DNA of 64,000 nucleotides from Diatrype stigma. Its lineage: Eukaryota > Ascomycota > Sordariomycetes > Xylariales > Diatrypaceae. The stretch spans positions 1-64,000 of the forward strand of contig JAKJXP020000068.1 in the NCBI GenBank assembly GCA_022225965.2, in the 5' to 3' direction. Shown here in pieces: positions 1-64,000 of this stretch; position 1 is the first letter of the stretch; each line of letters starts with the position of its first letter. The notes beneath the pieces were generated by a model. The model saw only the letters and a list, made by a program, of their open reading frames with translations. It was not told the origin of the DNA and did not search any database. The position numbers were made by a program, and so were the translations under genes.

Positions 1-791
1 GGGGGTAGTTATGGATATACCTAATGATTCCCTCTAGTCATATCAAACGTAGTTGACTGGATATGGAAGAACCTGTTGGCGAGTAAGATATGTACCTATA
101 TTTTGAATAGTCTTCTAAGAACTATCGACTCCCACGAAGAAAGAATGCAAGACGGTCACAATATAGGATACACAAGTCCCAGGATGGGAAAACCTATTGC
201 CACGCCACATCACGCCAGTCGTCCTGTATGGAGATGCAGAACTGTCCCAGTGAGGTGAATGCTAATATGTTATGTGTATTGCCTAAGTTAACTTATACAA
301 CATCATCCCCTAGCCACATAATATAGTGGACGCGCACATAGTCACCACAGATCTACGACTTAGCCCTCACTCATGCATTCTGATATTTGATAACCACAGC
401 AACCCAAGTTGGCCTCGCCGAAGCCCTACCCTTTCTCATAGAAGACCTGGCTGTAACAGAGCCTAACATGATTGAAATCAGGCGATGAGTTAGCATAGCA
501 ACGTTGCCCTAGTCAGCCCCAGGTTGTTGGCTGTGGTTGCGTTACACATGGTGCACGTAGTTGTGTTTATGATATCTCCTAGTCCTCGAATCTCACAAGT
601 ACCGCACTGCTTTTAATTTCGATGGTAGGCCAAGCCGCCGTAGAAGGTCAGGTACCAACCAGCCTTCAAGTCTCGGTCTGTTGGTGAGCTTCTACTAAGC
701 AGATCGCCACTTGGTTTCTAATACTCTTACTACAGTTGTGTACTTTTCTCTCCTTTGACTCAAGTCTACACTAGTGCTCTCACTTCTCTTA

Positions 792-818
792 TTCTCTCTC
801 TCTCTCTCGCTCTCTCTG
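792..818. repeat. CT microsatellite
   Basis: An almost pure CT dinucleotide run with one CG interruption. It lies in non-coding DNA. Confidence 0.9.
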
Positions 819-3800
819 TATGTGCTGACGCAGGCTCATAAAAAGGACAAGACTGATATATATCACGTCCGTGCGTTGGGGAGCTCGCGAAGTTCGGAGA
901 TGGGGGCTTGTCTTGGATAGTGAGTGAGGTAGGACATTTCTGTATCGCCCACTCTGAGACACCCGTACAATCGGGTTAACAGTATGCGACAACGTACACG
1001 TACACGTACACACGATGTACACATATAGATATATAGATTGGAACCATGCCCAACGGCGTACAAAGTCAGTTAGCTATTAGCCTCTCAAGCCAGCCTTGCA
1101 AGCTACTTAGTTAGCTAGAGAGGAACTTTGTACGAACCCAAGTATCGACAAAGCCCATCAAGCCAAGCCCTGTACGTCAGAACTGCGGAATGAACCACAC
1201 GGCTTCTTCGGAGAAGTCATCGTAACTACCCCATCATCACAGCCATCATTCATCATCATCATCATCGCCGGGTTTAGCTAATTAATAGTGTACCAACATC
1301 AGCACTTGTCTAATAGTTACGGTACATACCCACAGACTGAGTAAGATAATTGCAGGCAATAAGATGAGATGTCATACGTAATCAGGTACTTTGTCCTTTT
1401 TTTTCACCCCCTTTCTACTCCATATGTCTATCTCCGGGCGATTCACCGTCATACGAAGGGTCTCAAAGAACGGAAAGGACGCCTTCTGTCTTGGAAAGTT
1501 CCATTACATTGGGTCAAATGAAAAAAGTCATCTCTGCAGCTTCATTCTGAATGAAGAAAGAATTGAAGAAGAAACAGTTCACAGCTTGCAGATCCCTACC
1601 GGTTTGCGCAAGAAAGTGCTGACGATATTACAGTAAGTCGGCGAGCACGCAGGCTTTGCTGCGCCGACTACCGTAGCTGAGATTCCTCCTACAGAAATTG
1701 ACCAACAAAACGCGTGTCAGAGGAGAGACGCCTCAGACCCTTCATGCAGAGAAGGGACTCAGGAACCGTCTAGCCACTGCCGCGCACGCCGGAAAAGATC
1801 GCTGCCTATTGGGTTGGCGCAGCAGCCCTTTTTCTTTCGCGAACGCCGCATTGACGGGATGGATGCGCTTAGTACGATTTCTTACGAGGCGACTCCGAAA
1901 GATGTCACTCCTTCGCTCACACCCGCGCTCTCACCCACTCGCCCACTCACCCACTTCCCACTCCCCACTGCTCTTCTAGAAGAAAAAAGAGCACCAAAAT
2001 CCCTCGGCTCTTGGCGCACGTATGCAAGGGCTGATTGTCGTTGTGGAAAAGTTGAACCAACTACGGGATCTGTTACTGTTCCTGCCACATTAGCAATAAG
2101 CGGCAACAGCAGTAGCAGCAGCAGCAGCAGGATATCTGTTATCTAGAATATGAGCAGCTTCAATGTCATCACCTAATTATGTGTTATCACATGCTACTTC
2201 GGAGGCGGCCGTCTCACCCGAACTGCTCTCATTCCCCGCCTGCTAATACCAGCCCACTGCTCGGTCAGCCCTTCACGACAGGTCAAATCCATAGCGCAAC
2301 GTAGTATACATGCACGCCTACTCACCTATCCGCTGATAGATATGAGAGGGGGGAAGAACTAAAGTGTTGGAGATAACCTGATAGACCCCGGATTTTACCT
2401 CGTTCGAATGATGCCAACCACTGCTAATCCCGTGGGGGGAGATATATCGCCAATAGAAAGAGAGGTGGTGGGGAGACTCCTCTTCACTGCCGATGGTGGT
2501 GATATGTATAAGCTAGCACCATGAAGGTGTTATCACGTTGAGGACATGCCCCTCATGGCAGAGCGAGATGCTACGCTGTTACCTAAGGCCGATGAGGTAA
2601 TAGGCCTTGGCTGCCATGTATGAACTAGCTACCTAGTACCCAGTGAAGATAGACGGAGTGGATGCTACGTGCCATATACAAAAGATGGTGGCAGGCTTGA
2701 TTGTTAATGATCGCCTCGTCCTTAGGCCACAGCACTGAACGGAACTTGCAGATGCCGGCGGGAGGTCTATATGATCTACAGATCGTTTGCCTCGGTTGAA
2801 GTTGATGGAAGTAAAGTACCGCCGAATCGCTGCTCTATGATCTGGATCTAGACTTGAGGAACAACAACCGTCTATGCAATAAGGGGGCACGACCTGTCGA
2901 TCTCGGATGTCAGCACTGAAGGCGGGAAATACACCGCATGTACGAATAGATTCGCAGCTAGTGAGGCTGAATCGGCATGTTCAACATCCTGCTGTAACGG
3001 GGTAGTGTAATCTTCACTTCTATCTCGGTGATCAGCGTGAATGAATCAAACAACTGGCAGGGACGACCAACAACCCCCAGGTGATTGAGTGACAACTCTA
3101 TCAGAAGAACCGCGGGCGAATTACCGTAACAGGCCGGGAAACACACGTAGGATTTGATCAGTGCCTCCCTCGGGGTGAACACATCAAGGAGCTTGAGGGG
3201 TGTGTATAGTCAAGTCGATGGTGGCAAGTTAAAGAACTTAGGCGAGCCCGCACGGGGTAACCACCTGTGACCCGCGCCGGCACCGTCACGTCCTTCAAGT
3301 TCCCCTCAGCACACCATAAGCGTTCTAATCATACCATCAACACGCAATGCCCTGGCAAAACAACAGCATGAAGCATCGTCAAGGCTGTAAACCGAGGCTG
3401 TAGAGTTGAATAGGGTATGGCCCTGGAAGCTTCGACTCCCCTCCCCAGCTCCGCCACGGAGCCCTACAGCGAGTAGGAGAGAGCCTCTCTTGCACGATAG
3501 ACCATGGTGGGGAGCCTCCACTTGAGAAACAAAGATCCGATGCCGTTTCGAAACAAAACTTTAAATGACATAGTCCACATGTATGTAGCCGGCAGCGATG
3601 CCGGCGCCCGCACCAGCGCGTCTGTATGGTGGATGGCGAGACGATGAAGCGCGTTCCGCTGATGTATATGGGCGATGGGTCACTTAACAGATTGTGCTTG
3701 CTAGGAACAGGAAGGTGGTTAGCCGGTAGCTTAGTGATTCTCCAGTATAGACTGATAAATCTGCGTTGAACCCCTCCTGCACCCCTGAGTTGAACCTGGT

Positions 3801-4050
3801 CCTCAGTTTGGAGATATCTGATATTGTGTTCTATTTTTGGATACCCCAGAAACATAGCGCATAAATTAGATGCCGCAGAGTCGCAGTGCAGAACGCCATT
3901 ACTGGCAAGGTTATACTGGCCAGGTTACTGCCGCGATGTTGTCAGCCGGCCGGGCCCCTATAAGATTCAAATGAACCGTTTGGGGGAGGCTGAGCGGCAT
4001 GAGCTGTTAGGGCTTGCCCTGCAGGCGTATGAGGGGGAAGTTGTCGGCAA

Positions 4051-4092
4051 CACCGTTGTCGGCTTGACCAAGGGTTTGAATCCCTCACGGTG
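4051..4092 (+). other. tRNA-like minihelix (relic)
   Basis: A 6-bp outer stem (CACCGT with ACGGTG) encloses a 4-bp AGGG/CCCT stem with the 7-base loop TTTGAAT. This has the shape of a tRNA acceptor stem plus T-arm. Only about 14 bases separate the 5' acceptor strand from the T-arm, so the D-arm and anticodon arm are missing. It cannot be a functional tRNA. It may be a deleted tRNA or SINE remnant, or chance. Confidence 0.3.
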
Positions 4093-5079
4093 ATCGATCT
4101 CGGACGACCTCGGCGGAGATCTATGGGTAACAAAGCACGACTGTCGATCCGGGCCCATTTCAGATGGCATATACCGTGCTTCTCACATGTTACCTAGCTT
4201 GAAAACCGACCCAAGCCTTTTATGGTTGCTTTGGATTACTCACATGATGGTAGCTTGAAGAGGCCATTACAACGTAGCAGTCTTCACCACAGTAGTTGGA
4301 CCGAACCAAGCCCCGAACAACACTAGGGACTCGTGGGGGGTAAAGCAGCGAAGTGCAGTTGAAATTGCAGATTGTAATGTAATCCACGATCAAAATAGCA
4401 TCATGACGATGCTCCAGAGCCAGAGGGAGAACCTATGTAGGCGAATCTTGCCTCTGTTTTAGGTGGATAACAGGCGTGTCAGATCATGTGCTGACTCAGG
4501 TGGATTGGCCTTTTTACCTATGAGATAGGTAACAATAGGCAACACGACCAGCCACAGGTTTCATCTGCCACAGCCACGCCGTAGGCTGCCTGAGATGCCG
4601 GATGTATCAGGAGTGCTTGAAGTACCGGGCCTAAGGCGGTCATTGCGTTGCTCCGGCTGGAAAGCCTAGCGATGCTAAGATAGCAGGGTGGTGTCTATTA
4701 ATGGTGACATCAGCAGAGGATGGGAAGACCGAGACCCTACTTCTTCATGGTAGTGGTAAAAGCCGTAGCCGTAACGGCAAAGGACAAGCCAGGTAACAAT
4801 GCAAGGGCTCTTGAAGCGGCCGACACAACGCTAGGTTCAACCTACGGGCAGTTATGCAGTTCTCTAAGCTGAGCTTAGTCGACGGCTTCCCACGGTCACC
4901 CCTTGTCCTTGCGGGTTGTGGGTTCAAAGGATTCTTAAAATACCTACATTAGAGAGGAGCTGGAGAGGTGAGCTGAGAGGGTAAGGCAGGCAGGCATGGG
5001 CCGGCTCAGGGCTTGCGCTTTGTGCACTGTCGATCAATGTATATAGCGGGTTAGGGCATGATGCGACATCTGGCTCGGT

Positions 5080-5103
5080 AGTCTGGCAGTCTGGCAGTCT
5101 GGT
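5080..5103. repeat. 8-bp tandem repeat GTCTGGCA x3
   Basis: Three copies of GTCTGGCA, the last one diverging. The same octamer is repeated at 14441-14467, so the two arrays share a unit about 9 kb apart. Confidence 0.8.
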
Positions 5104-5849
5104 AGCGTCTGGAAGTGTAGAAGTGCAGTGAAATGAAGGCTCAGACGCTGAGAATAAGCAGTAGAAATGCCTCTGATGGACCGATGGAGTAAGTGTAGTT
5201 GGGGCGTGAGCTGGGCGTGCCTGAAATAGTGGGCCACAGTACTGGAGAATAGGGGAGAATAGTAATCTGGTGCAGGGGTAGGGCATCGTCAGGCCCCTCA
5301 TGGATCGCCGTTGATGGTATTGCCCGGTGTTAGCCAGTTAGACCTTTTGCCGCATCGGACGGTCGAGGGCTGTAGCCCGTCATCAATTGGTGCGTTACCG
5401 AAGGACAGCACTAACCCCCGCGTTTTCCATCTGGCCCCGGGCGCACGATCATAAGTAAGGTTGTTAGAGGTTGCCAGGTAGTTACAACAACCTGGACAGT
5501 CAGGGCCCAGGGGAGGAGATGGGAAATCGATGCCCTGCGCGTTGTGCCTACAGAGCCTCTCTCCTCTGCAAGTAATTGCCCGACGGAACGCCGGGCTAGC
5601 ACTGGTATTGGTCGATTCACTAGAGGCCGTTGTCACGACGCCAGCTTAGACATCTTGGCTGCCAGGCCATGACTTGTAGCCATTATACGCGGAACCGGGT
5701 AGCGAGTGCGAGCGACGCGCTTACATGTAATTTCCTGGGGTCGTGAACAGACGCGATGCATGATCAAGTGATTCGGGGTTGATGGCTCGTCGTTGTAGCA
5801 TGGTGTGGTGAGTAGGTAGACCAGGTGGTGGCCTGTTGGATATCACGTT

Positions 5850-5974
5850 GCTTGGTGCTTGGTGCTTGGTGCTTGGTGCTTGGTGCTTGGTGCTTGGTGC
5901 TTGGTGCTTGGTGCTTGGTGCTTGGTGCTTGTTGCTTGTTGCTCGCTGTTTGATGCTTGATGCTTGATGCTTGC
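5850..5974. repeat. 7-bp tandem repeat GCTTGGT, about 12 copies plus diverged tail
   Basis: About twelve perfect heptamers GCTTGGT are followed by variant copies (GCTTGTT, then GCTTGAT). The array is clean on the left and degenerates to the right. Because 7 is not a multiple of 3, it makes a false 7-residue peptide repeat on the minus strand. I do not treat that as a gene. Confidence 0.95.
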
Positions 5975-6664
5975 TGGCTCACATGGCTCGACTGTCTCGT
6001 CGCAGTTCATCATCCCCAAAATAGCCCTCAGGAATTAATAGCATCACTCCCTGTAACTACCTACAGCAGTAAACATCACTTATCACTTACAAATGCGCCG
6101 AGAACATTGCGGGTCGGTTTCACCAACCCGGCTTTTTGGAGCCGATAGAAATATATTGTTTATTCAATACTTGGCCAACGGAGGCTTGGTTCGATGATGA
6201 CGGGCAGTTGACCATGTCGGGCCCGTTTCGACAAGCTTTTGATATTTGAGCCGCATTCTGCAGCAAACCGATACATATGTAGGTTGCATGGAACACGAGG
6301 TCTTGTGTGTCCATACCTACCTAGAGAAAAAAGCAACAGAATATGGAGCAGAGTCTGCTGACACCACCTATTGGTTCGGTTTGCCGAGTCTGTTTCGCTT
6401 GGGATATGATTCCTCATACTACGTCGCTGGAAGGGCCTGTAGATGGTGTGTCACACCAAAGGCTCAGAATGCAGCATCTGATCTTCTAATGACGATCGCG
6501 GTTGCTGCCGATGGGTGGTGATCAGGTTGGTGGGATGGGTGGAGAAGAGTTCCAAGGTCAACACTTACGGGTAGCTATAGTGTAGCTATAGCTATAGTGG
6601 GTGAGTGGCTACTCTCTCAGCTCTTGGCCTCCTATAACCCACCCACAGCCGGCTGAGCCGTTGA

Positions 6665-6698
6665 GGTTGTCAGGTTGTCAGGTTGTCAGGTTGTCAGT
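6665..6698. repeat. 8-bp tandem repeat GGTTGTCA x4
   Basis: Four near-perfect copies in non-coding DNA. Confidence 0.85.
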
Positions 6699-8333
6699 TT
6701 TGTGTTGCTTGCGGTTGTGTGTGTGTATGTATACAGCTGCCGACCTACCACCACCTGGGCAGCTTAGACTAAGTGTACCTATATAACCCCCACTTTCGAA
6801 CCTACCACAAATACAATACATACATGTATGTACACATTAGCACACATCTTATATAGGTAGTATGCGTGCATAAGTGCTATAGGGGCTACAGGGGGTGCAG
6901 TATAATTTGTTCCTGCTGACATAATTGATCATACTGCTTGTGCACGAGGTTCTGCTTCTTTATGAACACCCCATATCGAGAGTAATGGAGGGCAGCATGA
7001 AGCTTCATTGGACGATGCCATTGGCAGGACGGTTCTCGGTAATGCAAGCTAAGGCCAGGACGTTGCAACGTTACTTGATCATTTAGCTCTTGATCTTATG
7101 CACGCGGCAACCTATCAGAGGCAGCGCTAAGGCTTTGACAACCTACAGCAGGCTTGACCATTTTCAGGTTCGCGCGGGCCTAGCAGATGGAAGACGGGCT
7201 CGCGATTCAACTACCACCTCTGCCAGGCTGCCCTAATGAATATACCTAAGGTACTAATCGATTACTAGCCGTACCCCATACAGATGACAGACGATAGATC
7301 CGCGGGAATAGGAGCAAAACGTCCACCAGGAAATCATGTTTGTTTCCAACAGTACTTCAAAGATTGGGGAAAACAAGATTTATACATCTTGGACGGCTGG
7401 AAGCAGCCACATGATGGCCGTCGTGAGACTCGTGAGACGGCAGAGAGCACCATTGGTTGCCAGGAGACAATAACGAATGATGTTGAATAAACTACTAGTC
7501 ACGTATTTGCTTCGGTACGAGGTATTCTGCGGCGTATACATAGTAGTGGTCAACAAGGGCGCCAAAACCTCCCGGAGAATTCAACAGATCGGGAAGCGTA
7601 TACCCGTTGAAGCGAGCATCTCGGCAGTCCGTCGATTTCCATGATAATCTGGAGTCCCGGTGAGTGAATGGGGAATGGTCCCGCGGTAGCTTGTGCGGCG
7701 CGGGATGGAGCTATCGCAGCACCAGGGGAGGGGGGCCGTTAATCAATGATGAGGTAACTGAAAAGCTCATGTCCTGTTTATCAACGATAACAGCTGTATG
7801 CAAATACTAATGAAGAATGCAGCAATATCGACACACATATCTTTAATGGGGCCCTGTTTTTCTGCCCGTTCAGGTACGCTCTTCGCCGGAATCCGAATTA
7901 ACCGCTGATCGTCGAGGGCCATTGTCCAGCCCTATGGATAGATTGAAATATCCGAACACCGAAAAAGCATGTGAAACGAGATGCCATAGCTGACTACGTG
8001 ATGATGACTATACCAGCCAGTGGCCGAATCCTCATCACGACCTGTGTAACTATTCTTGGAAGAAGCATGTCCTTAAGTATTACTGTCCCTATCTGGTGCT
8101 CCAGGTCACAACCGACTCCGTCGATTAAAGCCGAGCTCAGGGCGCAAAACCCCGAAACCTCATTCTCACCGGCCGAAAAATCAAGGCTGGGCTGGACTGG
8201 AAGAAACCTCTCCGTCCGATGTCTTGCGTTAGCAAGGCTCGGTGCTAGAATGAGCCGACAAGAAGTGGGGGCGCCTTCTTCAAATGGTCCAATCGTATGC
8301 CCTCAGCTCAGGAATGGACAAGGGGGCGCCCCC

Positions 8334-8426
8334 ATGGTATAGTGGTAACGGTGGCTGATAGCTCGCCTTGGCATGTCGTTTACTTAAAAGTCGAGCCGGG
8401 CAGCCAGGGCAAGTCTTGGTTCGAGT
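8334..8426 (+). other. tRNA/SINE-like A-box and B-box pair (relic)
   Basis: ATGGTATAGTGGTAAC at 8334-8349 closely resembles a tRNA D-arm with a Pol III A box. GGTTCGAGT at 8418-8426 resembles the first part of a B box. The boxes are about 85 bases apart, wider than in an intronless tRNA. The T-stem does not pair properly and I find no matching acceptor stem. This is best read as a tRNA-derived relic (SINE head or decayed tRNA), with low certainty. Confidence 0.25.
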
Positions 8427-8830
8427 GGCTTGATTCCTGTAGTCCTGAAATAACTTGGACCAATCAGCTTGGCCGAACGAGCGGGAGAGGCGAGAGTGGA
8501 GCGGGAACTACCTCGATGCGTAGTGCGGCGTTCTGTGCCTAATTTGCCCGCCACACATGCCCCAGGTAAGCTTATTTATCGCTGCTACTGATTAGTTTGG
8601 CCAGTATTGGTGGGTTTCTGTGCAGGCTTCCTCGGCCCTTCTAGCGCTAAACAGCCACTAAGTGCGAGGTCCCTTGTAGACGTTACATACATATGAAGGG
8701 GTGTATCTGTTATCCTCCCCTCTCTATTTGTACACCTTCTCTCTCGAGATAGCTCGATTCGTCCTTTGCCTCTAAGATCGGTGGGCTGATAAGAGACGGC
8801 CGCCGGCTTTATCACTGGTCAACGGCCGAC

Positions 8831-8890
8831 ATGTGCATCTTTCCATGTGCATCTTTCCATGTGCATCTTTCCATGTGCATCTCCCCATGT
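8831..8890. repeat. 14-bp minisatellite x4
   Basis: Three exact copies of ATGTGCATCTTTCC are followed by one with two changes in its last bases and then ATGT. A telomere-like motif lies about 30 bases downstream. Confidence 0.95.
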
Positions 8891-8917
8891 ATGTTGTAGT
8901 CCCTACAGCCGTACTAA

Positions 8918-8933
8918 GGGTTAGGGTTATTGG
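8918..8933 (+). repeat. Short interstitial telomere-like motif
   Basis: AAGGGTTAGGGTTATT contains roughly two TTAGGG units. It is too short to be a telomere and may be chance or a scar. Confidence 0.4.
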
Positions 8934-11900
8934 CGGAGTTGCGCTGCATTCACTACATGAATGCATGTACGACAAAACAGCAACGCTGGGAGTATTTCGT
9001 CGCTATACATTGGCGACCTAGAGGCTAGAGCCAGCGTTCTACACAAATCGCGGCTGGCCGGTTGATTACCTGATTGCTTGATGACAGTTTGAAAGCGCAT
9101 GCCAAGATACTGATCCTCTTTTCCACCACAAGCGACGTGAAAGCGAGGGGGGGTTATCAGCATCAGCTATAACTCGATGCCCTCCCACGCCCTGGCCTCC
9201 CTGTAGGGTCTCCGCTGATACGAGTCTACGAGCCAGGCCGTTCGCTTCCTGGCTGTCGTGCTTCACACTACATATGTCGCTTCGAGATAAGATGCATACC
9301 GACGCCAGGTTGCTGCCGTCCATCCCCATTTCGTGATGGAAAGCCAGGGCTTCTAGAAACGCGGTACAGCAGTTCGTATCGCGGTTGTGTGGCCAGCACT
9401 GACGGCGGCATAGCCAGAATGGGAAGGCTTCGAGAAATATCGAGCATCGGCACAGTAGTATGCTGTCGTTGCACTGCAGAATATGTAGGAAGATGTAGGA
9501 CTGGCGCTCCATCTGGTGATCTTGGTTGTTGCTTGAGTTGTGGGCATCTATGCACCGAGAAGGCTAGCAACGGGGGAGTATACCGGGCCAAGACTCTGTT
9601 TGGAGGCTAACTTGCAAGTGGATTGCATCGGCCTCTTGTCCCTTGCGGCTTGGCACCCTGGCGCCGTTGCTCTTTGCGAGCTAGACTCATTAACAGGGAG
9701 GAGGTATAGCTGTGGCAACAAATCATGAACCGCGAGGATGTTAACTACGCGATGCTTGAAAGTGATGTGTTCTGGTCTGAACTGGATTGAGGCATTTCCC
9801 GACGGCCTAAACAGATCGATGAATTATATCATCACCTCGATCTAATAAGAGGCTCGATCGAGAAACAAGGAGCGAGATGTGACGTCGTGGCGCTTTGTTC
9901 TGCGCCTCAATACGGGAGGGGTTCCGCAGCACCTGGCAGTTATGAGTTGCAGCCGCCCCCTATCCCCTAAGGCTGCAGGTAACACATCAATGTGTGACGA
10001 GAAACCTGCGTCGGGATCGTCAGGAGGATGTTTAAAGACACCTGGTTCATTTATCGAATGCATCCAGGTCCGGATCTTCAGCAGGAATTAGCATTACGGG
10101 TCGGCGGGGCTAACTACAATCGTCGATCGGTGAATTTCCTCTCGTATGGCATCCCGCATCACGCATCACACTCGAAAAAGTGAACGCCAGCGCCGGACGG
10201 ATAATTTATCTGTAGGGGTGATATCTCATATTTGAGACCCGAGGTGTTCGTGACATGGAGTACAAGAGAAGTACGAGAGAGGAAGAGGCAACGAGTTAGG
10301 GGCACACTATTTTGTAGACTAAAGGGGTGGCCTTGACTGATTGGGTAGACTTTCTCCTGTCCACCAAACCAATCACTAGGTTGCATGGTGTTGCTGCTGC
10401 TAGAAAACGAAACGTGACTTGTATGAAGTCTGGCACGTACACTCCGTAGTAATTCAACCCAGCAATCATGTTACAAGTTGGAGTCTGAGATGGTGTAATG
10501 GAAACTGCGTTTGATTGCGAGGCCTACAGCTTTAAGCAGCATCTCACATATGCAACTACTAGTGTGGTTGGTGATGAGCGTGCGTGTGAACAGAGGCGAG
10601 AGGGAACAGAGCGCCCAACTTCAAGGCAAGCAGGCAAGGATCAAGGCTTTATTCAACAACCTCAAGTCATGAAGGTCCGGGATAGGGCGTATTGTCGAAC
10701 ATTCTGTGCCGTCCGGCAAATGAACTATGCATCCTTAAAACTATGAATTCTCCGAATGGTTTACAAATGGCACAGGGCCGGAAGGGTCCTGCTTCCTACT
10801 GGCTACATGGACATCGCATTCCTACTCGAATACTCGCAGTTACAGCCGTTGCTTTTCGACTGATTATTAGTTCCGAGCGATACAACCAGAGACGGACAAT
10901 CACCCGGCCAAGTATCCTCGATCTCTGTGTGGGACGGAGAGTCGGCTCGAATCTTGACAAGAGCCAGTGGAGCCCGAAACAGGGAGCTGCATGGAAGGCG
11001 ATAAGCGGGGTCGTGGAAGCGAGGGGCCGGAGGAATGCCTCGAGTGTCTCGACGCATCGATCTTAATAAGAATACTAATATAGTGGCATCTGTATATTGA
11101 GTAGTATGCGTGGGATGACGTGCTATAACACTTACATTTTCCTGGATTGCAAAAGGCGGAGGTGGGCAGGTAGGTCAAGGGATCTCTAAGGTAGTAGTGT
11201 CACTCACGCATTAAGTTCTTACTGTGATGATGCGGTACTTCTTGAGAGGGAGGTTTCTCCCCCTGATCTGCCCTCCGCCTTTTTTGTATTGTTATGGTTA
11301 TTGTGGCGTAATCCGAGATCATGTCGATGTGTTGTTCTGTAACTAGTGAGTTGATGACGCTATAATTTAGATTCGGCTTGCTACTATCTCTCATCTTTGT
11401 CCTCTGTGATGAATATGCAGCTTATGAATATATTGATAATGAGAACAGCGATGACATGAGATAATCCTCTGCCAAGAGCAGATTATAATGAGATGGGATT
11501 TGGTTGCTGAGTCGTCACCCGGATCTGCTCCATTGATGGAGCGTTAGCCTCGAAAGTGTCCACCTCGTCTCTCGTCATTCTTGTCATACCCAGCTTTAGC
11601 GTCGCATGGCAAATGCCGACCTACGTTGGATGCGCTAAAATCTACCACCATTGGCCATATCGAGGGCCACCTACATGATTGTCTCAATCCCTGGTGGTTA
11701 GTCATCTCAGATATATCGTCTTACCTCTAGGTATAATATGTTGGATGATTAAGTGAACAAGCAATGAAGTGAACAATTTAATGTCAGTCTCATCTGATAA
11801 CGAAATACTAAACTGATCTGCTATTAGCGTGATCAATCATGTTGCAGATCCAAGTCATCCCTTGATACCACCAGACTACCGACCAATCAGGATAACCTGC

Positions 11901-13563
11901 CGACTATCTACCAAATCAAAGTAGACATACAGCACAATGACTGTATAGCTTGAAAGTGACACAAGAGGTCATATGAAGCCCATATAATTTATAAAGGAAA
12001 CAGGGTTATGGCCACCAAACGATTTATCATGAGTTCACCGAGTCTCGCAAAGACGGACAATATTCCTGAATTGGCTCGTTTGGCGTCGGCCCCAGCACTC
12101 ATCAAGAGCCTCTCATGCCGTGGTATCTTAGCAGTTACTCCCGCGATCTAAGACAATGTTCCGGTGTCGCCCTCTGCGCACGTCGATACACTATACTATA
12201 TATAAGGGCTCTTCATATTCCATGTGTGCAATAACTACCGAAGAATACGTTACCTGAGTGTTACGCATGAACCAGATTGAGAATGTCGGTTTCGGCTTGA
12301 CAATTAAGCTTTGACTGATCAGGATGAACAGGCCACAAAGTGCCCTGTGAGGGCGGCTCAGGGCCGATCATGTTTCTATTGATAGCAGCGCTGAACGACC
12401 GGGGCAGCAGATCATGGACGGGGCTTCATTTCGAATCTACAGCAGCTATGTGCGAGGCTAAATGATCAGAGGTCACGCCTTGGCACCTGAGGGAGCTGAG
12501 AGCTGATTCTATTAGTTGTGTCCCTGGACATGCAACATGCAAAAGCTTCTTTCGACCAAGATCGGCGCATGTGTTGCTAATGAATCCGGAGACCATGCTG
12601 TGAACTTGACGCTTTTCGATGCCTCACGCATAGCATGGGCAAGACGGCATGTAACGAGAGCTCTAGAGTAGTAAGCACGCCTGGTTAGGTACCTATTAAT
12701 GGGGCTCCTGGGTCTGAGTGGTTCTGCCAAGACAGTAGGCAGCTCTGAACCGGCATCTTTTTTTCGTGGTTACTGCATCAAGACAGACAAGGTCACCACG
12801 ATAATTTGGAGAGGGTAGCTGTATATCTATATATAAAAGTAAACATTGCAGTGTGCAATAAGCACGTTGTCACGGCAGCGGAGGGTCGTCTTATAGCGAG
12901 CTAGCACGCAACCGTCTTCACGAATGCCATTATCCAACACGAGCAACGAGGTAACATCTATCGTCAAAACGGGATAGGCGACAGGAGACGACCGGAAACA
13001 AAAACGGGAATCAGCGTTAGTGGATATCGAACTAGTTATGTCTTTGGAGCCTCTCCAACCGCTTAGCGACGATGTGCACACCTGCCCTTGTCTGCGTATA
13101 CGTCTATACGTATGGAGTACTATAGGTCGTCTAACATTAGTGTCCATCTCTCCATATGGCTGCCCCATCTAATACAACGCTCACCAGCTAAGCGACAGTT
13201 GTGAGTTTATTAAGTATACGTTTTTGTAACGAGATTACATGTGTTTCATGAAGTGCTTACCTGCGCTGCGGACTGCGCGGCACCCCGGCATGGCATGATG
13301 GTCCCTATGTAGGTAGAAATGCCTTGAACCTCACCATAGTGGACCTTTCACTAAGCAAAATCCTATGTTTAGCGCGCTTCTTTCTGTATTGTATTCCTCA
13401 CCCCCGCCATCTTGAAAGCGCCCCTGTAATTGTAGGGCCTCGGCTGTTGAGTGGCCAGGTAGCATCCGTGCGCACGATGCCATCGGCTCACAAAGACTAA
13501 ACACTGGGTTCCCCTACGTAGTGGCCGATTCCTTGCGGCAATCACGAGTAGGCCTCACCAAGC

Positions 13564-13596
13564 TGGGCAAGGTGGGCAAGGTGGGCAAGTTGGGCG
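13564..13596. repeat. 9-bp tandem repeat TGGGCAAGG x3
   Basis: Three copies, the third with one substitution, in non-coding DNA. Confidence 0.85.
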
Positions 13597-14180
13597 TTCA
13601 CGCCGCTGTTACGGTGACTGGCGTTGCCGTCTAGAGGCTGCAGCTTACTTGTTCGGCCTACCGAACTCCGTATTGCCCACTTCCGACTGCTAGTAAAGAG
13701 ATGCACGCTTGTGGGATAATAACAAATCCAACATCGTCAGTCACGATAGTTGGCTCCAATGTTTAAGGTCGTTTTCTGTTTTAGTCGATCGGCATCATAG
13801 CCTACAATCCCTACTGACTATCAGCCATCAGTTATCCCACCTTCAACCCCGCTCTGCTATTTGCTGAGTCGTCGCCGTGGATCTTCACCGTCATATAAGT
13901 GACAAGTGTTGATAGGGGGTTCCCAAGGAGGCGTGGGAAAGTATAGGCACCTAGGTATGGTATGTATTTAGTCAGGATCCCACTGTAGACGGCAGAAATA
14001 TTGTAGGCCAAAGACAATGGCATTTCCTCGTGGCATACACCCCGATGTTTCAAATCTGACAGTCTCACTATGACTGCGCCGGCTATTGTTCTGACCGTGT
14101 ACGTAGTCACTAAGCACTAGTTATACCCGCTTATGTATGTAACAAATCGCATGTTACATGTGAGCACTCGCCACAGGTTA

Positions 14181-14236
14181 CCTGACAAGCCTGGCAGCCT
14201 GGCAGCCTGACAAGCCTGACAAGACTGACAAGCCCT
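14181..14236. repeat. Composite repeat of CTGGCAGC / CTGACAAG units
   Basis: Alternating octamer-like units (CTGACAAG and CTGGCAGC) repeat about six times with small changes. Confidence 0.8.
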
Positions 14237-14440
14237 GAGAATCTCAAGATCCATCTTCTACTACCACCTTAGGTTCGGAGCCTCGGTAGGTACCTTAGAT
14301 TAGGTATGTACTGTCTAGCTGCATGCCTGTAGCGCTGTAACCTTATTCGATCACAGGCCACCTGCACTTCCAACGCCCTCCCCCACGAGAACTCCCAGTA
14401 CCTAGACTCGTAGACTCGCCAGTGCCTAGGCAGCTAAGTA

Positions 14441-14467
14441 GCAGTCTGGCAGTCTGGCAGTCTGCCA
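14441..14467. repeat. 8-bp tandem repeat AGTCTGGC x3
   Basis: Three copies of the same octamer as the array at 5080-5103. Confidence 0.85.
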
Positions 14468-15013
14468 GTATGCGCCGCCCAAACGTAGCATTGCCTGGAT
14501 CTCCTTTCCGCTAATGTTCATGCCTCTTCTATTGCTGCATCTCCGTCTAGGAGCATAGGCGTCATGTATTATGCGCAAGTATGTGCTACCCTTACTACCA
14601 CTACTCATGTAATGTGCTGTATCATGTGTATGTGCAACAAAAATAACCCCCGATCCCACAGCAAGTGCTAGAAAAGAACGTCCGACTTCCGGTTCATGAG
14701 GGGTCCGTCCCTACATCACGGGCAGCTATTGCATACCTATACACGTTGTTGATCATCCTATATTCCGTCAAAGTCCACGTTGTCCGGTACTAGGTTGATG
14801 AAAAGTCTTGACTAGAGGCTGTTCTGTCTATTTTAACACTTTTTACTATGTAGGTCGGACACGGAAACATGCGTATTACTACGGCCTCGTCTCCATCACG
14901 GCGCAGTTCGCCGACTGTTGCTTATGGGCGAAGAACCAAATACCAGAACCATCCAAATGATTTCGGCCCTGCCTGAAGAACAGCGGGTGCCGGTCGCAGC
15001 GAGTAGCAGCTTT

Positions 15014-15077
15014 GCCCATAGCCCGTAGCCCACAGCCCACAGCCCATAATCCATAACCCATAACCCATAATCCACAG
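15014..15077. repeat. 7-bp degenerate repeat, AGCCCAT / ATAACCC units
   Basis: About nine heptamers of the type CCCATAA / CCCACAG run without a gap. The array is non-coding, as in other heptamer arrays here. Confidence 0.85.
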
Positions 15078-15305
15078 CGGCCGAAATGCCCTCTGACCCT
15101 GTAGCCACGATGCCCCAGTTTTCCCTCTCTTCTCCGTACTGATCCTTGCAACCATCACTACTAAGTACTAAGTAACTTGTGTCTGCTGTGTGCCCCTGTC
15201 CGAATTTTAAGCTCTTTTGCACCTGTATGTACCTGCAAATTGCTGCACTCGAATGCTGCACCCTCACCACCCTCTCCATACATGCCTAGCAGCCTAGGTA
15301 GCACT

Positions 15306-15347
15306 CCCTACCCCTACCCCTACCCCTACCCCTACCTCTTCCCCTAC
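15306..15347. repeat. CCCTAC hexamer array x5
   Basis: Five perfect CCCTAC units and one interrupted copy. The unit differs by one base from the telomeric CCCTAA. It lies in the pyrimidine-rich region about 700 bases upstream of the regulator's start codon. Confidence 0.9.
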
Positions 15348-16055
15348 CGTACCCTTGTGCCCCGTCTTTGCAGTTCTACAGTGACAGGCCCCCCCCCCGT
15401 TGTCCTAGACCCCTCCATCCACAGCCAGTCCACAGCAGGGTTAACCCGCTGATCTCCAGGGTTCCACTCCGCCTTAGACGAATCGTAGCCCTGTCTTCAA
15501 CCCCCATCTCTCTGATCTCACACCATTCCCTCCGTCTCCTTCCAACAGCGACGCCCCCCCTCCTTCTATCACCATACACTCCCTCCTCCCCTACCTAGTA
15601 GCTAGTACCAATGTAGCCTATCTCGTCCCCCTGGCCATGATGGGGCCTCATGCCTGCCAGGCCAAGCCCCAGTCAAGAGAGCCCTGCATGTATCTCGTCA
15701 GTACCAGGTTGAAGAAGGTGGGGAGTTTATATGTCGTGCTGCTCTCCTCTGCGGCCTTCATAAGAGTGACATGCTTCGACATATATCTTGCTATCCAATT
15801 CGCTTCCATCTTGCTCATCTCCATGCAACACCAGTGATCTCTTACTTCATACCTCACGCCTTACATCTTTCTTCCATATTAACTCGATTTATCCATACCA
15901 GTCGTCGAGACACTTTCACTCTTCCGTGGTTCTAGGCACTGTCGAGTTTGGAAACAACCTTCTCGTCTAAGACCTTAGACATTCGCCTTCCTGCCCGGTA
16001 GCTGGTACCGTATATTACACTCTTAACACTTACTTCTTCAGTCTACTTTCCAAAT

Positions 16056-18639
16056 ATGACGGTCCCGCCACCTCAACAGACCCCCTCCAAGGACGCCCAG
16101 GCTGCCCGGAAACGTCGCCGGAGAGCGCCGGCCGGAGGAGCTGCGGATGACTGCTTCGCGTGCTTAAAGAGAGGGACTAAGTGTGACCGACGCCGACCTT
16201 ACTGCTCGCAGTGTCTTGAGATTGGGAACGATTGCTCTGGCTATAAGACGCAGTTGACTTGGGGGGTAGGAGTGGCGAGCCGAGGAAAGCTTCGAGGTCT
16301 TTCGCTGCCCATTGCAAAGTCCCCGCCAGTTGCGCCGGTACCAAAGAAGACGGCCCGGTCCCGAGCAAGCTCGGCAGCTTCGAGCCAGTGGAGTGACCGG
16401 GAAGGATCACCCAGAAACCACCGCCATCATATTAACATTAGGAATGATCACCTGGCCGCTTCCGTTCCCACGACTCCTTTCACCCCGTATACCGAGTTCC
16501 CGCGGTTCACTCAGGCCGAGACAGTGCCGTCATCTACGCAGACGGCCTGGGGAAGCCTCCCAGCATATGCCGGCGGTTTGTCCGCCGAACCAGCCAAGTA
16601 TCAAAAAATGCATAGCCCCATGAGCCATTACCCGATTATGAGCGAACCGATGTCATCATCTGTGGATTCTCTCAGCGATGTCGAGTATGGTATGTCGCCA
16701 ATGGCTCACTCGTATTCAAGAGAGGAGGTGTCTTTCATGCACAGCCCGGGCCTCATGTATGAGGGATACGGGAGCCACCACTCCCCAAGTCCCCAGAGCC
16801 CCGCCGCTATTATGATCGATCAAAGGTCGGCGCCGACCTCCTGCCCGGGTCTCGTCTACGCGCCATCCGAGCACAGCTCCAGTCTGGGCTCTCACCACGA
16901 CACTTTCGAGACGCAGATGGGTCACAGGATTTTAGCTTCAGACAGCGACTCTCTCAGTAAGAATACCATGCCCTGGCTCATACCGTCTTCGGGGTTACTT
17001 ACAGCTTCTTGTAGGCGTTCCTGAACTCGAGCCTTACAGCGTTAGCCCGCACCCGCATGGAGGACCGTACTGGGCATCATCCAAGGATCACAATGCGGTC
17101 CCTCGCACGGTAGCATCACCGCCAACTCCACCGGCGCTCCCCTATGAGGGCCACTCGGTACAGGTTAGCCCTGATCTCATTGCAAGAGTGCCCTTCTTCC
17201 TCGATTACTACGAGAACATCATGTGCCCGTCTATGGTCTTGGTTGATGGACCGGATAATCCTTTCCGAAGCATCCTTCGACTAGCGTCGAGCAGCCGCAG
17301 CCTCCAACATGCCATCTGTGCCCTCTCCGCATGTAACCTGAGGATGAAGCGAAAACTAAGTTTGGGTCAACACACCAGGGAATCCCCATTGGCAGGAAGT
17401 GGCCCTTCTGAGCACAATCCGGAAACGCAATCGGACCTGACGGAAGAACACCAACACCGCAATATGGCCGTCAACCTCCTCAACCAACAGTTAAACGACC
17501 CATCCCAGTCCTACCACGACAACGTCTTGGCCACCATCCTCATACTTTGCCACTACCGAATGGTCGAGTCCGGCATCGCAAAATTCCACACCCAGTTCGC
17601 CGGCGTCAAGAAAATCCTCAGCATGAGAAACTCCGCTCCATTCAAGCCCTCCACTGAATCTTCCTGGATGGAAGCCATTTTCACCTACTTCGACTCGATT
17701 TCCGCGAGCATCAACGAGCGCGAATCCCAACTCAACCACACTTTCTTCGGGGTTTCCCCGGACTCGCATCTCCTACCTCCTGGAGCCGAAAACTGGGTTG
17801 GATGTGACAGGGAGCTGTTTAAGACAATTAACAAGCTTGGTCGCCTGAACCTCCTTTCCCAGCACCGACCAGTCCAGAGCGTGATGACAACACCCACAGG
17901 CCGCGTTGGAACTCCACGGTCAACTTCTCCCCTTGGATCCCCATTGGGCCACACTTTCAAGCAGTCCGGCCCATCTATCGGGGACTTCTTCAACATGCCG
18001 GTCCAGCGCTTCGACGGCAACGGCTTCACTACGCAACTCGATGACGAAGAGATGCTATCTTCAGGTCTCTGCTCGTCCCCGAACTACGACGACCACCGCT
18101 CGACCTTCTGGCGCGAGTGGAAGGAGGCTCGTACAGCTCTACAAAACTGGGAGTTCGATCCACACCGCGTTGCTGCGTCGCTCCCTGGCGCCCCCGGACA
18201 GAACTTGATCCGGGACCTGGGCTCGCTCTCCGAGGCCTTCCGGTACGCCGCGCTGCTCTACACGGAGCGCCTGGCCTCGCCCAACGTGCACGCGAGCCAC
18301 AACAGCTTCCGCAACCTGGTCAGCCAGGTGGTCTACTACGCGACGGCGCTCGAGTCGGGCAGCAGCGCCGAGAAGTTCCTGCTCTGGCCCCTGTTCGTCG
18401 CCGGCAGCGAGTGCGTCAACGAGCTGCAACAGAACATCATCCGGAGCAAGTGCCGCGACATCATGTCGCGCAGCGGCTACATGAACAACATGGCTGCCCT
18501 CGAGGTGCTTGAGCGCCTCTGGGCCGGCGACTTCCGGCAGCAAGAGCACGAGGCCCGCTTCGGGATCCGTCGCGGCCCCTTCAGCTGGACGAAGTGCATC
18601 GGCGCCTCTGGTGCCGGGGTAGAGTGGATCATGTTCTAA
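16056..18639 (+). CDS. Zn2Cys6 fungal transcription factor
   Basis: Probable DNA-binding transcriptional regulator of 841 residues. Exons are 16056-16956 and 17015-18639. The 58-base intron (GTAAGA donor, TTGTAG acceptor) is inferred from frame; splicing at the upstream ACAG would give an early stop. The N-terminus is basic (KRRRR near 19-23). It is followed by a canonical binuclear cluster, C33-x2-C36-x6-C43-x6-C50-x2-C53-x6-C60, and then the conserved LTWGVGVASRGKLRG segment. Residues 80-370 are Ser/Pro-rich and look disordered. The C-terminal half (from PFFLDYYENIM onward) is helical and resembles the fungal-specific transcription factor domain of the Fungal_trans_2 type. The target genes cannot be inferred from sequence. 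Codon use is GC-rich near the 3' end. The gene stands alone between two long gene-free stretches. Confidence 0.9.
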
Positions 18640-21600
18640 ATCTTACTCGCACACATACACACACACAACACAAAAAACAAAAGGGGTTTGGACGGCCTCG
18701 TACATAGGGTGGTGGCTTCTACTTTGCACATTTTACTGGGAAGTATATACTGTTGGGGCTTGGAGTATGTTGGCTTTTTGGTCTTTGGTCTCTGGTCTGG
18801 GTTACGATGTTTATATTACCCCTTTGCGTTGTTGATATCCTTCATGTCTCTGTTTCGCCTTCTATTCTTCATGTACAATATTTTTACCACTGCATCATAT
18901 TTTGGGGAGGGTCTTTGTATCCATATGGAAGGAGTCACGGACTACACGGGCGGTTATGATGTTTAACGCGTCTTCTTGTTATATTCTTCTTCTTTTGCTC
19001 CTCTTCTATAATGAGGTGGATCTCTTGTATATACAACACACAGGTACCTAGCTATTCTGAAACGGTGATGGACGAAATGGAACGATTAGATGAGCTCTGG
19101 CCATCTTGACTTTTATCACTTTTGTTTCTCTTTACATACGCATGAGACGTGACGTTGCTCTCATTGGAGTTTGGATGGGTACTTAGCATATACAACTGGC
19201 AGACCTGTATGATAGATAGATATGTAGAAATAGCCGAACCGCACCTCGGAGGAGAGGCGAATATCTAAGAAAGATACAACGATGTTTTTCTCGTCCATCG
19301 CATGTTCTGTCTCACAAAATTTTGCCCCGGCTGTGCAGCTGTCTACAGTTCAGGTGGCTCCCACTCCACGATCTCCGTTGATTGGGCGAAACGACCCCAG
19401 AAAAACAGCAGACCCAGACCACAGATCAGTGTTGCAGAGTTGCGTCGTAGCCGACGGGCAGCTGTATTGTCCTTTTCATCCCGTGTGAAACATGACGATG
19501 GAACGCTGGCTAGGTACGCTAGCTACCCCTTCTTTCGCCCACCCCAGACATACCATACCATGTCACCATATAGTTACCGCACGCAGGTTCCTATGTAAGT
19601 GCGTAGGGTCGCACCCCAATCACATGCTTGCGCATTCCCATAGCCAGCCAGCCAGCGCGGTGCGGCGCAGCACAGCACGGCGCGGCGAAAGGCCGTCTGG
19701 CTAGCCTGCCATCCAGCTATGGCCGATCATCAGGCAGCTAGCTGGGGATTAGTTCATAGATCGGTAGTCATGTAGGTAGGTACGGTAGATTTGCTAGATA
19801 GATAGACATTGTACACATAGAGGGGTAGGTAACGCCTCTCTCCGTGTCTCTAGACTACCTAGTATTTGTTCGGTTCTCGAGGCTGCGCCTCTTTGCGCTG
19901 CAGCGTCTCGGTGATCCGAATAGGAAGCGGACCCCTGAGTGTCCCCTGATGTTGGCGCCTCCCCCCACCTCACCTCGTTTTCCTCAACCACCCCCACGAC
20001 GGCCATATTTCGTGACAATACAGAAAGAGAGATAGAGAAAGAGAGAGAGCTCTCTCTTCCCAGCAATGCACTGTAATTGGAGAAGAGGTGGAATTACATG
20101 TGTATGAGAAAGAGGGTCTTAGCGAACTCACTCCCATGCCCGACCCTATTCAAACCCGTCGCTCATGTTCTATGTAAGTAAGTAGGTGTGTCGTTAGCTA
20201 ATAGTTCGCCGAATCCTTCCTTAGTGAATTGCTGTTAGGTATTCGAAACTATAGAAACGGCCACCAGCCAACCAACCGATCCTATCTGGTTCCTAGTCCA
20301 ATACCCAATTTTCTATTCCCCTTTCCAGCCCTGGCCGCTGCACTAACAAATGATGCCTAGGCGCCATGGATTACATATGGATGTAATGTGATGTAGGTTA
20401 ACTACTTAAGTAAATGCTCCAGAAAAACATGGAAAATATCGTCGGGGAGTTTTTTTTTTCAAATCAAGATATCAAATACCAAACCCAACATGGTAAGTAG
20501 ATACATAAGACGTGCATAATAATCTGGGGACGGAGATCATATCATCATAAGTGCGATTAGTGTGAATGATTGTCGGATTGACAGCAGGGACCCCTCTTTC
20601 TCCTTCCGTCCCACCCCCTCCCCTCCAGCCCTCCACTTCTATTCTTCGATGGCGGGTGGTGCTGTGGTGATGGTATCATCATGGACCGCGGTGATAGATG
20701 GTGGCGGCGGCGGTGGAGATCTTCTGCCTTATGTAGGTAGTTTCGACTAATAGAGACTAAGTAACATTGTAACAAGATCAACCTCGCCCTCGAGGGCCAG
20801 AACGTCGCCTGCTACATACATAGTTAGCAGCTGAACTTCGCGCCTGACTATCAAGCTATGCACGATGCGCACATGCTCTCGATCTGATGATGCGCAGGCA
20901 TACCTACTTAGACACTTGATACATGAGATCATGAAATGCCTGCTATAGTTAAACTAGAGCTCGATGTAAGTAGTAGTTTCAGTATAACTACATGGGAAGA
21001 GAAGTCTTGTTTCGGACTTAAGAGCTGAGAAGCATACACCCAGCCCACCAGCCCACCCGCGGCGCATCCTACAGCCGACATTCTGTGGATATTTAGTCGA
21101 TAGTCATTCCTATCATGTATTCATTCACGTGCGACGGGGGCCCCCCTTTTCGACCCAGCCTACCTTTAATCCTGAAGTATGTATGTACCTACCTATAATA
21201 CTGGGTCATATGCCGGTGAACTTCGGAGGGTTTACCCTAATCTTTTCTTTTTCCTTTTTCTATTCTTTGTTGATCTTCCCCCTTAGTAAACGCTCCGAAA
21301 ACCGACGTTAGCTAAGATAAAAAAGGGGAGGGGGGCTAGGTAATCGCGAAAAAAAGAGCTACACTTTAGTTAGTGAGTGCTGACCGCAGAAGGATGATGG
21401 GAAAGATGGAGACGGTGGTGGGATTTGGGATGGACGGATCGCTGATGACCTCAGGAATGCCCGGCGGATCTATCTTAACTTAGATAGCTTAAGCACGTAG
21501 GTGACTAGATAAGTAAGTCTCTAGAAGGATGAGCGAGCGGGCGTCCGGTCTGCCGCTCTTACACACAGCCAATCGCAATAGAGTGCCTGATGGCAACTTA

Positions 21601-24600
21601 TCACGAAATATGCCGTTAGACTAAGAACAGATAGCACCGCTCCTAACCTAACCCCTAAACTATTAGCATACCCGCGCCCGCCGGGCTCCGTCCGCCGCTT
21701 TGGCCTTGGCCTTCCCCGACTGCCGTGTCAGCGAGCCAGTCAGCAGCGCCGGACGGAACGAAGCTAGCTACACGCCTGACGACTAACTAGTAACTATACC
21801 ATGCCTACCTAGTGATTATAACTTACTACTAAGTAAATAGTTAAGTACTGTCGAAGTCCTTCAGGAATTCGTGCATGTACTCGAATTATCACAAGATATC
21901 GTACTTGCGCCGTCGTTGATAACACGGAGGCAATATAGGGCGTAGAAGTATGCTGGAGGTATCGTAGGTATTGCCCCAAGTGATGGTATATCGCAGTTCA
22001 GCAGAGTTGGTTGCAGCAGCCCTATTGGCTCGCTGCCGGGGTGCGGATCGACCGCTAGAACACACAGGAAACAAGCTTAATCTTGCATACGTCCAGTCAC
22101 GACACACGCGCGCAACAACTGACATACCTACCTATGCCGTCTGTAGTCTATAGTAGAAGATACGTACATCGTACATTGCCTTGCCTACTAGGTATAACAT
22201 ACGTAGCAGACATATGAATGGATGTAAGCAAGCTTCCTGTAATTACGGCGCCGGGGGGTTTTTCGGGCCTGGGCTTGCAGTTCATCACGGGTCACCCTAC
22301 CCATCAGGAGACCGAGCGTGCTGATTTTGTACCTATAACTCCCTATCTACCGTGCTTAATCTGAATAAGCTCGCTGGTGATGGGGCAAATGGCTAGCGAT
22401 TTGACCGATGATTGATGATTGACGATGCTGGCCACGGCGGTTAGTAGTCCTCCCCCGGCCGCCCCCGGCTAGCACCGAAATGCGCCGAGGTTGAAGAACC
22501 CTGCCCTGCTTGAGGTATGCTATGTACCTGACTTACCTATGTATGCACGTAGCCTAACCTGACCCCCTATTAGTTATCCATCAACGTTTCTTGTACGTCG
22601 GTTTACGGCCGGCAAACCCACCCTGTAAGTACCCCTCCATGCCCCCCTGATCTGCTGATCTGCTGTTCCCTGGGCTGGGATCAACTAGCCAGGTAGTTAG
22701 TTATCTGGCATCTCACTCGCCCGCGCCCTTGGCTCGCGCCCGCCCAATGAGCGGGCGGATCCTCTTCAAGTGCCGGAGCTGTGAAACATATATGACAGAG
22801 GACCGAGATGGCAGAGGCGAGACCGGGATCAGATGAATGGGCTTGGGGCTTGCAAGGGGCACCATGACAAGAGGCGATCGGCAGCGATGGATGCCGACGA
22901 TGATGTGTAACTTGAGTAGGTAGGTGACTAACTACCTAGGTACTCAGTGGATGGGGCTCATATATTGTTATCTCTGCGTATCTTATGGTTACACCCGATC
23001 GACCTAAGCATTACCTTCGAGAACGATGCACGGTAGGTAGTTAGGAAGGACGGACGTTGAAGGGGGTGACATCGCGGCATCGCCAATCCTCAAGCGCCGC
23101 CGCCTACGTCTTCTCGAATCGTTCTTCGACGAAAGAGAGTGAGGGAGAGCAAGAAGAGAGAGCGTGCTCTTCCTTGTTCCCCCCACTCGTCAACGCAAGA
23201 GAGAAGCATGCTAGAGAGATACAAAGACAGTACGTGCATATGCAATGCACAGAACTCCGGTCGATGAACCAAATCCGCCCTTCCTTCCCCACAATGCGTC
23301 TCCTTCCTGGCCTCGTGCTTTCCAAGGCGGCTGCCGCAGCCCTCGAGGAAGTCACTCAAGAGGCAAAAGGAAAGAGGGAGGTCAGGTCGGGTCGGGTCAG
23401 GACCCAAGCGCGTCCGGGGCCGCAACCTCATTGGCGGAAGCCGGGATGTTCGAGAAGGAAAAGGAGATGGAGGTCTTGCGTGCTTTTGCTTGCTTTTTCT
23501 TCCTAAGCCTAACGTTACGCTCGCTCCTCGCCTGCTTGGATCGCAACCAGATGGTAGATAGATAGACCCATGAGTGACGGGGTTGCTTGCTAACTAACTA
23601 GCTGGCCAGCTGGCTAATCATCAGGCTGGAATGCCGTTTTACGTACGATTTTTCATGTTAGACGGTAGACTTGCAAAAATACCCTGCCTTCCCCCCTGGA
23701 TCCGGGCTTTCATCTCCCTTGGTAGGCCCTGGGTACCTAGCGTAGGGGGTGGTTATCAGATCATCATACTCATCATCCTCATTCCTCTCTCGTCACTATA
23801 ACCAGCCGGGGGCCCAGAGCGTCTCATTCGACGGCGCAGCACCCCGGGGAAACCTGCGGGGAGGGAGGGCAAGGAGTGGGAGGGGAGAGAAGTGAGGTGA
23901 GGAGAGCCACTTCTCTCTGCGTACATGGTGTATTTAGAGGTGTGTACGTAGCAGCAGCAGCCGGCGGCGGCCGGTGTGCAAGGTCGAGCATTGAGCGTAT
24001 AAGGTTACATGCATGCGCGTATGCACGTAGTATGTACGGGTGCATCTACGTAGCATTCACCATAGCTGAGCTACGGGCAGGTAGGTAACTAGGTAGGCAT
24101 CGTTTCGTTAGCGAGCGAGCGCCGGCAACCAGCCAGCCCCATCCATACATTTACATATGTGACGAACATATGGCCTAGCCTAACCGTAGCCATGCAGGTG
24201 GTGGCTAATAGCTAACCAGCGCTTCTGGCTGGGGGTAGCATCGAGATGAAAGGACCAGACCGCCTGACCAATGGGGCGCATGGAGGGGTGTGTTGAAAGT
24301 CAGTCAGCCGGTTCAGTCAGTCAGTCCTCCAGTCCTCTCGCTGGCCTGGCCTTGTTCCTGTAGCCTAGGCAGGTGTGCGTAGATCCCTCTAGAAAACTGG
24401 AGAAAGGGAGGGGGAAGGGGGGAGCAGGGCATGAGTACTTAAGTAGGTAGGTATCTTGTAGTTATTCTCCGCCTACACAGGTACCTATTTGATAACCTAT
24501 CTCGAGATGGGTTCTCTCGGTTGGGATGCTTGGGATGCATGACAACCCTATTGTGCGTTCGAAGGGATCCAGAACCCGATGCAGGCAGCCGATTGGCCTG

Positions 24601-25100
24601 GTGGGATCGCGAATGATGCTCGTCGGGGACAGGCCCTTGAGAGAGAGTGGGCGCTGATAGACAGGGGCAGGGGCATCAGGAAAACGCGGGGAAGACCTAG
24701 AGGTCCTAAGTAGACTATATATGCCAGTATTTGCATACCCGCTGTACTCGCATAGCGCATTTGAGTCTATTGATTTAATGGGTACGGCCAAAGCTAAGGA
24801 TTAAAGAGAGGCTGAGCACGTGCTGATTAGATGCTAATTAGATTAGATACTTTAGATGATAGATACGGTAGAAGATAACGAGCTCAGTAGCTTTATCTTA
24901 TCGGGCAAAGAAATTTTGGGAAACCTTCAAGGGTCCAGGTATCAAGTTGGAGCGCATCGACGTTGAAAATTCCAGAGACGAAAATCGACGACAGCCTATT
25001 CCAGCCGCTACCTACAATCCCCATCTACAAGCAAACGAACAACCATCCGGCCAAATAAACTTCGCGCGCTCGAGGCGAAAACCACAGAAGACAGAACGCA
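18640..25100. other. Gene-free stretch, 6.4 kb
   Basis: No supportable gene. The first 300-400 bases are probably the 3' untranslated region of the Zn2Cys6 gene, with an AC-rich run just after the stop. The rest is rich in the words AGGTAGGT, ACCTACCT and CTAGGTA, for example near 19.78, 22.92, 24.08 and 24.44 kb. A poly-T run lies at 20450-20459. Open frames near 23.1-23.5 kb overlap in several frames and look like composition effects. The last 200 bases should hold the Nop16 promoter. Confidence 0.6.
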
Positions 25101-25923
25101 ATGGGCCGTGATCTGCAGAAGCGCAAGCGGCGGTCGTCCCGCCCCGCTGTGAAACAACACGCTTCCAGCAAGCCGCACAGGCTGCTCAACCCGCTGGGGA
25201 ACGACATCATCGCGAAGAACTGGTTCGTGGGCCATTGCATGCACATGCACACACAACGAATCAAATCCATACTTGACCTGATGCCAAAACTTAACCTAAC
25301 CTGTTCACTTCACTAGGGACAAGAAGCAGACGACGACGCAGAACTACCGGCGCCTAGGCCTCGTGGGCCGGTTGAAGGCGCCCACGGGCGGCGCGGAGCC
25401 GGACAAGAAGAAGAAGAGCGGCGCGGCGAAGAAGAAGCCGGCGGCGGCAGACTCGTTCGCGATCGCGCCGTCCTCCGAGTCGGTCGTCAGCGAGGTGCGG
25501 GTCGAGCGCGACGAGAACGGCAAGATCGTGCGGATACTCGAGGGCAACGCCTCGTCGGCGCGATCGCGGCGCGCGAACCCCCTGCGCGACCCCCTGAACG
25601 TGCTGGACTCCGATTCTGAAGATAACCATGACGATGGAGAAGGCGCGGAGGAGTGGGGAGGTATCGATGAGGACGAGGATGACGATGAGGAAGAGGACGA
25701 GGCGAAGAAGATCGTGAGGCAGCTGGAGGCGCAGGCGAACCGGCCGGTGGAGAGGCGGCCGCGGAACCAGAGCCAGCGCGAGAGGGAGTGGGTCGAGGCG
25801 CTGGTGCGGAAGCACGGCGACGACACCCGCGCTATGGTCCGCGACCGCGTGCTGAACCCCATGCAGCAGACCGAGGCGGATATCGCGAGGCGGATCCGCA
25901 AGTGGAAGAAGGAGACGGCGTGA
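25101..25923 (+). CDS. NOP16: Ribosome biogenesis protein Nop16
   Basis: Nucleolar protein of 242 residues, expected to act in 60S ribosomal subunit assembly. Exons are 25101-25222 and 25317-25923. The 94-base intron has a CTAAC-type branch site and a CACTAG acceptor. The split codon restores the conserved core NPLGNDIIAKNWDKK, followed by QNYRRLGLVGRLKAPTGG. The N-terminus (MGRDLQKRKRRSS) is the typical basic start of the family. Residues about 138-169 form an acidic Asp/Glu run. The C-terminal helix (about 187-242, QREREWVEALVRKHG ... IRKWKK) is the other conserved block. The length is close to that of yeast Nop16 (about 230). The gene converges with the MARVEL gene downstream. Confidence 0.95.
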
Positions 25924-26957
25924 AGGGGGAGGGGGGGGGGGCAGGAAAGATGAAATGAAGGCTAGAAAGCCAGCTCGACTTATCCTTCCTTGTTCTCTTT
26001 TCCTTTGGATTCGTAGGGGGGTTCGTATCTTTGCTAGGGGCTGGACATTCAGAAAATGGATAAGGGGGAAAGAGAGTGGGAGGAGTGAAAAGTTCTCATT
26101 CATAGATGGATGGACGTATGATTGCATTGTTACGGCGTTCTAAGGCGTCTTGGTGGAAAACATCGTATAGTTGGCTCAAGAAACCAGCCCGCTCATCGTA
26201 GGGCTGAGCTCGTTATGGGAATCAGTAGTAAGGGGTTTTGGCCTTTCGAGAACACAGATCATATATGATTGTTTAAGTCGACCGCATTGTCCCAGCGAGA
26301 ATCTTGTGGATAGAGCTATTGGTCTACTGTACTGCGTACTACATAGACTCCTATATTCGAACTCTATATGACCTACCTCAAGAGCAGCCTCGGCATAGTG
26401 GGATGTGAGACCATATCCTTATATATCTCGGCAAATCACTGGCATATATAACTGTAAGACACTCTCCATGCCAAACACACATGCGAAAGCAGCCTCCAAA
26501 CTATCTGTTCGCACAATAAATAGGCACACCCCAGTCCTTCCAAGCAGGGAGGGGGCTCTCTTTCGACTTTTTAGACGGGTAGCATTATATCGGCATAAAA
26601 ATTGAGGTATATCTATTGTATGGTCATGCAGTCCGCCATTCCATTTCCTCCCCCCCCGAAAAATCCGGAACACCGATTTTGTTAAATAGGAACAACAACA
26701 AAAAAAACCTCCCGTCCAGAGGTTTTCATTTCACAACGCGTGCTATGCGGCCAAATATCCGATTCCATATACCTTTAGCTGTTCAAAAAATCAAATCGTT
26801 TCAATCAAAACAATCTCGCCTTTCTTACAACCAACCCCCTTGCTTGCATACAAAAAAACACCCTCCTTCACGAGACGCGTATGCTCCGGAACTTTCTGAC
26901 CGCCGAAAAAGGGGCAGGGGGCGGATGGGGTAAGATGAGATGGGGATCAGTCATCAA
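25924..26957. other. Convergent intergenic region
   Basis: The 3' flanks of the Nop16 (+) and MARVEL (-) genes. There is a poly-G run just after the Nop16 stop (25933-25941). I see no gene or strong structure here. Confidence 0.6.
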
Positions 26958-28136
26958 TCAATGCATGGTCCGGTCGTAGTTGGCGCTGGGGAACTGCGCT
27001 GGACCAGACGTGTCGTAATCGTCGGCAGCCGGCGGGGCGTACACCTTGGACCCGCCGTACGAGCCGCCGTACGAGGACTCGGCGTACGGGTCGTTGAGCG
27101 GCGTGAGGTTGTTGACCCGGTAGCCGTTGTCGAAGGGGTTGTCCTGGGGCGGCGGGGTGCCCCCGGTGGTGGTCTGCGGCCGGTACGACGTGTCGTTGTC
27201 GAACAGGCCCCCGGCGCCGCTGACGGAGGAGCTGCCGGCGCCGCCGCCGTACGAGTCGGGGTTGTACGGGGAGCTCTGGAAGTCGTCGTGGCGGTCGTCG
27301 TCCATGTTGACGGGCGCGTAGGCCTCCTCGTCGTGCGGCGCCATCGAGGTCGAGAAGGCCGCCTTGTCCGGGTCGATGTTCTGGTGCGTGTTCCCGAGGT
27401 TCTCGTACCCGGGCAGGAAGCCGTTGTTATTGGCGTACCGCATCGTGTACCAGCTGACCAGGGAAGACAGGAACCAGAGCACACTGCATGCGTAGGTTAG
27501 ACGAGATTCTCCAATTCCAGTGTCAAGTGTCGAAAGGACGTGGATGGATGGCGACTACTAGGTAGGTGGGTAGGTGGGCGGGTGCGACAGCGAAGACGGG
27601 AGGGAAGGGAAGCGGGGGGTTTGGGAAGAAAACTCACGTCTGGAAGAAAGCAAGGGCGACGATACCCTTGCTTACGTTACAACCCTGCCCGCAAGAGTTT
27701 GCCTTGTTGTAGGAAACCTGGGTGGCGAAGGCCGACAGCCAGAGGACGGTCCAGATGGCATCTACGACGGTCATCGCATGCGGCTGGGCAGCCCTCCGCG
27801 TCCGCTCCCATCGCGGCGTCATCGCCAGATAGAGCACAGCTGGGATCGTAATAAAACACTATAGCATTTGGGGGCACGTAGCCGATTCGTTAGCAAATGC
27901 TCTACTCCAGGAAAGCGAGTGCTTCCTGCTTCTGCTTGCCAGCACGCCTGGCTGTGCGCACGTACCATGGCGAACGTCCAGCCGTTGTTGCCGTTGATGG
28001 CGGCATCCTGGGATTTGAAAAGAACGATCTCGAGAACGAATATGACGAAGGCGAGGATGCCATGGGTTATATGCAGACCCAGCTTCACCTTGGGGACAAG
28101 GTCCGGGGCGAACTCGAACTTATCCGCCAAACCCAT
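26958..28136 (-). CDS. MARVEL-domain membrane protein
   Basis: Four-helix membrane protein of 305 residues. Reading leftward, exons are 28136-27966, 27858-27638 and 27483-26958. Introns start GTACGT and GTGAGT and end CTATAG and ATGCAG; the frame is kept across both. Predicted helices are about 19-40, 58-72, 85-106 and 121-145. A Cys pair (C113, C117) lies in the loop before the last helix, as in many MARVEL proteins. The N-terminus (FEFAPDLVPKVKLGLHITHG) and the helix arrangement support the family. The tail (150-305) is hydrophilic and rich in Gly, Ser, Tyr, Pro and Asp, probably cytosolic and disordered. MARVEL proteins organise membrane microdomains; the role of this one is unknown. It is divergent from the MFS gene at 30018. 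Confidence 0.88.
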
Positions 28137-30017
28137 CTCCTGATTTGCTTCGTCGGGCAGCGGTGGTAGAAGTTATCTGATTGAGGATCGCGATCCGGTT
28201 AGGGGTGGAGAGTTCCAGAAGACGTTTGTTTTTGCGATGCTGCGATGTTGTGTTGTGTTGTTGCTGGCAGATAGGCAGGCGGGCGGACTGTCAAACAGCG
28301 ACAACGACGACAAAACTCGGCCTGATGTGCAAACAAAACGTAACAAAACGTAAGCAAAGGCCCCGGCGGCTTGTCAAGCGACGTTGGTTAGGGGATGACG
28401 AAGCGCGGGACCCGCAAGGTTACAGTCGGGTTTCGCTTTGAGTGGTATCGCTCGCTCGGCACTTGGGCAACAAGGCCTTTTCTCTCCTTACTTAAGTAGC
28501 TATACGAGCTCGTTTACTTTCCCTTCCGCTCGTGAAAAAAAGTCGATAGTTTGTGGTGATATCGATATCTCTCGTGGGCTCGTGATATGGCGATATTAGG
28601 TTCAGAAGGGAAAGAAGGAAAAAGAAGAAGAGAAGAAACTCAATTCGAGTTGATGCTCGCTGATCAACGCCTTGGGGGCTATCGGGGCTTTGGGCAGAGG
28701 ACGACGCAACGGGCGCAGCGCTAAAAACAGAGGCCGAAGCTCAGCCCAGTGGGTGCTTAGGGAGCCTCCCGACCCGAGCTGCGTTGCTAGCCTACCATAC
28801 CTAGTATGTACAGTATGTATGTACATAGTTACGAAGTACGTTGCTGGGCTAAACTCGCAGAAACTTCTTGGTTGTCCACGTCTCTCCAGCCGCGCCACAC
28901 TATGCGGACGCTGCGCCACAGCGAATAGGTGCCCTCCAGGGAGAAATCGTCCAATCGCAGCAATCACAGGATGTCTTGCCTTTCTAACCGAAGCGCTAAA
29001 TGAGCGGCTGAGAGGAGAACCAAATCTAACGACGCCACAAAACGTGTTTACGGCGCCTTGGGCCTATAGTTGTTTTCCAGGTTATCTGTGTATAAGTACA
29101 GCTTCGTAGGTAGTTTAGTGGCAGGTATAGGTGCACCACTCTTGAAGATATTGAATATCTTCTTGAAGTCACAAAGCTCACTATGTAACTTAGCTAGTTA
29201 GCTATGTGATATCTGCACATTATTCATTCTCTACTGGGAGCACAACACGGGATTTAAGGCTGGACTGAATACTTACATCGTGGCTACCTATCTGTATCGT
29301 GGCTATGCTTGTTGCTTACATAGTACAGCTGAACTCCGCACCGAAACATCCTTGGCTTGCTGGGGAATGACGTGCCCCTACGATTTCTCCGGTTATATTG
29401 ATTGGCTGACGCAATTGTCAAGCCTTTACGCACACTTCGACGCCGCTTTCAGCATTGCTTTGGAGGATCTTATGATCATATAACTATTCACTGGACTAAG
29501 TTGGGGACTGATCCAACAACTTATATACGTACATACGCCCTTAGGCATTATAGATTATCAAAGCTCCTTAAACTCGATGTCACACAGCGACGAGGTTTAC
29601 GATCCTTCTGAGTGGATGGACTATACCGTAAAATGATTGTTACTATGTAGAGTTTAATCTCTTGCAGCTAATTCGCTAGTTGACGTCCACGACAGGAAAC
29701 TTAAACCATTTCTGGCTTGGAGCCGAGCATCGGCAGGAATGATGACAAAGCCCAGTTTTGCGGCACGTTTTTAACTCTACACCGTTGAGGAGACCCATAG
29801 ATTTCGGGTCAATAGGGAATAGTTCTACAAGGTTATCTCGCATTTTCCAACCTTCTCATATTTCGGTATAAGTAGTACAAGACTGCTATAAACCCCGTGC
29901 TTTCCGAACAATGTCATGTAACTTTACCCCGAATTGAAACTCTGGGATTTGTCAAAGAAAGCACTTCAACACTACTGCTGATTGGAGCCGGAGAGACCCG
30001 GGCGAGTCCGACCGACT
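28137..30017. other. Divergent promoter region, 1.9 kb
   Basis: Region between the divergently transcribed MARVEL and MFS genes. It should contain both promoters. I see no gene and no strong regulatory motif that I would name. Short open frames between 28.6 and 29.6 kb lack recognisable features. Confidence 0.6.
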
Positions 30018-31946
30018 ATGGATCAATCCGCTCGTGCTGGCACCGGCCTGCCGACGCCGGCCCCGACGCCGATCAACGGGAGCTCTCCCGCCGCCGCCGA
30101 GAACGACGAGAGGACACCGCTCTTGAATGGCAGTCGCAATGATGATACTAACAAGACGCTACCCCCGGCTGAGCAAACCCAGCCAGGCAGCAATGACGAG
30201 GAGCAGACTGTCGTCGCCGAGGAAGTCAAAGGCTTCAGGCTCTGGCTGATCCTCTGCACCTGCTGGATCGGCGTGTTCCTCGGCGCCATCGACCAAACCA
30301 TCATTGCCACGCTGTCCGCCCCCATATCCAGCGACTTCAAGTCCCTGAGCTTGCTGTCGTGGCTTGCAACCGCCTATATGATAAGTAATGCTGTGAGTAT
30401 ATGATAAGATATAAGATGCTATCTGAATCTTCGTACCCCCGCGGGACTGTCTCCCGACGTGATCCCGCTCGAATGCTAACATCACTACAGGGTACGTATT
30501 CTGTGCGATGATCGCGCATGGTTGCTTTCTTCGGGTGTCTCTGTTCCCCTGGTTTGTTTGATCCGAAGACCGTATGTTGACGTGTAGTATGCAATAGCTT
30601 GCCAGCCCATTTCCGGGCGACTGACCGATATATTCGGGAGAGGCCCGGGGCTTGTGTTCAGCAACCTGTTCTTCGCCGCCGGCAATCTGATCTGCGGGCT
30701 CGCCCAGGACGAAAAGGTGATGATCCTTGGGCGGGTCATCGCGGGCATCGGAGGCGGTGGTCTCATGTCCATCTCTAGCTTCGTGAGCACCGACCTCGTG
30801 CCCCTCCGGAAGCGAGGCGTGATCCAGGGGATAGGCAATATCAATTACGGCGCGGGAGCCATGCTGGGCGGCATATTCGGGGGCCTGATCAACGACCATA
30901 CTGCGTTGGGGTGGCGCCTGGCTTTCCTTGTGCAGGTTCCCCCGGCTTTGCTCTCGGCGGTGCTCGTGGCGTACCTCGTGCGCATCCCTCCGAAGGTGTC
31001 TGACAAGTCGTTCCTGGCTCGCATTGACTTCGTGGGTGCTTTGGCGCTCATAGTGTTCCTCGTCCTGCTTCTGTTGGGGCTCAACGCTGGTGGTAACATT
31101 GTCCCCTGGCTTCACCCTCTCCCCCTCACCACGTTGCCGCTATCGTTCGCGGCATTGGTTGGGTTCATCGTATGGGAGACTCGCGCGAGACAGCCGGTCA
31201 TTCCCGTGCGACTTCTGCTCCATCGGACCGTCTTCACAGCTTGTATGACGAACCTGCTGTGCTGCATGGTGAACATGGCGATCCTGTTTTACGGGCCCAT
31301 CTACCTCCAGACGCGGGGGAGCTCGGCGACCGAAGCAGGGCTCATCATCCTTTTCGGTCCGATCGGCATCTCGCTCTGCTCCGTGGGCTCCGGCTTGATC
31401 ATGAAGAAGACCGGCCGCTACGTGGCCGCGGGGGTCGCCTCCGTGTCTCTCATGCTACTGTGCGCCGTCATACTCAGCACGCTCAACGAGGGCTCCCCCA
31501 AGTGGCTGATGATGATCGCGTACTTCTTCCTGGGCTCGGGCCAGGGGGGCATGCTCACCGTCACGCTGGTGGCCTGCCTGGCGGCCGTCGACCACTCCCA
31601 GCACGCCGTCATCACCAGCGCGACCTACGCGTTCCGGTCCGTCGGCGGCACCGTCGGCATCACCGCCGCGTCGGCCGTCTACCAGAACGTGCTCAAGCTG
31701 CAGCTCTGGGAGCGCTTCGGCTCGCTGCCGGGCGCCGCGGAGGAGATCGGCCGCATACGCGACGACCTCGACGAGCTGAACCACCTCCCCGCCGGCTGGT
31801 ACGACGGCGTCATGTCCTCCTTCATGGAAGCCTTCCGCTCCGTCTGCTTCCTGATGCTGGGGTTGAGTTTCCTAGGCTTGGTTAGCGTTTCATTCATGAA
31901 GCAGCACAAGCTGCACTCGACGCTTTCCCGCGATGAGAGGCGCTAG
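30018..31946 (+). CDS. MFS transporter, DHA2 family, Fnx1/Vba-like
   Basis: Predicted 14-helix proton-coupled antiporter of 574 residues. Preferred exons are 30018-30392, 30491 (one nucleotide) and 30598-31946. The soluble N-terminus carries ERTPLL (31-36), an acidic dileucine of the kind that sorts proteins to the vacuole. The first helix is followed by GAIDQTIIATLSAPISSDF, typical of the DHA2 group. The TM2-3 loop has motif A (GRLTDIFGRGPG). Further helices run to about residue 555. Best relatives are Fnx1/Vba-type vacuolar basic amino acid exporters and multidrug transporters; substrate is inferred only. I chose the ATG at 30018 because the in-frame extension upstream has only a TTG. A simpler single-intron model (30393-30587) also keeps frame but inserts three extra residues (Y, A, I) in TM2. 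Confidence 0.9.
30491..30491 (+). other. Predicted 1-nt microexon of the MFS gene
   Basis: A single G lies between intron 1 (30393-30490: GTGAGT donor, GCTAAC branch at 30475-30480, CTACAG acceptor) and intron 2 (30492-30597: GTACGT donor, TTGAC branch-like site at 30577-30581, CAATAG acceptor). With it the reading is ISNA-A-CQPISG, which aligns without a gap to the TM2 motif of relatives. The CAATAG acceptor lies 17 bases from the branch A; the alternative GTGTAG is only 7 away. Confidence 0.65.
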
Positions 31947-32326
31947 ATCGGAGGATCTAGCTTCCGGTTCCCTGTCTCTTTGGCGACAACGACGAGCGCG
32001 CGTATATCATGATGAGACTGAGCTATATGTCCTACAAAGCCTGGTGGTAGATCTGACCTTCCAGTAGTGCCATAAAGCCCACCAACATCTCAGGAGAGGG
32101 TTTCGGTCCAGCAGATTCATTCATTCGTTCAATGCCGCCCTAAGCCGGCTTACGACTGGTATAGCGGGTTTCTTTCACAGGCCGATACTATAAGGTGGAT
32201 ACAACGCAAAGTAAAGCGAATACACGGCTAGTTATTTCTCAATGTTCGTACCTTAAAAAGGGGGCAAGTGATTAATACTCGGCACAAGCATAAGATATAG
32301 GTATAGATCAGGATGGTAATAAAGCG

Positions 32327-32391
32327 AAGCTTTATTTTTTTATTTCGTGAAATACATGTATTTCTAAGAAATAAAAAAATAAAATAAGCTT
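32327..32391. repeat. AT-rich inverted repeat (hairpin)
   Basis: The centre GAAATACATGTATTTC (32349-32364) is a perfect 16-base palindrome. Outside it, GAAATAAAAAAATAAA on the right mirrors the T-rich run on the left, and both ends finish in AAGCTT. The arms are about 30 bases with a few mismatches. The sequence could form a hairpin or cruciform. Confidence 0.85.
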
Positions 32392-32795
32392 ATTAAAATC
32401 AACAATACGGACTCAAAATCGACGCTAGCAACGCGCTAAATCTAGCAAAAAATCACATTGGTCAGAATTATAGAAAAGTGGCTCCGAAATAGCATTCTAT
32501 CGATTCCCAACAGCTTCACATTCGAATAAAACCATGAAAATAACAAAAACCTGCCCGATCTTTGCGTTCCATATAAATTAACGTACCTAAAAAGCAATGC
32601 ATCCATTTTGCAGCATTTCAAACCGTCCAGAATTAATGCTTTTGGATAGTTAAAATCTGGCGCTACTATTCGAATGCGACGTATACATAAAGCTAGCCAG
32701 TGCTGCAGTTATTTTTCTTTCTTTTCCTTACGCGTTACGCTTTTTCTACTTCTTTTTTTCTTTTCTTCCGCAACACCCCCCCCCCCCTTCCCTAT

Positions 32796-33040
32796 ACCTA
32801 TTCGACGGCGCTGCCCATACTTGCTTCCGTACGTGCCCCTATACCTGCCTGCCCCTATACCTACCTACCCCTATACCTGCCTGCCCTTATATCTACTTAA
32901 CAGCTACTTGCTAACCGTTTTATAATTATTCGACGTTGCCCATACCTGCTTCCGTACGTACCCCTATACCTATTCGACAACGCTGCCTATACCTGCCTGC
33001 CCCTATTTCCTGCTTCCGTACGTAGCCTATATATAGATCA
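32796..33040. repeat. Degenerate CCCTATACCT / GCTTCCGTACGT repeats
   Basis: GCTTCCGTACGT occurs three times (32823, 32948, 33012), each with CCTATA-type words nearby. TATTCGACG-type words precede the first copies. The copies have diverged, suggesting an old tandem array. Confidence 0.7.
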
Positions 33041-36000
33041 CGTAAGTAATTTTCACCGTATCCATTAAACAAATTTAGCGGACGACGAAGGACGAGGAAA
33101 GCTTCGCTAATTTAAGGGAAGAATAAGCTATCAGGAGTACTAAAATCGTAATACAATCTGAAGATTAAATTAGAACATCAGAATCATCGTTATTTTCCAA
33201 TGCTGGACTCAGGTTAATTGCTCATCAACAAACGATTTCATCACTCTGTCGTTCTCTGGTTTATGTGTGTTTCAGGTTACCAGCATTCATCTCTACTCGT
33301 ATTGAGCATCGTCGGCCTCCTTCGAGGCAGGGCGGGACATATACCCGGCGGGGTGCTCTCAGAGACTTCGCGTTTGGTGGAGGGGAGTGGTCTGGCGTGG
33401 CTGTACTTGGAGCGTCTCGAGATAATAGCGTTACCAAGGGTCCAATCAAGAGTCATGACATCTATCGGCCGATTTCCACAGTTGCGCGGTTGTCAAGCAG
33501 CAATCGACACCGTTATGATAGATGTCAGTTTATATAGCGATAGTAATAAGTTTAAGGGATGGACTGCGACCATGGAGGTATGCAGCTTCCTGGGCTCCTT
33601 TATTGTTTGGTTTATCCTACCTTAACCCGGAGACCACTGCAACCATACTTAGCTGATTACTTTGTGATAGTATCAAATAACCCGCCTTAATTTTGATCGC
33701 GATCTGTAGACACATGATAGATTGAAGTCGAAAATAGGGGTTGCGAGCTTAGCACGTTTATAGCCCAGTAATGGGAGCTATTGTCACGCTGTGGTCTCTC
33801 CAACACTGAAATCTTGATTTTGTCTCCAAGCTCCCCAACCCGGTTCAATTGGGAGAATGATGGACTGGACATTCTACCGCTTTTAGTCCTGAACGTTTTA
33901 TCTTCATTCTTCTTATTGGTCCCTGCGGACTATTTTGGTCGTAACTAACTGGTGTTGTCCTTGTATGTTGGGGTGACTATAGCCCCTTTTAATGCATATC
34001 TCTTGCTAAAGAAAAATAGGGGTAAAAGCGCTAGTGTGTTTGGTTCGGTCCGCGAAGTGGATTCTATATGTGGCTGTGGCGTGTACTCTACGTTGCTTAT
34101 ACTATCTATAGAGATGACTAAACGCTTTCAAGGGGATAGGGGTGTGCAGGGCCGGATTCGTCGCCCTGGTCCCATTTCACTCTCCTAGCAGGTGCAAGTA
34201 GCCGTCTCTTAATGATTAATATTCGCGCTCTGTCTCTATTATGTATTGCAAGGGACGTCCTGAAACACTACATAGTAGAATATCGGCGCCGTATTCAGGG
34301 GGTGTGGAGACTGCGCCGTGCGGTCACTCGAGTGCCTCCGTTCGGTTCACCCCTACGGCAACCGCCCGATCAGGACACCAACTTTAACGACATCCGTACC
34401 AGATCCTAAGTACCTATTTCAAAGCTCTTGTCCACTCTGGGCTCGTCCCCGAGCCGTCTCGGGATCCGTCAAGGGCGCGACGATTACCCCGAATTGACCC
34501 TACAGCTTCTGATTGAGTACAAAAGCGAGGAGTCTGTGGTTTTATGCTGCAAAGTGTGAAGCGACCAAGCACGAGTGGTTTTCCCGTCTCCAGCATCATC
34601 CGGATTGAAGACAGAAGCGACAAGTTATGTGCCGTAATACATAATGGTCTAGTGACGGGGTGTCATTCAGCTCTAGTTTCACAATAGTCTTCTAGGCCTC
34701 AGCAGGCTGTTACATTGACTGGGCCCTACAGCAGCGAGCGCCATCTTGTTGCCATGAGCAACGAATGTATGTAACAATGACGCGAATCGTCCAGGACGCA
34801 AAGGAATTTCACAGGTGGCAGGCGTCAAGGATCAAACAAGTCCACTTGATAAGTATTAAGCAGCAGTGCCGACGTGCATATGATGCATCGGGAATAAGTC
34901 GAAAGGGTTGCGCCAGTAATGCAACCATAAGGCAACCAATCCCCTTGCCATTCCTTACAGGTATCATATTATTTTAATGCGCGAACCATCAAGCTAGCTT
35001 ATGCTACAGTTCCAGATACCTAGACTTTCAGCCGATGGGTTGGTTTTGACATGTCGCTAAGTGACTAGCCCACCTGCGGCCGTCTTGGTGACCTTCAGTA
35101 ATTTAAAGGTGTTACATGGAGTTCGAGTCGCGTTTCTGTATCGGGTTTCCCATGGTACTAATAGAATTATAGGCTGTCGTTTAATTTCCACTTACAGCAC
35201 TCATGGATACTTCAAGATCGCTGCCTTGGAAAGATAACCATGGATCGGCATTGTTAACTCTCCTAGGCTGCCCCGGCCCTTTGCCATTTTGGCTCCGGGC
35301 AAGAAATGTTACATCCGAGCAATGCCTACTTGCTAGTAGATCCCATGAAGAATATTCGAGGTGCATCTCATGGATCTATGTCTTCCTGCAGCTATGCCGT
35401 AGCAATGCTGCGACACCTGCTTCCTGATTTCTCACTCTACTTTTGAAGGTCTTATCTTTCATCTCTTCTTGTCTGTCCCCTGCTTCCTTGCCCTGGAAAA
35501 ATTACGACACATACGCTTAAACTTGCAGAAAATAATAGCCTTACCTAGTTCAACAATGCTTGTTAGACAAGACCAGAATGTCTGACTGCGGACACCACGG
35601 TGGTGTTATCTCCTTGCTGAGCCCTTCGTTTATTGTTACTTTTACTCGATAATTGCATTTAGAGCTTCATAATACTTGTTCCTGTCAAACTCCTAGCATG
35701 AAGGTATATCCTCTCGGGAATACTTGACAACCTAATATTATCCCCCCTCCTTCCTCTTCCACCCATCCCCTAATCCACGGTGGGTTACCTACGGTCGAGG
35801 GGGCTTATGTTGGCCACCACATGACAACTGAATGAGAGAGAAATGGCAACGGACAGAGCAAACAGAAAATAGAGGAGCCTCCGGAGGGGTATAGGGGTGA
35901 GGAAGAATGGAGATGAAAAGATCCTTCTGAAAAGGGGGTCTCCACATTTTCTCATTACGCAAGATTGTGTCCTTGGATACTTGTTGGTGTTGACTCTATA

Positions 36001-39000
36001 GATTCTGAAAACATACTGGAATGCGTCAAGCCCATGGGTTGTCCCTGCAACTCAGAGTAAGTTGTACAATAATGGGAAGCACCAGGAGTGCCAAAACATT
36101 GAGGCCAGTATTGTTGATGATGTAGCTAGAGCCAGTGGAGCGCAAGTAGCACGGTCCTCGTCCGGCAACGAATTTTAAACTTCCCCAGGGCCCTTGTTGA
36201 AATCTGCGTAATCCCTGCCATTACCATGTCGGTCTCCGGAAGTCCTGCCGGCGGAAGGAATGGCTGTCGAAAGTCTCCAATGAGGTCTAGCGGACACGTA
36301 TTTGACGACCTCTTCTGCGACCCAGGCTGACCTTGTAAATTGTACAAAGAGGCGGTCTACTGTAGCTATAACATGCGTATCGATGGATGAGAACATTTGT
36401 CATCACGCAGGTAGAAAGTAACTTGTTCAAGGAAGGCGGATCTGCATACAGGATGAAACTGTTGCCGCTAGTCTAGGTACGATATGTAGGCATTGGAGAG
36501 CCTCACATCAGTGATGACATGATTACTGTGCCATTCACAGCGGCACCTTGCCATATGTTCCTAACGTCTAGACTCGATCGCGTTGTCGTTGCGCAGACCA
36601 CTCAGGAACATCATCGCGACCTGCCAGCAGAGAGACATTGCTTAGCTCACTTCAGAAAGTCAATCACTACCTATGCGCAGTAGGTAGATTTTATTGAAGG
36701 GCCATTGTCCGCAGTCCCAGCGATCAGCCCTATCGGTGCTGATGCGGCGATCTGTTTCAGGGATTCAAGGGTGCCGAACCTCGATACCGCCCTCACGTAT
36801 AAACCAAACCTCTCGTCTGTGCTCTACTAGATAGGTTATTACTTGGACAAACAGTGCCACATACGTGCATACATATGTAAAAATCATATGCAAGGAATGT
36901 GACGTATAGAATTAGTAGATTGTCATTATTACCTGGGTGTGTATGAACTACATAGCATTATATAGATTACTGGTATAGACGACAGCCCCCTGTCACGAGG
37001 CCGCTACATGGTCTCAATGTATTCAGACAAGTCAGATCTGGTCTTCGCATTGAGTCGAGTTGGGGCATGGTCAGAAAACTGATTTTCGAGATAAGATACT
37101 GCATAGGACTAGATTCGATCGCGACTGAACCTAGAACGGCTGGACAACCGACACTCGGCATCCATTCCCCGGACTGCGCCAGTCCAGTATTGGAGCATGG
37201 ATGAGGCATGCCCCGGTCTAAAGCACCATAACAACCGGGCGAAGCTATGGAGAAAAGTTCTAATTAAAGATACTCATGATGTAAGTCGGTACATGGATCG
37301 ACGGGGAGAATCGGCAGAAAACTAGGACCCTGCGAGGTGATGAACATCTAGATGCTCGTCACATAGGTGTCATTTCTCATGGCTGTGTTATGTAAAGAAA
37401 GGAGGCTATGCCATGCGTTGTCTACGACAAGGTGGAATGAGAAGTCGAGTTGTTGACTTCATGGGGTCGGTAATTAGGCTTCGAGTGCTCCGAGAGCCAG
37501 GGGCGCGTTGTTATACAGGCAGACGCAGCAGCGGACGAGATAGGAAGTATTCCCTGGTTCTAATCATCTTGGGGGGTTGCAATGTTACACATCTCTGGAG
37601 TATACTGAAGTAGGGTACCAGTCTAGACCGATCCAAGTTCGTGGCCATCAAGAATCCCTCGGACAGCAGCACTCAGAAGACTGCTTCCTACACATTGGTG
37701 ATGAGTCACAACGCAGCTCCGACGATATGCTGTAGTTATATCCTTAGTACATCTAAACCTTGTATGTGGTACATGGTAAAAAATCGACACGACCATGCTA
37801 GGCTTGTATCTACACCAGCCACTAGGTAGCTACAGTGTACCACTCGTGCAAATTACGGAGGAGGGGGGTGGGGGGCTCCTAAGGCCGAAACTACGGGGTC
37901 ACCGGCGGCGAATACGTAAGCAAGGAGAGCAAGGAGAAGAAGCACAAAGGCTCCGGTGGTCTCGCTGTCGGTGACATTGCGTGGCGCTATCATGGCGCGT
38001 GGATTGAGTAAGTCGATGTGTATCATCGTGGCATGTGTCGAGATTAGCGGGCTTATCCCATACCCTCTTGTAGCGCCTTATGCCTCTACAGTAAAGTCTG
38101 AGACCTGAGTGTCAGAAGTAATCATGGTAGATTGAGACAAGATGTTCACGAGACGTTGTATAACAGATCATGTTTAAGTGCTGTTTACTATCTTCCATCT
38201 ACCTGTATCATCTAGACTAAACATCCATTTTCAAAGTTCAAACACCATACTCGTATTAAGTCCTCATACTGATATAAACTGGGACTGCGATACAACATGT
38301 CCTCCGTACCGTGATATGCCGCTATGCTAGTGTGGTCCTCTGGTGCTCGTATGCGGTCTGAGTTTGGTGCGTCCCGCCGTGGACTTGTGAGCCTCTGGGC
38401 GAATCTGGGTCCTGACAGGTTTGGAGGGAGTTATTATGTAGCTCCATCTGCGACGTGACTTCGGTTCACTAGACCTGCGATGGTAATACGATCCAGGTAA
38501 GTATATGCACAGAGCAAGAAGGAGGGCATGTCCTACGGTTTGGAGTGGAAGCAACCCATCGTGTCTGATGTGTAGGAAAGTAGTCTGCTCGAGGTATCAC
38601 TCAGGCGAGGAGTCAGCAGCTTGTGGAGGAACAAGGTGACGATTACGGGTTGATCGAGAATGGTGAGAGATCGAAGTAGTATGAGGACATTGAAACTGCT
38701 CGAAGTTTTGGTAGACCACACAGCTTTTATAGGAAAGGGGATGGCCCATAGCCGTAAGGCGCACACAGTAGTCACCAACAGCATAATGAGAGAGTAGACA
38801 CCTGCCTACCTTACCTATAGAGTTTGCCCACTATGAACAACGCTGTAGCCCAGGAAGGAAACGCCATTCAAGCAGCCGAGTGGAGTGTTTACGCCCGCTC
38901 AAGGTGAGAAAGCGTGCATACATAACAGGCGCGAACGGGGAGGAAAGAATGGCGAATAGGATGATACCCTGAAGTTGCTATCACTGGTTGATAGCCAAGC

Positions 39001-42000
39001 GGGTGGTAGGTTTGCAGGTAGAAACGGACAATGGACAGCCTATGAGCTTGCTTTAGCTTGAAGGTGTCTTTTATCGCACGACGAGTAGATCTCTGGGCAG
39101 GTGTAGATTCATAATTGCCGATATGACGGACATAATGATAGCTGCATCATATATGAAGGCCGGGGGCAAAGTCAGGAGGGATGCTCTACACGTTACCTGG
39201 GTATGGAGCATGCCTCTTGACTTCTGGACCTCCATAATATGGCGATAAACAGAGGTCCCAAGGGTGATTGGTGACCAGTAACCCGGCTCGAGAAGATTCG
39301 CTGTCAAGATTGCCTACCGGTACGTACACTCGACCCCCCTGTACCACGAGATTAGCGAAAGGCATGGCTTATACCCGTCAATGCTTCGATACGACCTGCA
39401 TGACACTCACTGCATTCAGCCTTCCGACCGAAGAATCTCATAACTCCAATAGTTATAAGCCGTAATAAGCAGCGACTCTGGAGCTCAGTCTGCCAGGCTC
39501 GAATGTCTCAGGCCCCAACGAACTCCTCCTACGAACTGCGCACCTGCATCTTCCATGATTGACTGGAGTTGAGGTTCATGTCCAAGGGTTCAGCCGTAGG
39601 ATGGGGGCTGTAAAACGTTGCAGCAAGGGCCCTGGGGGATCTTGGGTTAGCGCAATATCCACTAAAGAAGGGGTGCATTCAGGGGGGGTGATAACTGACT
39701 TATTCCCCAGACACAGCGTCTTCTTCTTGTAAGCTGAGCTTGCGTTTTCTCATCGACATTGACAAGCTAAACCTTCATAGCTTTCAATCAATCCGCAAAG
39801 CATCTCTGCGGCAGTAAAAGAGGTTATTGGGTATTGACAGGGGTAACGTCAACAATAACGTCAACCATATCGAAAGTATTTGGTGCGTAAGACCTCTTTA
39901 GTCTGCAATCGTACCTGATCTGATCTGCAGTCTGGAAGCATTGGCATCCATGAACATGCCACAAGACAACCCAAAGATATGTCCAAGGAGATGCTGTACA
40001 GTCAAACCACATTCACATTGGTCCGAAGCCTAGTGAAAGGGACGACTTGAATCTTGTGATCTCTTTCAAGCACAGCAGCCGCAAGATGTCACGTGCTTCT
40101 AAAGAAGCGCATGTAACCATGCGAGCATATACTGAGGATCTTATCTATCAGAGGCCCGGTTCCGATAGCGGACCTCACGATCAATGATCCGAGAATCGTC
40201 CCCGCGATAACTCGCAGCTCGGCACCATTTCCCCCGCAGTTACGGGCTGTCGGGCGGGGAATGGTCAGCCACTCGCGTCATGAGGATTCGAATTCCCCTT
40301 GTCGTGGGGGTTTCCTCGCGGACTTCTGTCCATTGTGGTCAACATGGGGTGGTGGTGCTTCGAGAGCGGCTGTCAATGGATTCTCGGAGGCCTTGCCTGA
40401 ATATGAGAACGATATGGTCTTTTTCTCGAAGCATCTTGTTCGTGGCTGGCGGCTTCTTGGTAGACCTATTCCAACCCATTGCGATGGTTCCGTGTCAACC
40501 AATCTACCAAGATACGTCGGTCCTGAGCTCCACTGAGGGTAGCGGGTGAGATGCTTCCTTTAGTAATTTTCGAATCCTTTCCAAATTCGCCAAGGAGATT
40601 TATCCGAATGGGGGGTAGCTATCACCAACAAGCATAAAGCAACAGTGATATATTAGCGCCGCTTCGTGTACAGGGATCTGAACCCTTAAAAAGCCGTGGA
40701 GATCCGAAACCGTCGTGGCGTGATCTTTGGCAATGAAGAAATACAATTTGGATATCAGACAATGGAAAGAAGGATGAAGTTGATTTAAGCAAGGCTGCTA
40801 GATTGAGGCTCCGCTGAGCTGGCTACTAAGTACTTGTGCAGTTCTGGTTTGACTTGGGTCGTTGGGTCAGGCGGAAGAACACCCAAGGCAGAAACGGCAA
40901 GGGACCTCTGGCCCCTGAACGGATATGGTGGGTATTTTAACACTCCTCGCCCATTCGTGGAAATCAACAGCTACGTTGTTCATATTAGCTCCGGGTCTCG
41001 TTCTCCGTATAGCCTATCTCTGTGACAGACTTTGTTGTCGATCGGGTCCCCCATCCAAGGGCGAAGCTTGCCAAATACACCTCTGTCAACAATAGTCAAG
41101 CTTTCAGTCAATTTCAAGCACGAGATTGAGTTCTTGCCCTGGCTCGTAATTATTGGATTTCTGGAGCGAACTCTGCCGTGATGTGACGGGCCCAGCTTAG
41201 CCATTCAGCAAATCATATGTGCTTGTACTTCCTAGCTGCAGTGCCACACTTTCGGGTGAGAGATAACACTGCCCAATGACTACGTGTGGGGGATCAACCT
41301 GAGTGACTGTTGATTCCATTGGTAGATGTCCGTCATTAGCTCAATGTTACCCTCTCGGCCCCTTTTGAGGACCCCATATAGATCGTCCCGTGAGTACGTC
41401 AATGGCCGTGAAGATGTAAGAAGCGGTGTATCGGAATCCCCATTCCATCTTCGGACTCGCCTTGGTGAACCCTACGCTGCTGTACTAGTAACATTGACGA
41501 GAATCGCAGAGAATCAGCTGGAGATACTAACAACGACAGTTCGTTGATTTTCAAGTCAATTAACAATATTCTATCTGATCTATATAGTTACAGGATTGGC
41601 CGTTCTCTCCCCTACAGGGGAAATGTGCCCGGCTATCACACCATAATCTACAGAATGCCATGTCAGCTAAGCGCGCCATGTTTTCTACGAATATTCACAG
41701 CCTTCTCTCGATAGCGGCCCAACAACAAGGTCAACCATACTGAGTTACAGAGGTGTGTACCATCGTGTCTCTTTCATTGTCGCATACTTCGTATGCCAAC
41801 CGCCCCTATCTATTAAGGGGGAGGGGAGAGATAGGGGCCTTGGAGCTCAGCCCCGTTTGCAACTAGAAACACCCACGAATGCTCCCCAACATGGTATAAG
41901 TTTGGACATATTCTACTGTCTAAGAAACATCACGATAGGCGAGATATCTCCCCCTATCCTACTTCCAAGGTCCAGATATTATATTTCAACTGAACTCGTT

Positions 42001-42818
42001 TCTCTTGGGATTTCATAAGGGGATGAAGCTCTAAGATCGCATGACACATCATCCATGACATCTTTGGCCCCTGAGTAAATATTGCGAGCTGGCTGGCCAC
42101 GCCTACACCATTGACCATTGACAAGATACCACGAAGGCTGTTATATGCACGATGCTGTTTCGGCTTCCTTTGTTATATCTATTGGTTCATCCGAACTTTG
42201 CCCCCAGGTTTGCGGACCGACCCTTTGGATCTACTACTCGCATCAGTCTTGAAATCGGGTTGCCATAGCCTCATTATGCATAAGTGGCGAATCAGCAACT
42301 CCTTTCGATTCGGCCCCCGGCGCTTGCTTCACACCCTTTTCAAGAACCAGTCCCACACTGAGCCTCTCCCAATGTTGGTTCCAACATCGCGAGATCCAGC
42401 GGTGAAGCGCTTGCAGCCTCGTCTACGTCCCTTGACTCTTGATCGATATTGCGAGTCGGGCTTGCGCTATACCCGGGTAATCGGGGGCTCTTCAGCAAGA
42501 TATATCTAGGGCCATACCCATCAAGATAAAGAACTTGCTTTTCAGGATGTTCCAATTCAGGAGACCCTGACTACCATATCAAAATGGAAGCAACTAACCG
42601 ACTTCAGGGAGGGAACATTGCGTTGACCACGCAGTCGCCGGGAGGTGTGAGTCGACAAACCGCACACGCTAGCACAGTTGAGGACCCTGAGTTAGGGTCA
42701 TTCAATAGCTTCGTTCCACCATCAGGTACTTGATGAAACATTTTAATGAGGATACAGTGGCTCATGGAGTGTGTAGCTAACGATATTGCGCCAGCTCGAG
42801 CGGGAAGCAGCGGGAATA

Positions 42819-44168
42819 ATGACTTCCGTTCCATCGGAGAAGGCACCCCCCGTAAGCGATAGGGACTATGAAACTCCCCTTACACTGTCAACACTCACTC
42901 ACTCCCTTCATTCAGGTGAGAGACCAGTCCGAGGCTGGCCACTGGCAGCAAGGCTACAATTCTCGAACCCCAATACCAGCCACCACCGAGCCTTCGACGA
43001 GCTCACTCAGCGAGTCCTCCTAGACCAAAAAACCAAGATCGCATACCTCGGGAAGGAGCTGGAGAAAGAAGACATAGAAGACGAGCGCAACCCCGACCGC
43101 AGATCGAGGCTTGAGGGCACGGTGTTCGACGGTGATAGCCTGCTGCCTCACTCCCCGTACTGCGGCGGCGGCAGCGGCTGGCAGTGCCAGCAGGGGTCTT
43201 GCTGTGAGGGATCCCAATCCCAGTCCCAGTCCCAGTCCCAGTCCCAGTCTCAATCTCAGTTCCACGGCGCGACGACGTGCAGCTGTGGTCGAGCCGCTAG
43301 GCGGCAAGACAAGAAAGACCAGATCCTGGAGGCGCTCTTCTCCAGGATCACGCGCTACCGTAAGCAAACCCTCACCGTCACCCAAATGCGGGATCGCAGA
43401 GTATTACAGTAGGATATCCATGCTGAATCATGGCTTTCCGAAAGATTCTGCGTTGGTACTCTCGCACAAAGTATCGAAATTGCATCCGACCAGTTACTAC
43501 GAGCACCAGAACATGATCGATACCCTGAAAAGGAAAGGCGTGAACATGTCATCAGATCCATGGGATGTCCTGAAACCCTGGGATGATTTCGTCTGCACCC
43601 GTGCCGAAAAAACGCCCGCCGAATCCCTCATCTATGGCGGTGGGCTGTTCTCCGTATGTCATCTTCGCCGTCGCCGTTGTCGTCGCAGCCCTCCCCCCCC
43701 CCCCTTTTCTCCCCTCATACATCGCTACCAAAGCACCAAAGAACTGACCCTTGTATTTACTCATGCTAACTACATGCCCATCCATCCCCATCCCACCCCC
43801 CCTGAAAAAAGAAAATCTTCAAATGGGTCACGCGAGACCGAGCCCACCCTTCGCAGGGCGAAGAGGACGACGGCGACGACGACCGGACGGGCATCACGTA
43901 CTACGTAGCGAGAGACCGCGTCGAGCTCGTGAGCCGGACGCTCGTCGGCGTCGGCTGCAACGTGTTCCTGCTGGCGCCGGTCGCCATCCTCCTGCTGGCG
44001 CCGCTCTCGCCGGGCTTCTCGCTGCTCGTGGCGGGAGGCTTCGGCGTCCTGGTCGTCGCCGTCTTGGTCTTCCTGCTGCACATGACCATGGATTCCGTTC
44101 TCTTGGCCATGAGCGCGTACATGGCTGTGCTCGTTACGTTTCTGGCGAACCTGTCGCGTGGGGGGTGA
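42819..44168 (+). CDS. DUF6594-family membrane protein
   Basis: Likely a protein of 353 residues with three C-terminal membrane helices. Preferred exons are 42819-43359, 43445-43653 and 43857-44168. The GWPLAARLQ segment (39-47) and the helical linker after it fit the DUF6594 N-terminus. The C-terminal exon reads ARDRVELVSRTLVGVG followed by helices at about 281-300, 303-324 and 331-349, the family hallmark. The first intron acceptor is uncertain: AAAG at 43444 gives an 85-base intron with a CTGAAT branch-like site, while CGCAG at 43399 would give a 40-base intron and a 368-residue protein. A hexanucleotide repeat encodes Ser-Gln pairs at about 132-148. The function of the family is not known. 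The start ATG is the first in frame; an upstream exon cannot be excluded. Confidence 0.75.
43212..43259 (+). repeat. TCCCAG hexanucleotide repeat inside coding exon
   Basis: About eight TCCCAG units, the last ones changed to TCTCAA/TCTCAG, encode a run of alternating Ser and Gln in the DUF6594 protein. The unit is a multiple of three, so copy-number change would not break the frame. Confidence 0.9.
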
Positions 44169-45436
44169 GCTGCGGGGGGTGTGTTGGAAGAGATGCCCCC
44201 TCTCCTTTCTTTCATTCTGTTCATGTAAGAGAGATGGGTATTAGCTATCTGAAAGGGGATATATCTGAGCTTTGTATAAGCTGTTATGTACTGTGCATTA
44301 AGGGAAGGATTTACGCTGTATTGATTGCGCATTCGGCGTTGTTCTCTGTCTGGTCATCTGGGTACTATGTTGCCATTGTGACAGCTCCTGGCTGTTATAC
44401 AGTTTCTATACTAGGAATTTCTATACCAGGGTTTCAAGGCGTTCCTCTATGCAGACAATGCTTTGTGTTTGCATATTTCCCAGTTGAAGTTGAAACTTCT
44501 TGGAGAGGCCATACACCCAATACATAGGGTTTTTAAAGCATGGTAAGTGTTAAATCTTCTTGCTTCATCAGTATCTGAAGATCAGAAGCAAATGATGTGC
44601 GGTAGTTCGTTCCAGTGTCCTGTGCTGGACTAAGTCATGGGCTTCTCAATTGAAATATAGCTTTAACAGTTTAATCCTTTGAATTATTTCGGTAGTTACA
44701 TGGAAATCAAGTTCAATAATGCTACGTAGGCTCATAGATTGGTTTGGCTACTAGTTGTCTAAGGAGAAATAGGGGAGACAGGCAGGGGCACGAAGTACTT
44801 AAATAGTTCACAACATGTACCTATTTGTTAGTGTACCCTAGGTAGGTGGTATGTACTAATTTTAGAAACCTCCCGCTGTAAGTGCCAAGCCAGTACCTAT
44901 GTAAGTAGGCCCAAGCTCCCGTGCAGCCAGGGCAGCGTGCTTGGCATCTTGATGACTAAGTAACTAAGCCGAGCTTGGTTAGGTCGTTTGTCAGTTTGTC
45001 CCCTTCAGGACAGCTCCCCTGCTCCCATGATTGATTGGATTTAAGCAGCTGCAAGCGGACCCGCGTTGCAGTGGCATCATGAACATTTGATTCCTACCAA
45101 CGTTGGAAGAACATTGACGTAGCAGGTAACACCACCCATCACCCACCACCCACCACCCACCATTCATTATCCACCATCCACCATTCACCATCCACCATTC
45201 ATCATCCACTGGAAGCGTGGCCAACACCAAACCAACCTGCAGCACTCTCGCCGGCATCTTGACGGCACATCTATTCGTTATTGCGAAAGTCTGATACTGC
45301 CAACTACCTCCTACCTAAGGTATACTGCGTTTACTAGGTACTACTTGTAGTCGCGTAATGTCCAGCTCTTGACCTACCGGTCGATGTAATACTCCACTAG
45401 GAACGACTACCTTCGCGACCCGATGATGCCCACGAT
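44169..45436. other. Intergenic region
   Basis: 3' flank of the DUF6594 gene and promoter of the telomere-binding-like gene. It holds a CCACCATTCA-type minisatellite (45131-45210). I see no gene. Confidence 0.6.
45131..45210. repeat. ACCACCC / CCACCATTCA minisatellite
   Basis: Repeats of ACCCACC change rightward into CCACCATTCA/TCCACCAT units. The array lies about 230 bases upstream of the start codon of the large telomere-binding-like gene. Confidence 0.85.
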
Positions 45437-48400
45437 ATGGAGTTGCACAATGCTTCCGACGTACCGCGGCAGCTCGAGATAGCGAGACCGACGCCTATTT
45501 GCGACTTATCTCCAGAAATCCCAGATCCAGCCTCACGAGCTGTGCGCGGCATTGTCACTATTACGTGGCCTTACAACTCGGTCAAGAATACTTTCGCCTT
45601 CATCCTTGCCGAACCCGATTTCCGTCTTCGCCGAAACCAGGGCCAAGTCCGCGTGAACTTCACCGGGCCCGCAGCAAAAGCTTTGGGAGAATGTGGTCTG
45701 GGAGGTAGTGACGAGATCTATCTGAGTCTGGACGGCGCGGAGTGGGAGCCTGAGGAAGTCAAGAAACGCCAAAGCCTACCGGGAACTGGAATTGCATGGC
45801 AGCTAAGGTTTTCTAACAAGGTGCTGCTTCAGGTGAGCATGCCTCTTATGTCTAATAGATGACATGTTGACTGACATTCTCCATCTAGGCCAAGTTAGGC
45901 GACGTCCAGGAAACCAAGGTTATCTCCATCGAGGAATCGGCCCCGACAGAAGCGGTGCAACCTGTTGACGAACCCGTGGAAACATTACACCTTTACGACC
46001 CCCCCTCTCCGCCTACGGAATTTACCGCCTTTACGTCAGCTAAGGATCTCCGCGTTACGAAATTACACGACGAATACGATTCGCCCGCCTTCATAAAGAG
46101 GGCCAGAATATCTTATGGCTCCTTATTTGAAGATGGGTTCGACATTTTCGACGATGATGGCGGGGTCAAGGGAAAGGGAAGGAAGAGAGCGCGGTTTGGA
46201 CGAGACAGTGGTGCTTGGAGATACAGCAGCCAGTCCGCAAGCCCTGAACCTCTAGCTGCTTCTCGATCCGAAGATAGTAGTGAGGAGCAAGTTGAGCAGG
46301 AGGACCACATAGGTTCGCCGCCGAAGCCAGGGATGACCGATGAAGGGTGCCAAACTATGGAATTTGATATTTCCACACCTGTTCCTGCCCAAGTATCCCC
46401 AAATACTGCTTCGCTGGGATACCAAGAGCTACCACCTGTAGCTGAGACACTGCATCATCCTCATGGCAGCAAGGTAGATCAAGGTCTTCAAGCGTTTCCC
46501 CAAAATGGCTTCTTGTCTAGCAGTCTGGGTGCACTCCATCCCCGGGGGCCTATTGGTGATTCACAACATGCCCCGGCCGACATGACACCATTCCCTTCCA
46601 ATCATGAGAACGATATCATCAACAACTTCCAGCTACGAGCAGAAACCCAGCATATCAATAACACACTCATTTACGATGTGGATCCCGCCATATATGAACA
46701 AGCACCTGACGGTCTGTTTCATACTACCTCAGAAGACGGTTCAGCCGATCATCACCGTCCACATACTATGGAAGAACTGGGGCAAACAAATCACATATAT
46801 CCCCCCACTGACCGTACAAGCTTTGTCGGAGATATTGACAATGGGGCTCCTGACGATGAGCAGCATGGCAGCCCCTTTTCTAATACAGCTCAGACATACC
46901 CTCCCTTGGGCACAGCCGATGGCGAGGAGCCACAACTATCCGCTCCAAACTTTTTCAGCAACTACCCCCCAAGCTTTTTAGAGAATTCCCGACATTTTCC
47001 ACAACAGTCTGTGGAGGCACAACCACAATTTTTTGGTGGGGAAGTAGAGAGTACTCGGGCGCCTGCTGCTGTGCAAGTGGGCTCAACAGCTTGGACAGCA
47101 GTGAATAGCACGTCCGAACCTACTTCGATATCGCAAACACACCGGTTTGATGGTGCCGACGAGGGGTCTTCCGAGTCGCCTGTGGTTATTGATGAGGGTG
47201 AGTCGGATGATGAGTCAGCACCGGCACCGACTGCCGTTGAAGATACTGTCATGAATGGCCATCGCGACAATCTTGAAATATACGAGGATGCAGAGGCTGA
47301 AGATGAGGCCGATGCTTTGTACTCAGATGAGGATGAGCCCGAATATGACGCAGATGAAATGGGTGGCGATTATGATACGCGTAATTACGTTGGGCCTGAC
47401 GACGACGAAGACGACAGTCACGACGAAGATCTACGGCCACGTGAGCTGGAGCCACAATTTAGTAACGATGACTGGGCTGAAGAAGACTTGGAAGAGGAGG
47501 AAGAAGAAGAGCGTCGATGCCAAACAGATAGTGAGAACGACTATGACGTAGATGAGGAAGAAGACGAGGAAGAAGAGGGGGAAGAGGAGGAGGAAGAGGA
47601 GGGTGGAGAGGGAGAGATGGCGAGACCCGTTCCCCAAGTCTCTCAGGCAGCCCCGATAATGATTGACTTGATTTCATCTTCAGAAGACGAAGGCGAAGGC
47701 GAAGGCGAAGACGAAGGCGAAGATGAGGAAGACGGGAACGAGAACCTGAATGCGAATGAGGACGAGGACGGGGGTATGGACGAAGATATGGACGACGATG
47801 TGGAAGAGGATGTGGAAGAGGATGTGGAAGAGGATGTGGAAGAGGATGTGGACGAGGATTTCGACGTGGACGAAGGTGTCCAGCTACCTGAGTCTCGTCC
47901 GGCTCGTGATGCCTTTGTCCGGACGGAGGCTCTTGCATCAAGGACAAGACAGTTATCGGATGATGATATTGAGAGCCAGGAAGGAGCCATGTCTAAGCCC
48001 CTTTCTGTCACATCAGATGCCCATGAGGAGGCAGTAAACATGGTGGAGATAGCCGAGGAAGAAGAGGCAGAGAGCGTGGAAGGGACTAGCTCAATAGATG
48101 GCGAGCAACAGGAAGAAGCGCTGCCAAGAGAGGACAACGAGGCCTTTGGCACCACAAAACCCGCAAAGGACAATAAGTCCCAGAGGGATGTCACACCCAT
48201 TGCCGTGGACGAACATATGCTCCCGATGAGCCATACATTGGCGCCAGCAGAGACAATAGAAGAGCAGGTCGACATAGCGGGGCAGGAACAACCAGAGGCG
48301 CTTGTTACAGCTCCCTTCACAGCCGCTGAGGGACTCGAGGTTTTAAGCCGAACAGTTGACCGAGAGAAAGACGAAGATGCAGCTGAAGCCAGGGATGAGA

Positions 48401-50472
48401 ACGACATATCTCAAGTCGAACCAGAAGAGACCTCGCCACTGATTGATGAAAATCCGGATGAGGCGTCTCAAGAAAGAGATGTGGAAATGGCTGAGAGCCA
48501 GATGGTCGAAGACGATGGACTTTCAACACAAAACGATGATCAGAAGTCTCAACTCAGAGACATCGAAATGACCGAGCCCAAAGTCATTGGTCACGATGGG
48601 GGTTCGCCTACAGTACATGAAGATCTAGAGCCAGTTGATCTCATTAGGAGCAGTCCGGAAATGCCCTTAGAAGACCAGTCTATAGGAAAAAGCGAAGCCT
48701 TACAAGAACAGACGCTAGCTCCCTCATCACCCCCATTGACTCAGTCATTCTCGTCACATGCAATGGAAATCAAGGCTGAATTACCAACGAACGAGCCTAC
48801 AACGTCCTCGGAGTCTCAGCCGCTGGTGGACCAAATGCCTACACCGCTGGACACCCAACTAACAGATACTAACAGGTCTCAAAAGACACCAATCGTTTCG
48901 TCGCCTGTTGATGTAGAAGAGGCACATGATACTACCCAGACAGCGGGAAACGAAGAGCCCCAAGTTAGTCAGGTGATGACAATTTCGGAGGAAATATTTG
49001 AGCAGAATGAAGTTGGGCAGGACAAAGTCCACACCATCGAGATCGTAACAACGCAAGTCGAAGAGCGCGACAGCGAACAGATCGAGACCCAACCCCAGAG
49101 TTTAGTATCGGAAGAGAACATCGAACAGCTGTCGCGGACTTCTCCATCTAAATCTATACCCAGCATAACCTTTCAGACACAAGTAGACGTCGATGATGTT
49201 ATACAGACAAACCTCCGTGGTGAAGCTCCACAGGTCCTGATGGACCACGATATGACTATGAATACGCTCGATGCCGACTCTTCGGGTGTGAGCTCGTCTT
49301 TCAGATCTCAGATGGAAGGTGATGAAGAATTACAGGCTAGCATCTTGGAAGATAATTCTTATCTGTTCAGTGACGGACACCAAAGGGCTTTTGAAGCTGA
49401 AGCTGGTGTACCATCATCTCAAATTTCAGATAGTGGTTCTCAATATCTGGATGATGCCAAGATTGCTCCAGAAACCGGAACGCTTGACAATATCGGCGGG
49501 CCTCCTTCTCCAGTCCTTGGGTCTGACAACGCCACGAAGCCTGAGGAAATACAGTCAGGGTCTCCCAGTATCTCGCACACACAAAAAAACAAGCAACTCG
49601 GTATTGAGTCGGACGAAGAATCCTTGAATGAAGAGTCTCAACTAGACCCGAGCGTGCAGCTTGCTCGTGCTGCAAACGCCACTAGACGGAGGGGCAAGGG
49701 TGCTCTGACCACTTCAGAACTTGACCAGCCCCATGGAAAATCTGAAGACAGCCAGAGTATCCGGAGTTTGGAAGAGGACTCGAGCATCCAACTAGCCCGG
49801 GCATCTATGCATTCCTCTTTCAGATCGGAGGAAGAGAGCAATTCATTGGTCGAGGCGAAACTACAGCTAGCCCGACACTTACGAGACGAGCTTCCCGACT
49901 GCACGCAATTACAAGTCTTGCGGCACCATACCGGGCAGAGCCTTGATGTCATGGCCGTCGCCATGATGCAGCCGCCGGACCCGCAGCGGGCCAAGCGTGG
50001 GCCCCGCGAGTACATGATGTCGTTCACGATCGCGGACCAGTCGACGGCGCCCAACGCCGTCGTCGAGGTGCAGCTGTACCGACCTCACAAGGATGCCCTG
50101 CCGGTGGTCAAGCCTGGCGACGTTGTGCTCCTGCGCAAGTTCCGCGTCGTCTCGCTCCAGGGCAAAGGATTCGGCCTCCGCACCGAGGACGGCTCGAGCT
50201 GGGCTGTGTGGGAAACCGCTGCTGCCATTGCTGCCGCCAACAACCATAACAATAACGACGATGACGATGACGGCGACGGTGGCAACGAGAACGCCAGTAG
50301 TAGCCAGCAGCCGCAGGTTCGGGGCCCCCCGGTCGAGGCCGTCGAGAAGGAGGCCCGCCACGCGGCTTACCTGCGGGAGTGGTTCGCCCTCCTCGACGAG
50401 CAAGCTAGGGCCAAGCTCGAGAGGGCCAACCAGAAGATCATCAATGCGAAGAAGAGCTCGCGGAAGACGTAG
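45437..50472 (+). CDS. POT1/Cdc13-type telomeric ssDNA-binding domain protein
   Basis: Very large protein of 1,659 residues. Exons are 45437-45832 and 45889-50472. The 56-base intron has a TTGACTGAC branch region and a CATCTAG acceptor, phase 0. Residues about 36-103 look like an OB fold (GIVTITWPYNSVKNTFAFIL...). Residues about 1467-1571 match the Telo_bind/POT1 OB fold (LPDCTQLQVLRHHTG ... YMMSFTIADQS ... VVLLRKFRVVSLQGKGFGL ... WAVWE). The linker between is low-complexity; about 570-800 is highly acidic, with a DVEE tandem repeat, and later parts are rich in Glu, Gln and Ser. Three QLAR motifs precede the last fold. The likely role is binding single-stranded telomeric DNA in the nucleus, but ordinary POT1 is shorter, so the exact orthology (POT1, Cdc13 or another OB protein) is open. 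Confidence 0.8.
47690..47727 (+). repeat. GAAGGC repeat (Glu-Gly) in coding exon
   Basis: About six GAAGGC/GAAGAC units encode alternating Glu and Gly/Asp in the acidic part of the telomere-binding-like protein. Confidence 0.85.
47797..47856 (+). repeat. 12-bp coding repeat, DVEE x4 plus DVDE
   Basis: Four identical GATGTGGAAGAG units and a fifth with one substitution encode DVEE repeats. The identity at third positions suggests recent expansion. The frame is preserved. Confidence 0.95.
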
Positions 50473-51268
50473 AGAGAAAATGATTTGCTGTTTATGGTGG
50501 CGTTGGTCTAATTAGAGGCCCCGGCCGATGGATATTGTATTTACTTAAGAGAGAGCTGGTTACGTGTATTTAAGAGCATCGCTGGCGTATGATGGACAGG
50601 AAGGGACAGGCCTGGATAGGATGTGCAGTGTAAGATCATCAGGAGCTATGAAGGGGGCAAGGAGGCACTTGTCGGATATTCTGTCGGAAGGAAGCCTCTA
50701 GTAATACTAGCATATTGCAATATCAGTCACAGATATGGCATTTACTGTACTTGACTTTCATCATGCTGTCCGTGAACATGCCCCTAGTGGTGGTTGCTGC
50801 CCGTGATTGCGGAATTTCTGTGAGACCTAACTAGTCGAGGGGTTGACGCCGTACGCCCATTAAAAGGGGTCATAGATCCATTTAAAATCGATGTTGCTCA
50901 GTGGGTAGCTTCGACCATAATCACAGCCAAGAGAGCTATATAATAGGTCATTCCTTCCCTTATAGCTTATAGAGGTCAATATTTGACAGTGGTTTGCCTT
51001 TATCTGAGGTAAGTTCACCCTTCCCTTCACTTGAAAGCTCGACTGTTACTCTGGACCAATTATTCTTGTCCTTAGCAAGTTATCTTGATCATAGCGATGA
51101 TCGATTGTATGCATGCATTATTTGGCATACTCAGCATAGGGGTACATGAATTTATACGACTCTCCAATAACGAGCCAACCAACCTTTTGCCGGCCTTATC
51201 GCTTGAAACGCTGTATACATACATCCATACTTCGTATATACATCCTGGTACACCTTGTCTTTCTCTCC
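50473..51268. other. Intergenic region
   Basis: 3' flank of the telomere-binding-like gene and upstream region of the small orphan. A TATATAATAG word lies near 50937. I see no gene. Confidence 0.55.
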
Positions 51269-51882
51269 ATGGATACTTTTGCAGTTACCAGCAACTATGC
51301 CGTCCTCACCAGGCTCCTTGCTAGGGTGGACAGCCACCACGACTTCACGGCAAAACGCGTTATGTTACCTCTCTGGGCGCATCTCAAACCCCTGTCTGAA
51401 TCTGACCGTACTAGAGAGATAGAGATAGGCATATGGTGGACCGTAGCGCACTGCCACGTCCTGGGGTCACCAACCGAAGTAGCGGAAGTGTTCATCGAAG
51501 CGAGAGATATCCAATTCCGCCCAGAGTATCACCAGCAGGTCCCCGAGGTACGGGAGCTCATACGCCGGGCCCTGGTAACCGGACTCAAGAAAGGCTATGG
51601 TGAGTTGATTTCGTTCAGGGCCTTTCAAGGGGAGGAGGAATCCATGCCCACTCGCTGTTGTTTCCCATCTTTGCGGGTCAGTCGGTCACTTACACATCGT
51701 TGCACATACTATCCATAGCCCGGATCGATCGCATGGCCTTCGAGTGCGCAGAGATCACCGCGGAAAATCCCGACGGTGCTGGCAAGAGACAGCTGTTGGA
51801 CAATCTCAACCATTTCACGGATTATCTCGTGGAGAACAAGGCAATCCGGGATCCGCGACGCGACAACGGCTCCTGGGTTTAA
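51269..51882 (+). CDS. Hypothetical protein, 164 residues
   Basis: I do not recognise this family. Exons are 51269-51599 and 51719-51882, joined by a 119-base intron with a GTGAGT donor and a CCATAG acceptor. The split codon gives GYARIDRMAFECAEI. The protein has no signal peptide or membrane helix. It appears mainly helical, with a charged middle (REIEIGIWWTVAHCHVLG, EVAEVFIEARDIQFRPE) and a short basic C-terminus. The open frame extends upstream to 51146, but the MDTFAV start at 51269 is the more natural beginning; the extension would translate likely leader sequence. The coding reading rests on the clean splice and frame; it may be lineage-specific. Confidence 0.6.
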
Positions 51883-52440
51883 TCGCGTTCCTGGCTCAAC
51901 TGATGATATTAAGGTCCTCGTTGTTACGAGTGAATTTGACGAGCACTGTGTGGTAGTGGCGTTCGTCGTTACCACTTTCTTCTTTTCCTTGTAGAGGTAG
52001 AGCAGAGCGCCAAAGGTCAAAGTCGCTTCTAGTCTGGCTTGTACATGATCAATATCCTTCATACCCTTGTACATAAGTACTGATAGGATAGGAGATGAGG
52101 TGACCTAGTGTTTATGCCAGGTCAGGGGGAAAGGGGGCTGGGGCGAAGCTTCGCTTCGAAGACAGGCAGTCAGTCAATGGCTGAACACATTCTTTCCCAT
52201 GTCTCACAGATGGTGAGAATTCCAAGAATAAAGTTAAGCCAGATACCTCAGGTCTGATACAAGTACGTCCAGTATTAACTAGGTAACATGTGCTTATTAA
52301 GTAGGGTACAATCTTCTCCCAAATTCCGCGAACAAGCTTCATGGTCCCTCGCCGCCGTTCCAAAGGATGAATCAAAAGTAAGCCACCCGCACACAAGAAT
52401 ACATTAACATACTGCACTCCCTATTACTACGTGTGAGACC
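51883..52440. other. Convergent intergenic region
   Basis: 3' flanks of the orphan (+) and the 491-residue protein (-). It contains GCGAAGCTTCGC (52143-52154), a perfect 12-base palindrome that shares GCGAAGCTT with the ends of the AT-rich element near 32.3 kb. I see no gene. Confidence 0.5.
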
Positions 52441-53916
52441 TTAAAACCCCGTCGGTGCCTGATTTTCCAAATCCTCAACATCACGCTCTCCATACCCCGA
52501 AGCATTCCCGGCGGAGCCGGCGTTGTCGTTGGGAATACAACCGTGCTTAGCAAGCCAGTCGGATGGCGACTCCGGTTCTTCCAAGGCGGCAGCGTCGTCC
52601 CAATGGAAGAACTCGTCACCCCCGTCTGCTATTCCGGCATTATACATATTGTTCATACTATTGTCATCGACATCGCCCAACGGGGCAGGTGAGTCGACGA
52701 CAGTCGTCGGCGCGGCGGGCGGCGGACCGGCGCTTTCCGGCGCGGCGGTGGGCGGAGCAGCAGCGGGAGCAGCAGCAGCAGCTTCCGGGGAGGTATCAGG
52801 CTCCACAGCAGTACCTTTCGATAGAAGTGCTGGCCCAAGGTCCAAGTCGGTCGGGTCGAGTTTATCTGGATCGGGAACGTCAGAGGGCCTGCCCTCCGGC
52901 CCGTGACAGCCCGGCATCGGCGCCGAGTCCGGCACGAGATAACAGAGTGGACCGCTGCGATTGGGGATGGCAGGGAGGAAAGGAGACACGTGACAGCCCT
53001 CGAAGGGGTCTTCGTATGAAGAAGAACCGTTGGATGGGGTGGGATCGAAATTCTGCTGCTGCTGCTGCTGTTGCGGGGTGGCGTCGTTGTATATCTCAAA
53101 GCCTAGCGATGAACGGCCGCCCGTGTTGTTGTTTCTCTGCATCCCGGAAGACGGTGAGTACCATTGTAGCTGTTGTCGCTGGGCAGGCATGTAGTATGAT
53201 GTCCCGTATACTCCCGCTGGCGGCGGCGCCCGCGGCTGCTGCTGCTGCGGCTGCCGTTGTAACTCTACTATACCCCAAAGAGGACCGTTCACCACCTGCC
53301 CGGAAGCCGGATCGATGACGGGCCGGGGCTCCGCCCTCCCCTCCAGAAGGCGCCGGTCGCGCCAATTCTCGACCATGCCTTCGCACTTGACCATCCACTC
53401 GGCGTACTGCCTATCCTTAGCCTCTTCCGACGGCTTCTCCGCAACGTCAGCTACCTGCCGTCCCCTCCTGCCGCGGGTATTCGCGCGACCTCCCCCCTTC
53501 CCCTTGCCCTTCCCGACAAAGCCGCTCTTGAACGCCCGCTCGCGGTCGAGCCCCCGCTGCTCCTGGCGCAGCGCGCGGTCCTCGGCGAGCTGCTCGGGCG
53601 TCAGGCTGACCCGCGCCGCGCGCCGCCGCTGCTCCGCGTCCAGCCGCAGCACCGTGTCCGTCGCGAAGCGGTCCCACGCCGCCTGGTCGTTCTGCGAGGC
53701 CGCCTGGTGGTCGCGCCACAGGAACGTCGTCTCGCCTACGCAGCGCTGGCAGGGGCCCGATGGCACGTAGGTGCGCGCGCGGACGTCGGGCAGGGATGGG
53801 GGGCTGGGCCGGCTGTTGTTGGTGTTGGCGAACCTGGTGTTGGGTGGGTGTGGGTGTGGTGGTAGGTCGGGTGGGGAGATCGTTTGGCACCGGAGACAGA
53901 AGAAGATGTCTACCAT
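52441..53916 (-). CDS. Hypothetical low-complexity protein with paired CxxC motifs
   Basis: Single-exon protein of 491 residues that I cannot assign to a named family. The start codon at 53916 is followed by C7-x2-C10 and, 45 residues on, C56-x2-C59, which could bind a zinc ion. Residues about 80-190 are charged and helical (LRQEQRGLDRERAF ... EKPSEEAKDRQYAEWMVKCEGMVENWRDRRL), with a Gly/Lys-rich basic stretch near 138-158 that could bind nucleic acid. The rest is rich in Gln, Pro and Ala, with a run of seven Gln (CAG repeat) and an acidic C-terminus. It looks like a nuclear or RNA-associated disordered protein, but that is inference. It is divergent from grg-1, with 4.3 kb between them. Confidence 0.7.
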   Translation of the reverse strand: MVDIFFCLRCQTISPPDLPPHPHPPNTRFANTNNSRPSPPSLPDVRARTYVPSGPCQRCVGETTFLWRDHQAASQNDQAAWDRFATDTVLRLDAEQRRRAARVSLTPEQLAEDRALRQEQRGLDRERAFKSGFVGKGKGKGGGRANTRGRRGRQVADVAEKPSEEAKDRQYAEWMVKCEGMVENWRDRRLLEGRAEPRPVIDPASGQVVNGPLWGIVELQRQPQQQQPRAPPPAGVYGTSYYMPAQRQQLQWYSPSSGMQRNNNTGGRSSLGFEIYNDATPQQQQQQQNFDPTPSNGSSSYEDPFEGCHVSPFLPAIPNRSGPLCYLVPDSAPMPGCHGPEGRPSDVPDPDKLDPTDLDLGPALLSKGTAVEPDTSPEAAAAAPAAAPPTAAPESAGPPPAAPTTVVDSPAPLGDVDDNSMNNMYNAGIADGGDEFFHWDDAAALEEPESPSDWLAKHGCIPNDNAGSAGNASGYGERDVEDLENQAPTGF

Positions 53917-56900
53917 CGTCTGCCGGCTGGCCGGTTTCCCCTTTTGCGGAAGATTCTTGTGTATGTAAGTGTCAGGGGTGTGCTGTCGATGGAGTGGTCT
54001 TTTGGTACGAAATAGGTGTCGAAGCTGCTTGAGGGTGTATGGGTTCGTTGACGATATGGGGGGGGGGGCTAGGTAAGATAGAAGCTGTGAATCAGCACTG
54101 CTAAATCCACGGCCTCCTGTCTCTCACCTGGAGTAGATCCTGCTTTCTTTGGTCCAATCCAGCCAGTTCTATAGCAGAAATACAATGCCATTATATATCG
54201 CCCCCTGTGTCACTCGAGCCAACACAAAGAGGTTTGTTACTCATACCAGTGAATCACATGAAAGAGCTTCCCGCTACACCGATTCCTCCCGCATTCCAGT
54301 GTGCTGGATGAATCATACTCCAGTCACGCAAGGCGGAGCATCTCACCACCCCGTATGCATGGTAGCTGCCCAAGAATGAAGGCCGTTCGGCTCAGTACAC
54401 GGATTTCTTTTTCAGAGGGCGTATCTCTGGAAACCAAGGGTGTCAGATAAATCTAAGTAACCTGCTCCTTGAAGCACTCTTCCGATGCGTGGGTGCGTAC
54501 CCATCCACAACCATGACACGGCATCGGTGAGTAAAAGACAGTTCCCCTTAAGACTAGCTGATGGTCCCTAACGGAGCGTGTGGACATGGAATGAGCCATA
54601 CAAGGGGCCATGGTTGCTGTCTCTTTGGGTGCTCAACTAGTCCTCTACCTGATTTTCACCTGCTTAAATAAAAGAAGAAGAAAAATACCCTAGAAGTACC
54701 CTAAAGTGTTGGGTTCCTTTCAGGGGACCCGTCACCCCCATGGGTAGTCAGGGGCTGTGGCGGTGCAGGCAAGCCACATGTTAGCGACAACACCTGTCCG
54801 CTCACTAATCCTTAACAGCGCACCGCCACATACACCACACGGCTTTCACTCCGGTAATCACGAACCACTCTTCGTAGAGTGCCAGCCTGCCGAGGATGAT
54901 ATGACAATCTCAGATTCTCATAAGGCAAACTCATATTCTACCTTATTAAGAATATATAAGGAGGTAAGTGAGCAGTGTCTAGGATAAAGGTTTCTTCTTC
55001 ACTGCTATCTCTTGAGTAGATGAAAATGTACATTGCTAAGAGGAAGTCCATATCCATTGCCATTAGTCAAAGCATTAACCAACGAGTCTACAGTCAATAT
55101 ATATTCCCACCACCTCCCTAATGGGAATATTCGACATGTTCTTACAAAGTCTTCACGGCATCAATCTACTCTACAGTGCCCTCGAGTGTCCGCGAAGCCG
55201 TGTCCATGAACCATTGCCATCCATCCACGGACCATTGGAATTGATGTCCACGATCGTCCACATCCATTAACGAAAATCGGTACGATTGTGGATTCCCTCT
55301 CTTTCTTTTAATGGAGGTATCACGGAGGTGGTTGGAAACCCTGAACGTCTCGAAGCTGCTACTCCACAACTGATAGTGTAGCGGCATATAACTACTTAGC
55401 AGTTCCATCAACAACACCCCCCTGAACCTGAAGCTTCGCCTTGACAAATACCTACCTACCTACTCAAGTTTGCCTATCAGAAATCTATACCACATTGTAG
55501 TATAAGCTGACCAATGTTTAATGGTGTCAGTCGCTATAACAATACGATGGAAGATCACCATCGTTGGCAAGGAAGATAGTCTGTTGTAAGTGGATAATCA
55601 ATCTTATAAGGATGTTAAAGGGGTTGGCTGGATAAATGAAACCCCTATTAGTACATGATTTCATATATATCCTTCAATCGCATGACACCAGGTAGTAGGT
55701 GGTAGACCAAGATACCTAGGTTGGCTTCTTGGCTACCTGTCCCCATTACGGTCCGCTCCGAGGGCTAGCTTACCTAGCTGGTCAGCTTGTATCTATTTCA
55801 TCTACGTATATATCCGATCTATGTGTACCCAGGTATACAGGAGCAACAATACTCCATGTTGTTGATGTATCGGTAGATACCTATATATGAGCGCTTGCAC
55901 ATTCTCGGGCATACTCTGAAGCGAGACACAGTCCCGTGTGTAGCCTCGATGAAACCTCTCTAGGAACATCGCTGACTCTGCCACGTGTACGGAGATATAA
56001 GTAGACAGATGTATGTTACAATAGCCCTAGCTTGGCAGTTTGAGTAGCCCAGCTGCATCTGTCTTCAGAGCCTTGGACCCTCGATATCCTCTTTCACCAT
56101 GTCATACAAAGGCACGTTGCCCAGAAGACACATATACTGGATGATCGGTGAAAGGGAGCGAGTGAACACTGTGGCTAGATATTGTTACACCCAGTGGTTT
56201 GGGTCAGGCCAGTACATAGATGTATCCTGACCATCCCAACTAGGTATAAGGGAACGACGTTTTCACGGGCGGCAGTTCCTCGTGCTCAACGTTGCCTTAT
56301 CATTCATGTCGTTCTCGTCCTACACAGCAACCTCGGCACCAGCCTTATCAGGCTACCTGCCGAGCTCTCCGCATCTTGGTGTATCGAGAGCATTGAACCT
56401 CTCGTAGACCGAGCCCTTACTGACCAGTGATGACGTCATGACTAACGTGACTATAGGACAGAGAAGCAAAGGCACCAATCGCACAGGCGATCGGTGACGA
56501 TAGAGTCACAGAGTGAGCGAAAGTGGAAGCAGCGACGGTGTGTGGGTGTACGAGAACATTGAAGGACAAACAGGTCTAGCGGTACAAAGTACATTGCAAC
56601 TATTTTTGACGTATCACGGCAAGGGACAACAAGATGTTGCGAGGAAGGCCCGGACGATGCAAGAGATCGATGATGAACTGCATTGGCCGGACGATTCACT
56701 CCGGTGGGTCTGTCGGATCCAACTGCTCCCGTGAGGTGTACGTAAGGTCCAGTGAGGTCGGGCTGACGGGGAGGGGACTGACGTAGGCATACGGTATGGC
56801 TGTGGTGGCGGCGGTGGCTTTAATCACCGCAGACAGGGGGGGTTAGATTATGCAGCAAAGCCGTTCGGAGGCTATTACGTAGTCCTCTAAACTCTATGAT

Positions 56901-57875
56901 GAAAATTGAACACATTGGATATGCCAAGTTGGAATCTGCTATGAGCCAGGTAGAAATCCCCCGGCACGCTTGACCTGTCAACACCGAGATCTCGCATCCT
57001 TTGACTTTGTGAACATTGGGCTCTAGATCTTCATCCCCGGAAAGTCATGCTGTCATTGCGGGGACATCGTCGCAGCTTCTGACCAATCAGGCTCGTCATT
57101 CAGCTAGTTCGGTGCAACTTCCCCTGCATGAGCTTAATTCGAAGTGGGGGACTTGGACCGCAGGCAAGCGGGTCTGACAGGGCTATGAACGGGCGGTTGA
57201 AGATCATAACTGCTTCTCAACAGCGGAATGCAATTTTGCCATGTCTATGAATCTATTTTATGTATTGTCGATGTCATGCATCAACGCTGCAGCAATCGAA
57301 ATCTTGACAATCACTGGGACAATTGGGATAGTCTGGGACCCTGAAACCCCACTAGATCATGGGAAAGTTTGGCTGAGATGGGAGAACCATCCATTGGACC
57401 ATTGGCCAATGGCCATAGGCCCATAGCAGACAGGGAACTGTGAGAGGGTTCTGAAGACCTGACGCAATATCTTTGTTACCAGACCCTATGTATGTAGCTT
57501 TACCTAGGTACCTAGTACTCTGCAGTAAGGCAGTGTGGCAGTAGGTACGCATCCGGCAAAGTCAATGCAAGTGCTGCTAAGCAAGTAGAGGGCTATCTAA
57601 ATTGCTACTGACAATTCACATCTCGCCGTCATCACTAAGAGCAATGGCCATTCCCGAGGCTCCTCCTCAACAGCTCTAGCTTTCTTAGGAACAACTGCTG
57701 CAGGCGAGCTCTCATTAGCTTGGTGGGGGTGGGTAGGTATAGGTGAGCAGGTAGGGAACAAAGTGCTGGAGTAAACCCATGACGTAACTGCTTCATTCAC
57801 ATGATCGTTTCAACTACATACTGTACCTACCAAACAACAGTCATTCGCTGGCCTGCTGGTCAAGCTGCATGTACC

Positions 57876-57944
57876 TTCCTACCTACCTGCCTACACCTGC
57901 CTACCTGCCTGCCCACCTGCCTGCCTGACTGCCTGCCTGCCTGC
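57876..57944. repeat. CCTGCCTA / CCTGCCTG tandem repeat
   Basis: A run of CCTACCTG and CCTGCCTG units about 250 bases upstream of the grg-1 start codon. Confidence 0.9.
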
Positions 57945-58039
57945 GGAACAGGTGACGTGACGCAAGGGAAGGAAGGAACAAAGTGAATTGGACTCCACCT
58001 TACCTGAAGCAAACCCAACAAAGCTGCCCATCCATCTTC

Positions 58040-58047
58040 TATTTAAA
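58040..58047 (+). promoter_or_regulatory. TATA-like box of grg-1
   Basis: TATTTAAA about 150 bases upstream of the start codon, followed by a CT- and CTAC-rich, G-poor leader. Such leaders are common in strongly expressed fungal genes. Confidence 0.55.
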
Positions 58048-58194
58048 CCATTCTTCCTACCCTTCAACTTCTACCCTTTCTCATCATCCACAACTCAAGC
58101 ACCTCAATCACAGTTACCTATCAATCCAACTTGATCATCACTACTACTACTACTACCAAACAAACCCAAGTCAACAACCACAAACACCTTCATC

Positions 58195-58482
58195 ATGGAC
58201 AAGATCAACAACGCCGCTAACTACGTCGCCGACTCGGTCAAGAGCGCGACCAACGCTGGCTCCAAGGAGGCCAACAAGGAGGTTGCCAAGGACAACAACG
58301 CCAGCCTCGGCACTCGGTGAGTAACCTACCACTGCTACCACTGCGGGCACATCCTCCCTTGATGATCAGCTGCTAACAAGTCCATCAGTGCCTCCGCCGC
58401 CAAGGATGCCGTTGGTGACAAGGTCGACGAGAAGAAGTACGACACTTCTGCCAACGTCAACAAGGAGGCTGCCAAGCACTAA
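58195..58482 (+). CDS. grg-1: Glucose-repressible protein Grg-1 / CCG-1
   Basis: Small hydrophilic protein of 71 residues, the same length as Neurospora GRG-1/CCG-1. Exons are 58195-58316 and 58389-58482. The 72-base intron has a GTGAGT donor, a GCTAAC branch site and a CATCAG acceptor, splitting the Arg codon of LGTR-ASAAKDAVGDK. The repeating K-E-A-N/A-K-D pattern resembles LEA-like stress proteins. In Neurospora the gene is induced by glucose starvation, conidiation and the circadian clock, and its product is very abundant; the molecular function is not known. Similar regulation here is inferred from homology, a TATA-like box and the pyrimidine-rich leader. No membrane helix or signal peptide. 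Confidence 0.95.
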
Positions 58483-60310
58483 ACTGCCCTCTTCACGACG
58501 AACAACTGTACAACAGTACGCATGATGGGATGGGACCATGACAGTGGACGGCGTTCGGAAGAATGAGCTTTTTGTTTTGGTGGACAACATCGTCACGATG
58601 GAATGATTTCTCTACGACGAGAGAATTCTAGGCATGCCTACACATACCCCTTAAGATAGCCTAAGAATTAAGCATCTTTGCCAAACACACAACTACTGTC
58701 TACTGCCTTTCGATTCGTGATACTTGAAATTGTGACACTGAGCTCAAATGCGGGAATTCAATTGCTGCTTCGTTGGGTTAACCAACCGAATGTCTGGTAC
58801 AACGCGCGGATTGCTTCCAGCCGCCAGTCTACAGCAAGCAATCTTAAGCCTTTACTTGCGTTGGTATTGATAAGAATTCAGGTATGTACATCGTGGAATG
58901 TATACAGGGTGGTTTACATATACGACCACTAGAAACCGTCGTGGGGTAGAGTAGTCATCCCTGATCTGGAACTTGGGATGATGGCCTAGGTATTATCATT
59001 GCGCTTCATTGCATCTACTTGTCAATCCAATGGGATGATCAAGAAATGAGGTTCAATGACGAGTTATCACCGATTTAGTACCTACTAATCCTGGAGCCAA
59101 TCTCCTCTACGTGAAGCATGTTCCTCGTACCAAGCCGACTGCAACCAGGCGAATGCCATTGGGACTTCGGCGATCATTGAGTACGCAATATCTGCATATG
59201 TAGGCCCTCGGGGCATTGCTACCCTAGTCCCAGCCCAGGTTTTGTTTCGACTCAATGTTACCATTGACGATAATACCTCCTCCGTGAACATGGATTACGG
59301 AAAACAAATCGACTACGTCATTCTGTCTCGACTACATCCATCTCACTGACGCTGCGTGCTGCTAGCATCTCGCCTATGGAATAGAAACTATTCCTTATCA
59401 ACTATATACCGACAACTGGTAACACCAATGGATTGAAAAGCAGAGGTGCATGGATTTATACTCCGATACGGCCTAGGAGGTATATAGGGAGACATATCCG
59501 CGCGTCAGGCCATTTAAGACCTCCCCATCGCAACACCCCACATCCGACCCCGACAGTGAACTTACTTTTCGCAGACACGTAACGATGATTAAGCTCTTGA
59601 TTGTTTGCAGCGATCAAGCATTACGATATGCCGCGCAGAATCGGATTGTTAACTCTATGTCACATAACAACGCTAACCCCTACCCCGAGGGAGTTAATAC
59701 TCCAGGGTCTAGCAGGCCTCCTTGGCGGAATTAGACTGCTAAAGTTAGGAAGAATCTTGGAAGCTAGGAGCGGACTGGAATAGATAGCCTCCCACTTGCA
59801 GGGAATTAAATATATTCCAGAGTATTCAGTCGATTGCAGGTTCTCCTTGATATCAAGTGATGCGACGGCAGACTACGCGATAGTTCCTTAGTACGAAGGT
59901 ACTTATCTTATCAAACGAATCGATGGAAACTTCCTTTTCGGGAAATATCATCCTGAGACAGTAGCCGCCCATCCGGTCCGGGGTCCGGGCGCACGGGCCT
60001 TGTTTCGGGCGGTGATGCTTCTCCACCCAGCTGCCACCTTCGTAATTTCGCGGAGAGCCTCGCATCAACGCGCACCAAAAAGTTTTCTCTTATTTACCTT
60101 TCAAATACTGAACAACCTGTACAAGGCCATCACCAACATCTAAACGAACTGTCTACTTGTAACTACGTGTTCATTATCTGAGATTTGCACCGTTTTCGGA
60201 AATTCTACTCGATCAACCGGGACACCGAAAATAACAACCAGCGGAAAACGCACCGAATTTGGCCTCCACAAGCAACAACAAAAGATAACAAATAAATAAA
60301 CAAACAAAAA
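58483..60310. other. Intergenic region, 1.8 kb
   Basis: 3' flank of grg-1 and promoter of the EBP-like gene. The last 70 bases are A-rich (AATAAATAAACAAACAAAAA), a favourable leader context. I see no gene; short open frames at 58.7-59.8 kb have no recognisable features. Confidence 0.55.
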
Positions 60311-61216
60311 ATGGCCTCACCACCAGCACCGGGCGACGCGTCCTCCTTCCTCGACAGCCTCCCCGCGGACCTGCTCGACAAGACGACGCTGGTCTCCCTC
60401 GCGTCGACAGTAGCGATCCTCGCGACGGCGTACGGGCTGTCGCTCGTGGCGCTCGGCCCCGCGTCGTCCTCGAAATCCTCCGCACAGGTCTCCTGCAGCC
60501 AGCGCTTCCTGTTCGTGTGGCACGCCTTCGACGCGCTCATCCACTTCTGCCTCGAGGGCAGCTTCCTGTACCACTGCTTCTACTCGTGGCTGCCGCTGGC
60601 CGCCGTCTCCAACCCGCTCGCCCTCGCCCCCACCGCCCACAACTACCTCGGCCAGCCCGGCCGCGCCTACGGGCCCCAGGCCGGCGGCGACGACTTCTTC
60701 GCCCGCCTCTGGATGGTCTATGCCAAGGCAGACCGGCGCTGGGCTGGCGCGGACTTGGTATGTTCTCTTCCTGTCCTCCATTCCCCTTAATTTTTTTCAA
60801 ATTCCTAGAGGGCTCTACCTTCTACCCTTGTGAAAAGTGGAACTCGCGGCTGACCTTCGTGTGTTCCTTTCCTGTAGTCCGTCATTAGCCTCGAGCTCCT
60901 GACCGTGTTCGTGGCCGGGCCCCTCGCGTGCCTGATCTGCTACGGGATCGCCAAGAAGGACCCCCGCACCAACATCCTGATGATCGTCGTCGCGACCATG
61001 GAGCTGTACGGCGGGTTCATCACCTTCTGCCCCGAGTGGCTGACGGCCAACCACAACCTCGACACCAGCAACTTCATGTACCTCTGGGTCTACCTCGTCT
61101 TCTTCAACATGCTCTGGGTCTTCATCCCCCTCTACGCCATCGGCGCCGCCGTCAAGGACATCAACGACGCCTTCGCTGTCAGGGCCAAGGCTTCCGTGTC
61201 GAAGAAGTCGAAATGA
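60311..61216 (+). CDS. EBP/EXPERA-domain protein (sterol isomerase-like)
   Basis: Membrane protein of 261 residues. Exons are 60311-60757 and 60878-61216; the 120-base intron has a GTATGT donor, a GCTGACC branch site and a CTGTAG acceptor, phase 0. The EXPERA fold is shown by HAFDALIHFCLEGSFLY (H78, E82), then WMVYAKADRRWAGAD, an acidic residue in the next helix (E154), MELYGGFITFCPEWL (E191) and FNMLWVFIPLY (N227, W229). About five helices are predicted, with the C-terminal KKSK resembling an ER-retention tail. Animal and plant EBP convert delta8 to delta7 sterols in the ER. Fungi usually use the unrelated Erg2 for this step, so the activity here is not certain. Confidence 0.88.
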
Positions 61217-61685
61217 ATCAAAAGCAAACCAAGCGAAGTAGAGAAAAGCAAGGCAAGGCGGTCTTGCTATCGGCGATGAGTGATTTTGGGGGGTATCTTC
61301 AAAACGTCTTCTGGTTCCGCATGTTTCGCTGTTCATATATGTGTTGAGAGGCACGATCTTGCTTTCCCCCTCCTGCTTTTACAGCTTCAAGTACCTTATA
61401 TACCCCTGTTGTCCTTTCTCACGATATGCTTCCCAGCAGCAGGCCTAAGTTCGGAGTCGTGTCGTTTTTAGCATTTGTACATAGCGCTGGTACTATGGCT
61501 TTCTGGTTTCTATTGCCAAATGCTGCATCATGATAGCCACGAATCAATGTTAACTTTTAACTTCAAGCTGCTTCAACAGTGATACTCTGTTTACTTGTAC
61601 CGCTCACGCCGAAGCCATTTGAAACTATTGTGTAATGTGACGAGTGCTATTTTGCTCCATTCCTTTAAACTTAATGTTTAGCCAT
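61217..61685. other. Convergent intergenic region
   Basis: 3' flanks of the EBP-like (+) and BTB (-) genes. I see nothing further. Confidence 0.6.
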
Positions 61686-62631
61686 CTACTTATCCGTGTA
61701 ACAGTCACAGCAAACTCCCAATCTCCATGTACTTCCCTCCCTTCCTGATGTATGTGCGAAATAGCGAGGTTCTTCAACAGGACGACGGCAGGATTGGCAA
61801 GTTGTCGGGAATAATGTTGGTGGTTTCAGTCCAGAGCCACTATCGTTCATCTCTTTTGCCAGTGTTACGAGAATATCCTTGGCAAAAACAGGTTGGTCTT
61901 CTAGTCGTGCCGTAAAGTCCTTGTTTAGGGCCAGATATCGTGAACGCCGAACGAATTCAACAAACCCTTTACGAAGAGGACCGAGTGGCGCATCGTCGTT
62001 TGCATAGGCCCTAGCTACGCCCCTGAAGAAATCATCGAGAAAATCGGAAGGCAGTTCGGAAGGCAGTTCTCCGGCGAACAGTGATTTTTGGAAATTACAG
62101 ATAGTACTAGAGAATTTCTCCATCAAGTGGGATACGACCTCGGTCGCAAGGAACGGCATTTGAAAGTAATCAGCAACCTCGTAGGCTTCACACATCGCAA
62201 CAAATTCCGAGGAATCGAATGCCGTTCCTCGAGTGGGTTCATCACCTGTCGTTGTATTAATAAAATTCAAATGGGGTCATTAAGTCAATGAACCCACATC
62301 CGCCATAGATGCACTTCAGAAGCCACTCAACTTTCCCGGCCGAGGTCTCTTCGATGGTCACGGTGCTTGTCGCCGCTTCCTAGGTCTCCGGTTAGACTTT
62401 AGTTCTCGTTCTTTTAGAGCTGGTAGAGTCCATGCCTTGAAATGGCCGTTCAGAGCCTTGGCGAACCACTCCGAACGGCTGCAAAGGATCGCTTTGTGTA
62501 CAGCCCATGTCTTGCCTTCACATCTAACCGTCGCATCTGAGAATTCACCACTCTTCAGAAGCCTGCCTACGAATTAGCACTATCAAGGCTGAGTGGGTGT
62601 TTTGTTGAGATACTGACTTAAGATCGGCCAT
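61686..62631 (-). CDS. BTB/POZ domain protein with C-terminal CxxC motifs
   Basis: Protein of 260 residues in four exons, reading leftward 62631-62618, 62562-62436, 62379-62298 and 62245-61686. The first exon is only 14 bases. Intron 1 starts GTCAGT, intron 2 starts GCATGG (GC-AG type) and intron 3 starts GTGGGT; all three keep the frame. The BTB fold (about 5-110) is clear: LLKSGEFSDATVRCEGKTW, AVHKAILCSRSEWFAKAL, VTIEE, VEWLLKCIYGG, then AYEVADYFQMPFL. The C-terminus has C224-x2-C227 and C254-x-C256 (with C253), a possible metal site seen in many fungal BTB proteins. Such proteins mediate dimerisation and may act as Cul3 adaptors; the partner is unknown. An alternative is a pseudogene with decayed splice donors, but the reading frame is intact. 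Confidence 0.8.
62380..62435 (-). other. GC-AG intron of the BTB gene
   Basis: A 56-base intron with a GCATGG donor, GTCTAAC branch site and ACCTAG acceptor. Removing it joins ALNGHFK to EAATSTVTIEE in frame; reading through gives a stop. No GT lies near enough to replace the donor. Confidence 0.65.
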
Positions 62632-63457
62632 GGAGTATATGTGTGTCGGATTGATCTGCCCCATCCTTTGAACTCTGAAAGCTCGCGCGAAGCTCAAAGC
62701 TTGGATGATTTGTCGAGTGTGAGATTTGCATCCAAGGTTGCTGGGTTGCCCCAATCAGTTCAGGTAGGGAGTGGGATAAGTGAGGGGAGAGGCGGGGGTT
62801 TGAAGTTGGTGTTCGGCCTCCTGCATGGTCAACCTGGAGGTATGCATGCATGCAATGATTACTTACCTATGCAAGCGATATTAGGTAGGGACCAGATATC
62901 ATTGGGCACCTTTCAATAGGCAAGAAGTTATACAAGAAAATCGGTCTAAAAGTATACTTTACATGTCATGTTACTAAGGCTTCGGGCACTGGACAAAACA
63001 CTTGCAGTTCCGTACCAGATATCTACTGGGGAAAGAGAAGATACCTAATAAACCAAATGACTGGATAGCCCTCCCGAAATGCCGTCCTACCAACTGTCAG
63101 TGTCCCGCGTGAGCAAGAAGAAGATCTAGGTTGTCAAGACTGATGCTAGCTACCCTTGCCAAAGACATGATATGGAGGACAAGATGCGAAGATGTTACTT
63201 CTGATCAGGACCAGGTTTCTTAGACGCCGAGCCCAAACCCCATCTATATAATCTGATACATAGCCCTACATAGCCTCCAGCGGCCATTTCCCCAACCCAT
63301 CCCGAGCCCCTTGATCCCAAACCCTCGAAATGGGCAGCAGCAAGATCCTTCCCAGCCAAACCACCCCCAAACTCCCAGCGCGATTATCATGTAGGTAGTC
63401 GGATAGCCATATGGTTGGCCGGGCCATTCAGCAGGGCAGGTGGCACTAGCTACATAC
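62632..63457. other. Intergenic region
   Basis: Promoter of the BTB gene and 3' side of the right-edge gene. If the right-edge gene is spliced after 63516, its last exon could lie here. I see no other gene. Confidence 0.5.
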
Positions 63458-64000
63458 CTAGGCACTGGTCTCCCGCTCGTGCGTGGCGTAGCCGATGCTG
63501 ATATGATCAACGTACCCCCTAGCGCGGACGAGGTCGAGCTGCCACTCCGCCACGGGCAGCGGCACGTCGAGCAGCTCTATCGCCCCAGCACCCGCGTCCT
63601 TCCAGACGACGTGGGCCTGTCGGACCTCGACTCGGTGCCCCAGCAGCGCCTTGTTCGAGTGGTACTCCCGGAAGTGCCACTCCGCCGCGCTTTGCAGGAG
63701 CGGTTCTAGGGTTGGGGGGGATAGCGACGGCTGCTGCGGTTGGTGATCTTGCTTCGTGCTGTTTTCGTGTATGGTGGTCATCTTGCTGCTGCTGCTCCCA
63801 CCGCCGCTGTGGCCGGGAATGTGCTGGCAGAGATGATGGTGGTGGTCGTGGTGGGGGTGGGGGTGGGGATGCTTGTTTGCCTCGTCGTCACTGGCGCTGG
63901 CACCCTTGATCTTACGGCTATCATTTTTGCTGTCGTAGAAGTCGACTGCGTCGAAACCCCGGCACGACTCCAGGCTGCCCGTCCGGTGGTTGTAGCGAAA
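63458..64000 (-). CDS. Partial gene at right edge, His-rich protein
   Basis: An open frame enters from beyond the right edge and runs 180 codons to a stop at 63458. I do not recognise it. The first visible residues (FRYNHRTGSLESCRGFDAVD) look like a conserved domain end. A His/Pro-rich segment (HPHPHPHHDHHHH), a Ser/Gly linker and a better-ordered region with an amphipathic pattern (AAEWHFREYHSNKALLGHRVEVRQ...) follow. The Met at 63781 is internal, not the start, because the frame is open and of the same character upstream. A GTACGT donor at 63515 could splice the gene further left, so the 3' end is uncertain. Confidence 0.55.
   Translation of the reverse strand, partial: FRYNHRTGSLESCRGFDAVDFYDSKNDSRKIKGASASDDEANKHPHPHPHHDHHHHLCQHIPGHSGGGSSSSKMTTIHENSTKQDHQPQQPSLSPPTLEPLLQSAAEWHFREYHSNKALLGHRVEVRQAHVVWKDAGAGAIELLDVPLPVAEWQLDLVRARGYVDHISIGYATHERETSA

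Follow-up and report, generated by a model that had tools for sequence, protein, structure and literature searches.

Two splice signals that lie a single base apart raise the question of whether one nucleotide can serve as a coding exon in a fungal nuclear gene. The signals interrupt a gene for a DHA2-like MFS transporter of Diatrype stigma (Diatrypaceae, Xylariales), at positions 30018-31946 of the forward strand of the window, the whole 64,000-nucleotide stretch of DNA that was analysed. An earlier note, made from the letters of this DNA, had proposed that a one-nucleotide exon rebuilds TM2 without a gap. The proposal stands, supported by the sequence and frame of the gene, by the spacing of TM2 in homologues (116 of 120), by the enumeration of splice models, in which it is unique among those tried, by profile scores and by relatives whose translations are compatible with it. 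We put the probability at roughly 0.88 that the coding sequence is split into three exons, with the single G at 30491 in the middle; its exact splicing is predicted from sequence.

The gene and its predicted splice sites

The genome of D. stigma, 49,153,611 bases in 420 pieces, is reported to have been sequenced to ~146x Illumina coverage and annotated by ab initio prediction with Funannotate; the main text of the genome paper contains neither the term 'RNA-seq' nor the term 'transcript' (PMC12217926). The MFS domain profile PF07690 scored 155.4 bits against the homologue P0003 and 143 bits against P0001, the database model of the gene itself (cut-off 33.4). The DHA2 profile TIGR00711 was the top NCBIfam match of both, at 166.3 and 143.9 bits respectively, which is under its cut-off of 230.2, and EmrB was the best PDB sequence match with P0003 as the query. 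Elsewhere in the genome the protein has 76 matches beyond the gene's own two, all at most 44% identical, and these were left out of the comparison of intron positions. A scan of viral contigs returned no relative. Downstream of the gene, 32001-34000 is the 2-kb block of lowest G+C in the window (0.43 versus 0.61 for the gene's block) and holds short tandem repeats at 32834-32896; an array of ~18 copies of TGCTTGG (94% matches) lies at 5849-5973.

Every splice letter that had been placed between 30392 and 30598 (GTGAGT, CTAAC, CTACAG, G and GTACGT) is present there (Table 1). One base separates the acceptor AG from the donor GT, both introns are otherwise canonical, and without that base neither the frame nor the protein comes out right. 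On translation, removal of 30393-30490 and 30492-30597 with retention of G30491 gives 574 amino acids, reading WLATAYMISNAACQPISGRLTDIFGR, in which TM2 is ISNAACQPISG (segment WLATAYMISNAACQPISG). The 3' end of intron 2 is weaker, with TTGAC, CAATAG and a second TAG 10 bases earlier, and this we counted against the one-base exon. The skipped TAG, ending at 30587, stands 7 nt past the probable branch A of intron 2. An AG very close to the branch point is poorly used.

Table 1. Predicted exons, introns and branch motifs of the transporter gene (positions in the window)
Feature	Position	Strand	Description
Exon 1	30018..30392	+	125 codons; ends in phase 0 at SNA; final codon GCT
Intron 1	30393..30490	+	98 nt; donor GTGAGT at 30393, branch CTAAC, acceptor CAG (CTACAG to 30490)
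Intron 1 branch motif CTAAC	30476..30480	+	Branch A 30479; 11 nt from A to acceptor G
Single-nucleotide exon G	30491	+	Predicted; first base of the second Ala codon in SNA-A-CQP
Intron 2	30492..30597	+	106 nt; donor GTACGT, acceptor TAG
Intron 2 probable branch TTGAC	30577..30581	+	A 30580; 17 nt before the acceptor used; putative
Last coding exon	30598..31946	+	Phase 1; starts CT-TGC-CAG (CTTGCCAG); 448 further residues; stop TAG 31944-31946

Spacing of TM2 in homologues

Relatives carrying three extra residues in TM2 had been named as the observation that would speak against the one-base exon. In 116 of the best 120 among 2,413 matches the count from SW..Y to GRLT is exactly 22 residues, as in the one-base-exon protein, and nearly all of these 116 contain NAACQP. 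The four exceptions are P0001, which is SLS62_007823 and reads AYMITCQP across a joint at 30384/30598, and three models from Monosporascus (placed by NCBI in Xylariales incertae sedis) that are broken at the joint: P0002 (SNA/PISG), P0055 (SNA/DENA) and P0031 (SNA/GTYNHDL). Failures of annotation at this joint are thus confined to the Diatrype and Monosporascus models, the other 116 being free of them, and we consider that SLS62_007823 is probably wrong at 30385-30597 and that the three Monosporascus models are probably wrong at the same place.

Within the motif N117, A118 and A119 are invariant in all 27 aligned homologues, and the motif lies inside helix 103-131 of the predicted structure of P0003, for which the mean pLDDT is only 68. 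Besides P0001, no full-length match among those listed exceeds 82% identity, so the whole spliced motif is shown by no close relative. The homologues P0121-P0123 start downstream of the joint and are uninformative on it.

Enumeration of splice models and rival explanations

With GT or GC donors from 30300 and AG acceptors to 30679, 33 single-intron models are in frame, and none of them gives the conserved length or protein. The set includes 30385-30597 and 30397-30597, and the earlier note was therefore mistaken in taking 30393-30587 for the only in-frame alternative. For in-frame two-intron models (GT-AG, introns of at least 40 nt) the conserved protein is produced by one in 77, five more having equal length and another sequence. 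Two-step excisions, nested introns and donors made at a junction included, gave the exact protein in two of 5,701 cases, which are the same two introns removed in either order; 16 others agree in length only. Scoring 111 entries, with the one-base-exon model entered twice, against a profile of 118 homologues gave 1039.2 bits for this model, 1031.2 for 30397-30597, 1030.6 for 30393-30587, 1029.9 for 30390-30587 (GC donor) and 1021.2 for the database model 30385-30597. The one-base-exon model outscores the best single-intron rival by 8 bits, a margin that we counted against it. Introns predicted ab initio in 197,537 bases formed 23 candidate groups, 9 of them with one solution; this set was too small for a splice-site model and went unused.

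The single intron with the best score, 30397-30597 (201 nt, donor GTATAT), is in frame and stands second in the profile ranking, yet we regard it as very unlikely. It would give TM2 one more residue (SNAVTCQP), at a cost of 8.0 bits, and the resulting 23 residues at TM2 occur in 0 of the 120 homologues compared. Its donor hexamer shows no enrichment ahead of branch sites (0.49, 3 cases), it leaves an intact CTAAC-CAG-G-GTACGT unexplained in mid-intron, and it does not fit the Monosporascus joints SNA/PISG and SNA/DENA. Just as improbable is one intron at 30393-30587 (195 nt), which is in frame and has a strong GTGAGT donor but does not score best among single introns. It would add Y-A-I to TM2, in a stretch that lies within the helix predicted for P0003 and whose length is fixed in 116 of the 120 homologues, and its acceptor is 7 nt from the likely branch A. 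It also scores 8.6 bits below the one-base-exon model.

We give scarcely any credence to the intron of the deposited SLS62_007823 itself, 30385-30597 (213 nt, donor GTAATG). It is the model present in databases, the genome paper describing ab initio prediction, and it leaves TM2 three residues short (AYMITCQP), with the otherwise invariant N117, A118 and A119 lost or replaced and a score 18 bits worse. A pseudogene or an assembly error, in which a single intron is accompanied by one base too few or too many, would likewise disrupt the frame at the joint, but can be dismissed as hardly credible given the reported coverage, a last exon that is open for 448 residues, close to homologues, the failure of three Monosporascus models at the same joint and the fit of P0127 to the matching junction (below).

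Chance expectation of the splice signals

AGNGT occurs once within the 205 bases of 30393-30597. In dinucleotide shuffles of 30399-30591 the bare AGNGT is common (4,254 of 20,000), YAG-N-GTRNGT is found in 92 of 20,000, and a branch motif followed by YAG, one base and GTRNGT in five of 20,000, rising to 27 of 20,000 when the middle exon may have 1, 4, 7 or 10 bases. The CTAAC...CAG-G-GTACGT arrangement is beyond chance. Branch plus YAG-N-GTRNGT has one occurrence, the present one, in 197,537 bases of the genome (395,074 over both strands), a base rate drawn from only 0.2 Mb.

Upstream of 296 branch plus YAG motifs, with the present site masked, GTGAGT was enriched 2.90-fold (11 cases) and GTACGT 1.68-fold (7), compared with 0.89 for GTATGT (6), 0.71 for GTAATG (2) and 0.49 for GTATAT. 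Several non-donor hexamers, GTGTAA and GTTGAC among them, were about as enriched as GTACGT; together with the small counts, this means that the donor statistics add little.

Relatives that carry the joint

A protein search with exon 1 only returned 60 matches, of which 50 continue into the QP motif and seven (P0126-P0131 and P0133) diverge from the protein directly behind SNA; in P0151 and P0177 the departure comes earlier, and P0178 falls outside the pattern. P0126 is 94% identical over 126 amino acids, and in exon 1 P0128 shares 82-90% identity with the Monosporascus models across 92-102 residues. In P0126, P0127, P0128 and P0129-P0131 SNA is followed by V-S, which is compatible with a phase-0 GTGAGT donor provided that these translations are, as we take them to be, unspliced.

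P0127 (7 member sequences, 10 contigs) is open through all of intron 1, reading VSITEHPRLAPERLLRTSNSNIAI and then GYVLYVIARGRFL, and its intron 1 would be 73 nt long, compared with 98 in D. stigma. Its NIAI-GYV aligns with SNANITT-GYV-FCAMIAHGCFL in the matching D. stigma frame, where 0 of 5,000 shuffles align as well, against 4,960 and 3,076 of 5,000 for the other two frames. Back-translated, P0127 is compatible with a CTAAC at the same distance of 11 bases from the acceptor G, followed by G and GTAYGT; since these relatives are known as protein, the back-translation assumes third codon positions, namely the final A of ATH and the final G of GGN.

The SNA-GTY of P0031 is the reading that the D. 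stigma DNA would give with intron 1 alone removed. Intron 1 is presumably present in that strain, because the joints of P0002 and P0055 need GT directly after SNA; P0031 could also be without intron 1, as P0133 appears to be. P0133 reads SNA-GMYRV, compatible with one phase-1 intron, G/GTATGT, and no intron 1, and is 85-93% identical in the shared part to its close relatives P0129-P0131, with their phase-0 GTGAGT; the pair presents a possible one-base intron shift. P0151, whose best matches are Xylariaceae proteins, has a donor-like V-S-I after SLLP, earlier than the D. stigma joint, so the positions of introns in this gene seem to vary within the order.

Proposed order of splicing and origin

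On this reading of the sequence the spliceosome would recognize two ordinary U2 introns of ~100 nt each by intron definition and excise each in a reaction of its own. In AGGGTACGT the intron 1 acceptor and the intron 2 donor overlap and probably cannot be occupied at once, from which splicing would probably be sequential. Either order would lead to the same mRNA, GCT + G + CT, for Ala-Ala, and on paper both orders in the two-step enumeration yield the protein. GTACGT is already complete before any splicing, so that the sequence does not dictate the order, unlike in spliceosomal twin introns (stwintrons). If intron 2 alone were retained, translation would stop after six residues (GTYSVR), and skipping of G30491 would shift the frame by simple arithmetic; errors of splicing would thus be costly.

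Tentatively, the one-base exon may be an old feature of the lineage in which one intron was gained exactly one base from another. Loss of either would then leave introns one base apart, so that such exons would be a route to single-nucleotide intron sliding, and P0133 (SNA-GMY, apparently intron 2 only) and P0129-P0131 (SNA-VSF, apparently with intron 1) might represent two states of it.

Comparison with known systems

The earlier note had called one-nucleotide exons almost undescribed, which is fair as to their rarity but passes over published cases in two plant genes and, in 2026, in one fungal gene. The fungal gene is from Fusarium, which belongs to another order than D. stigma. Its CYP621A is reported to contain a single-nucleotide exon, a G in AG-G-GT, that is confirmed by RNA reads and was misannotated (PMC12940212). 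The likeness is close: both are fungal nuclear genes with the same AG-G-GT, in both the base is needed for a conserved motif, and in both, on the reading proposed here for D. stigma, automated models are wrong at the joint and the exon is conserved within a lineage. They differ in that CYP621A is another gene and its exon is confirmed by RNA, whereas ours is predicted, and in that the Fusarium G stands in the middle of a Gly codon and the D. stigma G opens an Ala codon (PMC12940212). In plants, the Arabidopsis APC11 microexon, the base A, was shown by RNA-seq, RT-PCR and GFP constructs (PMC4674806), and the one-nucleotide microexons of VPS55 and APC11, conserved across land plants, were proven by RNA-seq and RT-PCR (PMC8831610). 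These plant exons, RNA-proven and in Arabidopsis APC11 an A rather than a G, share with the predicted D. stigma exon the single base between canonical introns, the absence from annotations and, as it appears, the wide conservation and the relatives with intron loss (PMC4674806, PMC8831610). One-base-exon cases in placozoans and Ophiostoma are mitochondrial according to their titles. The predicted D. stigma exon is a further case of the published one-base exons, not a new kind.

Stwintrons of the types [D1,2] and [D2,3] are described from Pezizomycotina, many of them in the Hypoxylaceae, which also belong to Xylariales (PMC5639578, PMC9024468, PMC12403724). They resemble the present pair as two adjoining U2 introns that need two reactions, in one described case with a misread annotation (PMC5639578). 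In a stwintron, however, one of the outer intron's splice elements is divided by the internal intron, whereas in D. stigma nothing interrupts the second donor and a single base is retained. The analogy with twin introns drawn in the earlier note therefore fails, and we reject membership: GTACGT is contiguous in the pre-mRNA, no internal intron interrupts a splice element and no nested parse gives the exact protein. Diatryp, Monosporascus and Eutypa are unmentioned in the main text of PMC12403724, and Diatryp in PMC9024468. An introner or a repeated stwintron family is likewise rejected, as each intron matches only itself in the genome; no second copy of intron 1 or 2 was found there at E 0.001 in a search that skips very common words, and blastn of intron 1 against intron 2 gave no match.

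Recursive splice sites retain no base and break up long introns, in contrast to the D. stigma joint, which keeps one base that is needed for the frame. The likeness lies in an acceptor nearly abutting a donor: in recursive splicing and zero-length exons, an acceptor is followed almost at once by a donor (PMC5126111).

If confirmed, the D. stigma transporter would be a further nuclear gene with a one-base exon beside APC11, VPS55 and CYP621A, and the second fungal one among these. It would mean that, in a conserved gene, splice sites separated by one base can both be used by the spliceosome of filamentous fungi, and the one-base exon would account for the failure of annotation at this point in two genera. 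In relatives, the neighbouring states (P0129-P0133) would provide a test both of the origin of a one-base exon and of the disputed one-base intron shift, and this question of origin, the gain of an intron one base from another with a possible shift by one base, may be the more interesting part of the finding.
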